Assembly: GCA_029261395.1 (NCBI GenBank)
Contig: JAJDBJ010000058.1
Span: forward strand, 1 to 64,000
Source: Nitrospinaceae bacterium
GTDB lineage: Bacteria > Nitrospinota > Nitrospinia > Nitrospinales > Nitrospinaceae
Direction: 5' to 3'
Length of the DNA stretch: 64,000 nucleotides
The number at the start of each line of letters is the position of its first letter. Position 1 is the stretch's first letter. The notes beneath the pieces were generated by a model. It was not told the DNA's origin. It saw nothing but the letters and a program-made list of their open reading frames with translations, and made no database searches. The position numbers and the translations under genes were made by a program. Shown here in pieces: positions 1 through 64,000 of the stretch.

Positions 1-1
1 T

Positions 2-223
2 GTTGGAATTGTAACTGCGAAAATAAACGCCATGGAGGTTCAGAAGGCTACGGGTGATATTCCTCAAAATATTAATTTTGCACTTCAATCATCAGTTGTG
101 AATGACCTGCTCGATGCCAATAATAGTAAGTATGTGACGAGAGAAACTCATGAAATAATGAACGCTTCAGATATAGCTGTAGAGGCAAAGAAATATACCG
201 TAAGGGTTCAATGCACTAATTAA
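2..223 (+). CDS. Trypsin-like serine protease, C-terminal fragment
   Basis: The reading frame is open from the window edge to the stop at 221-223, so the gene starts outside the window. The visible 73 residues run VGIVTAKINAMEVQKA, then GDIPQNINFAL, then a short tail. This pattern matches the last beta strands of S1-type trypsin-like or HtrA-like peptidases, where the chain after the catalytic Ser returns as 'G(I/V)V.AK.NA' and 'P.N.NFA(I/L)'. The catalytic triad is not in view. Which subfamily it belongs to, and whether it is exported, cannot be judged from this piece. Its 3' end faces nth across about 100 bp. Confidence 0.6.
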   Translation, partial: VGIVTAKINAMEVQKATGDIPQNINFALQSSVVNDLLDANNSKYVTRETHEIMNASDIAVEAKKYTVRVQCTN

Positions 224-325
224 AAATGTCATTTCCCCCTGAGTTCGGACGTTCGACAGTCTGGCCATGTAAACTAAAAAGGGGTCACCCATTAGGAGGC
301 TTCTGCGAACCAACTCAATCGAGTT

Positions 326-979
326 TTACCTGTATTTGTCCACGCCTATGCGTGGGCAATGCTTATCGACCGGGCATTGACTGCACAGGGGTGACAGGGG
401 TTTGCAGACGGTCTGGCCAAACCCGACCAGCCATTCGTTGATCTTCTGCCAGTATTTCTTTGGAAGTTTTTCGCGCAGGGCGGCTTCCGTCTGATCGGGT
501 GTTGCGGTTTCAACATAACCCCAGCGGTTGGCAATCCGGTGAACATGAGTATCGACACAGATTCCCATACCGTCGAACGCCAGGATGAGGGTCAGGTTGG
601 CCGTCTTCCGTCCCACCCCTTGCAAGGTCAATAATTCTTCCAGAGTTTCGGGAACCTGTCCGTCGAACCGCTCAATCAGGTCGGAGGACAGCGATTTCAG
701 GGCTTTGGCCTTATTCCGGTAAAACGCCACGGGGTAGATCTCCTTCTCCAACTGCCGGGGCGTCAATTCCAGAAGACCTTGAGGGTCTTTTATCCGCTGA
801 AACAGCCGGGTACAGGCCGCTTCGGTGACCTCGTCCCGGGTGCGGGCGCTGATCAGGCACCCCACCAGAATACGGAAAGGATCGGCTTTTTGGCCGATTT
901 TCACCATCGCCGGGGGTGTTCTTTGCTTCAGGGACTTCTCGATACGGGCCAGATTTGCGGCCAGAATGCGATTATTCAT
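326..979 (-). CDS. nth: Endonuclease III (DNA glycosylase/AP lyase)
   Basis: This is a base-excision repair enzyme that removes oxidised pyrimidines and nicks at the abasic site. The 217-aa length is normal for the family. The helix-hairpin-helix LQGVGRKTAN carries the catalytic Lys (K125), and VDTHV carries the catalytic Asp (D143). The C-terminal iron-sulfur loop has Cys at 192, 199, 202 and 208, which is the C-x6-C-x2-C-x5-C spacing of Nth. The gene is monocistronic on the minus strand. It is divergent from ilvN, whose start lies about 110 bp away. Identification is firm. Confidence 0.95.
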   Translation of the reverse strand: MNNRILAANLARIEKSLKQRTPPAMVKIGQKADPFRILVGCLISARTRDEVTEAACTRLFQRIKDPQGLLELTPRQLEKEIYPVAFYRNKAKALKSLSSDLIERFDGQVPETLEELLTLQGVGRKTANLTLILAFDGMGICVDTHVHRIANRWGYVETATPDQTEAALREKLPKKYWQKINEWLVGFGQTVCKPLSPLCSQCPVDKHCPRIGVDKYR

Positions 980-1092
980 AATAAATCAACGGTTAGGGTA
1001 TAGAAAACAGGTCGAGTTTTTGATAGTATACCCGATTCAGCATTCGGGCCATGAGTCCGTATGAATCCCAAAATTCAACATTCAGCACGGCA

Positions 1093-2614
<1,522 letters not shown>

Positions 2615-2627
2615 CACCGGAGCCCCA

Positions 2628-3257
2628 ATGAGAATCCCCATCGTTTCCGATGGCTACAGGTTTATCATCCCCCTTGCCATCCTGACTGTCGGGCTTGCCC
2701 TGTCACCCCTGATCTGGTTAGCGGGAGTTTCGGGCCTGCTCCTGCTGTTCGTCCTCAACTTTTTCCGGGACCCGGACCGCACCATTCCGAATGAAGAAGG
2801 TGTCATCGTTTCTCCCGGCGACGGCAAAATAGTCAAAATCATTGAGGAAAAGGATCCCATGCTGGACGAGCCCTACCGGCGGGTCAGCATTTTCCTGAAC
2901 ATCTTTAACGTGCACGTCCAACGGATACCCGTTGGGGGCCGAATCGAACAGATCAAATACAATAAAGGCAAGTTTCTAAACGCCGCCAGCCACAAAGCCT
3001 CGCTCGAAAACGAACAAAATGCCATGATCATTGATACCGGCAAACAAAAGGTTCTTGTAAAACAAATTGCAGGTTTAATCGCAAGACGTATTGTATGTTG
3101 GGCCAAAGAAGGTGATAATTATAGTCTGGGTCAACGGTACGGATTGATCCGTTTCGGCTCCAGAGTCGACCTGTTCCTGCCGTTGAGTGCAGAAGTGAAA
3201 GTTTCCCTGGGTGATCATGTCAGCGGGGGAACCAGCATCATCGGCTACCTGAAATAA
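2628..3257 (+). CDS. psd: Phosphatidylserine decarboxylase proenzyme (short, archaetidylserine type)
   Basis: This enzyme makes phosphatidylethanolamine by decarboxylating phosphatidylserine. The 209-aa protein is the short PSD-A form. Two hydrophobic segments lie near residues 12-52, followed by NFFRDPDR and SPGDGKIV. The self-cleavage site is RFGSR (G177/S178), where Ser would become the pyruvoyl group. The conserved NVHVQR motif and its histidine are present. The gene is followed 13 bp later by pssA, which makes the substrate, so the pair encodes both steps from CDP-diacylglycerol to phosphatidylethanolamine. Confidence 0.95.
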   Translation: MRIPIVSDGYRFIIPLAILTVGLALSPLIWLAGVSGLLLLFVLNFFRDPDRTIPNEEGVIVSPGDGKIVKIIEEKDPMLDEPYRRVSIFLNIFNVHVQRIPVGGRIEQIKYNKGKFLNAASHKASLENEQNAMIIDTGKQKVLVKQIAGLIARRIVCWAKEGDNYSLGQRYGLIRFGSRVDLFLPLSAEVKVSLGDHVSGGTSIIGYLK

Positions 3258-3270
3258 AAAACAAATAAAA

Positions 3271-4035
3271 ATGAAAAAGGTCCCAAAAGTTCCATTCAAG
3301 AAGGGCATCTATATCCTCCCCAGCCTGTTCACCACGGGTAACGTGTTCTGCGGATTTTATGCGTTCATTGCAGTTATGAACGAAGATTTTTACTTTGCCG
3401 GAGTGGCAATCGTTGTATCCATTATCTTCGACGCGTTGGATGGACGGGTGGCCCGCCTGACTAAAACGACCAGTGAGTTTGGCGTACAATATGATTCGCT
3501 GGCCGATGTCATTTCTTTTGGAATGGCCCCTGCCCTGCTCGCCTATGCCTGGGTACTGAAACCTTTCGGTCGACTGGGGTGGCTCGCCGCCTTTTTGTTC
3601 CTGCTCTGCGGAGCACTGCGCTTGGCGCGTTTCAATGTAACCAAACCCGATACCAAGGGAGACAGTTTTATAGGACTCCCCATTCCTGCGGCGGCGGCAG
3701 TTATCGCTTCGATCGTCATCGCTTTCGAAGATCTATTTAAAACCAAGCTCGACCCCATGATCATGGTCGCTGTGGTTTACCTGCTCGCCTTCCTGATGGT
3801 GAGTAATGTCAAATATCCCGCATTCAAGAAATTTGAATTTAAAAAACGGGTGACCTTTACCCGGTTCATGTTCGTCATTCTGTTCATCTATGTCCTGGCC
3901 ACGATTCCAAGAGAGGCTCTGTTTATCCTGAGTTTTCTTTATGCGATTGCAGGTCCCACAACTTATGTGTTCTCTCTGTTCAAGAGTTCCGATTCGCAAG
4001 ACTTGAATAAGACGATGACCAAGCAGGATAAATAA
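3271..4035 (+). CDS. pssA: CDP-diacylglycerol-serine O-phosphatidyltransferase
   Basis: This is an integral membrane enzyme of the CDP-alcohol phosphatidyltransferase family, making phosphatidylserine from CDP-diacylglycerol and serine. The signature D-G-x2-A-R-x8-G-x3-D-x3-D is complete in DGRVARLTKTTSEFGVQYDSLAD. About seven to eight hydrophobic helices span the 254 residues, as usual for the Bacillus-type PssA. It follows psd directly. In many bacteria leuA comes next; here the next gene is accD after an 80-bp gap that may hold its own promoter. Confidence 0.94.
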   Translation: MKKVPKVPFKKGIYILPSLFTTGNVFCGFYAFIAVMNEDFYFAGVAIVVSIIFDALDGRVARLTKTTSEFGVQYDSLADVISFGMAPALLAYAWVLKPFGRLGWLAAFLFLLCGALRLARFNVTKPDTKGDSFIGLPIPAAAAVIASIVIAFEDLFKTKLDPMIMVAVVYLLAFLMVSNVKYPAFKKFEFKKRVTFTRFMFVILFIYVLATIPREALFILSFLYAIAGPTTYVFSLFKSSDSQDLNKTMTKQDK

Positions 4036-4115
4036 AAGCATGTGGATTTGGTTTTCATTTTTTAAATTTTCCGGTTAACCTGTTTCAGTTAATTACACAT
4101 TTGAAGGACTGAATT

Positions 4116-5030
4116 ATGTCTTGGTTGGAAAGAATCATATCCAAAACCGGTATGGGGAAGAAAATCCCCAAAACTACGGAAGCGTCTTGGATCGAGTGCA
4201 AAAAATGCAAAGAACAGATCCTGGAAGTGGATCTGATTGAGAACTTCCATATCTGCCCGAAATGCGACCATCATTTTCGCATGAAACCCCTGGATCGCAT
4301 CCGCTTACTGGTCAATCCCGATTCATTCGAGGAGCATGATCAGAACCTGACCTCCGCCGATCCGATTAAGTTCAAGGATAAAAAGAAATACAAAGACCGA
4401 GTTAAAACGGCACTCAAAGCCGGAGGAAGTACCGATGCCATTGTATGCGGCACTGGGAAAATGGGCGACCACGAAGTGGAGTTGTGCGTGTTCGATTTCT
4501 TCTTCCTGGGCGGCAGTATGGGTTCGGTCGTGGGCGAGAAAATCACCCGCGGCATCGAACGGGCCATCCGCAACGACCGGGCCGTGATCATCGTCAGCTG
4601 TTCCGGTGGCGCGCGCATGCAGGAAGGTATTCTTTCCCTCATGCAAATGGCGAAAACCTCCGCCGCCCTGCAACTCCTGGCGGAAAAACAACTGCCCTAC
4701 ATTTCTGTTTTGGCTGATCCCACCACGGGTGGAGTGTCTGCCAGCTTCGCGTTTCTGGGAGATATCATCATCGCCGAACCCAAAGCTCTGATCGGGTTTG
4801 CCGGACCGCGGGTCATCGAACAAACCATCCGCCAGAAACTTCCCGAGGGCTTCCAGCGTTCCGAATTCCTGCTGGAGCACGGTCTAATCGACCAAGTGGT
4901 GCACCGCAAAGAATTACGCAACCATCTGAACAATCTGCTGAGCCACATGAAAAACACCCCTATTTCAAAACTCACAACGGCAAAACCCGCTACTGCAGAG
5001 GCCGACCCCGTAAAGTCTGACGCGGAATAA
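4116..5030 (+). CDS. accD: Acetyl-CoA carboxylase carboxyltransferase, beta subunit
   Basis: This is half of the carboxyltransferase that transfers CO2 from biotin to acetyl-CoA in fatty-acid synthesis. The N-terminal zinc ribbon has Cys at 28, 31, 47 and 50 (C-x2-C-x15-C-x2-C). The crotonase-fold core includes GGSMGSVVGEKI, SCSGGARMQEG and PTTGGVSASFA, and ends with GPRVIEQTIR and a helix-rich tail. The length of 304 aa is standard. accA and folC are not nearby. The final 25 residues are Ala/Thr/Pro-rich and probably disordered. Confidence 0.97.
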   Translation: MSWLERIISKTGMGKKIPKTTEASWIECKKCKEQILEVDLIENFHICPKCDHHFRMKPLDRIRLLVNPDSFEEHDQNLTSADPIKFKDKKKYKDRVKTALKAGGSTDAIVCGTGKMGDHEVELCVFDFFFLGGSMGSVVGEKITRGIERAIRNDRAVIIVSCSGGARMQEGILSLMQMAKTSAALQLLAEKQLPYISVLADPTTGGVSASFAFLGDIIIAEPKALIGFAGPRVIEQTIRQKLPEGFQRSEFLLEHGLIDQVVHRKELRNHLNNLLSHMKNTPISKLTTAKPATAEADPVKSDAE

Positions 5031-5061
5031 ATATCCTCTTCCCTAAAACCTCAGATTTTCC

Positions 5062-5089
5062 TTGGACATTTCATAGATAATAGTAGAAT
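5062..5089 (+). promoter_or_regulatory. Candidate sigma-70 promoter for the J-MORN gene
   Basis: TTGGAC at 5062-5067 and TAGAAT at 5084-5089 are 16 bp apart. They lie about 33 bp before the ATG at 5122. This is inferred from sequence match only. Confidence 0.4.
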
Positions 5090-5121
5090 TACCTTTATCT
5101 TTAGAACGGCTCAAGGGAATC

Positions 5122-5805
5122 ATGAACCAGTATTTTGACATTTTAAAACTGCCGCCGGGCGCGTCCTGGAAAGAAATCAAACGGGCCTATAAATCCGAGG
5201 TCAAGCGCTGGCACCCCGACCGGTTTCCGGCGGATGATACCCAGGCCCAGAAAAAAGCCCACGACAAGTTCCAGAAAATCGGCGACGCCTACCGGTTCCT
5301 GGAAAAAGTGTACGGCACCCGGACGCGATCCCGCTTCAAGGATGATCAACCTTCCAGCTCCTCCCAGCGTCCTTTTTCGGCCGAAGACCCAACCCAGGAC
5401 CGTGATACCGAAAGAGGCAGGCATTCTTCCACACAGGAATCCGATGAGGCTCACGGATTCTTCACCCGCTCCTGGCCCAATGGCGATACCTACGAGGGAC
5501 AGATCAACAACAACATGCCGCACGGGATGGGAATCTACAACTCTGCCAACGGTGACAAATATACGGGACAGTTCAAATACGGCAAGGCCGACGGGCAGGG
5601 AAAAATGGTCTACGCCAGCGGGGATTCGTATACCGGTGAGTTCCGCGAAGACACCATGACTGGTAAGGGGAAATACGACTACGCCAACGGTGACCGGTAC
5701 ATGGGCCAGTTCCTCAATGATTTGCCGCACGGAGAAGGAGTCCACGTTCTGACGAGTGGCCAGGTCTACGCCGGGCAATGGGAATACGGCCAACTGCTAT
5801 CGTGA
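5122..5805 (+). CDS. J-domain protein with C-terminal MORN repeats
   Basis: Residues 1-65 form a DnaJ J-domain (YFDILKLPPGASWKEIKRAY, then the essential HPD in RWHPDRF), which in this family stimulates a DnaK-type chaperone. A charged, low-complexity linker covers roughly 75-110. From about 115 to the end there are at least five MORN repeats, each built on the pattern GD.Y.G.F..G...G.G (for example GDTYEGQI, GDKYTGQF, GDSYTGEF, GDRYMGQF, GQVYAGQW). MORN repeats usually bind lipids or serve as protein scaffolds. No signal peptide or membrane segment is visible. The function is unknown; a membrane-adjacent co-chaperone is a guess. A terminator follows, so accD and this gene end the plus-strand block. 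Confidence 0.85.
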   Translation: MNQYFDILKLPPGASWKEIKRAYKSEVKRWHPDRFPADDTQAQKKAHDKFQKIGDAYRFLEKVYGTRTRSRFKDDQPSSSSQRPFSAEDPTQDRDTERGRHSSTQESDEAHGFFTRSWPNGDTYEGQINNNMPHGMGIYNSANGDKYTGQFKYGKADGQGKMVYASGDSYTGEFREDTMTGKGKYDYANGDRYMGQFLNDLPHGEGVHVLTSGQVYAGQWEYGQLLS

Positions 5806-5901
5806 CCGCGCCGGCGAAGCGCCGGAGCAAATTCCGCTAAGGCGTTATCGCGCGATTGCAAAACCACTTTCGCCACCCAACATTACGCTGGCACCTAATA
5901 A

Positions 5902-5926
5902 AAAAGCCGTCCCGAAGGACGGCTTT
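5902..5926. terminator. Rho-independent terminator, probably bidirectional
   Basis: The perfect stem AAAAGCCGTCC / GGACGGCTTTT has the loop CGAA. A-tracts and T-tracts on either side let it work for the J-MORN gene (+) and for the haem-protein gene (-) that converge here. Confidence 0.9.
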
Positions 5927-5954
5927 TATCGAATCATTCAATCACTCGTTACAA

Positions 5955-6905
5955 TTAAATCCCGAGGCTGTTCACCGCATCTTCAAGCGACATGGCAGTA
6001 CAGGTGAAAATCGGGGTGTCTTCTTCCGTGAACCGGCTGCCTTCGGTCTCTCGCAGGTCCATGACCAAGTCGACGAAGTCGTCAGGAGAGTCCGTTTCGA
6101 ACGCCACTACAAATTCGTAGTCGTCGATGCCGAAGGAATACGTAGTGTTCAGTTTCACCGAGGGGTACTTGTTGCCGATGAAAATATGTTCGTCCATGAT
6201 GCCCTGTCGCGCGAACTTGGTGAGCAGGTACCATTCCCGTTTTTTGGTGAAGGGGTAAATGAACAGGTATTTGGCTTTGCCGGGAATGATGTGCGTCCGG
6301 TCTTCTTCATGTTCCGGATTGAAGATATCCATGTACATGGACCGTTTGGTCTGGGAAAAGTACGAGTAAGTCTGAATCAGATATTTTCCGAGGCCGGTGC
6401 GGTACATTTTAGTGGTCATCTCCTGGAAATTTTCCATTCGATGGGACACTCGCCAGAACATGATTTCCGCATCGGCGCGGATGCCCATGGTGGTATAGCT
6501 GAGCAGGATGACGTCACCCCGGTTGTCATATTCTTCCAGCACTTCCATAAATTCTTTTTTGCCCTGATCAATTTGCTCCTGCGGCAAACGGCGGTACGCC
6601 GGGTCCAGCTTGAAGAATGAAAAATTGACGAACTGGCGGGGCGCCTGTTTCTCTTCTTTATTTTCGGCCTTTCTTTTCGCCTGCGCCTCTTCAACGGCTC
6701 CTGCCTCACGCTCCTGACGGGCACGGGAAACCACTTCATCATTGATCACTTCGATGCTCTTATCCTTGGCGTATTGTTCGATCCCCCGCACCACACTTTT
6801 ACGGACGAAAAAGGGAACATTCAGCATCCGGGCTCGGGCGTCTTCCGTCCAGTTCAGCTCGGTGTCGGGCATCAATTCATCAAGTTCTTTATCATCAATC
6901 GCCAT
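5955..6905 (-). CDS. PCP_red domain fused to a chlorite-dismutase/HemQ-like haem protein
   Basis: Residues about 17-63 match the PCP_red domain (LNWTEDARARMLNVPFFVRK ... YAKDKSIEVINDEVV), which is known from the C-terminus of light-independent protochlorophyllide reductase subunits. A charged linker (64-90) leads to a chlorite-dismutase superfamily domain (91-316). In that part, YPFTKKREWYLL aligns with the active-site Tyr/Lys region of coproheme decarboxylase HemQ (Y217). EHIFIGNKY aligns with the proximal-histidine segment (H240), and GIDDYEF aligns with the conserved GxDDWEW. Haem binding is therefore likely. Coproheme decarboxylation is possible, but true chlorite dismutation is doubtful without the distal Arg being checked. 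The gene is monocistronic, with a good promoter at 6946-6973. Confidence 0.8.
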   Translation of the reverse strand: MAIDDKELDELMPDTELNWTEDARARMLNVPFFVRKSVVRGIEQYAKDKSIEVINDEVVSRARQEREAGAVEEAQAKRKAENKEEKQAPRQFVNFSFFKLDPAYRRLPQEQIDQGKKEFMEVLEEYDNRGDVILLSYTTMGIRADAEIMFWRVSHRMENFQEMTTKMYRTGLGKYLIQTYSYFSQTKRSMYMDIFNPEHEEDRTHIIPGKAKYLFIYPFTKKREWYLLTKFARQGIMDEHIFIGNKYPSVKLNTTYSFGIDDYEFVVAFETDSPDDFVDLVMDLRETEGSRFTEEDTPIFTCTAMSLEDAVNSLGI

Positions 6906-6945
6906 GGTTTAATCTCTACGAATTAGGTTGGTAAGGTGTGGACAA

Positions 6946-6973
6946 ATTATACTATAATCCCTTGAAATATCAA
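6946..6973 (-). promoter_or_regulatory. Sigma-70-type promoter of the Cld-like gene
   Basis: On the minus strand TTGATA (6968-6973) and a perfect TATAAT (6946-6951) are 16 bp apart. They lie about 40 bp before the start codon. Confidence 0.6.
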
Positions 6974-7048
6974 TTTGATTGTCTTTCCAGTGGAAACTCT
7001 TTCAACACCTGCAATTTGAAAGGTTTTCCTGCACTCCTTTGGGTGTCA

Positions 7049-7054
7049 TATAAT
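7049..7054 (+). promoter_or_regulatory. -10 element for the rocD transcript
   Basis: A perfect TATAAT lies 48 bp before the ATG at 7102. No good -35 is seen (best TTCCTG at 17 bp). Transcription would start near 7061, which argues against the GTG at 7063 as the translation start. Confidence 0.45.
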
Positions 7055-7101
7055 AAACGCTGGTGCCCGTATTTTCAACATCAAACCCCCATGTGAGTGA
7101 T

Positions 7102-8304
7102 ATGAAAACCCAAGAGTTTATCGATCTTGAAAGCCAGTTTGGGGCTAATAATTACAAGCCTTTAGATGTGGTCCTGTGCCGAGGCGAAGGCATCTGGGTA
7201 TGGGATGTCGAAGGCAAAAAGTATCTGGATTGCCTCTCCGCCTACTCCGCAGTCAACCAGGGCCATTGCCATCCACGCATCCTAAAGGCCCTGACAGAGC
7301 AGGCCCAACAATTGACACTGGTGTCCAGAGCCTTCCGGACCGACCAGCTGGGCCCCTTCTACAAGGAATTATGCGAACTCACCCGATCCCACACGGTTTT
7401 ACCCATGAACAGCGGGGCCGAGGCGGTCGAGACGGCCATCAAAGCGGTTCGTAAATGGGGTTACGAAGTCAAACAGGTTCCCGAGGGCCAGGCGGAAATC
7501 ATCGTCTGCGCCAATAATTTTCATGGCCGGACCCTGACCATTGTCGGATTCAGTACGGAAGAGCAATATCGGCAGGGATACGCACCGTTCACTCCCGGAT
7601 TCAAGATTATCCCGTTCGGCGATGCCGAGGCCCTTGAGCAGGCCTTCACTCCGAATACCGTCGGATTTCTGGTGGAACCCATTCAGGGGGAAGGCGGGGT
7701 GATCGTCCCGCCCACGGGTTACCTGAAAGATGCCCGCCGCATCTGCAATGAAAATAACGTCATGCTGATCCTCGACGAAATCCAAACCGGATTGGGACGC
7801 ACCGGCAAACTGTTCGCGGAAGAACATGACGGCATTGAATCGGACCTGACCATCATCGGCAAAGCGTTGTCGGGAGGCTTTTATCCGATATCCGCCGTAC
7901 TGTCCAACAAGGAGGTGCTGGACGTGTTCAAACCGGGAGACCACGGGAGCACGTTCGGCGGCAACCCACTCGCCTGCGCGGTGGCGCGTGCGGCCTTGAA
8001 AGTCCTGACGGAAGAAAAACTGATCGAAAATTCTGCGAAGCTCGGTTCATACATGATGGATCAATTGCGGAAAATTGCCTCACCCCACGTCAAGGAAATC
8101 CGGGGCAAAGGATTGATGATCGGTGTCGAACTGCATCCCCAGGCTGGGGGCGCGCGACGATTCTGCGAAGCCCTGCAAACCAAGGGCCTGCTGTGCAAGG
8201 AAACTCATCAGCATGTACTACGCATCGCTCCGCCATTGATTATCCAAAAACCGGATATCGACTGGGCGCTGGAGCGCATTGCCGATGTGTTGAATCAAAT
8301 ATAA
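7102..8304 (+). CDS. rocD: Ornithine aminotransferase (ornithine--oxo-acid transaminase)
   Basis: This is a PLP enzyme of aminotransferase class III, interconverting ornithine plus 2-oxoglutarate with glutamate semialdehyde plus glutamate. Landmarks are [61 protein letters not shown], the Schiff-base lysine in IIGKALSGG, and [13 protein letters not shown]. The '[13 protein letters not shown]' signature separates OAT from acetylornithine and GABA transaminases. I take ATG 7102, because the upstream in-frame GTG (7063) is at the predicted transcription start. The next gene follows after 27 bp. Confidence 0.9.
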
Positions 8305-8331
8305 ATTTTCTTCTAAGGAAGGTAGAAAACC

Positions 8332-8859
8332 ATGCCTCAAGTGGTTCTCATTCAGGGAAGCCTTAACAAGGAATCGCGAACGGCGGTTCTTGTCGACCAT
8401 GCGGCCGAGGAGATGAAGCGCGCTGGTTTGAAAACCACCACTCTCGACCTCAGAAACATCCAAATGGAATTTTGCGACGGGCGGCCGCTCAAGGAATATC
8501 ATCCGGACATGCGGCAAGCGTATCAGGCGATGGAAGAAGCGGATGCCTTCGTCGTTGGGATGCCGGTGTACTGTTATTCCGTTTCCGGCCCGTTGAAAAA
8601 TTTTATCGATATCACCAGCGGCGCCATGGAGAAAAAAATCGCCGGTATTCTCTGCAACGCCGGCGGTAAACAGTCTTACATGGCCTCGGCAGATTTGAGC
8701 AATATCCTGGCCTTTGAGTCACACGTCACTACTCTTCAACCCATTGTGTTCAGTAGCTACGAAGATTTCGAAGAAAAAACTCTGGTGGGAGAAAAACTCC
8801 AAGCCAAAGTCCGGGAACTGGTATACAACCTTGCTCAACAATTGAAACCTCAATTATGA
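8332..8859 (+). CDS. NAD(P)H-dependent FMN reductase family protein
   Basis: This is a flavodoxin-like fold protein of 175 aa. The N-terminal QGSLNKESRT is the FMN phosphate-binding loop of the FMN_red family (SsuE/ArsH/azoreductase-like). GMPVYCYSVSGPLKNFIDIT is the conserved second flavin-contact loop. A clear AAGGAAGG ribosome site precedes the ATG. The physiological electron acceptor cannot be told from sequence. It overlaps the downstream acetyltransferase by 4 bp (ATGA), so the two are translationally coupled and probably form an operon with rocD. Confidence 0.85.
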   Translation: MPQVVLIQGSLNKESRTAVLVDHAAEEMKRAGLKTTTLDLRNIQMEFCDGRPLKEYHPDMRQAYQAMEEADAFVVGMPVYCYSVSGPLKNFIDITSGAMEKKIAGILCNAGGKQSYMASADLSNILAFESHVTTLQPIVFSSYEDFEEKTLVGEKLQAKVRELVYNLAQQLKPQL

Positions 8860-9323
8860 CCCCTATATCTCAATCCATTCAAATCCGTGAAGGCCGTTCG
8901 GAGGATGCCGCCATCATCGCCGACTACAATCGACGCATGGCGATGGAAACCGAAAGCAAAGTGTTGAACTCCGAAACCGTGGGGAAAGGCGTGGCGCAGG
9001 GATTGCTCCAACCGGAGAAGTGCCGTTATTTTGTGGCTGAGGTCGTGGATTCGGTGATCGGACAGGCGATGGTCACTTATGAGTGGAGCGATTGGCGCAA
9101 CGGCGACCTGTGGTGGATCCAAAGCGTCTACGTGCATCCCGACCACCGCCGGCAGGGGATTTTCAAAAAACTGTACCAACACATCGAAACCCTGGCTCGG
9201 GAAGATGAAAACGTGCGAGGCTTACGCCTGTACGTCGAAGAAGAAAACGGGGCGGGCCAAGCCGTTTACAAAAAACTGGGCATGTCCCACGCCGGTTACC
9301 ACGTCTACGAAAGAGAGTTTTAA
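8856..9323 (+). CDS. GNAT-family N-acetyltransferase
   Basis: The 155-aa protein has the GNAT fold. It starts with IQIREGRSEDAAIIADYNR. The acetyl-CoA binding motif A is VYVHPDHRRQGIFKKLY (the Q/R-x-x-G-x-G/A loop, here RRQGIF), and motif B is YVEEENGAGQAVYKKLGM. The substrate is unknown. The start overlaps the stop of the FMN reductase gene. Being coupled to rocD suggests an amine or amino-acid substrate, but this is only context. Confidence 0.85.
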   Translation: MTPISQSIQIREGRSEDAAIIADYNRRMAMETESKVLNSETVGKGVAQGLLQPEKCRYFVAEVVDSVIGQAMVTYEWSDWRNGDLWWIQSVYVHPDHRRQGIFKKLYQHIETLAREDENVRGLRLYVEEENGAGQAVYKKLGMSHAGYHVYEREF

Positions 9324-9462
9324 GCGCTCCCTACCCTTTTCTACTCCATACGTTAGTCCAGAAATCCCTTGGAGATTAATTTACATTTAGTTACCATATA
9401 AGTAACTTGGTGTTGTGTGTCGCCTGACGAAACAAGTCTGCCATTTTGAGGGAGTAACAATC

Positions 9463-9969
9463 ATGCGTTCCGGTAACAGTCGTTCCCACCCCGGGAATTT
9501 TTCTATGAGCAAACATCCTGCATGGATTTCCATGCTGTTCATATTTATGATGAGTTTCATTTTCCAGGGATGCGTGGTCCACACTGACCATCGTGGGCAT
9601 AGACGTCACACAGGCCCGGTAGCTGTTCCGGCACCGATCACTTTTACTTTTACCGATCACCACAGGCACTCGGTCCGGAGTTATTACAACGAGCATCCTC
9701 GTCATCACGGTAAAAAGCACAAAAAGAACAAGTGGAAAAATAAAGGGAGGGGCCGCGGAAGGGATCATATGCCACCCGGTCTGGCTAAACGGGACGTTCT
9801 GCCTCCGGGAATACAAATGCAGGCAGTACCCGTCGATTTAGTTCGTCAGTTGCCACATCCGCCACATGGCACACGATATACTTATCATGATGATCAGGTG
9901 TTGTTGATTGATCTGAACACACGCGTGGTACTGGATTTCATCAACATCTCGGTATCGGCGGGGTATTAA
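9463..9969 (+). CDS. His-rich lipoprotein with RcnB-like C-terminus
   Basis: I start it at ATG 9463, which has GAGGGAG 7 nt upstream. The open frame extends to 9415. The hydrophobic segment HPAWISMLFIFMMSFIFQGC ends in a lipobox-like Cys, so it is probably a lipoprotein. The mature part is extremely basic and histidine-rich (HTDHRGHRRH, DHHRHS, HPRHHGKKHKKNK). The last 70 residues (PPGLAKRDVLPPGI ... YTYHDDQVLLIDLNTRVVLD) resemble the RcnB family of periplasmic nickel/cobalt homeostasis proteins. Metal binding in the periplasm is a reasonable inference. It may be a separate transcript, since 139 bp separate it from the acetyltransferase. Confidence 0.65.
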   Translation: MRSGNSRSHPGNFSMSKHPAWISMLFIFMMSFIFQGCVVHTDHRGHRRHTGPVAVPAPITFTFTDHHRHSVRSYYNEHPRHHGKKHKKNKWKNKGRGRGRDHMPPGLAKRDVLPPGIQMQAVPVDLVRQLPHPPHGTRYTYHDDQVLLIDLNTRVVLDFINISVSAGY

Positions 9970-9979
9970 TTCCGGAGAT

Positions 9980-12163
9980 TTACTTTTTCCCCAACCCGGA
10001 AAATTTAAAAATATCGGACATGGCGTTCAGGAAATTACCTTGTTCCTGCGACTGCATGTCCTTTATTTTTTTCTCTTCATTGAAAATATTGAGACGAATT
10101 TCAGGCGGGCGCCCCAACAAATTATAAAGCGCATGGGACGTATGCACCGGTGGGTGACAGGTTCCCTCTTTACAAACGTAAGCCGTCGGCTGATTCGACA
10201 CAGGGCCGCGCCCCTCCGCCCATGGAATCCACTTTACAGTTTCCTCTCCCTGATACACGACTACCATTTGATTGGGACGGTAATCGCGGTAAAGAGTCTC
10301 CAGCATTTTCTGATACTCCTTATCCTCCTTCGGACCGGAGAGTACAATTTCCACCGGGGACGATTCCATAAAATCCATCGCGGCCAGCAGGGCGGTGTAG
10401 GCGGCGGGACGTTGTGCCATATCGCCCTGAAACGCCCGGACCGTTTGCCGCCCCTTCTCCTCAAACAATGGATTGCCGGTCAACCGCCCCAACCGCAATA
10501 AGGTCAAAGCGGCAACGGCATTGGCGGAAGGCATGGCATCGTCCATCGAATTTTTGAGACGCGCGATCAACGATTCATGATCGTTGGCAGTCATAAAAAA
10601 TCCGCCCTCCTTCTCATCCCAGAACTGATTGATCATTGATTCAGCTAGCGCCTGAGCCTTCTCCAGCCAATGCGATTCAAACGACGCCTCATAAAGAGAG
10701 ACCAGTGCTTCCAGTAAATAAGCGTAGTCCTCCAGACACCCCTTGAACCGCGCCTGGCCATCCTTATAAACCCGCAGGAGAGAACCCTCCTGCCACAAGT
10801 TTTTCCAAATGAAGTCGGCGCAGGTCGTGGCACGTTGCAGATACAACTCTTTGCGAAACACGATAAAACCTTTGGTCAGAGCAGAAATCATCAATCCATT
10901 CCAACCCGCCAGAATTTTTTCGTCGCGGTGCGGCGGGGGTCTTTTATTCCGCATTTCCAGCAGAGATTTCCTGGCATTTTTGATGATGTGTCCGACTTCA
11001 AAAATAGGCATCCCGGCTTCTTCAGCCGTTTTTTCCATATCCTGTATGACACGAAGGACATTGCGCCGCTCCAATTGTCCAGAGGGAGTAACTCCATACA
11101 TCCTCGCAAAAACCTGCGCGTGGCGCGGACCCAATAGATCCAGAACCTCTTTCAACTCCCAAGTGAAATAAACTCCCTCCCGGCCTTCGGTATCGGCGTC
11201 CTGGCTGGTAAAAAATGCACCTTCGGGGGAAGTCATCTCCCGATCCACATATTCAAAAATTTCTTCCGGGATGGTTCGATAAATATCCTGCTGAGTGGCC
11301 TGGAACGCATCCAGATACAGCCGGGCCATGAGAGCACTATCGCACAACATTTTCTCAAAATGCGGCACCCGCCATTCCCGGTCCGTCGAATACCGATGGA
11401 ACCCGCCGCCCAACTGGTCGTACATGCCGCCCTCGGCCATGTGAGTCAGGCTCTTGTCCACCATCATCAATACATCATTGTTCTCCGAATGCACCCAGTG
11501 CCGGAGAAGCAGAGCGTACAGCATGGGTTCCGGAAATTTCATGCCCGCCCCGAACCCGCCACAGGACTCATCGAATTTTTCGGTTAACAATTGGATAGCA
11601 TCCTGGATCAATGTTTGAGCTGAGTTTTCCTGGGCGACTGCGGGAATATTTCGCGTATTGATCTTCTGAATAATTTCACCGGATCGGCTCTGCACCTGCT
11701 CTTTTTGATCTCGGTATTGTTCGTGGGCATGCTGGAGCACTTCACCGAAGCCCGGTTGGTGATTACCCGGAACCGGTGGGAAATACGTCCCGCCAAAATA
11801 AGGTTTCTGTTCCGGAGTCAGAAACAGGTTCAAGGGCCAACCGCCCTGACCATTCATCGCGATCAGGGCGTTCATGTAAATCGCATCGATTTCCGGCCGC
11901 TCTTCCCGATCCACCTTGATATTGATGAACTTCTCGTTCATCTGGCGAGCCAGCTCCGCGTTGTCAAAACATTCATGGGACATGACATGGCACCAGTGGC
12001 AGGCCGAGTATCCGATACTCAGGAAAATCGGTTTGTCCTCACGTTTGGCCCTGTCGAGTGCTTCCGGACCCCAGGCATACCAATCCACCGGTTGATGGGA
12101 GTGCTGGAGCAAGTAAGGACTGGTTTCCTGTGACAGCCGGTTGGTCTTTTCGGATGGTGCCAT
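9980..12163 (-). CDS. YyaL-type thioredoxin-domain protein (DUF255 / spermatogenesis-associated 20 family)
   Basis: This is a 727-aa protein. Residues 1-170 form a thioredoxin-like DUF255 domain with the CxxC in SACHWCHVM, followed by ECFDNAELARQMNEKF. The remaining part is an (alpha/alpha)6 barrel like N-acylglucosamine 2-epimerases and cellobiose epimerases (for example GGFHRYSTDREWRVPHFEKM, LAGWNGLMISAL, MPSANAVAAL). The family is widespread and its reaction is not established. No signal peptide is visible, so it is cytoplasmic. It converges closely on the His-rich lipoprotein gene (10 bp apart). Confidence 0.9.
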   Translation of the reverse strand: MAPSEKTNRLSQETSPYLLQHSHQPVDWYAWGPEALDRAKREDKPIFLSIGYSACHWCHVMSHECFDNAELARQMNEKFINIKVDREERPEIDAIYMNALIAMNGQGGWPLNLFLTPEQKPYFGGTYFPPVPGNHQPGFGEVLQHAHEQYRDQKEQVQSRSGEIIQKINTRNIPAVAQENSAQTLIQDAIQLLTEKFDESCGGFGAGMKFPEPMLYALLLRHWVHSENNDVLMMVDKSLTHMAEGGMYDQLGGGFHRYSTDREWRVPHFEKMLCDSALMARLYLDAFQATQQDIYRTIPEEIFEYVDREMTSPEGAFFTSQDADTEGREGVYFTWELKEVLDLLGPRHAQVFARMYGVTPSGQLERRNVLRVIQDMEKTAEEAGMPIFEVGHIIKNARKSLLEMRNKRPPPHRDEKILAGWNGLMISALTKGFIVFRKELYLQRATTCADFIWKNLWQEGSLLRVYKDGQARFKGCLEDYAYLLEALVSLYEASFESHWLEKAQALAESMINQFWDEKEGGFFMTANDHESLIARLKNSMDDAMPSANAVAALTLLRLGRLTGNPLFEEKGRQTVRAFQGDMAQRPAAYTALLAAMDFMESSPVEIVLSGPKEDKEYQKMLETLYRDYRPNQMVVVYQGEETVKWIPWAEGRGPVSNQPTAYVCKEGTCHPPVHTSHALYNLLGRPPEIRLNIFNEEKKIKDMQSQEQGNFLNAMSDIFKFSGLGKK

Positions 12164-12290
12164 AAGCGGGGAACCCTTAATTAAAGTTTTGCTTTAGATA
12201 TGGATTCCCAAAGCATACAGAATATGGCGGAATGAATAAAGTTTTTATTCAAAAAGGAGGGAACTACCGAACAGGGACGACGAGGGAGGG

Positions 12291-13241
12291 TTATTCGTCA
12301 ATCAGAATTTCACGGCGCTGGTTATAAAAATCGCGGAGGCTTATATAGGGATCGATGGCACCTTCTTTCAACGCCTTGATATCTTCGATGTAGAACGAGG
12401 TCTCATTGACCATCTGCTCGGCAGTGACGCCGGCACCAGTGGCAAAATCAGGTACCAACCAGAACAAGGGATTCAGCAAGGCGTCTACTGCCCGGCCCAC
12501 GCCATCCCTGATGGAGGATGGCCCCAGCAAAGGAAGCACCAGATAGGGCCCTGATGGAATTCCGTAAAACCCCAAAACCTGGCCAAAATCCTCATCGACC
12601 GGCTTGATATCGAACCCTTCATTGGCAACATCCACCATACACAAGAATCCCAAGGTGCAATTGATCAGAACCCTGCTGACCACCCGGCCCGATTCTTCAA
12701 ATTTAAACTGAAGCAGACTGCTGACCAACCGGATGGGAAAGGTGATCGTATAATAGAGATTGCGGATCATGATCCTGAAATTTTCCGCCAGCAGGTCTTT
12801 GTAGGTCTGTGCCACCGGTCGCAAAAAGTATTCGTAAAAGTGATCGTTGAACGCATAAACCGGTCGATTGTACCATCTCTCTAAAGGGTCCGGTATGTTG
12901 GCAATTTCTTTTTCTTCATCCGCAAAAGGATCATCCTCTTCAAAATCGGATTCGTTCTCCGCATCATCTCCAAAGGGATCACCCTCTTCAATGGCTTCGT
13001 CAGAATAAGGGTCAATTGCAGGTGGACTGGCCAGCGCATCGGCTTGAGCCTGTTGAGAACTTTGGGAAATATCTTGAGAATCGAACACCACCTCGCCCTG
13101 GGAATTGAATTGGAGAGCGGCTAAAACTTCAGGAGGGCCTGAAAAATAGGCGGCAAACGACGAAGTCGGAAAAGCCAAAAGACCGAGAATCAGACAATAG
13201 AAAGAGAATCGTTTTACCTGCTGGCAACAGGGTTCTTTCAT
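12291..13241 (-). CDS. mlaA: MlaA-family outer-membrane phospholipid-transport protein
   Basis: MlaA removes phospholipids from the outer leaflet and hands them to the Mla pathway. Family motifs are DPLERWYNRPVYAFND, DFGQVLGFYG and GPYLVLPLLGPSSIRDGVGR. I take the ATG at 13241, with GAGG 12 nt upstream; the open frame reaches 13265. The signal peptide (FYCLILGLLAFPTSSFAA) has an AXA-type site rather than a lipobox, unlike the E. coli lipoprotein. Between signal and core lies an unusual acidic stretch of about 50 residues rich in Asp, Glu and Pro. Other mla genes are not in the window. Confidence 0.88.
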   Translation of the reverse strand: MKEPCCQQVKRFSFYCLILGLLAFPTSSFAAYFSGPPEVLAALQFNSQGEVVFDSQDISQSSQQAQADALASPPAIDPYSDEAIEEGDPFGDDAENESDFEEDDPFADEEKEIANIPDPLERWYNRPVYAFNDHFYEYFLRPVAQTYKDLLAENFRIMIRNLYYTITFPIRLVSSLLQFKFEESGRVVSRVLINCTLGFLCMVDVANEGFDIKPVDEDFGQVLGFYGIPSGPYLVLPLLGPSSIRDGVGRAVDALLNPLFWLVPDFATGAGVTAEQMVNETSFYIEDIKALKEGAIDPYISLRDFYNQRREILIDE

Positions 13242-13299
13242 GCTGGCGGTAGCCTCGAGAATCATAGGAGATTGCTATTCAGGAAAACTCTGGGTCAGT

Positions 13300-13323
13300 A
13301 AAAAAGGCCCCAAAAAAATGGGG
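13300..13323 (-). terminator. Terminator after the TPR gene
   Basis: On the minus strand CCCCA-(T6/7)-TGGGG is followed by CC and six T. It separates the TPR gene (ending at 13423) from mlaA. Confidence 0.5.
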
Positions 13324-13422
13324 ATATTGAGTAGTCGATTGAATTGGGGAATCGTTACATAAAAATAAATAAAGCATTTAAAAGCGCAATATTAGTCTAA
13401 CAGAAGGCTTTTGGGTTGGCAA

Positions 13423-14160
13423 TCAGTGAGGCTCCGGGCTGGCTTCGGATAACCGTTTGAGAGAACCCTCGGCAATGATTATTTTATTCTTGCGGGCGCG
13501 GGCGACGACTTCCCAAGCTTGTTGATATTGGCCCTTGTGGAAGTGGGCATCGACCAGAACTCCATAGGCCGGTCCGTTGAACGGGTTATGCGACAGGGAC
13601 TCTTCAAGTTTTTTGATGGCTTCGTCGTATTTTTTGAGATTGTTCAAGGCCGATCCCCAGGAAGCATAGGCTCTGCTATTTTCGGGATCCAGAAGAAGCG
13701 CATTTTCAAACTTATCGATCGCTTTCTCATTTTTACCCTCAACCAATAAAGCCAATCCCCAGAAATAATAGTTTTTGGTTTGATTGGGATCCAACCGGGA
13801 AGACTGGTCGAATTTTTCATAAGCTCCCTTCATGTTCCCGGACTTCGCCAGGGAAAACCCCCACAACGTATGAGCCTCGGCGTTCTTGGGATTCATACCA
13901 GCGGCTCTGGAAGCCGTTTCTGCTGCCTGATCATATTTCCCAAGAGTGTTCAATTCCCTGACTTCTCCCATCAACTTCTCGAACTGAATCTTCAACTCCT
14001 GGTGTTTCTTATTTTCTTCAACTCTTCGTTCCTTCTCTTCGATATCTCCCTGGCGTTGCACATCAATATCCTGCATCCGGTTTTTGGCCGACAGGTAGAC
14101 AAACGCCACAAAGACACAAATACAACAAAGAACCCAAACGACTTTAAATTTACGGGGCAT
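13423..14160 (-). CDS. Membrane-anchored TPR protein
   Basis: This is a 245-aa protein with an N-terminal membrane anchor (VVWVLCCICVFVAFVYLSA, about residues 7-25) and a charged coiled-coil-like stretch (30-75). Four to five tetratricopeptide repeats follow (AEAHTLWGFSLAKSGNMKGA, NYYFWGLALLVEGKNEKAI, SRAYASWGSALNNLKKYDEA). Orientation rules suggest the TPR part is periplasmic. It probably scaffolds other proteins. It is the last gene of a three-gene set with the spermidine-synthase-like and FGE-like proteins, both also likely membrane or periplasmic. Confidence 0.8.
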   Translation of the reverse strand: MPRKFKVVWVLCCICVFVAFVYLSAKNRMQDIDVQRQGDIEEKERRVEENKKHQELKIQFEKLMGEVRELNTLGKYDQAAETASRAAGMNPKNAEAHTLWGFSLAKSGNMKGAYEKFDQSSRLDPNQTKNYYFWGLALLVEGKNEKAIDKFENALLLDPENSRAYASWGSALNNLKKYDEAIKKLEESLSHNPFNGPAYGVLVDAHFHKGQYQQAWEVVARARKNKIIIAEGSLKRLSEASPEPH

Positions 14161-14248
14161 TATTTTCGTCTCAAAAGTTTCATAAAATTAGCTTCAGAAG
14201 TATACAGACAACCGCAACCGGTATCAAAGTTTCTTTATTAGCCGTCAG

Positions 14249-17083
14249 TCAGGAGTTAGATTTTTGAAGAGCCAAACTCAATAGCCGGGTGACGTCGGAA
14301 TCATAGGGCAACCATTCGCCCACCTTTTTTAAAACCACCACTGCCTGATCCGGGCGGTTGGTCTGCAGGTAAAGCCTGGCGAGGGAAAGGGATCCGAAAA
14401 CATAATAAGGGTTGATCTCCAGAGTCTTGCGATAGGACTGCTCCGCCTTTTCAAACTCCTGCACGACGGAGTACACGTTACCGAGATTCAAATGAGTCAG
14501 GATGTGGTCCGGCTCCTGCTCCAGGATTTTCAGATACAGATCAGCGGCTCGCTCATAAGCCTGCCGGCTTACCGCCGCCACCGCTTCATCCAGATACTGA
14601 TCGATGCGGGCTTTGCGCTTGATCTCTTTTACCTGAATCTCGGAACGCTCCAAAGTCCCGATATTTCCCAGCACCACCCTCCTCTCTTCTTCGCTCAATT
14701 CGTCAAATCGCAAAAGCGACGGCATCACCTGAAAGTGAGGGGTGATCTGGCGGACGATCACCTGCCGTTCATCCTTATAAATATATTCGGGCGCACCGAA
14801 CTCCAACAGGGAGTTATCATCTGTATGAATGGGAGCACCCTCACTGAATTTTTTCAACTCATCCTGATTCATGACCAGCAATCCCATCAAGTCGCGGACA
14901 CTCGATATCCCCAGCCGCTTCAACTCCCTTCCGCGAACCGGATCCTCCAGCAATCGTTTGACTTGTTCATAGGGCAACGAGTAAGGCTGGTGAGAGCCGA
15001 TCAACAGATAGTCGTCCCCGACAATGGACTCCCACATGGTGACATTGGGAAATACGGAAAGGAACGCGCGGGAGATGGACTTGAAACTCTCCGGCGACAT
15101 ATTGGTGTGCATCCAGATGCACATGATTCCACCCGGTTTCAATCGGGTATCCGCCAACTCGTAAAAATCCCGGGTGAACAACGCTCCTATCCCGGAAATC
15201 CAGGGATTAGAGGGTTCGGAAATGATAACGTCATATTTTTTATCCGTGAGTGTGATGTGATTCCGGCCGTCTTCCAGAATGACGCGTACCCGGGGATCGT
15301 CCAGCGCACGATGATTGAACGGATCAAAAAACCGACTGCCTTCAACCACCGTGGAAGAGATTTCCACCAGGTCAATATCTTTCGCCGGGAATTGTTCCAC
15401 CGCTCCCAGGGTCACCCCGCTCCCCTGCCCCACGACCAGAACGCTCTCCGGATTTTTACTGAAAAACATCGGGAGATAACCGGACAACAATTGCGTGCGC
15501 ATGTCCATCGCCAGTGAAGCGTCGGTCTTGCCATTCACCCGCAAAAAGATGTTGCCGTCAATGGACAATTCGGTGGTCACCGTGGTGTGCAACCCCTCTT
15601 TGTAAAAGAGAATTTTATTTTTATGTTGGAGGGCACCCTCCAACTCACCAATCCGGTACGGCATGAATGAGCCGCTGGAAATAACGGCTTTATCCCAAGA
15701 GTCAATACCGCGTGCACCCAGGACCCAGATCAACAGCAAACCCGGCAACACATAAGTTTTCAGATTGATGTGTAGGCTGGAGGTGTAGAGCAAAGTGATC
15801 CCCAGGATGATATTGACGAACACCGCCCAGAGAATCGTGTTTTGCACTCCCAGGATGGGAATCAATAGAAACCCGCCAATCAAAGAACCGAGAATCGTCC
15901 CCACGGTATTGAATGCGTACGCGGTTCCTACATGATGTCCCAGCGTCTTGAGATTACGCGCCACCAGCCGCACCACCACCGGAAACTGGGCACCCATCAG
16001 AAACGTGGGAATAAAGATCAGCGTAAGAATAATTAAAAAATTCGACCATTGGATTAAAGAAAAATCGAGGCCCCAGTTCAGGTACACCCAGCGGTTGACC
16101 AAAGGGACTTTCCCAAAGAAGGGCAAGGCCGCCAGAGCGGACAAGCCGATGCCCACCTGAAGCCAGCCGAATACTTTTTTCAAATCCTCAAAACGCCCAA
16201 CGATCCGGGAGAACACCAGCGTCCCAAATGCCAGCCCCAGAATGAAGGCGGTCAGAATCAAACTGAACGCATACACCGACGATCCCAACAGCAGGGAAAA
16301 AATACGGGTCCACGCCACCTGGTAAATCAACGACGCGATGCCGGTCACACAAAATCCGCCGAGGATCAAAATCACTTCCGGGGTATAAAACCGGGATTCT
16401 TGTTCCGAAGGGGGCAGTGTCTCTGCCAAATGGGTATGGGACCATTGACTGCGAAAGAAAATCAAGATGACTGAAGCGAGACCGAGGTTGAGACCTGCCG
16501 CAATCCAAATAGTGGTGCTCACACCATAAAGCTTCATGAACACAAATGCGCTGGTCAAGGCTCCCGCCACTGCTCCAAAAGTGTTCACGGCGTATAGGGT
16601 GCCGACATCCCGACCGATGACTTCCGGTTTCCCTGAAATGAATTTCCCCAAAATCGGCAAGGTTGCCCCCATCAGCGAAGCCGGGACCAGGAGAATCGCC
16701 CCGCATACCAGGAATCGGAAAAAACTGGTCAGTGTGTAGGATTGCTGGAAATTGGAATAGATCCACTGGAAGAACGGCAGGGAGGCGTCAATGAAGTGGG
16801 GAACAAGAAAACAGTAAATACCGATCGCGCCTTCGAGCAAAGCATAAATCAAAAGTGGTTTGCCCCCGCGATCGATCAACCTTCCGCCGAAAAAACTGCC
16901 GAGGGCGAGGCCCCCCATAAAGGTGGTGAGTACGGTAGATACGGAATAATGCGTGTTGCCGAGGACAAGGGTGAGCAGACGGGTCCACACCACTTCATAA
17001 ATAAGACCGGTGGCACCAGAAACGAAGAAAAAAATTAAAACCCAAATGCGAAAATAGGAGCGGCTCAAATGAGACTGTTCCAA
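14249..17083 (-). CDS. Polytopic membrane protein with spermidine-synthase-like domain and TPR tail
   Basis: This is a 944-aa fusion. Residues about 1-470 hold twelve to fourteen hydrophobic segments in two similar halves (FVSGATGLIYEVVWTRLL and FCVTGIASLIYQVAWTRIF both begin a repeat), an MFS-like layout. Residues 540-760 form a SAM-dependent methyltransferase/spermidine-synthase fold (VLVVGQGSGVTLGA, then VEISSTVV, DDPRVRVILEDGRNH and ISEPSNPWISG). The last 130 residues contain three TPRs. Such 'fused MFS/spermidine synthase' proteins are widespread, but their product is mostly unknown. It follows the FGE-like gene by 9 bp, so co-transcription is nearly certain. Confidence 0.85.
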   Translation of the reverse strand: MEQSHLSRSYFRIWVLIFFFVSGATGLIYEVVWTRLLTLVLGNTHYSVSTVLTTFMGGLALGSFFGGRLIDRGGKPLLIYALLEGAIGIYCFLVPHFIDASLPFFQWIYSNFQQSYTLTSFFRFLVCGAILLVPASLMGATLPILGKFISGKPEVIGRDVGTLYAVNTFGAVAGALTSAFVFMKLYGVSTTIWIAAGLNLGLASVILIFFRSQWSHTHLAETLPPSEQESRFYTPEVILILGGFCVTGIASLIYQVAWTRIFSLLLGSSVYAFSLILTAFILGLAFGTLVFSRIVGRFEDLKKVFGWLQVGIGLSALAALPFFGKVPLVNRWVYLNWGLDFSLIQWSNFLIILTLIFIPTFLMGAQFPVVVRLVARNLKTLGHHVGTAYAFNTVGTILGSLIGGFLLIPILGVQNTILWAVFVNIILGITLLYTSSLHINLKTYVLPGLLLIWVLGARGIDSWDKAVISSGSFMPYRIGELEGALQHKNKILFYKEGLHTTVTTELSIDGNIFLRVNGKTDASLAMDMRTQLLSGYLPMFFSKNPESVLVVGQGSGVTLGAVEQFPAKDIDLVEISSTVVEGSRFFDPFNHRALDDPRVRVILEDGRNHITLTDKKYDVIISEPSNPWISGIGALFTRDFYELADTRLKPGGIMCIWMHTNMSPESFKSISRAFLSVFPNVTMWESIVGDDYLLIGSHQPYSLPYEQVKRLLEDPVRGRELKRLGISSVRDLMGLLVMNQDELKKFSEGAPIHTDDNSLLEFGAPEYIYKDERQVIVRQITPHFQVMPSLLRFDELSEEERRVVLGNIGTLERSEIQVKEIKRKARIDQYLDEAVAAVSRQAYERAADLYLKILEQEPDHILTHLNLGNVYSVVQEFEKAEQSYRKTLEINPYYVFGSLSLARLYLQTNRPDQAVVVLKKVGEWLPYDSDVTRLLSLALQKSNS

Positions 17084-17092
17084 AAGTTAGGG

Positions 17093-17998
17093 TTACTTGG
17101 TCTTGGAGTTCTTTTCGACCGATTTTCCACAGCGGAACCCGACAATACTGTCCTTGCGTCCGGGGGTAGCGGCGAACCGTTTGGCAGAGCGAATATCCAC
17201 TTTACGCGCGTCCCAGGAACCGCCACGAAATACCCGATTCTTGGTTTTTTCAGCGCCGGGAGGATTGAGCATCGGGGATTTCTGGTAATAGTTCTGATCA
17301 TACCAATCCTCCACCCATTCGGAAACGTTCCCGGACATATCATAAACCCCGTATACGCTCCGTCCCATGGGGAAACTTCCAACCGGGGCCATGTATTGAA
17401 ATCCGTCGGCGGTTCCCGAGATATTGGCGCGCTTGGGGAGAACATTATTCCCCCACGGATACACCAGGCCATGAGTGCCGCGTGCGGCTTTTTCCCATTC
17501 TGCTTCCTTGAGGAGACGCTTGCCCGCCCAGGTACAAAAATTAACCGCATCGCTCCAGGAAACCCCGACCACGGGATAACTGGGAGTTTTCAAAATATTA
17601 TGGTCCCCTTGAAAAAAAGGCACCTCCGGTTCTACATAATTGGCGGCGCGGCGGAACACGTTGTAGGATTCCACACTCACTTCGTACTTGTCTATGTAGA
17701 AGGCATCGATATAAATCTCCTGCTGGGGCTTTTCGTCAAATCCGCCGCTCTCCGATCCCCGCGTGAACACGCCCTCGGGAACCAGGATCATTTCCCGTCC
17801 ATCGTCGCCGACGATGGTTTCATAAATACTGAAATCGCGGTTATCTTCAATCGTCACCTGTTTAGTTTCCGCCTGCATTTTGCGGATATCCGCATCGTGA
17901 TCGATGGATTTTTTAATTTCCCAGACGATCACCAAAAGAAACACGATGGAAATAGCGAAGCAGAAGATCACGCCTATGACTAACTGTTTATTATTCAT
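17093..17998 (-). CDS. Formylglycine-generating-enzyme-like (SUMF1 fold) protein, membrane-anchored
   Basis: It has an N-terminal membrane segment (VIGVIFCFAISIVFLLVIVW, residues 7-26), a charged stalk and a SUMF1/FGE-sulfatase domain from about residue 65. Fold hallmarks are MILVPEGVFTRGS, PVVGVSWSDAVNFCTWAGKR, RLLKEAEWEKAARG, YPWGN, GVYDMSGNVSEWVEDW, RVFRGGSWDARKVDIRSAKR and VGFRCG. The paired active-site Cys of true formylglycine-generating enzymes is not present in the RGGSW segment, so sulfatase activation is unlikely. It is the first gene of the operon that continues with the membrane spermidine-synthase-like protein. Confidence 0.85.
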   Translation of the reverse strand: MNNKQLVIGVIFCFAISIVFLLVIVWEIKKSIDHDADIRKMQAETKQVTIEDNRDFSIYETIVGDDGREMILVPEGVFTRGSESGGFDEKPQQEIYIDAFYIDKYEVSVESYNVFRRAANYVEPEVPFFQGDHNILKTPSYPVVGVSWSDAVNFCTWAGKRLLKEAEWEKAARGTHGLVYPWGNNVLPKRANISGTADGFQYMAPVGSFPMGRSVYGVYDMSGNVSEWVEDWYDQNYYQKSPMLNPPGAEKTKNRVFRGGSWDARKVDIRSAKRFAATPGRKDSIVGFRCGKSVEKNSKTK

Positions 17999-18043
17999 AT
18001 TTTTATATGTTTAAAGGAGATAAAAGGCTAAACTGGATAAGTG

Positions 18044-18071
18044 ATTATAGTTTAACATGATTGGAAAGCAA
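18044..18071 (-). promoter_or_regulatory. Promoter of the FGE-like operon
   Basis: On the minus strand TTGCTT (18066-18071) and a perfect TATAAT (18044-18049) are 16 bp apart. They lie about 46 bp before the start of the FGE-like gene. Confidence 0.5.
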
Positions 18072-18086
18072 TCCTAAACGATACGA

Positions 18087-18875
18087 ATGAAAGACCTCCT
18101 CGCCGCTAAAGAAGCCGCCCTCTCCTGGTTGAAACCCGTCAACCGGGAAATCCTCAATTGGTTCCAGAAAGAGATTACCGTACAACAAAAAGCGGACCAA
18201 AGTCCAGTCACCATTGCCGATCAAAGGGCCGAGGAAATGTTGCGCAAAAAAATTCACCGGTACTTCCCGGATCATGGAATCATCGGGGAAGAATTCGGAG
18301 AGATGGACGCCTCCAGAGAATGGGTGTGGACGGTCGACCCGATTGACGGCACCCGCTCCTTTATCCAGGGCCTGCCACTGTTTGCCACGCTCCTCTCCCT
18401 GCTCCACAAAGGCGAGCCTGTGATGGGCATCATCTCCCTGCCTGCGTTGGGAGAAACGGTATGGGCCGTGAAAGACAAAGGCACTTATTCGGGAGACCGC
18501 CGACTCCATGTTTCCTCCCACTCGAAAATAAAAGATTCGGTTCTGGCGACGGCGGACCTGTACTGTTTTCGCGAAAAAAAACAGCTCCGATTCTGGAGTC
18601 AATTGCATTCCCAAGCCAAGCTGGTGAGGACCTACCCCGATGCGTTCGGACACCTGATGGCCATTCGGGGATCGGTCGATGCCATGGTGGACCCCTGGGC
18701 TTACATCTGGGATTTCGCACCCTGCAAAATCATGGTTCAGGAAGCCGGAGGGGCTTTCATTAATTTCACGGGGAATAAAAGTAGCATCAACGAAGGGTCC
18801 GCGCTGGTGGGAAACACCAAATTGGTGAAAGCGCTTCAAAAATCGATTCAAACCACCAACACTAAAAAAGGTTAG
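18087..18875 (+). CDS. hisN: Inositol-monophosphatase family enzyme, probably histidinol-phosphatase HisN
   Basis: This is a metal-dependent phosphatase of 262 aa. Metal-binding motifs are complete: IIGEEFGE, DPIDGTRSFI (the D-x-x-D-G-T core) and WDFAPCKIMVQEAGG. The family includes inositol-1-phosphatase, histidinol-phosphatase and PAP phosphatase. The sequence SFIQGLPLFATLL and the WAYIWDFAP form resemble HisN, which would supply the step before histidinol. HisC is encoded 14 kb away at 33198. Specificity is inferred, not proven. The ribosome site is weak. It converges with the DUF2203 gene, 14 bp apart. Confidence 0.75.
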   Translation: MKDLLAAKEAALSWLKPVNREILNWFQKEITVQQKADQSPVTIADQRAEEMLRKKIHRYFPDHGIIGEEFGEMDASREWVWTVDPIDGTRSFIQGLPLFATLLSLLHKGEPVMGIISLPALGETVWAVKDKGTYSGDRRLHVSSHSKIKDSVLATADLYCFREKKQLRFWSQLHSQAKLVRTYPDAFGHLMAIRGSVDAMVDPWAYIWDFAPCKIMVQEAGGAFINFTGNKSSINEGSALVGNTKLVKALQKSIQTTNTKKG

Positions 18876-18889
18876 CGCGTCTTTACGCA

Positions 18890-19267
18890 CTAAATCGGTT
18901 GACGTCCCGCAAACCCGGTATCCAGATCATGCCAGAACCGGATTTCCTGCTCAGGAACTTTCCAACATAGGTAAACCTCTCGATCATCCCGGATAGACGG
19001 GAAATCCACCAACCCCATTTCAATTCCTTTTAGAACACAGCCCTTATTTTCGAAGTTCTTGGTAATCTGATTGGCCTTTAACGCCACATTTAAATAATCC
19101 GTCCCGTAAGCACTGCCCCCACCGTATTCGGCCTTGGAGCGGGCTTTTTGAATATCCGGGAAACCTTTGTGCATGAGTGCATATAATTCCTGCAACCGGG
19201 GAATCCAATCGTTCAATTCGGGAATCAGAGCGTTGGCTTCTTCAACGGTAAAGTACTTTTTTGCCAT
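18890..19267 (-). CDS. DUF2203 family protein
   Basis: This is a small cytoplasmic protein of 125 aa from the preferred ATG at 19267. The open frame continues to 19324, but homologues begin near KKYFTVEEANALIPEL, as here. The family hallmarks are that N-terminus, a helical middle and the ending with KGIEMGLVDFPSIRDDREVYLCWKVPE and IRFWHDLDTGFAGR. The function of DUF2203 is unknown. It converges on the hisN-like gene and has its own upstream region of about 400 bp shared with the divergent exported-protein gene. Confidence 0.85.
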   Translation of the reverse strand: MAKKYFTVEEANALIPELNDWIPRLQELYALMHKGFPDIQKARSKAEYGGGSAYGTDYLNVALKANQITKNFENKGCVLKGIEMGLVDFPSIRDDREVYLCWKVPEQEIRFWHDLDTGFAGRQPI

Positions 19268-19502
19268 GGAAACTCTTTCTGAAACGTGATTTTCTGAAAA
19301 GGGTTTAAAATCGCAATCATACATGGGAACTCCATAAATTCAAACGGCTTCTGGGAAAATTTTTAAATTTAAAAAATTCAATATGTTAATCTGATTTCGG
19401 GCTTCTTTCCTGAAAAACGACCGAAATCCCTTCAAGACCCGTAAATTACTGAAAATCCCATATGTTCAAATGATTAGCCTCAGATAAATCAAAGTTTTTC
19501 TA

Positions 19503-19529
19503 TTGACAAATCGCCCATAAAACTATAAA
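19503..19529 (+). promoter_or_regulatory. Promoter candidate for the small exported protein
   Basis: A perfect TTGACA (19503-19508) is followed 15 bp later by TATAAA (19524-19529), or 16 bp later by ATAAAT. It would give a leader of about 165 nt before the ATG at 19704. Confidence 0.5.
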
Positions 19530-19612
19530 TTCGCGTGCAAGACACCTCAGAATGTCTTCAAAAATGGCCGCTTAGAAAATAGCGTTGCGAGCCTGATACT
19601 GTCGGAATTTAG

Positions 19613-19651
19613 TAATTCATTTTTTGCTGTTTGTTTTTTGTTAATGAATTA
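19613..19651 (+). repeat. Inverted repeat in leader of the exported-protein gene
   Basis: TAATTCATT (19613-19621) and AATGAATTA (19643-19651) are perfect complements separated by 21 nt of T-rich sequence. They could form a stem-loop in the mRNA leader or be a protein-binding site. Confidence 0.45.
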
Positions 19652-19703
19652 TTTATTTATGAGTTTTACCTATCAAGTCCAAACTTTTTTAGGGGAGACA
19701 ACA

Positions 19704-20159
19704 ATGAAAATGAAAGTAACTTTCTTAGCAGTATGTTTCGCAGCTGTACTGGCTTTCGGTGTGAACAGCGCCGTTGCCGATGACTTGGTTCCAGGTGCAT
19801 ATTCACAGCAGGATCAGAGCGTAATGGGTGTTGGTCAAACCATGGTTCAAATGGGTGCTCATCAACGTACTCTGACGGACGCTACCAACCGTGCATCTCG
19901 AGCTCATATGTCCAGAAATTCTGCTTCTGGAATTAATGTCGATCAGCAGTTCGGTTCCTCTCAGTCCGATCAGTCTTGGAAAGCTGCCAAGACGATTGAA
20001 GAAGCCAACATGCAGACCGGTATCATCAAAGGCGATTGTCGTGGTGAAAATTCTGACGATGCTTACCGGAAGGCGATGGGTCAGAACCGCAAAGGTTACA
20101 TGAAAGAAAACCTGGTTCCGAATTCCATGTGTGAAAAAAATCATCCGACTTTAAAATAA
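19704..20159 (+). CDS. Small exported protein of unknown function
   Basis: The start at 19704 follows AGGGGAGA by 7 nt. The protein of 151 aa has a clear Sec signal (VTFLAVCFAAVLAFGVNSAVA, cleavage after AVA near residue 22). The mature part is polar, with many Gln, Ser, Asn and Met, and two Cys (GDCRGENS and NSMCEKNH) that may pair in the periplasm. I recognise no domain. A good promoter, a strong ribosome site, a long leader and a strong terminator suggest an abundant transcript. It may be lineage-specific. Confidence 0.75.
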   Translation: MKMKVTFLAVCFAAVLAFGVNSAVADDLVPGAYSQQDQSVMGVGQTMVQMGAHQRTLTDATNRASRAHMSRNSASGINVDQQFGSSQSDQSWKAAKTIEEANMQTGIIKGDCRGENSDDAYRKAMGQNRKGYMKENLVPNSMCEKNHPTLK

Positions 20160-20200
20160 GCTTAAGAAGTTGGGACTCTTTGTCCTGCTAGATTCAATTA

Positions 20201-20238
20201 AAAAGCCGATAGAGTTTATACTCTATCGGCTTTTTTTA
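20201..20238 (+). terminator. Strong rho-independent terminator
   Basis: AAAAGCCGATAGAGT / ACTCTATCGGCTTTT form a 15-bp stem with a 2-nt TT-A loop region, followed by a run of T. It ends the exported-protein transcript. Confidence 0.92.
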
Positions 20239-20310
20239 TTACCCGATCAACTCACATGGAAAATCAGAAGTCACTCAACAGCATCTCTCTCATCGGTTCG
20301 CCGCCTTGCA

Positions 20311-20754
20311 ATGCAAAATGTATCAACATCTGAAAAAGCGTTAATTTCCATAGCCGTTATTTTTATTATAGGATTTCAACTAACCTCCCCGGCTTATTCT
20401 TTCGAAAATATTTCCCTCAAGAGGTATAAAACCCAGGCCATCAAGACAGACAACCCGGTGGATTTAACCCGCCTCCCGCTCAACAAAACATTTCAGGTCA
20501 ATTCGCCCGACTTTGTCCTGCAATTCTTTTTCAGCGGTCCCGATGTTCTTGGAATTATCTTCAAGCGTAATTTAGACAAAGCTCTTTTCGTAAAGTGGTG
20601 TTTCTTTCGAAACTGCGAGGAAAGCCCTTTTGATTACGTTTCGGCCATCGCCCAGCCCCATAGCCCTCCCCTGGCGAACGGTTTTTTTGAAACCAAGTTC
20701 CCCTCCGGACTGAACTACCATTTCCAGGCCCTGCATTTTTACACTCGCGACTGA
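20311..20754 (+). CDS. Hypothetical exported protein
   Basis: The open frame begins at 20170 but its first part runs through the terminator, so I start at ATG 20311. This gives 147 aa with a signal-like N-terminus (ALISIAVIFIIGFQLTSPAYS). The rest is a single compact domain rich in Phe, Leu and Asn, with two Cys (KWCFFRNCEE). No family recognised. The ribosome site is weak and no clear promoter is seen, so expression is uncertain. It could also be a degraded gene. Confidence 0.5.
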   Translation: MQNVSTSEKALISIAVIFIIGFQLTSPAYSFENISLKRYKTQAIKTDNPVDLTRLPLNKTFQVNSPDFVLQFFFSGPDVLGIIFKRNLDKALFVKWCFFRNCEESPFDYVSAIAQPHSPPLANGFFETKFPSGLNYHFQALHFYTRD

Positions 20755-20857
20755 TTATTTCTGGGACGAGAACCCATCCAAAGTCCTACACTCCAACCTA
20801 CCCTTCTCCAAACTCTGGTATAATGGCCTTCATCTGAAAATTATTTACGAGGTCTCC

Positions 20858-21295
20858 ATGTCTGACAACAGGTTTATCGATAACGGCAACGAAACCATTA
20901 CCGACTCTTTGACGGGGTTGACTTGGCTGAAGAAGGATACCCGGCAGATGCTGGGAAAATGGCGAAACCTGGAACAATGCCAGGATTATGCCCAACAATT
21001 GAATAACGAAAGTTTTGCCGGATTCAACGACTGGCGGGTGTGCAAACTTGAGGACATCAAAAGTATCTATGATAAAAGCTTCTCTTTGAAAGCCAAAGGC
21101 GGGGATATCATCTACCTGCCTCCGGTATTTGAACCGGATTGCGCCGATGTCACCTGGACAGATACCGTCAACAAAGACCGGGCGATGATGTTCAATTTGA
21201 TCAAGGGCCGATCCAATTGGATCAACAAGCTGGGCGAAGGCCCTTTCGCGGCAAGAATCGTCCGAGGCCTCCTGCCCGGAGAGGGAATTTCCTGA
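20858..21295 (+). CDS. DUF1566 (Lcl C-terminal-like) domain protein
   Basis: The 145-aa protein begins RFIDNGNETITDSLTGLTWL and contains the WRNLEQCQDYAQQLN and FAGFNDWRVCKLEDIKSIYD motifs of DUF1566, which is related to the C-terminal domain of Legionella Lcl adhesin and has a C-type-lectin/SUMF1-like relation. Most relatives are exported and repeated. This one has no signal peptide and is a single domain. Function unknown. Confidence 0.8.
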   Translation: MSDNRFIDNGNETITDSLTGLTWLKKDTRQMLGKWRNLEQCQDYAQQLNNESFAGFNDWRVCKLEDIKSIYDKSFSLKAKGGDIIYLPPVFEPDCADVTWTDTVNKDRAMMFNLIKGRSNWINKLGEGPFAARIVRGLLPGEGIS

Positions 21296-21349
21296 TGGTT
21301 AACAGCAAGCGATGCTCGCTGGGCGCATCCAAAGATTTTAAAATTATCA

Positions 21350-21364
21350 GCGGCGATTCGCCGC
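21350..21364. other. GC-rich hairpin, possible weak terminator
   Basis: GCGGCG-ATT-CGCCGC is a tight stem 55 bp after the DUF1566 gene. On the minus strand it is followed a few bases later by ATTTT, so it might end the tauE transcript. T-run is poor. Confidence 0.35.
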
Positions 21365-21439
21365 CTCGGCTGACTAAAGTAACTCATTGAGAGTGGGATA
21401 ATGCGTCAGCAAAATGGGTTCCAGCGGCACGCTGGCCGG

Positions 21440-21805
21440 TCAGGCGGCACTGCGCGACTGAACCACCAACCAGATGGCCAGGAGCACCAGAATGCCCGCA
21501 AAGAAGCGCTTGAAGTTCTGCTCGGACATACCCTGTAAAATCATTGGGCCTACCTGAGCGCCCACAATTCCTCCAACGGCGATCATCAGGCCGGTCTTGA
21601 GATCAATGTTCCCCAACCGGTAATGGGCGGCAACCGACGATATGGCAATCAGCAACACCACCAGAAACGAAGTGCCGACCGCCATATGCGCTTTCTTTCC
21701 CAGATAAAGTAAAACCGGGACCACCAGAAACCCGCCGCCCAAACCGGACATGGACGCCAAAATTCCAATCACCAGCCCCAACAGGGCCAAAAGTATCCAT
21801 TCCAA
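21440..21805 (-). CDS. Half-size TauE/SafE family membrane protein
   Basis: I start this gene at TTG 21805, because AAGGAGGA (the last codons of the upstream symporter gene) lies 8 nt before it. The frame can be read from 21847, but that extension is polar and overlaps the symporter. The resulting 121 aa have four hydrophobic segments and the signature GLVIGILASMSGLGGGFLVVP of the TauE/SafE sulfite-exporter family. Full family members have two such halves of about 250 aa in total. It may dimerise, or be a reduced paralogue. Coupling to the symporter suggests a joint transport role, still unknown. Confidence 0.8.
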   Translation of the reverse strand: MEWILLALLGLVIGILASMSGLGGGFLVVPVLLYLGKKAHMAVGTSFLVVLLIAISSVAAHYRLGNIDLKTGLMIAVGGIVGAQVGPMILQGMSEQNFKRFFAGILVLLAIWLVVQSRSAA

Positions 21806-21809
21806 GTGA

Positions 21810-23033
21810 CTATCCTCCTTCCACATATTTTTCTTCAAGTTTATCAACCACCGCCGCTCCTATGGAATCGCCCCAAACGTTGACGGTGGTGCGGCACCGG
21901 TCCAGAAACCAGTCGATCGACAACAGCATCCCGATGCCTTCCAACGGCAAGCCGACGGATTGCAGAACCATGACCAGGGTCACCAGCCCCGCCTCGGGAA
22001 TTCCCGCGGCACCGATTGCCGCAAGTGTGGCGGTAACGAATATAATAATCTGTTGGGTAAAGCTCAGCTCAATGCCCAGCATTTGAGCGATGAAGATGGC
22101 CGCAATCGCCTCATACATGGCGGTGCCATCCATGTTCACCGTCGCACCAATGGGCAGGACAAACAGAGAGGCTCTGCGCGACACTCCATTGTTCTCTTCG
22201 GCACATTCGATGGTGACCGGTAAAGTCGCGGAACTGCTGGCGGTCGAAAACGCTGTCATCAAGGCCGCGCTCGCCCCCTTGAAATATTGGAGCGGACTTC
22301 GGCGGGTAACAAGCATCAGAATGGCCGGAAGAACTACCAGCGCGTGAAACAGCAACGCCGCAATGACAGTGGACGCATATTTGCCGATCTTCATCAACTC
22401 TCCCCAAAAGGCGTCCCCACCTCCGGCGGCTCCTAAATTGGAAGCAATGAGAGCGAAGGTACCAATCGGTGCAAAATACAGCACCAAGTGAACCATTTTC
22501 ATGATGGCTTCGTTCACGGCGTCAAAAAAATTAATAACGCTTTTACCCTTTTCACCCAAAGTGGTCAACACCCCGCCAAACACCAGCGAAAAAATAATGA
22601 TGGGCAGGATCTCCATTTCCATCATCGATTTAATGAGATTGGGCGAGATGAAACTCATCAGGATATCGATAACCCCCGTGCCCTCTTTACCAGCCACCTT
22701 TTCCGGAATTTCTGTCACCATTTCCACGCCAAGGCCGGGGTTGATGAGGTTCACCATGAACAGGCCGGTAACTACGGAAATACCGGTGGTCGCCATAAAA
22801 TAAAATAGGGTGATCGTCCCGGTTTTCCCAACTTTGGTGATATCTCCCAAACCGGAAACCCCTACAATCAGCGATGAAATTATAAGAGGAATGACCAGCA
22901 TTGTAAGGGCATTCAAAAAAATCTCACCAAGCCAAGCCACTGCCTTCATCTGGGGTCCGAACCACCACCCGCAAACTCCCCCTAGAAAGATACCCACCAA
23001 CATAAAATATAAAAGCCAGTTGTTATTTTTCAT
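21810..23033 (-). CDS. Dicarboxylate/amino acid:cation symporter (DAACS family)
   Basis: This is a 407-aa sodium or proton symporter of the glutamate/C4-dicarboxylate family, a close relative of GltP/GltT/DctA. Eight hydrophobic segments are present. The hallmark SSSATLPVT serine-rich re-entrant loop and the NMDGTAMYEAIAAIFIAQ segment (TM7) are complete, and GIPEAGLVTLVMVL and DWFLDRCRTTVNVWGDS follow. The last motif, with Arg in DRCRTTVNV, favours acidic amino acids over neutral ones by analogy. Substrate unproven. The small TauE-like gene is translated from its 3' end. Confidence 0.92.
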   Translation of the reverse strand: MKNNNWLLYFMLVGIFLGGVCGWWFGPQMKAVAWLGEIFLNALTMLVIPLIISSLIVGVSGLGDITKVGKTGTITLFYFMATTGISVVTGLFMVNLINPGLGVEMVTEIPEKVAGKEGTGVIDILMSFISPNLIKSMMEMEILPIIIFSLVFGGVLTTLGEKGKSVINFFDAVNEAIMKMVHLVLYFAPIGTFALIASNLGAAGGGDAFWGELMKIGKYASTVIAALLFHALVVLPAILMLVTRRSPLQYFKGASAALMTAFSTASSSATLPVTIECAEENNGVSRRASLFVLPIGATVNMDGTAMYEAIAAIFIAQMLGIELSFTQQIIIFVTATLAAIGAAGIPEAGLVTLVMVLQSVGLPLEGIGMLLSIDWFLDRCRTTVNVWGDSIGAAVVDKLEEKYVEGG

Positions 23034-23164
23034 ATTGAGCCATCAGTTATTTAGGTTGATTACTGGAAACCTCTTTGAGAAACTCTAGTGTAGAGCCGTT
23101 CGGATTTTTGATTTCCTGCACACAAACACACAAACTACCGCGAACAACCTAAATGGAGGTTGCC

Positions 23165-24454
23165 ATGAGTAAGACCGTCGAATTGATCTACCAAGGCAAA
23201 TCATACACGTTACCCATTATAGAGGGAACCTGTGGAGAACAGGCGGTGGATATTTCGGCCTTGCGCAACACAACGGGATTGATTACCTACGATCCCGGTT
23301 TTGTCAGTACCGGTAGCTGTCAAAGCGACATCACGTTTCTGGACGGGGAAAAGGGAATCCTGCTGTATCGAGGTATTCCGATCGAACAATTGGCGGAACA
23401 CAGCAACTTTATTGAAACGTCCTTTTTGTTGATCCACGGGCATCTTCCCAATCAAAGTGAACTGGACTACTTCAAGCATCATGTAACACACCATTCCATG
23501 GTCCATGAGTCCATTAAAAACTTGTATGACGGATTCCCCAATAACCCGCATCCCATGGCCGTCTGCAGTGCCGTCGTGGGTTCCCTGGCCACCTTTTACC
23601 AGGACCAACTCAACGTCCAGAATGAGCGTGAGATCGAAATCGCCATTCACCGTCTCTTGGCCAAACTTCCCACGATTGCGGCCTACAGTTACAAGAAGTC
23701 CATAGGCCAACCCTTTTCGTATCCTCAAAACGCGCTGAGTTATACGGAGAACTTCCTGCACATGATGTTCTCCAACCCTTGCGAGGATTATGAAGTGGAT
23801 CCTCTGGTGGCCAAGGTGCTGGATATCCTTCTTATCTTGCATGCCGACCATGAACAAAATTGCTCCACCAGTACCGTGCGTCTGGTCGGCAGTTCCCGGT
23901 GCAATCTATACTCCTCGGTATCGGCTGGAATCTACGCCCTGTGGGGGCCGCTCCACGGCGGGGCCAACCAGGCCGTAATCGAAATGTTGCAAACCATTCA
24001 GGATGCCGGTGGTAATGTGAGGCAGTTTGTGGACAAGGCCAAGGATAACGACGATCCTTTTCGGTTGATGGGATTCGGGCACCGGGTCTACAAAAATTTT
24101 GATCCCCGGTCGAAGATCATTAAAAAACTGGCGCATGAGGTATTTGACAAGCTGGGACTCAATGAACCCCTACTGGATATCGCCCTGCAATTGGAAGAAA
24201 TCGCCCTCAAAGACGACTATTTCATCTCAAAAAAATTATATCCCAACGTTGATTTTTATTCAGGTTTGATTTACAAAGCCCTGCAAATTCCAGTCAACAT
24301 GTTTCCGGTGATGTTTGCTATCGGTCGTCTGCCGGGGTGGATTGCGCATTGGATTGAGTTGCAGGGAGACAAGGATTTTAAAATTGGTCGACCCCGGCAG
24401 ATTTATCAGGGCCAGGAAAAGACAGACTATACCCCTCTAAAGAAAAGAAAATAA
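23165..24454 (+). CDS. gltA: Citrate synthase
   Basis: This enzyme condenses acetyl-CoA and oxaloacetate to citrate. The start at 23165 is chosen because GGAGG at 23155-23159 fits it; the earlier ATG at 23153 overlaps that ribosome site. The 429-aa length is the hexameric type II size. Active-site residues are present: His in LHGGANQA, His in FGHRVYKN, Asp in PNVDFYSG, and the CoA/oxaloacetate Arg motifs. HADHEQNCSTSTVR is intact. It is monocistronic and divergent from the symporter. Its presence implies an oxidative TCA entry; I cannot see whether the organism also runs a reductive cycle. Confidence 0.96.
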   Translation: MSKTVELIYQGKSYTLPIIEGTCGEQAVDISALRNTTGLITYDPGFVSTGSCQSDITFLDGEKGILLYRGIPIEQLAEHSNFIETSFLLIHGHLPNQSELDYFKHHVTHHSMVHESIKNLYDGFPNNPHPMAVCSAVVGSLATFYQDQLNVQNEREIEIAIHRLLAKLPTIAAYSYKKSIGQPFSYPQNALSYTENFLHMMFSNPCEDYEVDPLVAKVLDILLILHADHEQNCSTSTVRLVGSSRCNLYSSVSAGIYALWGPLHGGANQAVIEMLQTIQDAGGNVRQFVDKAKDNDDPFRLMGFGHRVYKNFDPRSKIIKKLAHEVFDKLGLNEPLLDIALQLEEIALKDDYFISKKLYPNVDFYSGLIYKALQIPVNMFPVMFAIGRLPGWIAHWIELQGDKDFKIGRPRQIYQGQEKTDYTPLKKRK

Positions 24455-24494
24455 CTCTTTGAAGCGGAATATTGATCTCTGTTCTCAACGAACC

Positions 24495-24854
24495 CTACAA
24501 CGCTTCGATCGAACACTTGAACGGATAGTTTTCAAAAGCGGCGGCCATATGAACCTGCTGAACTTTGAATTCGGCACGCTCCAAAGGTAGGGTGTCGACG
24601 TGAGAAGCGCCGGTAAAGTGGACTTCCAACATCAGTTTTTCTGCGGTATGATAATCCTTTTCAAAGATCTTGACCAACATACGTATCACAAACTCCTGTG
24701 ACGTGACATTATCATCCCACATGATAACTTTATATAATGGCAAGTAAGCCGTCTGTTTTCGAGTCTCATCTTCGGTAACGACTCCAGGGGCAGGCGCCTC
24801 AATATCAGGTAAAGTTTCGGGTAAGGTTTCGGTTGTCATAATTACTAAACTCAT
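24495..24854 (-). CDS. clpS: ClpS-like adaptor protein
   Basis: ClpS delivers N-degron substrates to ClpAP. The 119-aa protein has a disordered N-terminus and the ClpS core: YKVIMWDDNVTSQEFVIRML, LMLEVHFTGA, FKVQQVHMAAAFENYPFKCSIE. Aligned with E. coli, the substrate-pocket N34-D35-D36 is here D47-D48-N49, and the gatekeeper M40 is Q53. The pocket His (H79) is kept. Substrate preference may differ. No clpA is next to it. Start could also be the ATG at 24839. Confidence 0.9.
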   Translation of the reverse strand: MSLVIMTTETLPETLPDIEAPAPGVVTEDETRKQTAYLPLYKVIMWDDNVTSQEFVIRMLVKIFEKDYHTAEKLMLEVHFTGASHVDTLPLERAEFKVQQVHMAAAFENYPFKCSIEAL

Positions 24855-24951
24855 AGAAACAAAAGGTTAATCCAACAAATTCCAGAAGTCTATCTCGTCA
24901 GATATTAAATTATTCAACACTCTTTTTCAATAAGTTTTTACGGACTGAATT

Positions 24952-25851
24952 ATGACCCGGTCAGGAGCAAGATACTCTAAGTATTTAATTTTTCTAGCCT
25001 TAGGCTTATCTCTACTCCTGCTGAGCGCTTTCTACCCTGTTCTCAATGAAATTTCCGGGTCGATTAAAACCTCCGCTTTCATCAACGCCCGGGGAGAATA
25101 TCCCTCATTTGCCCCCAAGGGGGATATCCGGCGCTTTGCCGGGGAAACTCTGACTTACGACATCGACTTTCTTTTCTTCGAAAAGGCGGCAACTGCAAAG
25201 GTGCACTTTTATGAGTATCAGGGGAAATACTTTGCGACGCTATCTGCTGAAACCAAGGGGGTAGTGGGTTTTTTTACCAATTACCGGAAGCACTATTACA
25301 AGTCCTCATTCGATATTATCGACCAGGGCCGACGAGTCCAGACCCATAAATTTGAAAGAGATGTGGTCGTCGGCAAGGAAAAAGAACGAACCATTCACTT
25401 CCTGGACTATATCTCTCGAACTCACCACTGGTTCCTGTTCAATGGAGGGGATCTGAAAGACCGTAGCACGGATCCCATTCCAGAAGGGGTCATCTATGAC
25501 GATGTCCTTGCGTCCTTTTACAATCTTCGGAATGGTGTCTACGGTGATCTGGAAAAAGGGGGGACTTACAAGATAGATACGGTGCCGGAAAAAAGCATGA
25601 AAAGCATTACCGCCTACATCAATACAGAACAAGAGCAGGAACAATTTCGCATCAGTGAAAATCGAGCCAAAAACAACGAGCTGTTATTGAAGATAACCGT
25701 CCCAAAAGATGTCTTCAAAACTGAAACGGGCGAGTTGGTCTTCTGGACCTCCAGACACTATATTCCTCTCGAAACCACGATCAAGGACTATCTCTTGCTG
25801 GGAGACTTGCACGGGAAACTGACCAGCGGAATACCGGGTAAATTAAAATAA
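24952..25851 (+). CDS. DUF3108 family exported protein
   Basis: This is a 299-aa protein with an N-terminal hydrophobic signal or anchor (LIFLALGLSLLLLSAFYPVL, residues 12-31). The mature part starts FAGETLTYDIDFLFF, which is the typical opening of DUF3108. It continues as an all-beta lipocalin-like domain (AKVHFYEYQGKYFATLSAET, YRKHYYKSSFDI) and ends TSRHYIPLETTIKD. Family members are periplasmic; function is unknown. It is divergent from clpS with about 100 bp between. Confidence 0.85.
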   Translation: MTRSGARYSKYLIFLALGLSLLLLSAFYPVLNEISGSIKTSAFINARGEYPSFAPKGDIRRFAGETLTYDIDFLFFEKAATAKVHFYEYQGKYFATLSAETKGVVGFFTNYRKHYYKSSFDIIDQGRRVQTHKFERDVVVGKEKERTIHFLDYISRTHHWFLFNGGDLKDRSTDPIPEGVIYDDVLASFYNLRNGVYGDLEKGGTYKIDTVPEKSMKSITAYINTEQEQEQFRISENRAKNNELLLKITVPKDVFKTETGELVFWTSRHYIPLETTIKDYLLLGDLHGKLTSGIPGKLK

Positions 25852-25894
25852 ACCACGGTTTCCCGAATTTCCACCAGATCTCAAGTCCGGTTTT

Positions 25895-26239
25895 TTAAAC
25901 ATCCCAGGTGGGTAACGGAGGATCCTGCCAGATATTAACTTCCGTCGTATCGTCCAACGTCACCGTATCAAAAACTACAGAGTACGGAGGCGTGTGCTCG
26001 CAATCGTAATCCATTTTAATTTTGCGGACATCCCATTGGCCGGACTCCGGTCCTACCAGCGTCAGCGAGTGAACAAAACTGCCTATCTCGAACCCGCCGG
26101 AGAAAGTTTCCGCCGGTCCTACTCCACCCTGAGTATCCTCCAGGGGCATCTTATGGTTGTTGATGGTGAAATGGACCGGTAGATCGGTTCCCGTTTCTCC
26201 AGTTTCAATTTCGATCGTGAATCGGTTCAACTTGGGCAT
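25895..26239 (-). CDS. Hypothetical beta-rich protein downstream of nfu
   Basis: This 114-aa protein has no signal or membrane segment and no domain I recognise. It looks all-beta, beginning LNRFTIEIETGETGTDLPV, with one Cys (DYDCEHTPPY). It lies 8 bp after nfu on the same strand, so it is almost surely co-transcribed and may act with Fe-S scaffold function, but that is only context. Confidence 0.75.
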   Translation of the reverse strand: MPKLNRFTIEIETGETGTDLPVHFTINNHKMPLEDTQGGVGPAETFSGGFEIGSFVHSLTLVGPESGQWDVRKIKMDYDCEHTPPYSVVFDTVTLDDTTEVNIWQDPPLPTWDV

Positions 26240-26247
26240 CGTGTCCT

Positions 26248-27030
26248 CTAACGGTAATAGGGATTCAAACCACCGGCGTGGTCGGTTTCATCATAAATTG
26301 CGCCGACATACGGCACTGCTTTCCTGAAGGCGCCGTGGATGCCCTGCTTCAGTGTCAAATCCGCCGCACTGCACCCCTGGCATCCCCCACCCATTAGAAT
26401 GGTCACGGTGTTGCCCGTGATCGCAGTGAGGGTAATGTTGCCACCGTGTCCGGCCACTCCGGGATTGACCTCGGTATCGATCACCTTCTGAATTTCTTCC
26501 TTCACTACTTCCTCTGCGGGGATCTTAGCGACGATATCCTTTGACACCAGATCCGTTTCCGCTTTCAATGTTTTGCGTAGCACGCCTCCCACTTCTTTGG
26601 CGAGAGCTTCCCAATCGGACAATCCCTTGGCACCCGTTTTAGTGACCACTGCGGTGGATTCGTGGACCAATAACGTCTCGACGGATTCGACGCTGAAGAC
26701 CGCCTCGGCCAGAGGAGAACCCGCGGCCTCTTCAAAATTCGAAAACAACCAAGAATGCCCTTCGAACAAAGGACGGTTCACCATGAATTTGCATTGCTCA
26801 TAATCCCGCGAAGGCTCGGCCTTGATCAGGATTTGGTCGGACGAACCACTCGCCTTCGCCTCTTCCGCAATGACCGAAGCCTGAATCACTCTTCGATGGA
26901 CCGGCGGTTCCTCGGCAAATGCACTTGGGGAATCCGACGGCTTTGGATCTTCACTCACCGTTTCCCCTGCCACTTGCTGTTTGGAATCCGAGCCCGAAAA
27001 CATTTGCGATAATTTCTTAAGAACTGACAT
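26248..27030 (-). CDS. Nfu/NifU-type iron-sulfur cluster scaffold
   Basis: The 260-aa protein has a variable, charged N-terminus (1-65), then an Nfu N-terminal-like domain (ILIKAEPSRDYEQCKFMVNR, residues 67-160). The C-terminal NifU domain (175-260) carries the cluster-binding CxxC in GGGCQGCSAADLTL. Such proteins hold and pass 4Fe-4S clusters to client enzymes, and this genome has many (complex I, siroheme reductase, Nth). Length is more than the usual 190 aa because of the N-terminal extension. A perfect palindrome just upstream (27051-27068) may control it. Confidence 0.9.
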   Translation of the reverse strand: MSVLKKLSQMFSGSDSKQQVAGETVSEDPKPSDSPSAFAEEPPVHRRVIQASVIAEEAKASGSSDQILIKAEPSRDYEQCKFMVNRPLFEGHSWLFSNFEEAAGSPLAEAVFSVESVETLLVHESTAVVTKTGAKGLSDWEALAKEVGGVLRKTLKAETDLVSKDIVAKIPAEEVVKEEIQKVIDTEVNPGVAGHGGNITLTAITGNTVTILMGGGCQGCSAADLTLKQGIHGAFRKAVPYVGAIYDETDHAGGLNPYYR

Positions 27031-27290
27031 ATATAAATACTCCCTGAATACCGGGTATGAATACCCGGATACGAATTCAATTAAGGTAAAGATCGTACCC
27101 TAGAAAGCTCATTACCCAAAGACCGGAATTATTCCTGCAAAAACCCCGTCTGCCATAAAGCAACAAACTAAACCTGACAATACAATATAACTATCTGTTT
27201 TTAAAGACATTTTAATACCGCCATACTCAGCCTGTCAGAAAGCAAACTACAGGGTTCTTCACCCGGCAAGGGAAGTATTTACCAGAACGG
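27031..27290. other. Intergenic region upstream of nfu
   Basis: About 260 bp lie between yraN and nfu, both on the minus strand. It holds the 18-bp palindrome at 27051-27068 and otherwise AT-rich sequence without a good open frame. Confidence 0.5.
27051..27068. promoter_or_regulatory. Perfect inverted repeat, candidate operator of nfu
   Basis: CCGGGTAT-GA-ATACCCGG begins 20 bp before the nfu start. It could be a transcription-factor site or a leader hairpin. The regulator is unknown. Confidence 0.55.
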
Positions 27291-27662
27291 TTAAAGCCGG
27301 AAAGCGTCGGGGACGAGTTCGATTTGCCAGGTTTTGGGTGTATCGGGATCGCCTTTGATGCCCACGACATCGAACCGGCAATCGCGGTTTGTGATCCGAT
27401 GCTGGGTCATGAACCCTTTGGCGACTTGACCGATCTTCCTCTGCTTGTGCGGAGTGACGGCCTCCAGCGGATCGCCGTACTCCCCGTCGGCACGGGACTT
27501 CACCTCGACAAACACCAGCACTTGATCCTGCTCGGCGACGATATCGATCTCTCCGGATTTATTCCGATAGTTTTTCTCGATAATCCGGTATCCCTGCTTC
27601 TTGAGAAACTTGACCGCCGCCTTCTCGCCTTCCTTGCCAAAATGTAAACGTTCCTGGGTCAT
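27291..27662 (-). CDS. yraN: YraN/UPF0102 family, nuclease-fold protein
   Basis: This 123-aa protein shows the UPF0102 pattern: GEKAAVKFLKKQGYRIIEKN, then the restriction-endonuclease-like core EIDIV ... LVFVEVKSR, and YGDPLEAVTPHKQRKI. These are the Asp and ExK residues of a PD-(D/E)xK nuclease. Function in cells is not well established. The gene stands alone on the minus strand, divergent from a membrane protein gene 39 bp away. Confidence 0.92.
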   Translation of the reverse strand: MTQERLHFGKEGEKAAVKFLKKQGYRIIEKNYRNKSGEIDIVAEQDQVLVFVEVKSRADGEYGDPLEAVTPHKQRKIGQVAKGFMTQHRITNRDCRFDVVGIKGDPDTPKTWQIELVPDAFRL

Positions 27663-27701
27663 GGGCTCTCTCCCCGATTGCGCAACGGATTCCCGCCTGC
27701 T

Positions 27702-28163
27702 ATGCTCTGGGCCATGATACTTGGCCTCGAAGATATTGCTGGTGGGACCACCCTGTTCGCCTTTCTGATATGGCTGGGCTTTACCGGATTATTCTATCTG
27801 GTGTGCTACCTGGCCGCCCTGAACACCCTCGACCATATCACCAAAAACAGCCCGGTCAAAATCCCCCTGATGTTAGTGATCGCACCACTGGCCGCATTTA
27901 TGATGTCGATCTTCAACTACAATCCGCTGATGCTGTTTCTGTTGATGATGATCTCTAACTATTTCCGGATCAAAAAGCTGGATGCCCCGGACAACAAACG
28001 GTTCCAGGGCCTCACACTCAACCGGCCCTTGTTCTACACCGCCAGCTACCTGTACATCATCACGCTCTATGGTTTCTCCGCTTGGTTTCAAAGTCCGGTG
28101 GAAGTGGGCGATCTCACCCAACCCCTCTGGAAAACCTGGTTCCCCGACATTCATGAAGATTGA
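27702..28163 (+). CDS. Small integral membrane protein, unknown
   Basis: I chose ATG 27702. The frame is open from a TTG at 27678 and another ATG is at 27714; no ribosome site settles it. The 153-aa protein has four hydrophobic segments (FLIWLGFTGLFYLVCYLAAL, IPLMLVIAPLAAFMM, NPLMLFLLMMIS and LFYTASYLYIITLYGFSAW). No family recognised. It converges with the ICMT-like gene, 9 bp apart. Confidence 0.65.
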   Translation: MLWAMILGLEDIAGGTTLFAFLIWLGFTGLFYLVCYLAALNTLDHITKNSPVKIPLMLVIAPLAAFMMSIFNYNPLMLFLLMMISNYFRIKKLDAPDNKRFQGLTLNRPLFYTASYLYIITLYGFSAWFQSPVEVGDLTQPLWKTWFPDIHED

Positions 28164-28172
28164 TGCCGCCGG

Positions 28173-28922
28173 TCAGCGCATTCGCTTCGGAAACCACATG
28201 CCGGTTTTGTTCCGGTACTCCACATAGTCCTCGCCAAACTGTTCCAGCAGGGCTTTTTCTTCGTGATAAATCCGGTACTGGAATCCGAACCAGGCGGAGG
28301 CCAGTCCCAATCCTCCTGCCAGCCAATGATGCGTGGTCAACGCGTACGCCAGGATAACGACCATCATCGCCGTGTAAGAAGGATGCCGTATCCAGGAATA
28401 CAATTTTTCCGTGCGCAGAGTCTGCTGTTCGCGAAAAACGATATCGAATTTGAAAGCCTGTGAGCCCAGCTGGTAGACCGCCATCACCCGCATGATCGAG
28501 CCTGCGACAAAAACGGTCATGATGATGGTTAATTCCATTTGACCCAGAGGAACGTCACTCATCCGGGAAACATAGGACAATCCGATCAAAGCGGCGGCAA
28601 TCGGCAAAGTGTGCCCCAACAGTTGCTTGACGTGCGCCCGGTCGAATGTGGCATCGGCGGGTTTGACGGTAATCACAAAAATCACCAGCTCAATGACGCC
28701 AAATACCATGTTGTGAATCGACTGCACCACGAACCGGGGCTCGATGGTCGTCTCCCATCCGATGGGAATCAGGGGCAATAGATAAATTATCCCAACCATA
28801 AAGATGGTGAAATTGGTGTTGATGCACAGCGCCACCCCAAACACGGCCAGATAGATCAAAAAATTGGCCAGTATCCACCAATAGGCCCAATGCTCAATTA
28901 TCCATATCTGATCCATCCTCAC
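28173..28922 (-). CDS. Isoprenylcysteine carboxyl methyltransferase-like membrane protein
   Basis: The 249-aa protein has about six hydrophobic segments. The C-terminal third has the ICMT/PEMT (NnrU-like) pattern: LYSWIRHPSYTAMMVVILAY, which contains the RHPxY motif, then YHEEKALLEQFGEDYVEYRN. This family uses SAM to methylate carboxyl or amino groups of lipidic substrates; the bacterial substrate is usually unknown. The start is GTG 28922 or ATG 28916, both near AGGGG and GTGAGG. Confidence 0.8.
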   Translation of the reverse strand: MRMDQIWIIEHWAYWWILANFLIYLAVFGVALCINTNFTIFMVGIIYLLPLIPIGWETTIEPRFVVQSIHNMVFGVIELVIFVITVKPADATFDRAHVKQLLGHTLPIAAALIGLSYVSRMSDVPLGQMELTIIMTVFVAGSIMRVMAVYQLGSQAFKFDIVFREQQTLRTEKLYSWIRHPSYTAMMVVILAYALTTHHWLAGGLGLASAWFGFQYRIYHEEKALLEQFGEDYVEYRNKTGMWFPKRMR

Positions 28923-29011
28923 CGATCCCCTTTACTCTGTTTTTTCGGCCCATTTTCAATAACCCACTCAATTCTTAATCCATTGAATTTAAAGCCAGAT
29001 CCTGTATCATA

Positions 29012-29026
29012 AACCCAACTTGGGTT
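29012..29026. promoter_or_regulatory. Palindrome AACCCAA-C-TTGGGTT
   Basis: Seven-base perfect arms around one base. A further AACCCAA half-site lies near 29055. Possible operator in the divergent region. Confidence 0.4.
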
Positions 29027-29101
29027 CTGCCCCTGCAGGGTGTACGGAAAATATAACCCAAAACCGCATTCTTGTGTTTTTTGAAATGGTTTTGTTATAT
29101 G

Positions 29102-29121
29102 ATTGATTAATTGTAATCAAT
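29102..29121. promoter_or_regulatory. Palindrome ATTGATTA-ATTG-TAATCAAT
   Basis: Eight-base perfect arms with a 4-bp spacer, 142 bp before the siroheme reductase start. The half-site contains TTGAT/ATCAA like FNR/CRP sites, but their spacing (8 instead of 4) differs, so the regulator is uncertain. Confidence 0.5.
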
Positions 29122-29262
29122 AGTTAGAGCTACCCGGCTGGGGATAACATAATATCTTTCAGTGCTTTTAGCCGGTACTCTCCTCATCTGAAATTGAATC
29201 GACCGCTGGCGGCAGAATGGGTCGTCTTAAGCGCCGATTTTACAAATTAAAACAGGTTTATC

Positions 29263-31635
29263 ATGGATTTGGAAACTCTAAACCTCCCACCGGAGGTCAA
29301 ACAGGAAATCGAAGACTTCGCCGCCGAAGTGGAACGGCTTGAAAAAGGCGAAGTGGGTGAAGAGGATTTCAAGCGGTTCCGCTTGCAACAGGGTATTTAC
29401 GGACAACGGCAGGAAGACGTGCAGATGGTCCGCACCAAACTGCCCTTCGGCCGTATCACTTCCGACCAGCTCAACTGCCTGGCCGATTTCGGGAAAAACT
29501 ATTCCAACGGGATTCTCCACGTCACCACCCGGCAGGACATACAGTTTCATTACGTCAAAATCAAAGACGTCCCCCAGGGCCTTCAGGATTTGGCGGAGCA
29601 TGGCTTAACCACGCGCGAAGCCTGCGGCAACACCGTCCGCAACGTCACCGCCTGCCATAAATCCGGCACCTGCAAAGAGGAAAAGTTTGACGTCACTCCC
29701 TACGCCGGAGCGGTATCCCGCTTTCTCCTGCGACACCCTTTAACGCAGAACATGGCACGCAAATTTAAAATCAGCCTCGGCGGATGTAAAGGCTGTGGCC
29801 TGGGGCCGATCCACGATATCGGCTTGAACGCGGAAGTCAAAAACGGAGTCCGTGGATTCAAGGTCATCATCGGCGGTGGTTTGGGTTCTTCTCCGCACTT
29901 GGCGAAACTTTTTTCAGATTTTGTGCCAGCCGACCAATTACTGCGCACATGCGAAGCCATTGTTCGGGTTTTCAACCAGCTTGGCGACAAGAAAAATCGT
30001 AATAAGGCTCGTTTCAAATATGTTGTGGAAAAACACGGCATCGAAAAAGTGAATGCGTTCGTGCAGGAAGAATTCAAGAAACTGGAAGGAACCCAATTCC
30101 CAGCAATCGTAATTCCAGAAGAGGCTACTCCCAACATTCCGGAATTTTCAACCAATGGAGATATGGAATCGGACAACGATTTTGTCCAGTGGAAAACGCG
30201 TAACGCGTACGAGCAGAGGCAGAACGGGTTTTACAACGTACACATTAAATTACAGTTGGGCGACCTGACCCACGACGAAGCCCGAGCCATCAGCAAAATT
30301 GCCTCAGACTATGCGGCAGGTATTCTCGTTTGCACCGTGTTTCAGAACCTCATGATCCCATGGGTGAAACCGGAAGCGTTCGGACCTATCTACAGCGCCC
30401 TTAAAAAAATTGGCCTGCACAAAGCCGGCACCGAAGAATTGAAAGATATGACGAGTTGCCCCGGTTCCGAGACCTGTAATCTGGGCATCACACACTCACG
30501 TGGACTGATCAACAAGTTGACCGAGGACGTGGACAATCAAACCACCGACTCCACCGATCTGGATCACATCACCATCAAAGCCAGCGGTTGCCCAAACTCC
30601 TGCGGTCAGCATCACATCGCATCCATCGGCTTTGCCGGTTCCGCGAAAAAAGTGAACGGCATTCTCGCTCCCCATTATGAAATGATGATGGGCGGCCGCA
30701 TCACCGAAGACGGAGCCGTTTTCGGCACCAATGTCATCAAGCTTCCGGCAAAAAATGCTGCTAACGCGGTGCGCCGTTCCGTTGATGCCTACAAGAAAGA
30801 CAAGCAGGGCGACGAATCATTTGTACAGTTCTTCGACCGGGTTGGGAAAGCCTACTTCTCCAACCTGCTGATCGATTTAAAAGAACTGCCGGATATCCAG
30901 TCGTCTCCCCAATCGTATATCGATTTCCATGCGACCAAGGCTTTTTCACTGGACGACCGGGGACAGGGCGAATGCGCCGGAGCGGTAACGGATATGATCT
31001 CCGACCACCTGTCCGAAGCCGAGCGTGCCCTCTTTCAATGTACCCGGGCCTTTGAAAAGAACGAATTTGCCGAAGCGGCCCGTCAGGCCAACCGGTCAAT
31101 CGCTTCCTCCGCCCGCGCTTTGCTGGTGACGGAGGGTATGGACTTTACCGACAACGTGGAAACCCTGAGCAAATTTGAATCGTTGATTGTGGAAACCGGC
31201 ATCGTTTCGGAAACCCACGCCGGCGTCACCAAGCGTTATCAGGAAGATCCTGAAAAAGCGGATAGCTCCAAAGCGAAGGCGATGTTGGATGAATCCCAGG
31301 CATTGGTCGATGAATGCAAGAAAGCCAACGATAAGATGCAGTCGGATAAATCGCTCCGCATCCGAGTGGGTTCTACGGGCAACGTTCCCAAGGGTGGCAC
31401 CGATGCTGAAGGCATCACCCAATCCATCGATCTGCTGGGTGTCAAATGCCCCTTCAATTACGTCAAAACCAAACTCAAGCTGGAGACCATGCAATCGGGT
31501 CAACACCTTGAGGTTCTTCTGGACGACGGCGAACCTGCCACCAACGTTCCCCGAAGTGTCCAGAACGACGGTCACAAACTACTGTCCCATGTGGAAGAAA
31601 ACGGACACCACAAAATCGTCATCGAAAAAGCATAA
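29263..31635 (+). CDS. Siroheme nitrite/sulfite reductase with C-terminal TusA domain
   Basis: This 790-aa protein has the duplicated NIR/SIR plan: a ferredoxin-like half-domain (about 45-125; GRITSDQLNCLADFGKNYSN), a first siroheme domain (130-290), a second half-domain (315-380), and a second siroheme domain (405-540). The 4Fe-4S/siroheme cysteines are complete in CPGSETC and CPNSC. Its first half also has CHKSGTC and GGCKGCG. A helical segment (560-700) follows, then a TusA/SirA-like domain (721-790) with the sulfur-accepting Cys in GVKCPFNYVK (C729). It may reduce sulfite or nitrite; the TusA part suggests sulfur. It may be co-transcribed with yicC (17-bp gap). Confidence 0.9.
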   Translation: MDLETLNLPPEVKQEIEDFAAEVERLEKGEVGEEDFKRFRLQQGIYGQRQEDVQMVRTKLPFGRITSDQLNCLADFGKNYSNGILHVTTRQDIQFHYVKIKDVPQGLQDLAEHGLTTREACGNTVRNVTACHKSGTCKEEKFDVTPYAGAVSRFLLRHPLTQNMARKFKISLGGCKGCGLGPIHDIGLNAEVKNGVRGFKVIIGGGLGSSPHLAKLFSDFVPADQLLRTCEAIVRVFNQLGDKKNRNKARFKYVVEKHGIEKVNAFVQEEFKKLEGTQFPAIVIPEEATPNIPEFSTNGDMESDNDFVQWKTRNAYEQRQNGFYNVHIKLQLGDLTHDEARAISKIASDYAAGILVCTVFQNLMIPWVKPEAFGPIYSALKKIGLHKAGTEELKDMTSCPGSETCNLGITHSRGLINKLTEDVDNQTTDSTDLDHITIKASGCPNSCGQHHIASIGFAGSAKKVNGILAPHYEMMMGGRITEDGAVFGTNVIKLPAKNAANAVRRSVDAYKKDKQGDESFVQFFDRVGKAYFSNLLIDLKELPDIQSSPQSYIDFHATKAFSLDDRGQGECAGAVTDMISDHLSEAERALFQCTRAFEKNEFAEAARQANRSIASSARALLVTEGMDFTDNVETLSKFESLIVETGIVSETHAGVTKRYQEDPEKADSSKAKAMLDESQALVDECKKANDKMQSDKSLRIRVGSTGNVPKGGTDAEGITQSIDLLGVKCPFNYVKTKLKLETMQSGQHLEVLLDDGEPATNVPRSVQNDGHKLLSHVEENGHHKIVIEKA

Positions 31636-31652
31636 CAAGGGCAGCAGACGGA

Positions 31653-32534
31653 ATGCTTAACAGTATGACCGGTTACGGTCGGTCGGAAAAACAAAATGGA
31701 CAGTTCGCGTGCAAGGCGGAGGTCCGTTCCGTCAACAACCGCTTCATCGAAGTCAATACTCGCCTGCCCAAGTTTCTGTCCGCACTGGAACTGCCCCTCA
31801 AAAAACTGATTAAGTCCAAATGCGGACGGGGGTCGTTCGACCTGTTCCTGACCCTGGAAAAAGAAGACGCGGCCGGCGCCGCTCTTGAAATCAAACCCAA
31901 CCTGGGCCTTGCCACTCAATACTTCGAGGCCTTTAAGAAAATCAAAGACGAACTCGGTCTGGCAGGCGACATGCCCATCGAAGCCCTGCTGGGAGTGAAA
32001 GACATTATCAAAACAGAACCGTTGACTCTCGACACGTCTCAGGAAGAAATGATTCTGGAAACCGTCGAAGAGGCGATGTCGGCTCTGATAAGTATGCGGC
32101 AGGAAGAAGGCAACAATCTGCAAAAGGACCTTGCCGGCCGGTTGCAGGACATTCATCAATTGGTGCAAACAATCCAGGAACGCCAACCCGTGGTGCTGGT
32201 AGAGTACCGCAACCGTCTTAATGATAAAATCAAAACACTGACCGAGGGACTGGAGCTGGACGAAACCCGACTGGCACAGGAAACCGCCCTGATGGCAGAC
32301 CGGTGCGATATCTCAGAGGAAATCACCCGTCTGGGAAGTCACTTTGAGCAGTTCAACAGCATGTTTGAAAAAGCCGGGCCGATTGGTCGGAAGATGGAAT
32401 TCGTCACCCAGGAAATCAACCGGGAAACCAATACCATCGGTTCCAAGTCGGTGGATTACCAAGTTTCGCAGAGTGTGATCGAGATCAAGAGTCTTCTGGA
32501 AAAAATCAGGGAGCAAATCCAGAATATCGAATAA
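31653..32534 (+). CDS. YicC family endoribonuclease-like protein
   Basis: The 293-aa protein starts MLNSMTGYGRSEKQN, the unmistakable YicC N-terminus, with VEVRSVNNRFIEVNTRLP-like continuation and the C-terminal DUF1732 helix (EEITRLGSHFEQFNSMF and GRKMEFVTQEINRETNTIGSKS). YicC proteins are RNases in E. coli. In many bacteria yicC precedes gmk, as here (gap 7-40 bp). Confidence 0.95.
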   Translation: MLNSMTGYGRSEKQNGQFACKAEVRSVNNRFIEVNTRLPKFLSALELPLKKLIKSKCGRGSFDLFLTLEKEDAAGAALEIKPNLGLATQYFEAFKKIKDELGLAGDMPIEALLGVKDIIKTEPLTLDTSQEEMILETVEEAMSALISMRQEEGNNLQKDLAGRLQDIHQLVQTIQERQPVVLVEYRNRLNDKIKTLTEGLELDETRLAQETALMADRCDISEEITRLGSHFEQFNSMFEKAGPIGRKMEFVTQEINRETNTIGSKSVDYQVSQSVIEIKSLLEKIREQIQNIE

Positions 32535-32574
32535 CCCCCTTTTGTTGGGCGAACTTCAACAACCGCACCTTGCT

Positions 32575-33195
32575 ATGGCTGGACTACCCATTATCCTCTC
32601 AGCACCCTCCGGGACCGGCAAAACAACCCTCTGCCGGGCCTTGAGAGAACAGTTACCCGATCTCAGTTTTTCCATATCGCACACCACACGCTCTCCGCGC
32701 GAGAATGAACAGGACGGGGTGGATTATCATTTCATCGCGAAGGAAAAATTTATTGGGATGACCGACCGCAGCGAGTTTCTGGAGTGGGCACAAATCCACG
32801 ACAACTATTACGGAACGGCCCGGAAAAATATCGAGGACACCCTGCAGAAAGGGAAAGACCTTGTGCTCGAGCTGGATGTCCAGGGGGTGGAAACCTTGCG
32901 CAATCTAAGCTACCAGGGAGTTTATATTTTTATTTTGCCTCCCTCCATGGAAGAACTCGAAAAGCGATTGACGGGACGCGGTACGGAATCAAGTGATCAG
33001 ATCAAACAACGCCTCGAAACCGGAAAAAGAGAAATGTCCAAATACCGTCTTTATGATTATGCCGTGACCAATGTGACTGTCGAGGAATCGGTGGATACGA
33101 TTCTCGCTATCATCCGTGCTGAAAAAAACCGAATGAGCCGTTACCAACCCACTTGCCCGGAAATCCGTAAAATCATTGAATCGGGAACCTCCTGA
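32575..33195 (+). CDS. gmk: Guanylate kinase
   Basis: This enzyme phosphorylates GMP to GDP. I prefer ATG 32575 (MAGLPIILSAPSGTGKTTL), since family members start just before the P-loop (APSGTGKTT). A TTG at 32542 would add 11 residues. The GMP-binding region SHTTRSPRENEQDGVDYHFI is complete, and the lid carries RGTESSDQIKQRL. It lies between yicC and hisC with gaps of 40 and 2 bp. rpoZ, often next to gmk, is not here. Confidence 0.96.
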   Translation: MAGLPIILSAPSGTGKTTLCRALREQLPDLSFSISHTTRSPRENEQDGVDYHFIAKEKFIGMTDRSEFLEWAQIHDNYYGTARKNIEDTLQKGKDLVLELDVQGVETLRNLSYQGVYIFILPPSMEELEKRLTGRGTESSDQIKQRLETGKREMSKYRLYDYAVTNVTVEESVDTILAIIRAEKNRMSRYQPTCPEIRKIIESGTS

Positions 33196-33197
33196 TC

Positions 33198-34268
33198 ATG
33201 TCTAATCTTGATTTAATTCAACTCGTCAAAGAAAAGGTCCAATCGCTCAAGGCCTATCATGTGGAGAATGTCGATTGCGAGATCAAGCTCCACGCCAATG
33301 AAAACTCGTTTCCACTGCCGCCCGAAATACTGAAACAGTTCGAAGAAGTTTTTAAATCCACAGAGTTGAACCGCTACCCGGACCCCGACTGCGGCTCTCT
33401 CAAGCAAACACTCGCCAAACGGTTGGACGTGGAACCTGAAAACCTGGCTATCGGCAACGGGTCCGATGAGTTGATTCAGATCCTCCTGCAAGTGTTCTGT
33501 GATCCCGGTGAAACGGTCGGCTTCCCCGATCCCACGTTTGCCATGTACTCCATCATAGCGCAGGGAATGGGCCTGAAATCACAAACCCATCCGCTGGATG
33601 ACCAATGGGATTTTAAAGCAGAACTGTTTCTCGAGACTATGGAAGCCAGCCAGGCCCGCATCGCTTTTTTGAGCTATCCCAACAATCCTACCGGCAACTG
33701 TTTTTCCGCACCGGAAGTGCAAAAGGTCATCGAAAATTTCTCCGGCATCGTGGTGCTGGACGAGGCGTATCATGATTTCGCCGGGAAAAGCTTTCTTTCC
33801 GAATTGCCGAAGCACAACAATCTGATCCTCTTGAGAAGCCTGTCCAAAATCGGATTGGCCGCCCTGCGAGTGGGATATGCAGTCGCGGATCCCGTCATCA
33901 TCAACCAGATCGACAAAGTAAGGCTTCCCTACAACTCCAACGCTCTTTCCCAGAAATTAACAGAGCGATTGCTGAATCACTTCGCTCCCGTGCAAAAGCA
34001 GTTGGATGCCCTGATAAAAGAACGGGACGGGATGATCCGGGAGCTTTCCAAATTCAAATCCCTCACCGTCTTTCCAAGTGACGCCAACTTCGTGCTCTTT
34101 CGAGTGGAACAAGACGCCAACGCCCTCTTTAAGCAGTTGATGGAGAGTGGCATTCTGGTTCGCAATTTGAGCGGTCACCCACGACTCAAAAACTGCCTGC
34201 GTGTCACCATTGGCACACCCGACGAAAACAAGGCGTTTTTAGAGAAAACGGCACATATAATCAAATAA
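33198..34268 (+). CDS. hisC: Histidinol-phosphate aminotransferase
   Basis: This PLP enzyme of fold type I converts imidazole acetol phosphate to histidinol phosphate. The 356-aa protein shows LHANENSFPLPPEI, LNRYPDPD, NGSDELIQILLQVF, SYPNNPTGN, VLDEAYHDFAG and the Schiff-base lysine in LLRSLSKIGLAALRVGY. GHPRLKNCLRVTIGTPDEN ends it. It starts 2 bp after gmk. Histidine biosynthesis genes other than the HisN-like phosphatase are absent from the window. Confidence 0.94.
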   Translation: MSNLDLIQLVKEKVQSLKAYHVENVDCEIKLHANENSFPLPPEILKQFEEVFKSTELNRYPDPDCGSLKQTLAKRLDVEPENLAIGNGSDELIQILLQVFCDPGETVGFPDPTFAMYSIIAQGMGLKSQTHPLDDQWDFKAELFLETMEASQARIAFLSYPNNPTGNCFSAPEVQKVIENFSGIVVLDEAYHDFAGKSFLSELPKHNNLILLRSLSKIGLAALRVGYAVADPVIINQIDKVRLPYNSNALSQKLTERLLNHFAPVQKQLDALIKERDGMIRELSKFKSLTVFPSDANFVLFRVEQDANALFKQLMESGILVRNLSGHPRLKNCLRVTIGTPDENKAFLEKTAHIIK

Positions 34269-34306
34269 TTATGGATATTTGGGTCATTTTCTGATCTCCT
34301 ATTAGT

Positions 34307-35356
34307 ATGGTAGATAAACCAACAAAAACATTTCGGCAGAGGCTCCAATCCAGATTGATTCTATTCTTCGCCGTGATGGGTGTCACTGGAATCGTCTTTA
34401 TCGTCCTCCTATACAATTATGGGAATACCCCCGCCAGCTCAAGCCCGATGGAGCAGGTAGTCGAAATAAAACCCGGCATGAATCTCAGGCAAGTCTCCAA
34501 TTTGCTCGCCGATCGGAAATTGCTGAACGAGCCCAGCGCATTCATCCTGTACACCTATCTCCAGGGAAAGCAAAACCGTATTAAGACAGGTGAATACCGA
34601 TTTTCCCCATCCATTCCTCCCTGGAAAATCCTGGAGTCCCTGACCAACGGCACGGCTATCCTATACACAGTCACGATTCCTGAAGGTTACCGAATCACGG
34701 AGATCGCAGAACTATTGGAGACAAAGGGGTTGGTGAGCAAGGAGTCATTCATCGCGGAAACGCGCAATCAAGAACTACTGGACGCTCTCCAAATTTCATC
34801 AGGTGGCAGTCTGGAAGGCTATTTGTACCCTGATACCTATAAGTTTTCTAAATCAACGGGAGCCGAGAAGATCATAAAAACCCTGGTCGATACTTTCAAG
34901 GAACGTGTCCAAAAATCCGAACTGATGGAGCAGGCAAAAGCCGGGAAGCTCACGTTTCACGAAGTCGTTACCCTGGCCTCCCTGATTGAGAAAGAGACCG
35001 GACTCGGAACCGAAAGAAAACTGATCTCCTCGGTTTTTCACAACCGCCTGGTTAAGAAAATGCGTTTGCAAACGGACCCGACCGTCATTTACGCAATGTC
35101 TAATTTCGATGGCAACATCCGAAAAAAAGATCTGTCCATCGACTCACCTTACAACACCTACAAACACTTTGGACTCCCCCCCGGTCCGATTGCCAGCCCG
35201 GGACTGGATTCCATTCGTGCGGCACTGGAACCGGAACGTTCAGATTATCTCTATTTCGTTTCCCGCCAGGACGGGAGTCATCAGTTTTCCACTAACTACA
35301 AAGACCATCGCCGGGCCATTCAAAAATACCAGCTGAGCCACCGCGCCAGCGGATAA
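34307..35356 (+). CDS. mltG: Endolytic murein transglycosylase MltG
   Basis: MltG cuts nascent peptidoglycan and is thought to end glycan chains. The 349-aa protein has one N-terminal membrane segment (LILFFAVMGVTGIVFIVLLY). It has a LysM-like region (KPGMNLRQVSNLLADRKLLN) and the YceG catalytic domain (EGYRITEIAELLE, EGYLYPDTYKFSK). The catalytic Glu is in LASLIEKETG, followed by FHNRLVKKMRLQTDPTVIYA. Length is normal. It follows hisC after 38 bp. Confidence 0.94.
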   Translation: MVDKPTKTFRQRLQSRLILFFAVMGVTGIVFIVLLYNYGNTPASSSPMEQVVEIKPGMNLRQVSNLLADRKLLNEPSAFILYTYLQGKQNRIKTGEYRFSPSIPPWKILESLTNGTAILYTVTIPEGYRITEIAELLETKGLVSKESFIAETRNQELLDALQISSGGSLEGYLYPDTYKFSKSTGAEKIIKTLVDTFKERVQKSELMEQAKAGKLTFHEVVTLASLIEKETGLGTERKLISSVFHNRLVKKMRLQTDPTVIYAMSNFDGNIRKKDLSIDSPYNTYKHFGLPPGPIASPGLDSIRAALEPERSDYLYFVSRQDGSHQFSTNYKDHRRAIQKYQLSHRASG

Positions 35357-35536
35357 CAAAACCCCCATATATTCAAACAAGTTACAGCATAATTATTAAA
35401 GTAAAACCTCATCTAAGTGCGTTCCTCAATTCAGCATCCAGTCGGTTATTCCAGCGGTCGTAATTATTACTATCAGCGCTTGTTTTTTCTCTGCACCATG
35501 ACGATAAGGAACCAATAAACCCTTATCCCACGTCTC

Positions 35537-37801
35537 ATGAAATTTAAAATCATACTCCCACTGCTCTTACTGCTGGCCTGGCACCTGCCGGCGCGCGCTG
35601 ATTTTCTGAGAGTTGATGAGTACAAAGCCGCGCTCAAGGTCGATCCCAAGGATCATATTGCGCATTACGGCTTGGGCCGGGCTTACCGGCAAATGGGACT
35701 GTATGAAGATGCCATCAAGGAATTCGATGAGGTTTTAAAGCTGGAGCCGTTATTCCCGGCGGCTTATTTTGAAACCGGCGAGAGTCATAAAGCCCTAAAA
35801 CGTTTCCAACAAGCCGCAGACGCTTATCTGGAAGCGACCCGACTGGACCCTCATTATCCCGAAGCTCAATACGGCTTGGGCGATACCTATCGCATCATGG
35901 GACGGTATCCAGTGGCCATTGTCCACCTGCAGGAAGCCATCCGCCTCAACCCAAATCTCAGCGAACCATATTTTGCTCTGGGAAAGACCCATGCCGCGCA
36001 AGGCCATCACAAACGCGCCATCCAGGAATACAACAAAGCGCTAAATTTGAATCCTCTGCAACCGGAGTGGCTGTATGCCCTCGGCCGAAGTTATGAAGTC
36101 AAAAAACAATACCGGCGAGCCATGGAGGAATACCGTCAGGCGCTGGACCTGGATGCCAATTTTTACAGGGCCTATTCCGGTATCGGGCGGATTTACTTCA
36201 AACAGGGAAAACCGCGCAAGGCCCTGCCTCTCTTGCAGGATGCCTTACTGGTTTACCCAAAGGACGATGCCGCGCTGGACTACCTGGGACGCGTCTACTT
36301 TGCCCTGGGCCAGCATAAGAAAGCCCTGCATCATTTGGAACAATTAATCCGGATCCGCCCGAAAAGCGCCGAGGCTCATTTCCAGTTGGGCGAAGCCTAT
36401 CGGGCCCGCAACAATTACACAAAGGCGCTCGAATACTATCAGAAAGCCGTTCAGTTGGATGACCGTCATAAGCATGCGCATTTTAAACTGGCCAAATCGT
36501 TTGAGAAACTAAACGACTTGGTACAGGCGGCGCGGGAATACGGTCGAGTCGTACAAATCGACCCCAAACATTCACGCGCTTATTTCCGATTGGGATATAT
36601 CCATATCAGCCTGAAGCAATACGATCAGGCTGTGAAAGCTTATGAAGCGGTGCTTCGGAATCAACCCGACAACAAGGATGCCCATGAACAACTGGCTATC
36701 GCTTACGTTCACATCGGAAACTACAAGGACGCGGTTCTCGGCTTTCAAAAAATCATAAAACACAAATCCAAGTCGGCGGACCTCTGGTTCCAATTAGGGA
36801 AGGCTCACTATTTTGAAGGCAATCACCGGGAAGCCATTCCCGCACTCAAAGAGTCCTTACGCCTGAATCCCAATATCGTTTGGGCTTATTTTTATCTGGG
36901 CGAGTCGTACCTGAAATCAGGAAATTACAAACAGGCCGTCTCCCCCTACCGCAAAGCCCTGGCTCTGAACCCCGAACTCAGAGAAGTCGAACTGGGCCTC
37001 GGAATGGCCTATACCCAGCTCCACCAGCCAAAGCACGCGTTATTTTATCTGAAGAAAGTTATCGAACGGGACAGCAAAAATTCAGAGTTATATTTGCTGA
37101 TGGCGGAAAACTATTTAAGGCTTGGCCAACACAAAAAAGCCATCGCTCCTTACAAAAAAGCGCTGGAGGTAGATCCGAGCAATCAAAAAATATGGCTCCA
37201 TCTGGGTACGATTTATCTAAAAATGAAACGGTACGATGATGCAATCGCAACCTATCACAAAGTCTTACAACTGTTCCCCAACAACCCTCTTGTTTATTAC
37301 GAGATGGGGAAAATCAACACCACCGTGGGACGTCACGAAACAGCCCTCAATGCCTATGTTAAGGCCATCCAGCTTCGGCCCAATTACCTGAAAGCCCGTT
37401 ACCGGCTGGGCATGCTATTGGAATTGATGGGGAGGCATAAAGAAGCGATCAAATTATTTCAATCCGCTTTGAAAATTCCGCACAAAGGGGACCGCATCTA
37501 TCTCAGCCTGGCCTGGGCTTTGACCGAAGAGAAGCGTTTTTACGAAGCGGTGGACGTCTTGAACAAGTCCATCGCACGGAACCCGAAAAACCCGGAGACC
37601 CACTACGCCCTCGGATCGGCCTACCAGGGATTAGGCCGCGTGCCGCTGGCGGTTCAATCATACCGGAAAGCTCTGCTCCTCAACCCGGATCATTCGGGAG
37701 CCCAGTTTAAATTGAACCTTGCCCAGAGCGGAGCTCAGGGGAAACATCCTGTCCCGGTTTCCACAACCCCCTCGATACCCGTACCTATTCTGGATGATTA
37801 G
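35537..37801 (+). CDS. Large exported TPR-repeat protein
   Basis: The 754-aa protein has a signal peptide (MKFKIILPLLLLLAWHLPARA) and then about 20 consecutive tetratricopeptide repeats to residue 725, such as HIAHYGLGRAYRQMGLYEDA and SEAHFQLGEAYRARNNYTKA-like units, spaced 34 residues apart. The tail is a short Pro/Thr/Ser segment. No catalytic domain is present, so it is presumably a periplasmic or outer-membrane-attached scaffold. Which complex it serves is not shown. It starts 180 bp after mltG and no ribosome site is obvious. Confidence 0.85.
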   Translation: MKFKIILPLLLLLAWHLPARADFLRVDEYKAALKVDPKDHIAHYGLGRAYRQMGLYEDAIKEFDEVLKLEPLFPAAYFETGESHKALKRFQQAADAYLEATRLDPHYPEAQYGLGDTYRIMGRYPVAIVHLQEAIRLNPNLSEPYFALGKTHAAQGHHKRAIQEYNKALNLNPLQPEWLYALGRSYEVKKQYRRAMEEYRQALDLDANFYRAYSGIGRIYFKQGKPRKALPLLQDALLVYPKDDAALDYLGRVYFALGQHKKALHHLEQLIRIRPKSAEAHFQLGEAYRARNNYTKALEYYQKAVQLDDRHKHAHFKLAKSFEKLNDLVQAAREYGRVVQIDPKHSRAYFRLGYIHISLKQYDQAVKAYEAVLRNQPDNKDAHEQLAIAYVHIGNYKDAVLGFQKIIKHKSKSADLWFQLGKAHYFEGNHREAIPALKESLRLNPNIVWAYFYLGESYLKSGNYKQAVSPYRKALALNPELREVELGLGMAYTQLHQPKHALFYLKKVIERDSKNSELYLLMAENYLRLGQHKKAIAPYKKALEVDPSNQKIWLHLGTIYLKMKRYDDAIATYHKVLQLFPNNPLVYYEMGKINTTVGRHETALNAYVKAIQLRPNYLKARYRLGMLLELMGRHKEAIKLFQSALKIPHKGDRIYLSLAWALTEEKRFYEAVDVLNKSIARNPKNPETHYALGSAYQGLGRVPLAVQSYRKALLLNPDHSGAQFKLNLAQSGAQGKHPVPVSTTPSIPVPILDD

Positions 37802-38159
37802 CCCCCCCCTCAACTGACCAAGGCAACCTGCTGATTTCCTTCAACCTCCCGTTGTTTTGAAACAGGTACAGGCGGGTCCTCAAAAATCCGTCGCTGTACC
37901 CCGAAGGCTCCCATTCGTCGAAAACTCATCCACATTAAACCCCTTCAATAATGGATGATTAGACAGGTTCCCCATTAAGATCCGGGTAGAAATAACATCA
38001 CATTTCCATCCCTATATTTAAGTTGACAGTCGCCGGACCCCCCCTATATACTTCGGATTTCGTTTTGGATTTGATATAGTTCAATCGGCGAATATCCTTG
38101 TAAAATTGGGAGTCTCAGCAGACTCCCGATACTTGGCAACCCTATATTGGAATCTCTTC
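37802..38159. other. Intergenic region before nuoE
   Basis: About 360 bp lie between the TPR protein and nuoE. It holds the promoter at 38023-38050. The rest contains no open frame or hairpin that I can support. Confidence 0.55.
38023..38050 (+). promoter_or_regulatory. Sigma-70-type promoter of nuoEGD
   Basis: A perfect TTGACA (38023-38028) and TATATA (38045-38050) are 16 bp apart. They lie 110 bp before nuoE, with an unusual C-run in the spacer. Confidence 0.65.
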
Positions 38160-38699
38160 ATGGATACTCCAGAGAACGAAAATACAGCTGAAGAAACCGC
38201 GACTGAAATCGCGACCGAACCCACTCCGGAAGAAAAAAAGATCTGCATGGAGACGGTTTACGCGATTATGGACAGCTTTCCCAGCCGGTCCCGACGATAT
38301 CTGATTCCCATGATGTCGAAAATTCAGGATAAGTTCCGCTTTCTCCCTGAGGACGTCATCAAAGTGGTAATGAAGGAACTGAAAATCACCCGCGCGGAAA
38401 TTTATGGGGTGATCTCTTTTTACCATCAGTTTCGTACCACCGAGCCGGGGAAGTATATATACAAATTATGTTATGGCACCGCCTGTTTCGTCAAAGGGGC
38501 ACCCATCATTGCCGATAAATTGAAGGAAAAATTCAATATGGGGCAGGGAGAGACGGATGCGACCAAGCTGTTCACCCTGGAGTTTGCTTCTTGCCTGGGG
38601 AACTGCGGCGCCGCACCCATGGCCATTATCGGGGACGATACATACGGAACCATTGACCCTGAAAAAACCATCGAAATTGCCAATAACTATACCCTTTAA
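38160..38699 (+). CDS. nuoE: NADH-quinone oxidoreductase subunit E
   Basis: This is the 24-kDa subunit of complex I, with a thioredoxin-like fold binding a [2Fe-2S] cluster through CYGTAC (C-x4-C) and CLGNC (C-x3-C). The helical N-terminal part (SRSRRYLIPMMSKIQDKFRF, LPEDVIKVVMKEL) is typical. I start at ATG 38160 rather than the TTG at 38106, giving 179 aa and an acidic N-terminus. NuoF, its normal partner gene, is not next; nuoG follows after 32 bp. Confidence 0.9.
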   Translation: MDTPENENTAEETATEIATEPTPEEKKICMETVYAIMDSFPSRSRRYLIPMMSKIQDKFRFLPEDVIKVVMKELKITRAEIYGVISFYHQFRTTEPGKYIYKLCYGTACFVKGAPIIADKLKEKFNMGQGETDATKLFTLEFASCLGNCGAAPMAIIGDDTYGTIDPEKTIEIANNYTL

Positions 38700-38731
38700 T
38701 TGTAAATAAAACCTGGGAGCCCATAGCTGTT

Positions 38732-41308
38732 ATGAGCACCGTTGTCAAAAAAGCGATCAATTTTACTCTCAATGGAGAACCCGTCACCGCCCCTGAGGGA
38801 ACGGTGATTCTGGACGCCGCCAAACGTAAAGGCGTCTTTATATCCAATTTATGTTCCAGTCCGAAGCTGAAGCCCTTCGCCGCCTGCCGTACCTGCATGG
38901 TGGAAACCGTGGTCGACGGCAAAAAAGAGCTGGTCTATTCCTGCACCCATCCGGTCTCCGAGGGGATGGAAGTAAAAACCGAGACCGAGGAAACCGACCG
39001 CTATAACAAAGCCTGTCTGGAAATGCTGTTGGTCGAGCATCCTCTGGACTGCCCGATTTGCGACAAATCCGGAGTATGCCCGCTACAGGACAACACCGAT
39101 GCCTTGAGCCTGTACAACGGACGGTTTGAAATACAACGCCGCAACGAGCCGAGCATCAAGACCAATCCCATCATCGAGTTTTATCTCAACCGATGCATCA
39201 TGTGCGGCATGTGTGTTCGCATCTGCGACGAGACTCAGGGCGTGCAGGCACTCGATTATCACAAGCGCGGCTACAAAATCTCTATCGGTACCGCCAACGA
39301 GGAACCGCTGGATTGCGAATTCTGCGGACAATGCGTCACCATCTGCCCTACCGGCGCTTTGATGGACCTGACCTCCCAAGCACGAGGCCTCGCTTCGATG
39401 TTCACCGAAACCGAAACCACCTGCAACTTCTGTTCGTGGGGCTGTACGATCAAGCTGGAAACCAAAAAAGGCCAGTTGGTCCGTATTGAAGGTGACGAAA
39501 CCTTCGATGTCGGAATCAACGAAGGCAACCTGTGTGCCAAGGGGCGGTTCGGGCACGGTATGGTGCAAAACGAAAACCGACTCCAAACCCCTCTGATGAA
39601 CGTCGGTGGTGAATTCAAGGAAATCGGTTGGGATGAAGCCATACGAACCATCTCCGAACGGATCACCACAACGGTGAACCGAAGCGGACCTGAAAGCCTT
39701 GCGGCGATCGGTGGCGAAACGCTGACCAACGAAGAAAACTTCCTGTTTCAAAAGCTGTACCGAGAAGTCATTGGGTCCAACCAAGTCACCAACCTGAACC
39801 ATTTGCGCGCACCCTACATCAACACATTCCAACAACAATGCATTGACAGCGGGATCGTCTCCAAGCCCATCACGGAGCTGGAGGAAGCCGATGTCGTTCT
39901 GATGTTTAACACGGATATTCCTTCCGAGTATCCCGTGGCGGGCAACTCCATCCGCAAAGGCGCCATTTACACGGGCACGGATATTTTGATCGCCAACCCC
40001 AGAAACGTAGAGTTCAGGCACGAGTCCCGGATGGAAGTGCGAATGACTTACAAGCCGGAATCGGATGCCGCGGTGGCAAACCGGATCAGCCGGATCCTCA
40101 TCGAAAAAAATCTCATTGATACTGCCAAAGCTCAAGCAACACTGCCCAACTACGACGCCTTCGTGCAATCCCTGGCAAAATATACAAGCCAGTACACCGA
40201 GGAAGCCACAGGTGTGAGCGATGCGACTCTGATTCAGGCGGCTGAGCGGCTGGGGCGAAACGCCGACCGGTTTATTCTGATCGGAAACGACGTTGTCGAG
40301 ACCGGCCAGGGCGAAGCCATCCTCAGCGCCTTGCTGAATATGAGTTTACTGCTCCATATTGGCGGTGAAGGCAGTGTCAACATCTACCCGCCGAGAGAAC
40401 ATTGCAACTCGCAGGGTGTCAACGATATGGGAATGGTTCCCGAGACGCTTCCCGGATACCAGCCGACTCATTTGAACCAGAAAAACCTGGTAGCCGATCT
40501 TTGGAAAAACTGTTCTCAGGGCGCCATCAAAATGCTGTTCATCGCCGGGGAGGATCCCTGCCATTCCGGCAAGCACGCCTCCATGGTTCGCGACGGACTG
40601 CAAACGGTTCCCTTTCTCGTTGTTCAGGATATGTATATGACGGAAACGGCACGCATGGCGGACATTATTTTACCCACCAGCTCCTATGCTGAGAAGGAAG
40701 GCACGTTCACCAATATGTCCCGCCACGTACAACGAGTGGCACCGGCGGTTCTTCCCGAAGGACAGTCACGTCCCGACTTCGAAATATTCGGCGATCTGGC
40801 GCAGGCTCTGGGTAAGCCGTTCACACATACCTCCGTGCGGGAAGTTCAAAAAGAAATCGAGAATGCGGCTCCCAGCTACAAGGGAACGTTTCCCGGCAAA
40901 AAATCGGCGCAATGGATTCCGACGGAATCTGGAAGCCAACCCGAGTTTGCCATCGTCGAAGAGGAAGCCGTTGAGACTTCCTCACAAGACTATCCGATGA
41001 AATTGATCACCAACAATCATATGTTTCACATCGGGAGTTATTCGCATTACGCCAAGGCACTGGTCGACATCGGACCCGAGTGCGTGGCGGAAATCAGCTA
41101 TGAAGATTCCCAGTCAATGAATATCAACTCTGGAGATACGATCCGAATTAAATCGGAAACGGATTTCCTGGATGTCCCGGTGACGGTAACCGACCGCACC
41201 CCGCCGGGCGTAGTGTATTTACCCAAAAACTGGGTGAACGTACCGGTCAACAAACTGAGAAACGGACATCAGGGACTCATTCCCGTCAGCATCAACAAAC
41301 AGGGCTAA
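38732..41308 (+). CDS. nuoG: NADH-quinone oxidoreductase subunit G (molybdopterin-fold Fe-S protein)
   Basis: The 858-aa protein starts with a [2Fe-2S] ferredoxin domain (NLCSS ... ACRTCMVE ... YSCTHPV). Then come the His-Cys3 cluster (HPLDCPICDKSGVCPLQD) and two 4Fe-4S motifs (CIMCGMCVRIC, CEFCGQCVTICPTGA). A formate-dehydrogenase-type cluster follows (CNFCSWGC, later NLCAKGR). The rest is a molybdopterin-oxidoreductase fold with a C-terminal domain. No Cys or Sec is at the catalytic place (NHLRAPYIN), so it is electron-conducting, as in NuoG. Formate dehydrogenase is less likely. It is followed by nuoD. Confidence 0.88.
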   Translation: MSTVVKKAINFTLNGEPVTAPEGTVILDAAKRKGVFISNLCSSPKLKPFAACRTCMVETVVDGKKELVYSCTHPVSEGMEVKTETEETDRYNKACLEMLLVEHPLDCPICDKSGVCPLQDNTDALSLYNGRFEIQRRNEPSIKTNPIIEFYLNRCIMCGMCVRICDETQGVQALDYHKRGYKISIGTANEEPLDCEFCGQCVTICPTGALMDLTSQARGLASMFTETETTCNFCSWGCTIKLETKKGQLVRIEGDETFDVGINEGNLCAKGRFGHGMVQNENRLQTPLMNVGGEFKEIGWDEAIRTISERITTTVNRSGPESLAAIGGETLTNEENFLFQKLYREVIGSNQVTNLNHLRAPYINTFQQQCIDSGIVSKPITELEEADVVLMFNTDIPSEYPVAGNSIRKGAIYTGTDILIANPRNVEFRHESRMEVRMTYKPESDAAVANRISRILIEKNLIDTAKAQATLPNYDAFVQSLAKYTSQYTEEATGVSDATLIQAAERLGRNADRFILIGNDVVETGQGEAILSALLNMSLLLHIGGEGSVNIYPPREHCNSQGVNDMGMVPETLPGYQPTHLNQKNLVADLWKNCSQGAIKMLFIAGEDPCHSGKHASMVRDGLQTVPFLVVQDMYMTETARMADIILPTSSYAEKEGTFTNMSRHVQRVAPAVLPEGQSRPDFEIFGDLAQALGKPFTHTSVREVQKEIENAAPSYKGTFPGKKSAQWIPTESGSQPEFAIVEEEAVETSSQDYPMKLITNNHMFHIGSYSHYAKALVDIGPECVAEISYEDSQSMNINSGDTIRIKSETDFLDVPVTVTDRTPPGVVYLPKNWVNVPVNKLRNGHQGLIPVSINKQG

Positions 41309-41343
41309 CGGCCTTTAACTAAAGATAGAACACGAGCAAAATT

Positions 41344-42534
41344 ATGTCTGATCTGAAGGATAACTTACATACCGAGCATATGGTTCTCAATATGGGGCCG
41401 TCGCATCCTGCAACCCATGGAACCGTCAAGTTCCTGTTGACCCTGGACGGCGAGACGATTGTGAACTGCGTCATCGACGTAGGCTATCTGCACCGTGGTT
41501 TCGAAAAAATGTGCGAAAGCGTTACCTACACCAACGTTTTCCCCTACACGGACCGGCTCAATTACTGTTCAGCCATCATGAATAATATCGGGTATGCTCT
41601 GGCCGTTGAAAAACTTCTCGGGATAGAATGCACCGACCGTTGCCAATACATTCGCGTGGTGATGAATGAGCTGTCCCGCATCGCCGACCATTACACCAAC
41701 ATCGCCGCCGCCGCGTTGGAACTGGGGGCACTTACGGCGTTCATCTACTTTGTAGAAACTCGCGAGATCATCTGGGACTTTCTGGAAATGGTTTGCGGTG
41801 CGCGCCTCACCTCCAATTACGTCCGCATCGGGGGACTGATGTGCGATCTGCCTCCCGATTTCGATGAAAAACTGCAGGCCGCGTATCCGAAACTGGACAG
41901 CCTGTTTGATGATGTCGACAAACTGTTGACCAAAAACCGGATCTTCCTCGACCGCATGCGCGATACCGGAACCATCTCCAAAGAAAGCGCGATTTCGTTC
42001 GGCTTCACCGGCCCCTGTCTCAGGGCCTGCGGAGTCAACTACGATGTCCGGAAAGCTCAGCCTTATATGCACTATGACCGCTTCGATTTCGATATCCCTC
42101 TGGGTACGGTCGGCGATAACTTTGATCGGTATCTAGTACGCATGGAAGAAATCAAGCAAAGCTTCAAAATTGTCAAGCAGGCGATGCGGGAAATGCCCGA
42201 CGGTCCCATCAACGTTGACAACCCCTACATGCGCCAACCCTCCAAGCAGGATGTTTATTCAAAAATGGAGGAAATGATCGCCCATTTCAAGATGACCATC
42301 GAAGGCCTGAAACCGCCGGTCGGCGAAGTGTACATGGCCACCGAGGCGGCCAACGGCGAACTGGGCTTCTATATCGTCAGCGACGGTAGCGGACGGCCCT
42401 ACAAATGCCGGGTACGACCTCCCTGTTTCACCATGACCGCCGGAGTGGAAGAAATCGTTCAGGGCGCCATGTTGGCAGACATTGTCCCGACCTTTGACAT
42501 GATCAACATGATTGGTGGAGAGTGCGACCGCTAG
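41344..42534 (+). CDS. nuoD: NADH-quinone oxidoreductase subunit D
   Basis: This is the 49-kDa subunit that lines the quinone site of complex I. The 396-aa protein begins EHMVLNMGPSHPATHGTVKF, carries DVGYLHRGFEKMCES, YTDRLNYCSAIMNN and FVETREIIWDFLEMVCGAR, and ends with RVRPPCF and a QGAMLADIVPTFDMI segment. NuoC is not fused to it. It starts 35 bp after nuoG. No other nuo genes (A-C, F, H-N) are in the window. Confidence 0.95.
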   Translation: MSDLKDNLHTEHMVLNMGPSHPATHGTVKFLLTLDGETIVNCVIDVGYLHRGFEKMCESVTYTNVFPYTDRLNYCSAIMNNIGYALAVEKLLGIECTDRCQYIRVVMNELSRIADHYTNIAAAALELGALTAFIYFVETREIIWDFLEMVCGARLTSNYVRIGGLMCDLPPDFDEKLQAAYPKLDSLFDDVDKLLTKNRIFLDRMRDTGTISKESAISFGFTGPCLRACGVNYDVRKAQPYMHYDRFDFDIPLGTVGDNFDRYLVRMEEIKQSFKIVKQAMREMPDGPINVDNPYMRQPSKQDVYSKMEEMIAHFKMTIEGLKPPVGEVYMATEAANGELGFYIVSDGSGRPYKCRVRPPCFTMTAGVEEIVQGAMLADIVPTFDMINMIGGECDR

Positions 42535-42633
42535 CACCTCCTCCAACGCGTTACCCTTTGCATTCTTCTACCCACAATGGTTTCCGGGGAAACTCCTTCC
42601 CATAATCCCTGCAATCCCTGAACCTGTCATTCC

Positions 42634-43635
42634 ATGACGCGATTTCTAAAACCTCTATTCCTGATCCTCGGCCTGCTCCTGTTCGTTTGGGCACTGCGGA
42701 AGGTGGACCTTTCACAAGTCGGCGATCTCTTGCTGGAAATGGGCCCGGGTCTGCTGGTCGTTATTCTGGCCTACGGGCTGGTGGCCTGGTTCGATGCCCT
42801 CTCCTGGAAATGCACCTTTAAACCGGAAGAATCTGAGACCATTCATCCCTTCGCCATTTTTCGTATCCGAACGATTGGCGAAGCATTCAATGTCATTACC
42901 CCACTGGGCACCATGGGTGGCGAACCGGTTAAAGCTCATCTGCTGAAAGAAAAATACGGGCTGACCTACAAACAGGGGGTGGCATCGCAAGTGGTGGCGC
43001 GCACCACCTTGACGGTCTCGCTGATCCTGTTCATGGTTCCCGGCGTCGTGTTCCTGTTCATGGATGAGAGTATCTCCGAGACCTTCAAAACCTCCAGCCT
43101 GACGGGATTGATCACCTTTTCCGTCCTTATATTTTTGTTTCTCCTGTTTCAGATCACCGGTACCTTGAGCCGGGTTGCTCACGGGTTCAACCGAATATTC
43201 CCCACTCCAACTCCGCGCCCATCGTTGGAGCATCTGGTCGCCCTGTGCGGCATGATGTCCGGCTACTACCGCCAGCATCGCGGATTATTTCTGAAATCGA
43301 TTGCTTTCGCTTTTCTCGGGTGGGTGGCAGGCGTGTTGGAGCTTTATCTCACTCTTTACTTCCTGGGGATTCCTGTGGGCTTCGAGGAATTGTGGATCAT
43401 CGAATCTCTACTGCAGTTGATCCGGGCGGGGAGCTTTTTTATTCCGCTCAGCCTGGGTGCTCAGGAAGGCGGATTGATCCTCATTTTCACTTCGCTGGGG
43501 ATGGCTGGCCCTCTGGGCCTGGCGGTGTCATTTGTGCGGAGAATCCGCGAACTGGTCTGGATCGGCTTGGGACTGCTACTGGGCTGGGGAATGTCTTTCA
43601 GGCCTTCCACGGTACCACTGGAGCCGGAGGAGTAA
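42634..43635 (+). CDS. Flippase-like membrane protein (UPF0104/LPG synthase TM family)
   Basis: The 333-aa protein has seven to nine hydrophobic segments and matches the membrane part of MprF and the hopanoid-linked HpnL family. Motifs are RIRTIGEAFNVITPLGTMGG, EPVKAHLLKEKYG, and LQLIRAGSFFIPLSLGAQEG. Such proteins are thought to flip lipids or act in glycolipid biology; substrate not shown here. It begins 99 bp after nuoD and converges with tatA. Confidence 0.82.
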   Translation: MTRFLKPLFLILGLLLFVWALRKVDLSQVGDLLLEMGPGLLVVILAYGLVAWFDALSWKCTFKPEESETIHPFAIFRIRTIGEAFNVITPLGTMGGEPVKAHLLKEKYGLTYKQGVASQVVARTTLTVSLILFMVPGVVFLFMDESISETFKTSSLTGLITFSVLIFLFLLFQITGTLSRVAHGFNRIFPTPTPRPSLEHLVALCGMMSGYYRQHRGLFLKSIAFAFLGWVAGVLELYLTLYFLGIPVGFEELWIIESLLQLIRAGSFFIPLSLGAQEGGLILIFTSLGMAGPLGLAVSFVRRIRELVWIGLGLLLGWGMSFRPSTVPLEPEE

Positions 43636-43669
43636 ACCTGAGGTCGAACAACAGCAAAAAAATCTTTAA

Positions 43670-44263
43670 TCAGATGACATCGCGTCGGACACCCTTGTCG
43701 CGCCTGCTTCCCCAGGGATTGCGCTTCACCGATTCGGTGAACACGTCGTTCTGCTGAACCAGACCGTCGTGCGGTGTCCGAATGGTCCCAATGCGTTTTT
43801 CCTTCAACTCATTGATGGCATCTTCGATCATTTTTTCTTCTTCGCTCTTCACACGCTCTCCCTTGCCTTTGGGTTTGCCTTGAGCGGTTTTGGCCTGCGC
43901 GGCTGGCTGTTGCGGTGCAGGTTTGGTAGAAGTGCCGGTGGTAGCCGGCTTGGCCACTGGCTGACTCGTGGATGGACTGGAAGAAGATGCGGCCTTCGGA
44001 TGAGCCCCTCCCAACTGGGCGGTGACTTCCTCTTCGGTGGTGGCCGGGGCATTTTCAGGATTGGGAAGTTCGGCGGACTCTCCGCCTTCCGCCTGCGCTA
44101 CCTGATCAGCTGATTCCTCTTCCTGGGCTTCCTTCATCGAGGTTTTAAAATTCTTGATACTGCGACCGAAGGCGTTCCCGATTTCTGGAAGTTTTCCGGC
44201 GCCGAATATAATCATGATAATGACCAGTATGACCATTAACTCTGGAAAGCCGATGCCCATCAT
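43670..44263 (-). CDS. tatA: Twin-arginine translocase TatA/TatB-type protein with long tail
   Basis: The first 45 residues ([40 protein letters not shown]) are a complete TatA/B membrane helix, hinge and amphipathic helix. The [10 protein letters not shown] hinge favours TatA. The remaining 150 residues are low-complexity Ala, Pro, Gln and Ser, and a final conserved-looking segment ([20 protein letters not shown] ... [10 protein letters not shown]). TatA is usually 60-90 aa, so the extension is unusual. No tatC is nearby. It has a strong extended -10 promoter upstream. Confidence 0.88.
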
Positions 44264-44313
44264 AACGTCTGTCTCCGTAGGGTGTTTAAATCTAACGTCA
44301 AAAATTCAAAGTT

Positions 44314-44322
44314 ATTATAGCA
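44314..44322 (-). promoter_or_regulatory. Extended -10 promoter of tatA
   Basis: On the minus strand TGCTATAAT forms an extended -10 with perfect TATAAT, about 50 bp before the tatA start. The -35 is poor, as is normal for such promoters. Confidence 0.6.
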
Positions 44323-44401
44323 CAATCGCAAAGACCCCACCGACTAACCCGGAAACAAATTAACTCGAATAAATTCAATTAGTTATATGGGAGGTTGACT
44401 C

Positions 44402-44441
44402 GCCAAAACAACAACGGGAAGCCGGTTATCCCCGACTTCCC
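44402..44441 (-). terminator. Terminator of the small TPR gene
   Basis: On the minus strand GGGAAG ... CTTCCC (with inner GG/CC pairs) is followed by GTTGTTGTTTT. It lies 25 bp after the stop of the TPR gene at 44467. Confidence 0.5.
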
Positions 44442-44466
44442 ATTGTGGGTAATCCTGAAAATCTGG

Positions 44467-44826
44467 TCAGTGTCCGATATGGGCATTCAAAATACTGGAC
44501 CCTATAATCGCTTTGCTGCCCTTGGCGTGCTTTTTGGCCGCTTTGAAATGCATGGTGGCTTCGCCGTGACGTCCCAGTTTATCCAGACTGATCGCTTCGT
44601 TGAAATGAATTTCACCGATGGAAGAGTCCGCCTTGGACGCCGCCTGAAAATGTTTCAAAGCCACGTCGTAGTGTCCCTGGCCCCAGTGATCGATTCCTTC
44701 TTTGTTGTGCTTCACTGCGTCAGCATTCGAACCGTCCGGCAACGACATGGGGCCCTCCCCTGCAAATGAAGTAAGCGGAAGGCCGAGAAAACATAAAGCC
44801 GCCAAAACAAGCATGACTTTTTTCAT
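44467..44826 (-). CDS. Small exported TPR protein
   Basis: The 119-aa protein has a Sec signal peptide (VMLVLAALCFLGLPLTSFA) and two TPR units (KHNKEGIDHWGQGHYDVALK, GEIHFNEAISLDKLGRHGEA). The C-terminus is basic and His-rich (HFKAAKKHAKGS, NAHIGH). It is probably periplasmic. Function unknown. It sits downstream of its own leader with a terminator after it. Confidence 0.8.
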   Translation of the reverse strand: MKKVMLVLAALCFLGLPLTSFAGEGPMSLPDGSNADAVKHNKEGIDHWGQGHYDVALKHFQAASKADSSIGEIHFNEAISLDKLGRHGEATMHFKAAKKHAKGSKAIIGSSILNAHIGH

Positions 44827-45124
44827 AGGGTGTTTCTCCCAAAATAGTTAAGAGGGGTAATTTTCACGGTTGAGTTTATCATTTTCCGGGCTTAAAAAAC
44901 AATTTTCTTGAGTCCCGGAACTCTCTAAAAAGAGGCCCCTGGCCGCAATATATTCGACAACCTCATTTTATGGTGCGATTTTCCAATAGAAAGCCCTTCC
45001 TCTCCACTTATCGTGCAAATTGTCCCAATAAAATTATACGGTTAAGGGCTTGAACGCGCGCCCGAAATTCAATAGACTGGAAGACATAACTTAACGGCCC
45101 CATCCACACGGAATCCTACAATTC
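44827..45124. other. Divergent intergenic region
   Basis: About 300 bp lie between the small TPR gene (-) and the LRR gene (+). Only a promoter candidate at 45050-45078 stands out. No RNA-like fold seen. Confidence 0.5.
45050..45078 (+). promoter_or_regulatory. Weak sigma-70 promoter candidate for the LRR gene
   Basis: TTGAAC (45050-45055) and TAGACT (45073-45078) at 17 bp. Each matches about four of six consensus bases. They are 47 bp before the ATG. Confidence 0.3.
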
Positions 45125-45592
45125 ATGCCCATCGAAGAGCAGGTCAAAAAAAATCTGGTTAACGGCGATACCCTGGAACTCGAAAACTCAAGCTTCGGTG
45201 ACGACGGAGTCAAAGCGCTCGCGCAAATGGAAATTCTGGCACAAGTCACTCGTCTGGAGTTGGGGGACAACGGGATCAGCGACGCGGGAGTTGCTGTCCT
45301 GATGGCAAGCCCTCACCTCACTCATGTAAAAATCCTGAACCTGAAATCGAACGAGATCAGCGAGCAAGGAGCCCAGGCCATTGCCAATTCCCCCCACTTG
45401 ACCCGTCTGGAACAGTTGATCCTCAAGTTCAATAAAATTGGAGGTGAAGGTGCCCGGCACCTGGCGGCCTCCGAGTATTTCCCGAAACTCAATACTCTGG
45501 ATCTGTTTCGCAACAACCTGGGGGAAGAAGGCGTCGCCGCCATCAAAAAATCAAAATTTTTCAAAAATCTCAGTCGGGTGCGGCTGGATTGA
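45125..45592 (+). CDS. Ribonuclease-inhibitor-type leucine-rich repeat protein
   Basis: The 155-aa protein is made of about five leucine-rich repeats of 24-28 residues (LTRLELGDNGISDAGVAVL, KILNLKSNEISEQGAQAI, LEQLILKFNKIGGEGARHL, LNTLDLFRNNLGEEGVAAI). The pattern L.L..N.I...G is the RI type. No signal peptide is seen. It is likely a protein-binding module. It is followed by a DUF5069 gene after 40 bp. Confidence 0.85.
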   Translation: MPIEEQVKKNLVNGDTLELENSSFGDDGVKALAQMEILAQVTRLELGDNGISDAGVAVLMASPHLTHVKILNLKSNEISEQGAQAIANSPHLTRLEQLILKFNKIGGEGARHLAASEYFPKLNTLDLFRNNLGEEGVAAIKKSKFFKNLSRVRLD

Positions 45593-45632
45593 AAGTCCGC
45601 ACTTCATCAAACCCATTAAACGAATTACAAAA

Positions 45633-46046
45633 ATGAATCTAGCGCAAGAATCCCCCAGAAGCCCCAGAGAAAAACTCGCCGACCTGGTTCATCTTCCGAG
45701 AATGATTGACAAGGCCCGCGCCGCGCAACAAAACACCTTGGGAGAATATATCTATCCCTGCCCATTGGACCAAATCATGCTGGAATTTTTGGGAACGGAT
45801 TCCGATACTTTCCAGGAAAAAGCCTGCAACAATACAGAAGAGACGCTATCCGACTGGATCGCATCACAATGTCAGAACCGTTCTCTGGGAGACAAGGATG
45901 CGGTGAACAATAAAATATTGAAGGGCCAGCCCGATAGTCCGGAAAAATGGGAATCCTTCCATGAAATCCGCAATCGTATTGATCCCACCCGAACCGATCT
46001 AACCACCTGGGTGGATTTGATCGATCTGGATGAAGGCCGGCTTTAA
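45633..46046 (+). CDS. DUF5069 family protein
   Basis: The 137-aa frame from ATG 45633 carries the DUF5069 pattern: LADLVHLPRMIDKARAAQ, then GEYIYPCPLDQIMLEFLGTD and DSPEKWESFHEIRNRIDPTR. The family is short, soluble and of unknown function. The longer frame from 45438 overlaps the LRR gene and is spurious. PBP1A follows after 39 bp. Confidence 0.85.
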   Translation: MNLAQESPRSPREKLADLVHLPRMIDKARAAQQNTLGEYIYPCPLDQIMLEFLGTDSDTFQEKACNNTEETLSDWIASQCQNRSLGDKDAVNNKILKGQPDSPEKWESFHEIRNRIDPTRTDLTTWVDLIDLDEGRL

Positions 46047-46085
46047 GTACTCCTTTTAACACCGTCAAGAAATTCTGATCCAACC

Positions 46086-48632
46086 ATGAAAAATATCTTA
46101 AAAAATCAAAAAGTAAAACAACCTCCCAATCCCAGGCGGGCAGGCAAACCCGGAACATGGAAAAGAACTTTATTGAAAGTCACACTATGGGGGGGGCTGG
46201 TTTGCCTCGTGATCGGTTTTACAGGAGCCAGCATCCTGTATTTCAAATATTCGGATGGCCTTCCGGACATCCGGGTGCTCAAAGAATATCAACCCAATAT
46301 CATCACCAAGGTCTATTCCGATACGGACGAATTGATCGCCGAGTTTTTTATTGAAAAGCGAATCATGGTTGGATTCGACCAGATGCCTCTGCGTTTGAAA
46401 CAGGCGACGCTGGCGGTGGAGGATTCTGGTTTTTATTATCATCTGGGGATTGATCCCAAGGCCATTATCCGGGCTTCTATCGTCAACTACCGGGCCGGCC
46501 ACGTGGTGGAAGGCGCCAGCACCATCACCCAGCAATTGACTAAAACCCTGTTTTTATCTCCGCAGAAAAAATTTGAACGGAAAATTCGGGAAGCCATTCT
46601 GGCAATCCGAATGGAACTGATTTTCAGTAAAGACGAAATCCTGGAAATGTACCTCAATCAGATTTATTACGGGCACGGCAGTTACGGGATCGCGGCGGCG
46701 GCACGCACATTTTTTGGAAAAGAATTGAAGGATTTAACGATCAGCGAATGCTCCATGATCGCTTCCCTGCCCAAGGCTCCCACGCATTATTCGCCTTACA
46801 ACAATCTTGAGAAGGCGCTGAAGCGGAGGGACCATGCCATTCGCCGCATGGAACACCATGGATTCATTACGGAGGAAGAAATGGAAGCGGCTCTGGTAGA
46901 GCCTCTCGTGTTGGGAGAAGTCAAGGGCATGCTCAACAAGGCTCCCTATTTCGTCGAACATATCCGCCGGTATATTCAGGAAAGCTACGGAAGCAAACAG
47001 CTGTACCAGGACGGGATGAAAATCTACACCACCCTGAATCTGGAAAACCAACTGGTCGCGGAGCAGGCAGTGAAGGACGGCCTGCGAATGGCGGATAAAC
47101 GTTATGGTTACCGCGGTCCTCTGGATCATATTGATCCCAATCAGGACATCCAGATCCTGGACAACCTGCTGATGGAACTCAATCAGCGACCCACCGGACC
47201 CGCCCAGACCGCGACGGAATCCAACGAACCAACAAACACCGTTCCCAACGAACTTTCAACCAACGTCCCTCCCGCGACAGAAACCGATACGCCTCAGCCG
47301 CTTATTCAATTTTATAAGGAAGGCGAACTGGTCAAAGGCATCGTCACCCAGGTCAAAGACGAAGAGGTTGCTGTTTATCTTGGGGGCGCGCAAGGCATCA
47401 TCCGGATCGAAAATATGAACTGGGCCCGGGAACCAAATTTCAAACTGGACGGGAAGTACCACCAGATCACATCCCCCAGCGAAGCCTTGTCCAAGGGAGA
47501 CATAATCGAAGTTAAAATTCTGCCTCCGCCGGAAGAAGAAGAGGAAGGAAAAGGAAAGAAGAAACAGGACGAAAACATCCTTAATTTAGGCTTGGAACAG
47601 GAGCCCGAAGCACAAGCGGGCCTGATCAGCATAGAGCCTTCCACCGGTTACATCAAAGCTATGGTAGGCGGTTATGATTTCAGCAAAAGCCAGTTCAACC
47701 GGGCCACCCAGGCGGTGCGCCAGCCCGGCTCGGCTTTCAAGCCGATTATTTTCGCAACGGCCCTTCAGGATGGCTACACTCCCGCAAGCATCGTTATTGA
47801 TTCACCCATTATCTTCAATGAGAAGGAAGATACTTTCGGCAAGTGGAAGCCTGTTAATTTTGAAAAGAAATTTTACGGTCCCACCTCGGTCCGGACAGCT
47901 CTGACCCATTCCCGCAATGTGGTCACCATCAAACTTCTCCAAAACACCGGCGTTCCCAAAGCTATTCAAATGGCCCGCCGGTTGGGAATTACGACCGACC
48001 TGTCGAACAATCTGTCCATTGCCCTGGGATCCTCCGGGGTCACTTTGTACGAACTGGTTTCTGCTTACTCCATCTTCGCCAACCAGGGCGTACGGTTGCC
48101 TCCCGTTCCCATCCGGTACATCAAGGACCGAAACGACGAAGAATTGTATACCTACGAACCTGTGGGAGAACCCATCCTTTCTTCCGGGATGGCGTTTATG
48201 GTGACCAACTTGATGGAGAGTGTGGTACAGCACGGAACGGCTCACATCATACAACAAACCTTGAACCGTCCCATTGCAGGAAAAACCGGAACCACCAACG
48301 ACTATAACGATGCGTGGTTCATCGGATATTCTCCAGATCTGGTCACCGGCGTTTGGGTCGGAAAAGATCAGGATGAATCATTGGGAGTGAACGAAACCGG
48401 AACCCGAACAGCCATCCCCATCTGGATAAAGTTTATGCAGGAAGCGTTGAAGGACGTGCCCATTAAAAGCTTTCCTATTCCCAACGATGTGACCTACGTC
48501 AAAATAAATCAGAAAACAGGGGAGGAAACCTCTTTCGACGATCCGGAGGGGCGGTTTGAAGTGTTTCTAAACGAAAATCTGCCAGACAAAGGTGAATCGG
48601 GGATCAACCCTCTCGAGGTAAGTAACTTTTAA
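46086..48632 (+). CDS. Class A penicillin-binding protein (PBP1A type)
   Basis: This is a bifunctional glycosyltransferase/transpeptidase of 848 aa. It has one membrane segment (LWGGLVCLVIGFTGASILYF). The GT51 domain carries EDSGFYYHLGID, EGASTITQQL, RKIREA and EMYLNQIYYG. An insert (about 370-500) holds a Pro/Thr-rich run and an OB-like domain (GIVTQVKDEEVAVYLGG), as in PBP1A. The transpeptidase has SAFK (SxxK), SRN (SxN) and KTGT. Its 3' end overlaps the 3' end of the LpoA-like gene on the opposite strand by 4 bp. Confidence 0.93.
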   Translation: MKNILKNQKVKQPPNPRRAGKPGTWKRTLLKVTLWGGLVCLVIGFTGASILYFKYSDGLPDIRVLKEYQPNIITKVYSDTDELIAEFFIEKRIMVGFDQMPLRLKQATLAVEDSGFYYHLGIDPKAIIRASIVNYRAGHVVEGASTITQQLTKTLFLSPQKKFERKIREAILAIRMELIFSKDEILEMYLNQIYYGHGSYGIAAAARTFFGKELKDLTISECSMIASLPKAPTHYSPYNNLEKALKRRDHAIRRMEHHGFITEEEMEAALVEPLVLGEVKGMLNKAPYFVEHIRRYIQESYGSKQLYQDGMKIYTTLNLENQLVAEQAVKDGLRMADKRYGYRGPLDHIDPNQDIQILDNLLMELNQRPTGPAQTATESNEPTNTVPNELSTNVPPATETDTPQPLIQFYKEGELVKGIVTQVKDEEVAVYLGGAQGIIRIENMNWAREPNFKLDGKYHQITSPSEALSKGDIIEVKILPPPEEEEEGKGKKKQDENILNLGLEQEPEAQAGLISIEPSTGYIKAMVGGYDFSKSQFNRATQAVRQPGSAFKPIIFATALQDGYTPASIVIDSPIIFNEKEDTFGKWKPVNFEKKFYGPTSVRTALTHSRNVVTIKLLQNTGVPKAIQMARRLGITTDLSNNLSIALGSSGVTLYELVSAYSIFANQGVRLPPVPIRYIKDRNDEELYTYEPVGEPILSSGMAFMVTNLMESVVQHGTAHIIQQTLNRPIAGKTGTTNDYNDAWFIGYSPDLVTGVWVGKDQDESLGVNETGTRTAIPIWIKFMQEALKDVPIKSFPIPNDVTYVKINQKTGEETSFDDPEGRFEVFLNENLPDKGESGINPLEVSNF

Positions 48633-50689
48633 GGAATTTCTTCTTCCGGCACAGGTTCGAGAGCCGGATTTTCAGGAACCTGTTCGGCAATCTCCCCTTC
48701 CTTCACAGTCAGCTTGACCAGAGACTTGAGAGAATCACCAGAGGGTAAAATGGTGGTATCCCCGGATACGCCGGGGAAATCTTTTAACGCACGCAATCGT
48801 TCCAACACATCAAGACGATTAAACACCCTGTCTTTGATGAATGATGTAAAAATATTTGCAGCATCGTAAGATTGAGCCGAATGAATGGTAGGATTCTGCC
48901 CAAAGGTGGAGAGGAACATATCGACAAACTTCACCGTTCTTTCGTTTTGCGAATTGGCATAAAACCCATCCACAAATAAAACCGTTTTCAAATAATTCCG
49001 GGCGGCATCCACCAATTCACGGGAATTCCAGCCATTGCCTCCCATCAGCAGGGTGTCTTCAATATTGTAGAAAGCCAGTTGAGGGACGATCAATCCCACT
49101 TTGTCAAACGATCCGGGGATAAAGATGGCATCATAATTCAACTCCAGAGCAACCTTCAATTCTTCAACTTTATCATCCGCATAAAGTCCTCCCTCGACCA
49201 GCGGTCGGGAGTTTATACCTTTGTCATTCAAAGGCGGGGGCTGGGAGCCTCGTTTGATATGCCATTGGACCCGGGCTTTTAACTGATCATCCGCCATCCC
49301 GCCGATTCGTAAAATTTCTTTTTTAAAATCGGTCTGTTTCCGATCAAAGGGAATGGATTCGACAATCTGTCCGCCAAACGAACGGACCTCATCCTCAAAC
49401 ACCTGCCGCATGGTTTCGCCATAAGCTTCTGTCGGATAGATCACCACAAAACGGTACATGTTCAAGTCATTGACCGCATGGCGGGCCAGGTAGATGGCCT
49501 GTAATTCCTTGGTGAGCGCGTTCCTGAAAATATAGGGACTCTTATCAGCCAAACCGGGAGTCGATGCCGTTGGCGAAAAAATGGGCAACTGATACTTTTC
49601 AATGACGGGAATCACGCTTTCCACATCTCCGGACAATACCGGCCCGATAATACCGATGACATTGGGATCTAGAGCCAGCTCCTCCACCACATGAACCACC
49701 TCCCGGCCTAATCCCGAGTCCTTCACCACCAGTTCCATCCGGCTTTTATCCCGGGAGTTCAGTTGGTTGATCGCCAGCTGAATCCCCTGCAAAACCCGTT
49801 GCCCCACAATTGCCCTTTTCCCGGACAAGGGCAATACCACTCCAATCCGTATGGCTCGAGTTGGATCGGTTTTCAGCCGGATCAGTAATTTCTCATAATG
49901 TCCCCTTAATTCATGATCAGGGAAACGAAAAATCAAATCCTCCAGGCTGACTTGATAATTCCCCAAGTCTCGTTCAATTCTGTAAATTGAAATCAACTTT
50001 TGTAAAATCATATCCGCCGGAAACTCAGAACCCAGCGATTTGGCAAGCGACACCAATTGTTTTTTATTTAATTTTTCATTAACAACACTTTTGATGTAAC
50101 TGACGGCTTCCTGTTTGATTTCGGGATAGGGACTCCTATCCATAATTTGTTTGAATTTTTTAAAGGCCTTTTCGAGCTCTAGCCGTTTGTCATCAAGGTA
50201 ACCCAGGTAAACAAAACCCGTCCATTTTTGAATCGGATCGGGATTGTGTTGAACTGTTTCCCGCAACAGTTTTTCGGCATCCTCGTATCGTTCTATTTCA
50301 AAATAGCAACGGCCCATATCCAGTTTGACATTGTAGATCAGCGTGGAATGAGGAAAAGTGTCTAGAAAATACTGGTAGTTTCGCAGAGCCGAAAGGTAGG
50401 ATTTATTCTTGTAATCAATCTGCCCCAACCGCATGACAGCCTTGGGACTGCGGGAGTCTGTTGAAAATGCTGCGAGGAAATCCTCATAAGAGACACGGGA
50501 CTCCAATAACTTGTTTTCGTGGTACAGGGTTTCAGCCTTGGCAAACAGAGTGTCGGCACCTTGACGTGACTCTAAATCCTGAGCAGTGACGGAGGTTGCC
50601 GTGACCAGTAACAAGCAAAGTAGTGTTAAATGAAAACGTATCATCTGGAAGGAGTATCGCATAGCCAATGGCCGTGAAAACCGGCTCAT
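48629..50689 (-). CDS. LpoA-like penicillin-binding protein activator (TPR plus periplasmic-binding fold)
   Basis: The 686-aa protein has a signal peptide (MIRFHLTLLCLLLVTATSVTA), TPR-like repeats (about 40-240), and a periplasmic-binding-protein fold (255-640) of the type found in amino-acid ABC receptors (RIGVVLPLSGKRAIVGQRVL, GIIGPVLSGDVESVIPVI, SPTASTPGLADKSPYIFRNA). E. coli LpoA has the same two-part build and activates PBP1A. No lipobox Cys is seen, unlike LpoA. It overlaps the PilR-like gene by ATGA and converges on PBP1A. An ABC-type receptor role is the alternative. Confidence 0.75.
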   Translation of the reverse strand: MSRFSRPLAMRYSFQMIRFHLTLLCLLLVTATSVTAQDLESRQGADTLFAKAETLYHENKLLESRVSYEDFLAAFSTDSRSPKAVMRLGQIDYKNKSYLSALRNYQYFLDTFPHSTLIYNVKLDMGRCYFEIERYEDAEKLLRETVQHNPDPIQKWTGFVYLGYLDDKRLELEKAFKKFKQIMDRSPYPEIKQEAVSYIKSVVNEKLNKKQLVSLAKSLGSEFPADMILQKLISIYRIERDLGNYQVSLEDLIFRFPDHELRGHYEKLLIRLKTDPTRAIRIGVVLPLSGKRAIVGQRVLQGIQLAINQLNSRDKSRMELVVKDSGLGREVVHVVEELALDPNVIGIIGPVLSGDVESVIPVIEKYQLPIFSPTASTPGLADKSPYIFRNALTKELQAIYLARHAVNDLNMYRFVVIYPTEAYGETMRQVFEDEVRSFGGQIVESIPFDRKQTDFKKEILRIGGMADDQLKARVQWHIKRGSQPPPLNDKGINSRPLVEGGLYADDKVEELKVALELNYDAIFIPGSFDKVGLIVPQLAFYNIEDTLLMGGNGWNSRELVDAARNYLKTVLFVDGFYANSQNERTVKFVDMFLSTFGQNPTIHSAQSYDAANIFTSFIKDRVFNRLDVLERLRALKDFPGVSGDTTILPSGDSLKSLVKLTVKEGEIAEQVPENPALEPVPEEEIP

Positions 50690-52083
50690 TCATTTCCATC
50701 CGATTTGGCATTGATATTATGTTTTTTGACCCGGTATCGCATCGAACGAAAACTCAAATTGAGCAGTTTGGCGGCCTTGTTAATCATTCCATCCGTTTTA
50801 CTCAAAGCACCGAGAAGCATACTCTTCTCGATATCATCCAGAGTCTTCTCCAAATCAACCGGCTGGTCTCCATCCATGGAAGGAATCAGGTTGTCTGCAG
50901 GCGAAGGCGCCTTGAATATCTCTTCAGGCAAACTGGATATCCCAATCAAATTCTGTGTTTCCAGAACCACTGCCCGCTCGATGGTATTTTCCAGTTCGCG
51001 AATATTTCCAGGCCACTCGTAGTTTTCCAGGCTTCTCAGCGCATCGGGCTGGATTCCCTGAATTTTATGTTCCTTATCGTGTTGCTCGTTGTACTTGCTG
51101 ATAAAGTGTTGGACGAGTAAGGGAATATCCTCTTTTCGTTTGCGAAGAGGCGGCAAGTCAATCGCAATCACTTTTAATCGGTAATACAGGTCTTCACGGA
51201 AAACCTTTTGTTTGACGCCTTCAACCAAGTCCCGGTTGGTCGCCGCAATGATGCGCAAATCAACCTTGATGGGCTGGGTCCCCCCTACCCGGGTCATCTC
51301 ACGCTCCTGCAGTACCCGCAATAATTTGACCTGGATTGAAAGCGGCGCATCGTATACTTCGTCCAGAAAAAATGTTCCCTTGTTAGCCGCTTCCATCAGC
51401 CCGATCTTGGTGGAGTCCGCACTCGTGAAGGCGCCCTTTTCATGTCCGAACAATTCGCTTTCCAGCAGGTTTTCCGGCATGGCACCGCAATTGATGGAAA
51501 TAAATGGATAGTTCTTCCTCGAACTATTGTAATGGAGTGCTTTGGCGACCAATTCTTTTCCGGTTCCGCTTTCACCGCCAACCAAAACCGTCGCGTTGCT
51601 GTTGCTGACTTTCTCGATATAGTCGAACACCTTTTTCATGCCCTCGTTTTTACCGATGATGTTGCCAAACTGGTATTTATCTTTGAGAGCCGATTTAAGG
51701 TAGGTGTTTTCTTCGGTCAGTTCTTTTTTTTCAGAAGCGTTGCGGATGACGAGTTTGAAGTCGTCCATGTTGAAAGGCTTGGTGATATAGTCGTACGCAC
51801 CCTTCTTCATGGTTTCGACGGCGGTTTCGGGGGAGGCGTAACCGGTCATCATGATGACTGGCGTTCCCGGACGAATACGGTTGACCGCATCCAGAACATC
51901 AATGCCGTTGGAGCGAGGCATGTTGATATCGGTGATCACAACATCAAAATCGCTACTCTCGACCATTTCGACCGCAACTTCGCCGTTGCGGGCGGTCTCC
52001 ACTTCATAGCCCTCCTTACCCAGGGCGATGGTGAGCATTTCCCGCATGCTCTTTTCATTGTCGACGACTAAAATACGGCTCAT
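50686..52083 (-). CDS. Sigma-54-dependent response regulator, PilR/NtrC family
   Basis: The 465-aa protein has a receiver domain with phospho-accepting D52 (VVITDINMP), a AAA+ domain with GESGTGKE (Walker A), the sigma-54 contact loop as GAFTSA (usually GAFTGA), and FLDEVYDAP (Walker B region). A Fis-type HTH (AAKLLNLSFRSMRYRVKKHN) follows, closest to PilR. No histidine kinase gene is adjacent. It is tightly linked to argG upstream (6 bp) and the LpoA-like gene downstream. A sigma-54 promoter exists at 63503. Confidence 0.92.
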   Translation of the reverse strand: MSRILVVDNEKSMREMLTIALGKEGYEVETARNGEVAVEMVESSDFDVVITDINMPRSNGIDVLDAVNRIRPGTPVIMMTGYASPETAVETMKKGAYDYITKPFNMDDFKLVIRNASEKKELTEENTYLKSALKDKYQFGNIIGKNEGMKKVFDYIEKVSNSNATVLVGGESGTGKELVAKALHYNSSRKNYPFISINCGAMPENLLESELFGHEKGAFTSADSTKIGLMEAANKGTFFLDEVYDAPLSIQVKLLRVLQEREMTRVGGTQPIKVDLRIIAATNRDLVEGVKQKVFREDLYYRLKVIAIDLPPLRKRKEDIPLLVQHFISKYNEQHDKEHKIQGIQPDALRSLENYEWPGNIRELENTIERAVVLETQNLIGISSLPEEIFKAPSPADNLIPSMDGDQPVDLEKTLDDIEKSMLLGALSKTDGMINKAAKLLNLSFRSMRYRVKKHNINAKSDGNE

Positions 52084-52089
52084 ATTGGT

Positions 52090-53304
52090 TTAGAACAGTT
52101 TGTCACCTAGGATTTCCGAAAAGCGCTTCAATCGGAGAGCATTGAGCCGGATAAATCCTTCGGCATCGTTTTGACGGTAAACATCATCCTTTTCAAAGGA
52201 GGCGGTCGATGGGCAGTAAAGAGAGCGGTCCGCTTTGCGTCCCGTAACTATGCAGTTGCCTTTATACAACTTGATGCGGACGGTACCGGTTACCGTCTTC
52301 TGTACTTCGTCCACCATTTTCTGAAGCAGAAGCCGTTCCGGCGAATACCACATTCCATTATAAACCAATCGCGCATAGGCCGGTATGAGTGAATCCCGAA
52401 GATGCATCACTTCCCGATCGACAGTGATCGTCTCCAGATCCCGATGGGCGGCATGCAGGATGGTGCCTCCCGGGGTTTCATAAACACCCCGCGACTTCAT
52501 TCCTACAAAGCGGTTTTCAACGATATCGATCCGTCCAATCCCGTTTTGCCCACCGTACTCATTCATCCGGGCCAGCAAGTTGGCCGGGCTCATCCGCTCT
52601 CCGTTGATAGCTACAGGATCGCCGTTTTCGTAGTTAATTTCAAGCACTGTCGACTTATCCGGTGCCTTTTCCGGCGAGACCGATAACATGAACATTTCAT
52701 CGTGCGGCTCGTACCAGGGATCCTCCAGAACTCCGCCCTCGTAACTGATGTGGAACAGGTTCCGGTCCATACTGTACGGTTTGTCCTTGGACACGGGAAC
52801 CGGTATGCCATGACTGGTGGCATAATCAAACAGGCTGGTGCGCGAGTCCAAACTCCACTCTCGCCAGGGGGCGATGATGACGATCTCCGGATTGAGGGTC
52901 ATATAGGTCAATTCGAACCGGACCTGATCGTTACCCTTGCCCGTGGCTCCGTGCGATACGCCTTCGGCATTCTCGAGACCGGCCACGCGGATTTGCTCCT
53001 TGGCGATCAACGGTCGGGCGATGGCGGTGCCCAGCAGGTAATTGTTTTCGTAAAACGCGTTGGCCCGCAACATGGGGAAAACAAAATCTTTGACGAACTC
53101 TTCTTTCAAATCCTCGATATAAACCTTACTCGCTCCAGTAGCGAGAGCCTTTTCACGGACCGGGTCCAACTCCGCCCCTTGACCGAGATCGGCACAGAAG
53201 GCAATGACCTCCGCATCGTATTCTTCTTTCAGCCACTTGATGATGACCGAGGTGTCCAGCCCACCTGAATAGGCCAGAACAATTTTATCCAATTTCTTTT
53301 TCAT
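52090..53304 (-). CDS. argG: Argininosuccinate synthase
   Basis: This enzyme joins citrulline and aspartate with ATP in arginine synthesis. I start at ATG 53304 ([19 protein letters not shown]), which has GGAATGGAAA upstream; the earlier ATG at 53334 adds ten atypical residues. The N-type ATP pyrophosphatase loop AYSGGLDTS is intact, followed by the citrulline/aspartate site [19 protein letters not shown] and [12 protein letters not shown]. 404 aa is normal. It lies between glk and the PilR-like gene. Confidence 0.97.
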
Positions 53305-53352
53305 GTTTCCATTCCTAAGCGCACTGTTGAACAAATAAAAACAATCACTTTA

Positions 53353-54342
53353 TCACTGAATCTTGTTTTCTCCCAGCGCAAAATATGCCGCCCCCAATAG
53401 CGGAGCCCGTTTATTCATAACGACTTTCACCGGGACTTGCTCCATAAACTCCCTGAACTTGCCCTTATCGCGAAACGCTTCCAAAAATAAATCTGACTTG
53501 AGAAGCGATAGAACTTCAGGAGCAACCCCTCCGCCGATAAACACCCCGCCCCGCGTCATCATCTGGAGCGCCAGATTACCCGCCACCGCCCCATAAATCG
53601 ATACAAATATTTCGAGGGCCTGTTCGCAGGATTTAAACTTTTTGGACAACCCGTTGCGGGAAATCACCGATGCCGGGTCCTCCTGCTCAAACTCCTCAGC
53701 CAACCAATCCGGCTCGATTGCTTGATCCTGCTCTTTCATAAACTCAAATATCCGGATCAATCCGGGTCCGGACAAAACATCCTCGATACATACCCGGCCC
53801 GAAACCTGCCCCAGAGACTCCCGGAGGCGGGTCTCCAGTGGGTTGCGGGCGGAAAAATCGCATTGACCGCCTTCGGTTTCCAGAACCCTAAAACGCCCCT
53901 CGTCTTCTGGGATGAGAAAAGCCTGCCCCAAGCCGGTTCCTGCCGCCAAAACTCCAATTTTACCGTTGGGATGGCCCTGCCCTTTCTGGATCACTTCCAA
54001 TTCTTCTGGCATTAAATAAGGAAGCGCACATGCCAGAGCGGCCAGATCGTTGATCAGTGAAACGGAATCCGTTCCCAGGAGGGGTTGTAATTCACGGACG
54101 TCAATTTCCCACGGCAGATGAGTGATCTGGCACCGGCCTTCGTGCACCGGGCCGGCCACTCCCAGGCAGGCATGGGTGAGTTTCGGTTGGGTTTCTTTCA
54201 GGAAATCTTGGAGCAGGTGGACCAGGTCGGGATAATCCCGGCTGACGTAACTGCGCTCCACCGACAAGCGGGGGATGCCTTGTTTGATATCGAACAGGGC
54301 CAGGTTGACTTTGGTCCCTCCAATATCGCCTGTAAGGATCAT
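53353..54342 (-). CDS. glk: Glucokinase
   Basis: This is an ATP-dependent glucose kinase of the Glk/hexokinase fold (not ROK). Motifs are LTGDIGGTKVNLALFD (phosphate 1), ACLGVAGPVHEGRCQITHLPW, SLINDLAALACAL (catalytic Asp) and VLAAGTGLGQAFLI (phosphate 2), and FIGGGVAPEVL. The 329-aa length fits. It lies 9 bp after the transaldolase gene, within the pgi-tal-glk run. Confidence 0.92.
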   Translation of the reverse strand: MILTGDIGGTKVNLALFDIKQGIPRLSVERSYVSRDYPDLVHLLQDFLKETQPKLTHACLGVAGPVHEGRCQITHLPWEIDVRELQPLLGTDSVSLINDLAALACALPYLMPEELEVIQKGQGHPNGKIGVLAAGTGLGQAFLIPEDEGRFRVLETEGGQCDFSARNPLETRLRESLGQVSGRVCIEDVLSGPGLIRIFEFMKEQDQAIEPDWLAEEFEQEDPASVISRNGLSKKFKSCEQALEIFVSIYGAVAGNLALQMMTRGGVFIGGGVAPEVLSLLKSDLFLEAFRDKGKFREFMEQVPVKVVMNKRAPLLGAAYFALGENKIQ

Positions 54343-54351
54343 GGGCCGATC

Positions 54352-55602
54352 CTATTTAAGGAAGGATTCTATCCTTGCGTCCAGAGCGTTCTGGTCCTTG
54401 GTGAACGATTGCAGGGCGGAGTGAGTCATCAAATCGTCCAGCGCGACGGAACCGGACCAATCGGCCAGCTTGGGAATTTTACCGTCGTCCTGGATTTTTT
54501 TCAGATCCTGCGGTGAAAAGGGATGAAACAGGTCCAACCCATTTTCATTGCAAAATTGCACCAGGCCTTCGCCGGTGAGTTGGTCCAGATCGTTACGCGC
54601 CATCAACTGGTCGACCGTTTTTCGAAAACCTTCATCCATCTCCCAAAGATTGGCCACCCGGGCGCTCCAATCATGCGCTGAGTCCACACTGGGATTTAAG
54701 GTGGTCCCATCCGTTTTTTTAATCTGATCGGGAGTGCGGCCCGATTCCTGGAATTCCTTCATCGCTTTGGGTGGAATCGTGTGGACATCCAGCCCCGCCA
54801 GAGTCGCGACCTGATCGCCGTTGCGAATACTGGCGGCAATCAACTGACTGCCAATATCGGAGTGATCGCGGCGCACTTCTTCCAAAGCATTTTGGGTATG
54901 TAAGGTGACTTTTTCGCCGACCCACTCGCCAGTGCCGGCAGAGTTGTCCGACACCACGGCATTGAGCCGTCCCAGAAAAACATTCACATAGTTCGGGTTG
55001 GAAAGGCGGGCGGCGAGGTAGTTCTGCCGGGCGGAAAAACCCAAAGTGAAATTCACCGGGATATTTTCCTGACGAATTCGCCGGGTCGCCAGCAGGCCTT
55101 CCGGTGTCAAAGGCACCTTGATAATAAAATATTCAGGGCAGACCCGGAAATACCGTTTGCCGTATTCCACACTCTTATCAATATCGCCTGATATCGAAGG
55201 ATGCAGTTCAACGCTGACCTTTACTTTAAAAGCTTCCACCAGTCTCAGGGCAATGCGGCAGTTGATCACGAAGCCGATTTCCATCACCAGTTCCTCACGG
55301 CTCAGACCGGCGGCGGCTTCTCCCAGCTTGTCCACGGTTTCCTGAATTACATCGTCCATCACCCCGCTCTGCACCACCTGATTGGCCAACGTGTTGTTGG
55401 TGGTGAGAGCCGTCAGTTCGTTTTTCCATATCGACTGAGCCAGCTCCAACTCCCCGGTATCCATCCACAACTCCGTACCCAGTTCCTTGAGGCGGGCCAA
55501 CAGGGGGTCGCTTTGGTATTGCGTGGACGGTTTATCTGAACTGATTTCCTTAAACGCGATGCGGTGAACGGTTTCACTCAAATCCTTGCTGATGGTCCCC
55601 AT
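54352..55602 (-). CDS. tal: Transaldolase (long, divergent form)
   Basis: This enzyme of the pentose-phosphate pathway transfers dihydroxyacetone units. The 416-aa protein has a TIM-barrel with the Schiff-base lysine in FIIKVPLTPEGL, NFTLGFSARQNYL, VNVFLGRLNAV, and the C-terminal QLIAASIRNGDQVATLAGLD and TIPPKAM motifs. The first strand reads LTALTTNNTLANQ where most have TSNPTI. Length is more than the usual 320-380. It shares TAATG with pgi upstream, indicating coupled translation. Confidence 0.85.
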   Translation of the reverse strand: MGTISKDLSETVHRIAFKEISSDKPSTQYQSDPLLARLKELGTELWMDTGELELAQSIWKNELTALTTNNTLANQVVQSGVMDDVIQETVDKLGEAAAGLSREELVMEIGFVINCRIALRLVEAFKVKVSVELHPSISGDIDKSVEYGKRYFRVCPEYFIIKVPLTPEGLLATRRIRQENIPVNFTLGFSARQNYLAARLSNPNYVNVFLGRLNAVVSDNSAGTGEWVGEKVTLHTQNALEEVRRDHSDIGSQLIAASIRNGDQVATLAGLDVHTIPPKAMKEFQESGRTPDQIKKTDGTTLNPSVDSAHDWSARVANLWEMDEGFRKTVDQLMARNDLDQLTGEGLVQFCNENGLDLFHPFSPQDLKKIQDDGKIPKLADWSGSVALDDLMTHSALQSFTKDQNALDARIESFLK

Positions 55603-56960
55603 TATGTGTCCTTCCCATATCCTGGTTTATTCAAAAGTCGAAACATATTATTTTTATAAAACTCCACTCCCGGCTGGTCGAACGGATTGACACCCATCAA
55701 ATATCCCGATAGAGCCACGGCCCGCTGGAAAAAATAAAACATCTGGCCCAGTGTATAGGGGCTGCGGTCTTGCAGGGTCAGGGTCATGTTGGGCACGCCG
55801 CCTTCGAGATGTGCATGGGCGGTGCCCTGCCAGGCTTTCTCATTCACTGCGTCGAGGCTCCGGCCCGCCAGATAGTTCAAGCCGTCCCGGTCCCCGGAGG
55901 ACTCGGATATCTTCATGGCATGATCGGATCCGGCCACCCGCAGAAACGTCTCAAAGATGATTCGGTTGCCTTCCTGAACCCATTGTCCGAGAGAATGCAG
56001 ATCAACCGTGTATTCGGCGGTAGCCGGGAAAATCCCCTGGCCGTCTTTGCCTTCGCTCTCTCCAGCCAGCTGCCGCCACCACTCTACCACAGTTTGCAGG
56101 GCCGGGTGAAACGCCGCCATGAGTTCGATGGTTTTCCCCTTTTGGAACAATAAACTGCGTATGACAGCGTAGCGATAGGCTGAATTTTGATCCAGAGCCG
56201 AATGTTGAGAGGTGTGCTTTTCGCAATCGGCGGCTCCCGCCAGCATCTCCCTGATATCGAGTCCGCCGACCGCAATGGGCAATAACCCCACAGGAGTCAG
56301 CACGGAGTAGCGTCCCCCGACATCGCCGGGAATGATGAAACGCCGATACCCCTCTTCATCGGCCAGCTGTTTGAGAGCGCCCTGATCCGGATCGGTGGTC
56401 ACGAAGATGCGCTTTCGCGATTCCTCCGCCCCGTATTTTTTCTCCATGAATTGCTTGAGCAAACGAAACGCGATGGCCGGTTCAGTAGTGGTTCCGGATT
56501 TAGAGATGACATTCAGGCAGACTTTTTTATCTTCCAGAATTTGCAACAGATCGTGAAGGTAATCGGAACTGATGTTTTGACCGGCAAATAGAATTTCCGG
56601 CCCTCCCCTCGCTGACAACGGGAGTTGATTTGAAAAAGTGTGGCTTCCAAAATCAATCGCGGCTTTGGTGCCCAGATAGGAACCGCCGATGCCGATGGAC
56701 ACAAACGCATCACAATTCTCCCGGATCCAGGTGGCAGAATGTTCTATTTCCTTGAGTTGCACCGGAGTGGTTTGCGAAGGCAGATGCAGCCAACCCAGGA
56801 ACTCGGCACCCTTCCCTTGTCCGGCTTCCAAATCCTGATGATGCCGGTCCACGTCAGATTGCAGACGGGCGATCTCCTCATCCGTAACAAAACTTTTTAT
56901 ATTTTCCGTGTCGAGTTTCAGAGTCTTGATCATGGTTCGATAAGAGGTAGGCGCACTCAA
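55602..56960 (-). CDS. pgi: Glucose-6-phosphate isomerase
   Basis: This enzyme interconverts glucose-6-phosphate and fructose-6-phosphate. The 452-aa protein is the shorter bacterial form. Signatures are SIGIGGSYLGTKAAIDF, NVISKSGTTTEPAIAFRLL, PGDVGGRYSVLTPVGLLP, and QTVVEWWRQL, with LTLQDRSPYTLGQMFYFF near the end. Its stop overlaps the tal start by one base. It lies 12 bp after the SPOR gene. Confidence 0.95.
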   Translation of the reverse strand: MSAPTSYRTMIKTLKLDTENIKSFVTDEEIARLQSDVDRHHQDLEAGQGKGAEFLGWLHLPSQTTPVQLKEIEHSATWIRENCDAFVSIGIGGSYLGTKAAIDFGSHTFSNQLPLSARGGPEILFAGQNISSDYLHDLLQILEDKKVCLNVISKSGTTTEPAIAFRLLKQFMEKKYGAEESRKRIFVTTDPDQGALKQLADEEGYRRFIIPGDVGGRYSVLTPVGLLPIAVGGLDIREMLAGAADCEKHTSQHSALDQNSAYRYAVIRSLLFQKGKTIELMAAFHPALQTVVEWWRQLAGESEGKDGQGIFPATAEYTVDLHSLGQWVQEGNRIIFETFLRVAGSDHAMKISESSGDRDGLNYLAGRSLDAVNEKAWQGTAHAHLEGGVPNMTLTLQDRSPYTLGQMFYFFQRAVALSGYLMGVNPFDQPGVEFYKNNMFRLLNKPGYGKDT

Positions 56961-56972
56961 TGGAAACGCAGA

Positions 56973-58520
56973 TTATTGGGTCCGAGGCTTTTGGGCCGGT
57001 GGCTGGTCGTCAAAGGCAATGATGAAATAAGATCGAATTTTTTTCTGATTCATCAGGATGGCAGCAATTTTTTCTGCCATCGCACGCTCGCTGAATTTCC
57101 CCACACGCACTTTATACCAGAATCCTCCCTCTTTACGTGGGATTTTCACCACATACACATCTTTCACCTTTTTCTTTTTGAGCTTGCCGACAGCGGCGTC
57201 GGCCTGCTTCTTGCTTTTCACTGCGGCCACCTGAAGGGTGAACACTTTGACCAGTGGAACCTCCGCCTTTTCAGGGGCAACCGCTGGTAGCGGTTGAGAT
57301 GCCGGAAACAAGACTTTCCAGTCCACCGCCACTGCGGCGTAATACATCCCTCCAAAAATAAGTCCCACAAGAATCAGCTTGGTCGCTGTATTCATGCCTC
57401 CCATGATATTCAATCCATCGAACATCTTGAAAATCACTTTTTTGATCAGATTGAAAACGCCGCCGACCAGTCCCGCCACTTTTTTACCGACCACCTGCCA
57501 GAATGTGGGACTCAATCCAGTGCAGACCTTTAATCTCTCCAACGCCTGTTTATCATCGGAATGAAATAGTTTGACTCGTTTCCATTGTTCGGCAACATTG
57601 GCTTCCTTGATCATGCGGAGCAGGCGCTCTTTGGTATCGGCTTCCAAAGAATCGAACACCTGTTTGCATCGGTTATGCAGAACTGGATCGAGCACTTTGA
57701 ATCGATCTTCGCAGTAGCTGGTACTCACGAGGAACGCTACTGTTCCCTGTTGATCCTCAGGCAAAGAGGTCAAAGACTCCAGATAAAAATTCACTGCCAA
57801 ATAGTCAGATCGCTTTTTATCCAACAAATGGGGAAGCATAAAACTAATAATTTTATTTTCCTGGCCTGTTTTCAGTTGCAAGGCTTTCAGAAAAACCGGC
57901 TCTGACTTATTGGTAAACCACTCCTGCTTCAGAAAAATGGTGATAACATGCTTGAGCAGTTCCCGGTCTTCATATCCCTCCGTCTTCATAATCACCAGCA
58001 TCAGGTCAATTTCCTGATGGGTCAGTTTCTCTTTTCGAGTCAGAGCGGAAACCAGAACATTCCGGAAGCGGGTTTGTTGTGTATCTTGCAGGAAGGCTTT
58101 CAGATAAACGTTCAGGGCTTCCGGGTCTTCAGAACCGGTACTCATCAGAAATTCGGCATAATCCTGAATCAACTGCTCCCGCAGTTCGCGGCCTTTTCCC
58201 GGTAAAAAATAGGAGGACCTGGTAAATTCGACCAGATTTTGAAACTGTTCTCTGATTTCAGGACCTACCGTTTTAAGGTCGATATGCTTTAGGTTGTTCA
58301 GAGCGCTAATAAAACGATGCTCTCCGAAGATTCCATAAACCACAAATCCGAAAAACAGGCAGATACCGGACACAACCCACTTGATCCACAGGTCGTTGAA
58401 ATACACGTTCGGCAAAGCCACTTCGTGCACGAAGTACAGTGACATATAGCCAAAGACTACGACCAGGAACAATGTCAGCCCAGTTCGGACTAAAAAGTAT
58501 TTAAAGCTCTGGTAAAACAT
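56973..58520 (-). CDS. Membrane protein with C-terminal SPOR domain
   Basis: The 515-aa protein has two hydrophobic segments near the N-terminus (FLVRTGLTLFLVVVFGYMSL, WVVSGICLFFGFVVYGIF), a large helical middle (60-370), a third membrane segment (TKLILVGLIFGGMYYAAVAV) and a SPOR domain at the end (FTLQVAAVKSKKQADAAVGK ... FWYKVRVGKFSERAMAEKIA). SPOR domains bind denuded peptidoglycan at septa. Its start overlaps the preceding PBP gene by 20 bp, so it may work with that PBP. The middle part is not recognised. Confidence 0.82.
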   Translation of the reverse strand: MFYQSFKYFLVRTGLTLFLVVVFGYMSLYFVHEVALPNVYFNDLWIKWVVSGICLFFGFVVYGIFGEHRFISALNNLKHIDLKTVGPEIREQFQNLVEFTRSSYFLPGKGRELREQLIQDYAEFLMSTGSEDPEALNVYLKAFLQDTQQTRFRNVLVSALTRKEKLTHQEIDLMLVIMKTEGYEDRELLKHVITIFLKQEWFTNKSEPVFLKALQLKTGQENKIISFMLPHLLDKKRSDYLAVNFYLESLTSLPEDQQGTVAFLVSTSYCEDRFKVLDPVLHNRCKQVFDSLEADTKERLLRMIKEANVAEQWKRVKLFHSDDKQALERLKVCTGLSPTFWQVVGKKVAGLVGGVFNLIKKVIFKMFDGLNIMGGMNTATKLILVGLIFGGMYYAAVAVDWKVLFPASQPLPAVAPEKAEVPLVKVFTLQVAAVKSKKQADAAVGKLKKKKVKDVYVVKIPRKEGGFWYKVRVGKFSERAMAEKIAAILMNQKKIRSYFIIAFDDQPPAQKPRTQ

Positions 58521-60570
58521 TTTCCTCTATGGTGTTAGGAGAAGGAGTCATTTCAGGATCGGGTTCATCCGAGGGGAAATAGCCCTGGATAGAATCTGTG
58601 GACGGTGGCAAAGTCAATACAACGTCATTTTTCACCGCTACCTCCATCGTTTTCTCGGTGCTGATATTGGCGATGTAACCGGTTTCGGAATCCACTTCAA
58701 CAAATCGGATGCCCTCCGGTACGGGGAAATTGACCAGGCTTTTGCCACTCAACGCTTTCTTCATGAAGTAGGCCCATATCGGTGCCGATGCGCCACCTCC
58801 CGTCAGCCCCCGACCATTGCGGTCGACCATGGAGATGTTGCTGTCGTAACCCACCCAAACCGAAGCCGACAAATCCTTGGTGAACCCGTCAAACCAGGCG
58901 TCCTTATAATCATTGGTGGTTCCGGTTTTGCCACCCGCAGGATGCTGGAAGCCCATGCGCCGGACCACTCTGCCGGTCCCTTCATCCACGACGCCACGCA
59001 TCATGTCCAGGAGGGGGTAAATAGATTTCTGAGAAAACCTTTGGACGCCGAAATAAAAATGTTCGTAGAGGGTGTTGCCTCTGAAATCTTCTATCCGATC
59101 AATCAGGTAAGGCTCGTTCAAAATCCCCAAATTAGCGATCACGCTGTATGCGCCCGCCATTTCGAGCGGCGAAACCCCGGTGGCACCCAACGCCAGCGAC
59201 AAGTTTTCCCCCAAGGGACTGGTGATTCCCATTTGACGTGCGGTTTTGATCACGCGTTCCGGAGTGAGATCGCTCACTAATTTTGCCGATACCACGTTTA
59301 AAGATTTCATCAAAGCCTGTTTCAAAATCAAATTCCCAAAATATTTATCATTGAAGTTTTTCGGCTCCCAGGTTTCACCCGGTGAAATTTCCAAAATAAC
59401 CGGCTCATCTTTCACCACGGTAGCAGGTGAGATTCCCAAATTTTCCATAGCCGTCAAATAAACGATCGGCTTAAAGGAAGACCCCGCCATACGGTTGTTG
59501 GAAACCGCACGATTGAACTGGCTCTTGGAGTAATCCCTGCCACCCAGCAACACACGGACGGCACCGGTTTTATTCTCTAACGCCACAACCGCCGCTTGCA
59601 GAGTTTCTTCATCCTCACGGGATCCCATTCGCTTATCGAGACTTTTCATATGGGTGTTCACGGCCTGTTGGGCGAACTTCTGCAGACTCGTGTCAATGGT
59701 GGTGAAAATCTTGAGACCGCCAAAATGAACAAACTCCTTACCGTACTCTTTTTCAAGATTGAAAATTACGTGCTGTATGAAATACTGATTGGGGTTCGAT
59801 TGAATCCGGTGCGGTACCAGCTCCAGATCGGTTTCCAAGGCTTCTTCCATCTGGAGAGAGCCTATAAAGTTGGAACTGACCATTCGATTCAGAACCGTCC
59901 GCGTTCGCTTCATGGCACGTTCGAAATTATTGAATGGATTGGCACTGTTGGGAGAGTTGGGCAAGCCTGCCAGCATGGCGGCCTGAAGCAAGGTCAAGTC
60001 CTTCGCCCGCTTGCCAAAATAGACCAGTGACGCATCTTCTACGCCGTAAGCGCCGCTCCCGAAATAGACCTGATTGCAGTAGGCTTCCAGAATCTCTTCT
60101 TTGGAAAAGGTCGCTTCGATTTGAAGAGCAACCATCAGCTCCTTGATTTTGCGTACCCATCGTCTCTCGAACGAGAAAAAAAGATTTTTAGAAAGTTGCT
60201 GGGTGATGGTGCTGCCACCTTGCGAGATTCTCATATTCCGGATATTCCGGAGTATGGCCCGCGTTAGGCCGATATGATCCACCCCGCTGTGACTGTAGAA
60301 CCGGGAATCCTCCGTCGCGATCATGGCTTCGGTAAACCGCGGGGAAATTTCGCTCAATGTCACCGGATGACGTTGCCCCAGAACCTTGATCACATTGCCC
60401 TGTGAGGAATAAATTTCGGTCGGCAAACTCAGGTTTATTTTTTCGAGACTGTCCGGCAGTTGCGGAAGATCGTCCTTCAAGTCAATATAGAGACCGAATC
60501 CCAGCAGGAAAAATGCCATCAACAGAGTAAACATTGAAAAGGCAATTTTTTCAAAAATGCGTCGCTTCAA
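58501..60570 (-). CDS. Second class A penicillin-binding protein
   Basis: This is a 689-aa bifunctional PBP without the OB insert of the first. It has an N-terminal membrane segment (AFSMFTLLMAFFLLGFGLYI). The GT51 domain has EDSRFYSHSGVDHIG, QGGSTITQQLSKNLFF and EAYCNQVYFG. The transpeptidase has SSFKP (SxxK), SLN and KTGTTNDYKDAW. Its start overlaps the hypothetical gene before it by ATGA and its end overlaps the SPOR gene by 20 bp. That suggests one peptidoglycan module. Confidence 0.93.
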   Translation of the reverse strand: MKRRIFEKIAFSMFTLLMAFFLLGFGLYIDLKDDLPQLPDSLEKINLSLPTEIYSSQGNVIKVLGQRHPVTLSEISPRFTEAMIATEDSRFYSHSGVDHIGLTRAILRNIRNMRISQGGSTITQQLSKNLFFSFERRWVRKIKELMVALQIEATFSKEEILEAYCNQVYFGSGAYGVEDASLVYFGKRAKDLTLLQAAMLAGLPNSPNSANPFNNFERAMKRTRTVLNRMVSSNFIGSLQMEEALETDLELVPHRIQSNPNQYFIQHVIFNLEKEYGKEFVHFGGLKIFTTIDTSLQKFAQQAVNTHMKSLDKRMGSREDEETLQAAVVALENKTGAVRVLLGGRDYSKSQFNRAVSNNRMAGSSFKPIVYLTAMENLGISPATVVKDEPVILEISPGETWEPKNFNDKYFGNLILKQALMKSLNVVSAKLVSDLTPERVIKTARQMGITSPLGENLSLALGATGVSPLEMAGAYSVIANLGILNEPYLIDRIEDFRGNTLYEHFYFGVQRFSQKSIYPLLDMMRGVVDEGTGRVVRRMGFQHPAGGKTGTTNDYKDAWFDGFTKDLSASVWVGYDSNISMVDRNGRGLTGGGASAPIWAYFMKKALSGKSLVNFPVPEGIRFVEVDSETGYIANISTEKTMEVAVKNDVVLTLPPSTDSIQGYFPSDEPDPEMTPSPNTIEENVLPEL

Positions 60571-61475
60571 TTCAGGTCTCCCTGATAATCGCCAAAAGGA
60601 GGAACGCCTTCGGTAGGCTCTTCATAAACCGGAATTTCAACCTGAGAAAGCAGATTGTCCGAAATATCCATGGGTACGGGAAGGATGAGAACTTCCGTGT
60701 AAAAATCACTTTGATATTCGACACCCATTCGGACAGGAGGGGGATATTCATCCGAGTTTTCAATCTCTTTCACACCCACCCGGGTCACATGGTAGTTCTT
60801 GCTGAAGAACCAATGGGGATTGGGAAACAAATCCGACTGAGCATCCGGATCCAGAGTTTTCATCACTCTCATGAAATCGGCAATCGAAAGGATCGAGCTT
60901 TGACTAAACCCGGCTTCCTCTAACGTGCCCTTGAAAATGTCACGGTTCAACGGGTTTTCTCCCATTCCCTCCGCAGATAAGAACACTTCCCGAATGGGGA
61001 AATTCTGATTGTTGATGAAGCTGATGGTGACCCACTCGCCCAACTGCGTCAATAAAACGCGTTGCCAGTCGCGATTGGAGTCGATTTCCAGCAATTCGTA
61101 GGGAGAAACCATCTTGTAGGACAACTGCTCGGGAAAATCGAAATACAGCTGTAGAAACTTTTTGCGGGAGACCATCTGCGGATCGGAGGGTTTGAGCTTT
61201 TCGAACAATTCCTTGAAGGACTGGATGGATTCGGCGCTTTGTTCCTGAGTGTTCAGGTTGGAAAGGATGGATTCAATTTTTTTCTGAGCGACGATCTTTT
61301 CGCGGTCACGCTCCCAGACTCGCCCCAATTGAGGACGGGTATGATTTTCCCATTTAAGGTAATGCCCGACCCCCTGTTCGATCACCTTACCAAAAATCTC
61401 AAGGGAAAAAATCACCAATAGGACAACGATAAAAACAACGCCGTTTAGATTTCCCAGAATTCCAGCTTTTTTCAA
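60567..61475 (-). CDS. Hypothetical single-pass membrane protein coupled to PBP
   Basis: The 302-aa protein has one N-terminal membrane helix (VVFIVVLLVIFSLEIFGKVI) and a mostly helical, charged rest (about 45-90 coiled-coil-like, 95-300 mixed). No domain recognised. The ATGA overlap with the following PBP gene means translational coupling. It lies 4 bp after the XRE gene. A partner or regulator of the PBP is an inference from context. Confidence 0.75.
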   Translation of the reverse strand: MKKAGILGNLNGVVFIVVLLVIFSLEIFGKVIEQGVGHYLKWENHTRPQLGRVWERDREKIVAQKKIESILSNLNTQEQSAESIQSFKELFEKLKPSDPQMVSRKKFLQLYFDFPEQLSYKMVSPYELLEIDSNRDWQRVLLTQLGEWVTISFINNQNFPIREVFLSAEGMGENPLNRDIFKGTLEEAGFSQSSILSIADFMRVMKTLDPDAQSDLFPNPHWFFSKNYHVTRVGVKEIENSDEYPPPVRMGVEYQSDFYTEVLILPVPMDISDNLLSQVEIPVYEEPTEGVPPFGDYQGDLN

Positions 61476-61479
61476 AACC

Positions 61480-62130
61480 TCATCTCACGGTAATTTTCGG
61501 AACAGATTTGGTAATCATCTTCAACCGGTCAATTTTCTCCTTGAGAGCTTTTTTATCCAGTTTTTTCCGGCCAGGTTTCCCTTTCTTTTTAACGCCCTTG
61601 ACGTTTTCCTTTTTAGCCGTCGGCTTGTTCTCAAGAGGCAAAACCAGAGCCGGGCTCGCCGGTTTTGAGGAAACCAGTCTTCTGGCTTTCAGGCCAGTCC
61701 CTGTCACTTTATAGTTGCTCTCCAAGTCTTTGAGAAAGGCTGATTTCAATTTCTGGGGCATTCTTCTGTAGGCGGAGATAGCCTTTTTTTCGGCTTCATC
61801 CAAGGCCATCATTCCTTCTTTGGATAATTTTTTAAACGCAATATGCCCGGTTTGAAAATTGACCGATTTAATTTCTGGAGGCATCAGGTTGAGCGTATCG
61901 GTATCCATCGGCAATATGGCAAGCGAATCAATTTTTTGAGTCAACAGGTGTTCCAAAGAAATATTCCCCAGCCGAGCCATTTTCACCAAAACGGCAACCG
62001 GAGCATCTCTCTCTCCCGCTTCGTAGCGAACGTAGGTTCTGAAACCCACTTTTAAAATATCGGACATGGCGGATTGGGTGCACTTTAATTCGCGCCGGAT
62101 GATTTTCATATTCTGAGCCAAAATTGACAT
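61480..62130 (-). CDS. XRE-family HTH protein with basic tail
   Basis: Residues 8-62 form a Cro/C1-type helix-turn-helix (MKIIRRELKCTQSAMSDILK, then YVRYEAGERDAPVAVLVKMA). Residues 75-145 are an unrecognised helical part. The last 60 are Lys/Pro-rich (KKENVKGVKKKGKPGRKKLD) and could contact DNA. It is the first gene of the ten-gene minus-strand block and may control it. It has a promoter at 62165. Confidence 0.82.
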   Translation of the reverse strand: MSILAQNMKIIRRELKCTQSAMSDILKVGFRTYVRYEAGERDAPVAVLVKMARLGNISLEHLLTQKIDSLAILPMDTDTLNLMPPEIKSVNFQTGHIAFKKLSKEGMMALDEAEKKAISAYRRMPQKLKSAFLKDLESNYKVTGTGLKARRLVSSKPASPALVLPLENKPTAKKENVKGVKKKGKPGRKKLDKKALKEKIDRLKMITKSVPKITVR

Positions 62131-62164
62131 TTACCGTTCTCCTCTATAAGTAGGTTTTTCTTTT

Positions 62165-62194
62165 ATTATATCCACGGGGGAACTTATTAAACAA
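62165..62194 (-). promoter_or_regulatory. Promoter of the XRE-to-LpoA-like block
   Basis: On the minus strand TTGTTT (62189-62194) and a perfect TATAAT (62165-62170) are 18 bp apart, 35 bp before the XRE start. Confidence 0.45.
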
Positions 62195-62210
62195 CAGATA
62201 AAAATATCCT

Positions 62211-62239
62211 GGAAAAAACATCCTGTAAATGGGGATGTT
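62211..62239 (-). terminator. Terminator of hemB
   Basis: On the minus strand AACATCC-(9 nt)-GGATGTT is followed by a T-run. It sits just after the hemB stop and isolates hemB from the XRE block. Confidence 0.65.
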
Positions 62240-62244
62240 AAAAT

Positions 62245-63312
<1,068 letters not shown>

Positions 63313-63383
63313 TTAAACTTTCCGAAAAGAACTACCCCACTCAAAACGTTTAATCACCTAAATTAGGGTAGCGCTAATAAAAA

Positions 63384-63431
63384 AGAAGGGTTGAATTATT
63401 GACGGTGCCCCCCTTCTAATCAATTTTTTTT
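63384..63431 (+). terminator. Terminator-like hairpin with no obvious upstream gene
   Basis: AGAAGGG (63384-63390) and CCCTTCT (63411-63417), loop of 20, then AATCAA and eight T. No plus-strand gene precedes it within 1 kb, so it may end a small RNA or be chance. Confidence 0.35.
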
Positions 63432-63502
63432 CAGATTCCATTATACAACTAAGTTTTTTAAATACAATAAGTTAAGCAGTTTTTTTGGAAGCCATATTTA
63501 CA

Positions 63503-63518
63503 TGGCACGCATATTGCT
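63503..63518 (+). promoter_or_regulatory. Sigma-54 (-24/-12) promoter
   Basis: TGGCACG-CATA-TTGCT is a near-perfect RpoN consensus, with GG (63504-63505) and GC (63516-63517) separated by 10 bp. It points to the gene at 63584 and would start transcription near 63529. Confidence 0.8.
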
Positions 63519-63583
63519 GTGTATCTATTTCAAAAAATGGCGTTATAATGTTATCATTATGAAGGTGGCAACGGAGGTATTGC

Positions 63584-63982
63584 ATGGATTCTGACGAATC
63601 TTACCAAGACGAAATTTACGAGAAACTCAGCGCGGCCATTATGAACTCAATCACCTCGTCCAAGGATGTGAAAAATCTCCTTAAGGAGCTGGGGTCCAAT
63701 GGGTTGATAACGGAGTCTGCAGTCTTCAACCTTCTTCTGAGTCTGGAAGAACTGGATGACTATGTAAATCCCAAACCGTTTTCGGAAAAAATCTACAAAC
63801 TGGAGCCCAACGGCGAACCTCCCAAGCCTAAAACAGTACTGGAGTTTGGCTTCGCTAACAAAGAAGAGACCCAAGCTATTGATGGTGAGCGGCTCTCCAA
63901 CAAAGAACAATTGTTTGAAGACTACTGCAACACGGATTTTGATGAAAAAGACTGGTTGAAGAAAGCCCGCATCAAACTGTAA
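63584..63982 (+). CDS. Orphan 132-aa acidic protein under sigma-54 control
   Basis: The ATG at 63584 follows GGAGG by 6 nt. The protein is acidic and soluble, with a helical first half (YEKLSAAIMNSITSSKDVKN, ESAVFNLLLSLEELDDYVN), a Pro/Lys linker and a second acidic segment (EQLFEDYCNTDFDEKDWLKK). No family recognised and no signal peptide. The leader has a small hairpin (ATAATG/CATTAT, 63545-63560). The sigma-54 promoter implies control by an NtrC-type activator such as the one at 50686, though the link is unproven. Confidence 0.75.
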   Translation: MDSDESYQDEIYEKLSAAIMNSITSSKDVKNLLKELGSNGLITESAVFNLLLSLEELDDYVNPKPFSEKIYKLEPNGEPPKPKTVLEFGFANKEETQAIDGERLSNKEQLFEDYCNTDFDEKDWLKKARIKL

Positions 63983-64000
63983 AACAATTCAAAGCCCAAT

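Follow-up and report, generated by a model that had tools for sequence, protein, structure and literature searches.

A gene at positions 29263..31635 (+) of the window, the 64,000-nucleotide stretch of a Nitrospinaceae bacterium contig analyzed here, encodes a protein of 790 amino acids (ATG start) in which a duplicated siroheme sulfite reductase is joined, through a HEPN-like domain and a variable linker, to a TusA domain. This is a real domain fusion that is found across the order Nitrospinales. The protein is very probably an assimilatory sulfite reductase. On balance we favor, as the best explanation of its architecture, a tethered-acceptor model in which the reductase carries its own TusA.

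Both pairs of half domains were recovered by Pfam (NIR_SIR_ferr twice and NIR_SIR twice, E 7.7e-47), with scores for PF01077 and PF03460 of 159 bits (cut-off 27) and 120 bits (cut-off 24), over two stretches each. The complete duplicated sulfite/nitrite reductase that an earlier note, made from the sequence alone, had read in one polypeptide is thereby confirmed. All features lie on the + strand. The first ferredoxin-like half domain (PF03460, residues 46-112, 29398..29598) contains R57 and the first NIR_SIR domain (residues 121-273, 29623..30081) the catalytic residues R126, K167 and K169, while the second ferredoxin-like and NIR_SIR domains (30205..30870) hold the canonical siroheme/[4Fe-4S] motif C399-x5-C405 ... 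C443-x3-C447. A helical HEPN-like domain (residues 556-700, 30928..31362) and a poorly conserved linker of about 17 residues (703-719, 31369..31419) follow; what had been described as a helical linker thus goes beyond a linker, most of it being a putative HEPN-like domain and only its end a short variable connection. The TusA domain (residues 721-789, 31423..31629, E 3.1e-20) is of a CPFNYVK subtype and was identified by PF01206 at 72.2 bits against a gathering cut-off of 28.6, and its putative sulfur-accepting cysteine is exactly the C729 named in the earlier note (codon 31447..31449).

The open reading frame contains no internal stop, and the same open architecture recurs in independent assemblies of many species, so that we regard it as a single gene and reject a frameshift, a two-gene artifact or a chimera. 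Relatives with 87-92% identity over 790 amino acids came from metagenome-assembled genomes titled Nitrospinaceae, Nitrospinota or Nitrospirae. The endoribonuclease gene yicC (31653..32534, +) starts 17 bases past the fusion stop and is probably co-transcribed with the fusion gene; it is followed by gmk, hisC and mltG, and no sulfur genes adjoin the fusion gene in this neighborhood.

In order to establish how often the architecture occurs, as the earlier note had proposed, 77 genomes of the phylum were surveyed, including 64 of the window's order (G000, G004-G066), with counts taken from the match table. The TusA tail is attached in 52 of the 64 Nitrospinales genomes. For 42 of them the match runs from within the first 70 query residues through 789/790, and for 10 more, whose contigs are broken, edge-cut or masked, the TusA end is joined at minimum to the HEPN-like segment. 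Four genomes (G009-G012) encode the reductase without TusA, three could not be assigned (G021 and G044 at contig ends, G057 with masked bases), and five showed no such reductase, two of these being incomplete. Outside the order, the complete architecture recurs in G001 (L050), with 35% identity. The fusion is thus lineage-wide within Nitrospinales. Our survey beyond the phylum consisted of plasmid, contig and viral scans. The fusion was seen neither among the plasmid records listed nor in the viral scan, and the contig scan recovers only close relatives; the fusion may exist in other phyla. A related reductase is carried by 109 plasmid records, and among the 60 listed none extends to the TusA domain.

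The tail-less sequences do not form one group. In the reductase tree G010-G012 and G009 branch at separate points within the fused sequences, which reads as at least two losses of the tail with retention of the reductase. No TusA remnant was found downstream of the tail-less genes in G009 and G010-G012. With the reductase kept in at least two lineages after loss of the tail, TusA is accessory and not essential for sulfite reduction.

Where it is present, TusA is the most conserved domain of the fusion protein. Compared with other genera, the query is on average 74% identical in TusA and 65% in the reductase; the HEPN-like part reaches 55% and the linker 18%. The dN/dS of the TusA domain is 0.02-0.17 (within the genus and against G005). 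These ratios indicate that the domain is under purifying selection, and the tail, though dispensable, would thus matter to the cell. C729 is a cysteine in 30 of 31 homologues that have the domain and a tyrosine in one, G007 (L036 403-2811). The tail of G007 is diverged, and its genome also has a fragment of a separate second reductase copy.

The fused TusA differs from TusA proper, as it shows the motif CPFN in place of CPxP and reaches only 21.1 bits against 78 for NF001423. In a tree of 75 alignment columns it forms one clade (support 97/95) with stand-alone TusA proteins linked to sulfite reductases. This clade stands apart from canonical TusA and YedF, its inner forks being weakly separated. 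The stand-alone partners also keep the cysteine; in the sulfate-assimilation clusters of sister lineages their genes lie directly beside half-size siroheme reductases or a PHO4-family transporter. Four such clusters from non-Nitrospinia Nitrospinota (L051-L054) share the order (cysD-cysN-)half-size reductase with an inserted ferredoxin-TusA-cysH(-sat)-PHO4 transporter-TusA, some contigs being truncated ahead of the reductase or TusA; the half-size reductase, with TusA and cysH next in line, lies at L051 6119-7467, L052 2329-3841 and L053 115-1418. A fifth cluster, L055, reads CysK-ThiS-Cys/Met PLP enzyme-ThiF-reductase-TusA-DUF2061-CysH-CysD-CysN, and its half-size siroheme reductase is fused to a Prok-JAB metallopeptidase (6438-7709). 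These operons agree with the description of SirA genes in operons of rhodanese-less E1 enzymes (Iyer et al., 2006, PMC1779556). Sir was called absent from most non-Nitrospinia Nitrospinota and sulfate assimilation there incomplete in a 2024 study (PMC10839748), and the half-size reductases are candidates to fill this gap.

The fused TusA is also the only cysteine-bearing TusA detected in the genome. Together with its clade, whose stand-alone members are linked to sulfite reductases, this suggests that the domain is functionally tied to the reductase. The one other TusA-like protein of the genome was rejected as a second functional stand-alone TusA, being a paralogue that lacks the cysteine. 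Such cysteine-less paralogues, with GLSFF replacing GLxCP, are conserved in Nitrospinia (L043, G000 C5:140985-141197; L086-L091; L093-L095).

Canonical TusA works with a cysteine desulfurase, and in sulfur oxidizers TusA delivers sulfur to DsrEFH and DsrC. The fused domain might accordingly be a general housekeeping carrier, loaded by IscS or a rhodanese and serving tRNA, molybdopterin or thiamine, that is attached to the sulfite reductase without taking its sulfur. We consider this unlikely, albeit with several points in its favor. Being the sole cysteine-bearing TusA of the genome would suit a general carrier, MnmA (trmU) is encoded, and partnership with a desulfurase is the canonical role of the protein. 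However, the TusE/DsrC partner is missing in 14 of 16 genomes tested, the window's genome included, and a TusE relay for tRNA thiolation was rejected on this ground. The distance from canonical TusA and the separate clade with sulfite-reductase-linked TusAs likewise speak against it, as do the tail-less lineages, whose genomes contain no other cysteine-bearing TusA at all.

A quite unlikely alternative is that TusA is a regulatory or structural appendage that serves in product or redox sensing, dimer contact or substrate tethering, with C729 as a sensor thiol. The dispensable tail, the retention of the fold with tyrosine for cysteine in G007 and the cysteine-less paralogues in the same genomes are consistent with such a role. 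Against it stand the conservation of C729 in all but one homologue, the cysteine kept by the linked stand-alone proteins, and the nature of the linker. Residues 703-719 have a mean pairwise identity of 28%, and as they are so poorly conserved a flexible, mobile arm, which we infer here, fits better than a fixed structural contact.

The segment ahead of the linker begins with a GxGEC motif (C571, codon 30973-30975) that opens the HEPN-like domain and is invariant in 37 of 37 homologues. Of 24 homologous segments, 16 matched HEPN (PF05168) with E values no higher than 0.05, the best being 5.6e-6, and the segment of the fusion protein itself scores 18.5 bits, below the cut-off of 22. AlphaFold2 models on shallow alignments were too poor for a fold search, with pLDDT of 33 for the whole protein and 52 for the HEPN-like part. 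In Thermus oshimai the GxGEC motif is the extreme C terminus of the reductase (GECAV).

The identity of the reductase rests on its active site and its genomic setting. The tetrad R57, R126, K167 and K169 aligns with E. coli CysI R83, R153, K215 and K217 and is invariant in 37/37 homologues, as is the second-half Cx5C-Xn-Cx3C motif. A lysine or an asparagine at the K217 position is a marker of sulfite or nitrite reduction, respectively, known from plant nitrite reductase. The fusion protein and a separate NirA (C54) are the only NIR_SIR proteins of the genome, and NirA has asparagine at the position equivalent to K169. CysH, CysD and CysN are encoded as well, and no further sulfite reductase was found in the genome, though CysH makes sulfite. 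It is on these grounds, namely the sulfite-type residues, the separate NirA with asparagine and the CysD/CysN/CysH set, that we consider an assimilatory sulfite reductase very probable. The nearest annotated relative outside the phylum, with 42.5% identity, is from Thermus oshimai and lies within a sulfate-assimilation operon (cysH, sat, siroheme genes). Scores of 125 and 122 bits against cut-offs of 731.5 and 756.55 for NCBIfam sir (TIGR02042) and CysI (TIGR02041) led us to file the protein as a putative subfamily separate from these equivalogs. For Nitrospina gracilis a ferredoxin-sulfite reductase has been described, with no mention of TusA (PMC3578206).

That the enzyme is mainly a nitrite reductase for ammonium supply, as might be expected in a nitrite oxidizer, with a minor role for TusA, is very improbable. 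In favor of it, plant nitrite reductases are the best matches by sequence in PDB, and nitrite is also a substrate of siroheme sulfite reductases in vitro (PMC10229431). Against it, the genome encodes a separate NirA with the nitrite-type asparagine, the fusion protein has the sulfite-type lysine, and no other sulfite reductase was found in the genome for the sulfite that CysH makes. The NirA models NF007125 and NF007126 score 204.6 against 594 and 242.8 against 523 bits. The choice between sulfite and nitrite, for which the earlier note had proposed an assay, is decided here in silico in favor of sulfite as the predicted substrate, from K169 against N169 of NirA, and we rejected the nitrite reductase identity.

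An oxidation of TusA-bound sulfur to sulfite for energy, as in reverse Dsr and as the earlier note had entertained in suggesting that the fusion might run in reverse, is hardly credible and was rejected, since, although TusA feeds DsrEFH/DsrC in sulfur oxidizers (PMC10839748), a search of the genome for DsrC (PF04358) gave no match and matches to the DsrE superfamily were only weak, and since the active site is of the assimilatory type. Reductases of this type, one being Fsr, whose active-site traits match, are described as unidirectional (PMC10229431). Sulfite is supplied by CysDN and CysH, and Nitrospinia are nitrite oxidizers in which the route of sulfate assimilation is complete (PMC3578206).

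According to the literature, the first half of assimilatory sulfite reductases no longer has its cluster motif (PMC10229431). The fusion protein retains four cysteines there, C131-x5-C137 ... C175-x2-C178 (29653..29796), which are invariant in all 37 homologues covering the region; in G001 the first half reads Cx5C...Cx3C. According to our alignment, the quartet is absent from the reductases of Thermus, Bacteroidota, Sinorhizobium, Deinococcus and E. coli. Its conservation suggests that the first half has a further Fe-S or siroheme site. Residues 327, 394, 435 and 437 of the second half, which would lie opposite that site, vary and differ from the catalytic set, and any cofactor in the first half would more likely be structural or serve electron transfer, like the site of DsrA.

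The tethered-acceptor model that we favor starts from what is observed in the sequences: the domain layout, an active site of the sulfite type, a TusA that is conserved and under selection, and related TusAs that are linked to sulfite reductases. CysDN and CysH would convert sulfate to sulfite, and ferredoxin would presumably feed electrons to the duplicated core, where sulfite would be reduced at the second-half siroheme/[4Fe-4S] with R57, R126, K167 and K169 of the first half. TusA would be carried by the HEPN-like helices and the variable linker, so positioned that C729 may take the sulfur leaving the active site and pass it to a cytoplasmic acceptor. We infer this transfer, and judge it somewhat probable that TusA accepts the sulfur made by its own reductase. 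The hand-off of reduced sulfur to a carrier, as the earlier note had imagined it, gains from the conserved domain, its operon-linked relatives and the lack of another cysteine-bearing TusA among those detected, and loses from the lineages without a tail and from a gene neighborhood free of sulfur genes.

Assimilatory sulfite reductases are assumed to supply cysteine synthase with free sulfide. Here it is plausible that freshly reduced sulfur would pass directly to the carrier and not be released as toxic sulfide. Full reduction yields sulfide, which cannot persulfidate a reduced thiol without an oxidant, and so the oxidation level at which sulfur is handed over would matter, the hand-off needing an S(0)-level intermediate or else a disulfide or oxidized acceptor. 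DsrAB gives such an S(0)-level intermediate to DsrC (PMC10229431). The occurrence of the fusion across a lineage of abundant marine nitrite oxidizers, and the pairing of adjacent genes in its sisters, suggest that assimilated sulfur may be channeled on protein cysteines as in dissimilatory reduction. If true, such channeling would protect heme enzymes from sulfide.

A possible acceptor is the cysteine pathway of a rhodanese-less MoeB/ThiF, CysO and CysM encoded elsewhere in the genome. The operon in G000 C39 encodes a MoaD/CysO-like (CysO/SAMP-like) protein ending in GGAR (L131 8558-8839), a 267-aa MoeB/ThiF without rhodanese, and CysM, and a JAB protein is encoded on C51. Trimming by a JAB peptidase before thiocarboxylation is known for HcyS, and the GGAR end would need it too. 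The assignment is weak, a guess that we hold doubtful, because genomes that lack TusA have CysO-like and JAB genes too and the genome is rich in rhodaneses, one of them in a 389-aa frame of MoeZ-like size.

If the model holds, the protein would resemble DsrAB-DsrC in that a siroheme reductase passes sulfur to a protein cysteine. The carrier is unrelated, however, and has one cysteine rather than two, the active site is assimilatory and the genome lacks DsrC. The most far-reaching version, a monomeric assimilatory counterpart of DsrAB-DsrC in which partly reduced, S(0)-level sulfur moves from siroheme to the tethered TusA cysteine with no free sulfide released, another [4Fe-4S] or a structural siroheme sits in the first half, and cysteine is made from the sulfur by way of a protein thiocarboxylate, appears rather unlikely to be correct in all its parts at once.

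The fusion is a further case of a siroheme reductase joined to a sulfur carrier, a combination known in other forms. With assimilatory Sir, CysI and SirA-type NirA it shares the duplicated core, the second-half Cx5C-Xn-Cx3C motif, the R/R/K/K tetrad and the sulfate-assimilation genome context, but it differs from Sir and CysI in the C-terminal HEPN-like and TusA domains, the four cysteines of the first half and scores far below the NCBIfam cut-offs. Bacteroidota proteins annotated as nitrite/sulfite reductase (Persicobacter, Aureibacter) have the core, the HEPN-like domain and GxGEC in common with it (about 34-35% identity over residues 1-714), but lack TusA and the first-half quartet. The Wolinella Hcy pathway is a comparable sulfate assimilation with TusA/SirA and sulfite reductase. 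There, as in the class 4e operons of SirA(TusA), ThiS, JAB, E1 without rhodanese and sulfite reductase (Iyer et al., 2006, PMC1779556), of which L055 is an example, TusA/SirA genes stand beside the reductase and a rhodanese-less E1; TusA is a separate gene in class 4e operons, whereas here it is inside the reductase polypeptide and the CysO, E1 and CysM genes are elsewhere in the genome. In actinobacteria, sulfite reductase carries a C-terminal ThiS-like domain (Iyer et al., 2006, PMC1779556), in the same position as TusA here, but that carrier is a ubiquitin-like thiocarboxylate protein of another fold and chemistry. Rhodanese-NirA fusions of Halobacteria (19 of 529 archaeal NirA proteins; PMC11237513) likewise place a sulfur-carrier domain on a siroheme reductase, a rhodanese there and TusA here. 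Among openly readable papers, we found no mention of a TusA-sulfite reductase fusion.

Two further proteins encoded in the window were noted, a 944-aa protein with MFS transporter, spermidine synthase and TPR domains (14249-17083) and a 727-aa thioredoxin-like DsbH/DUF255 protein (9980-12163).
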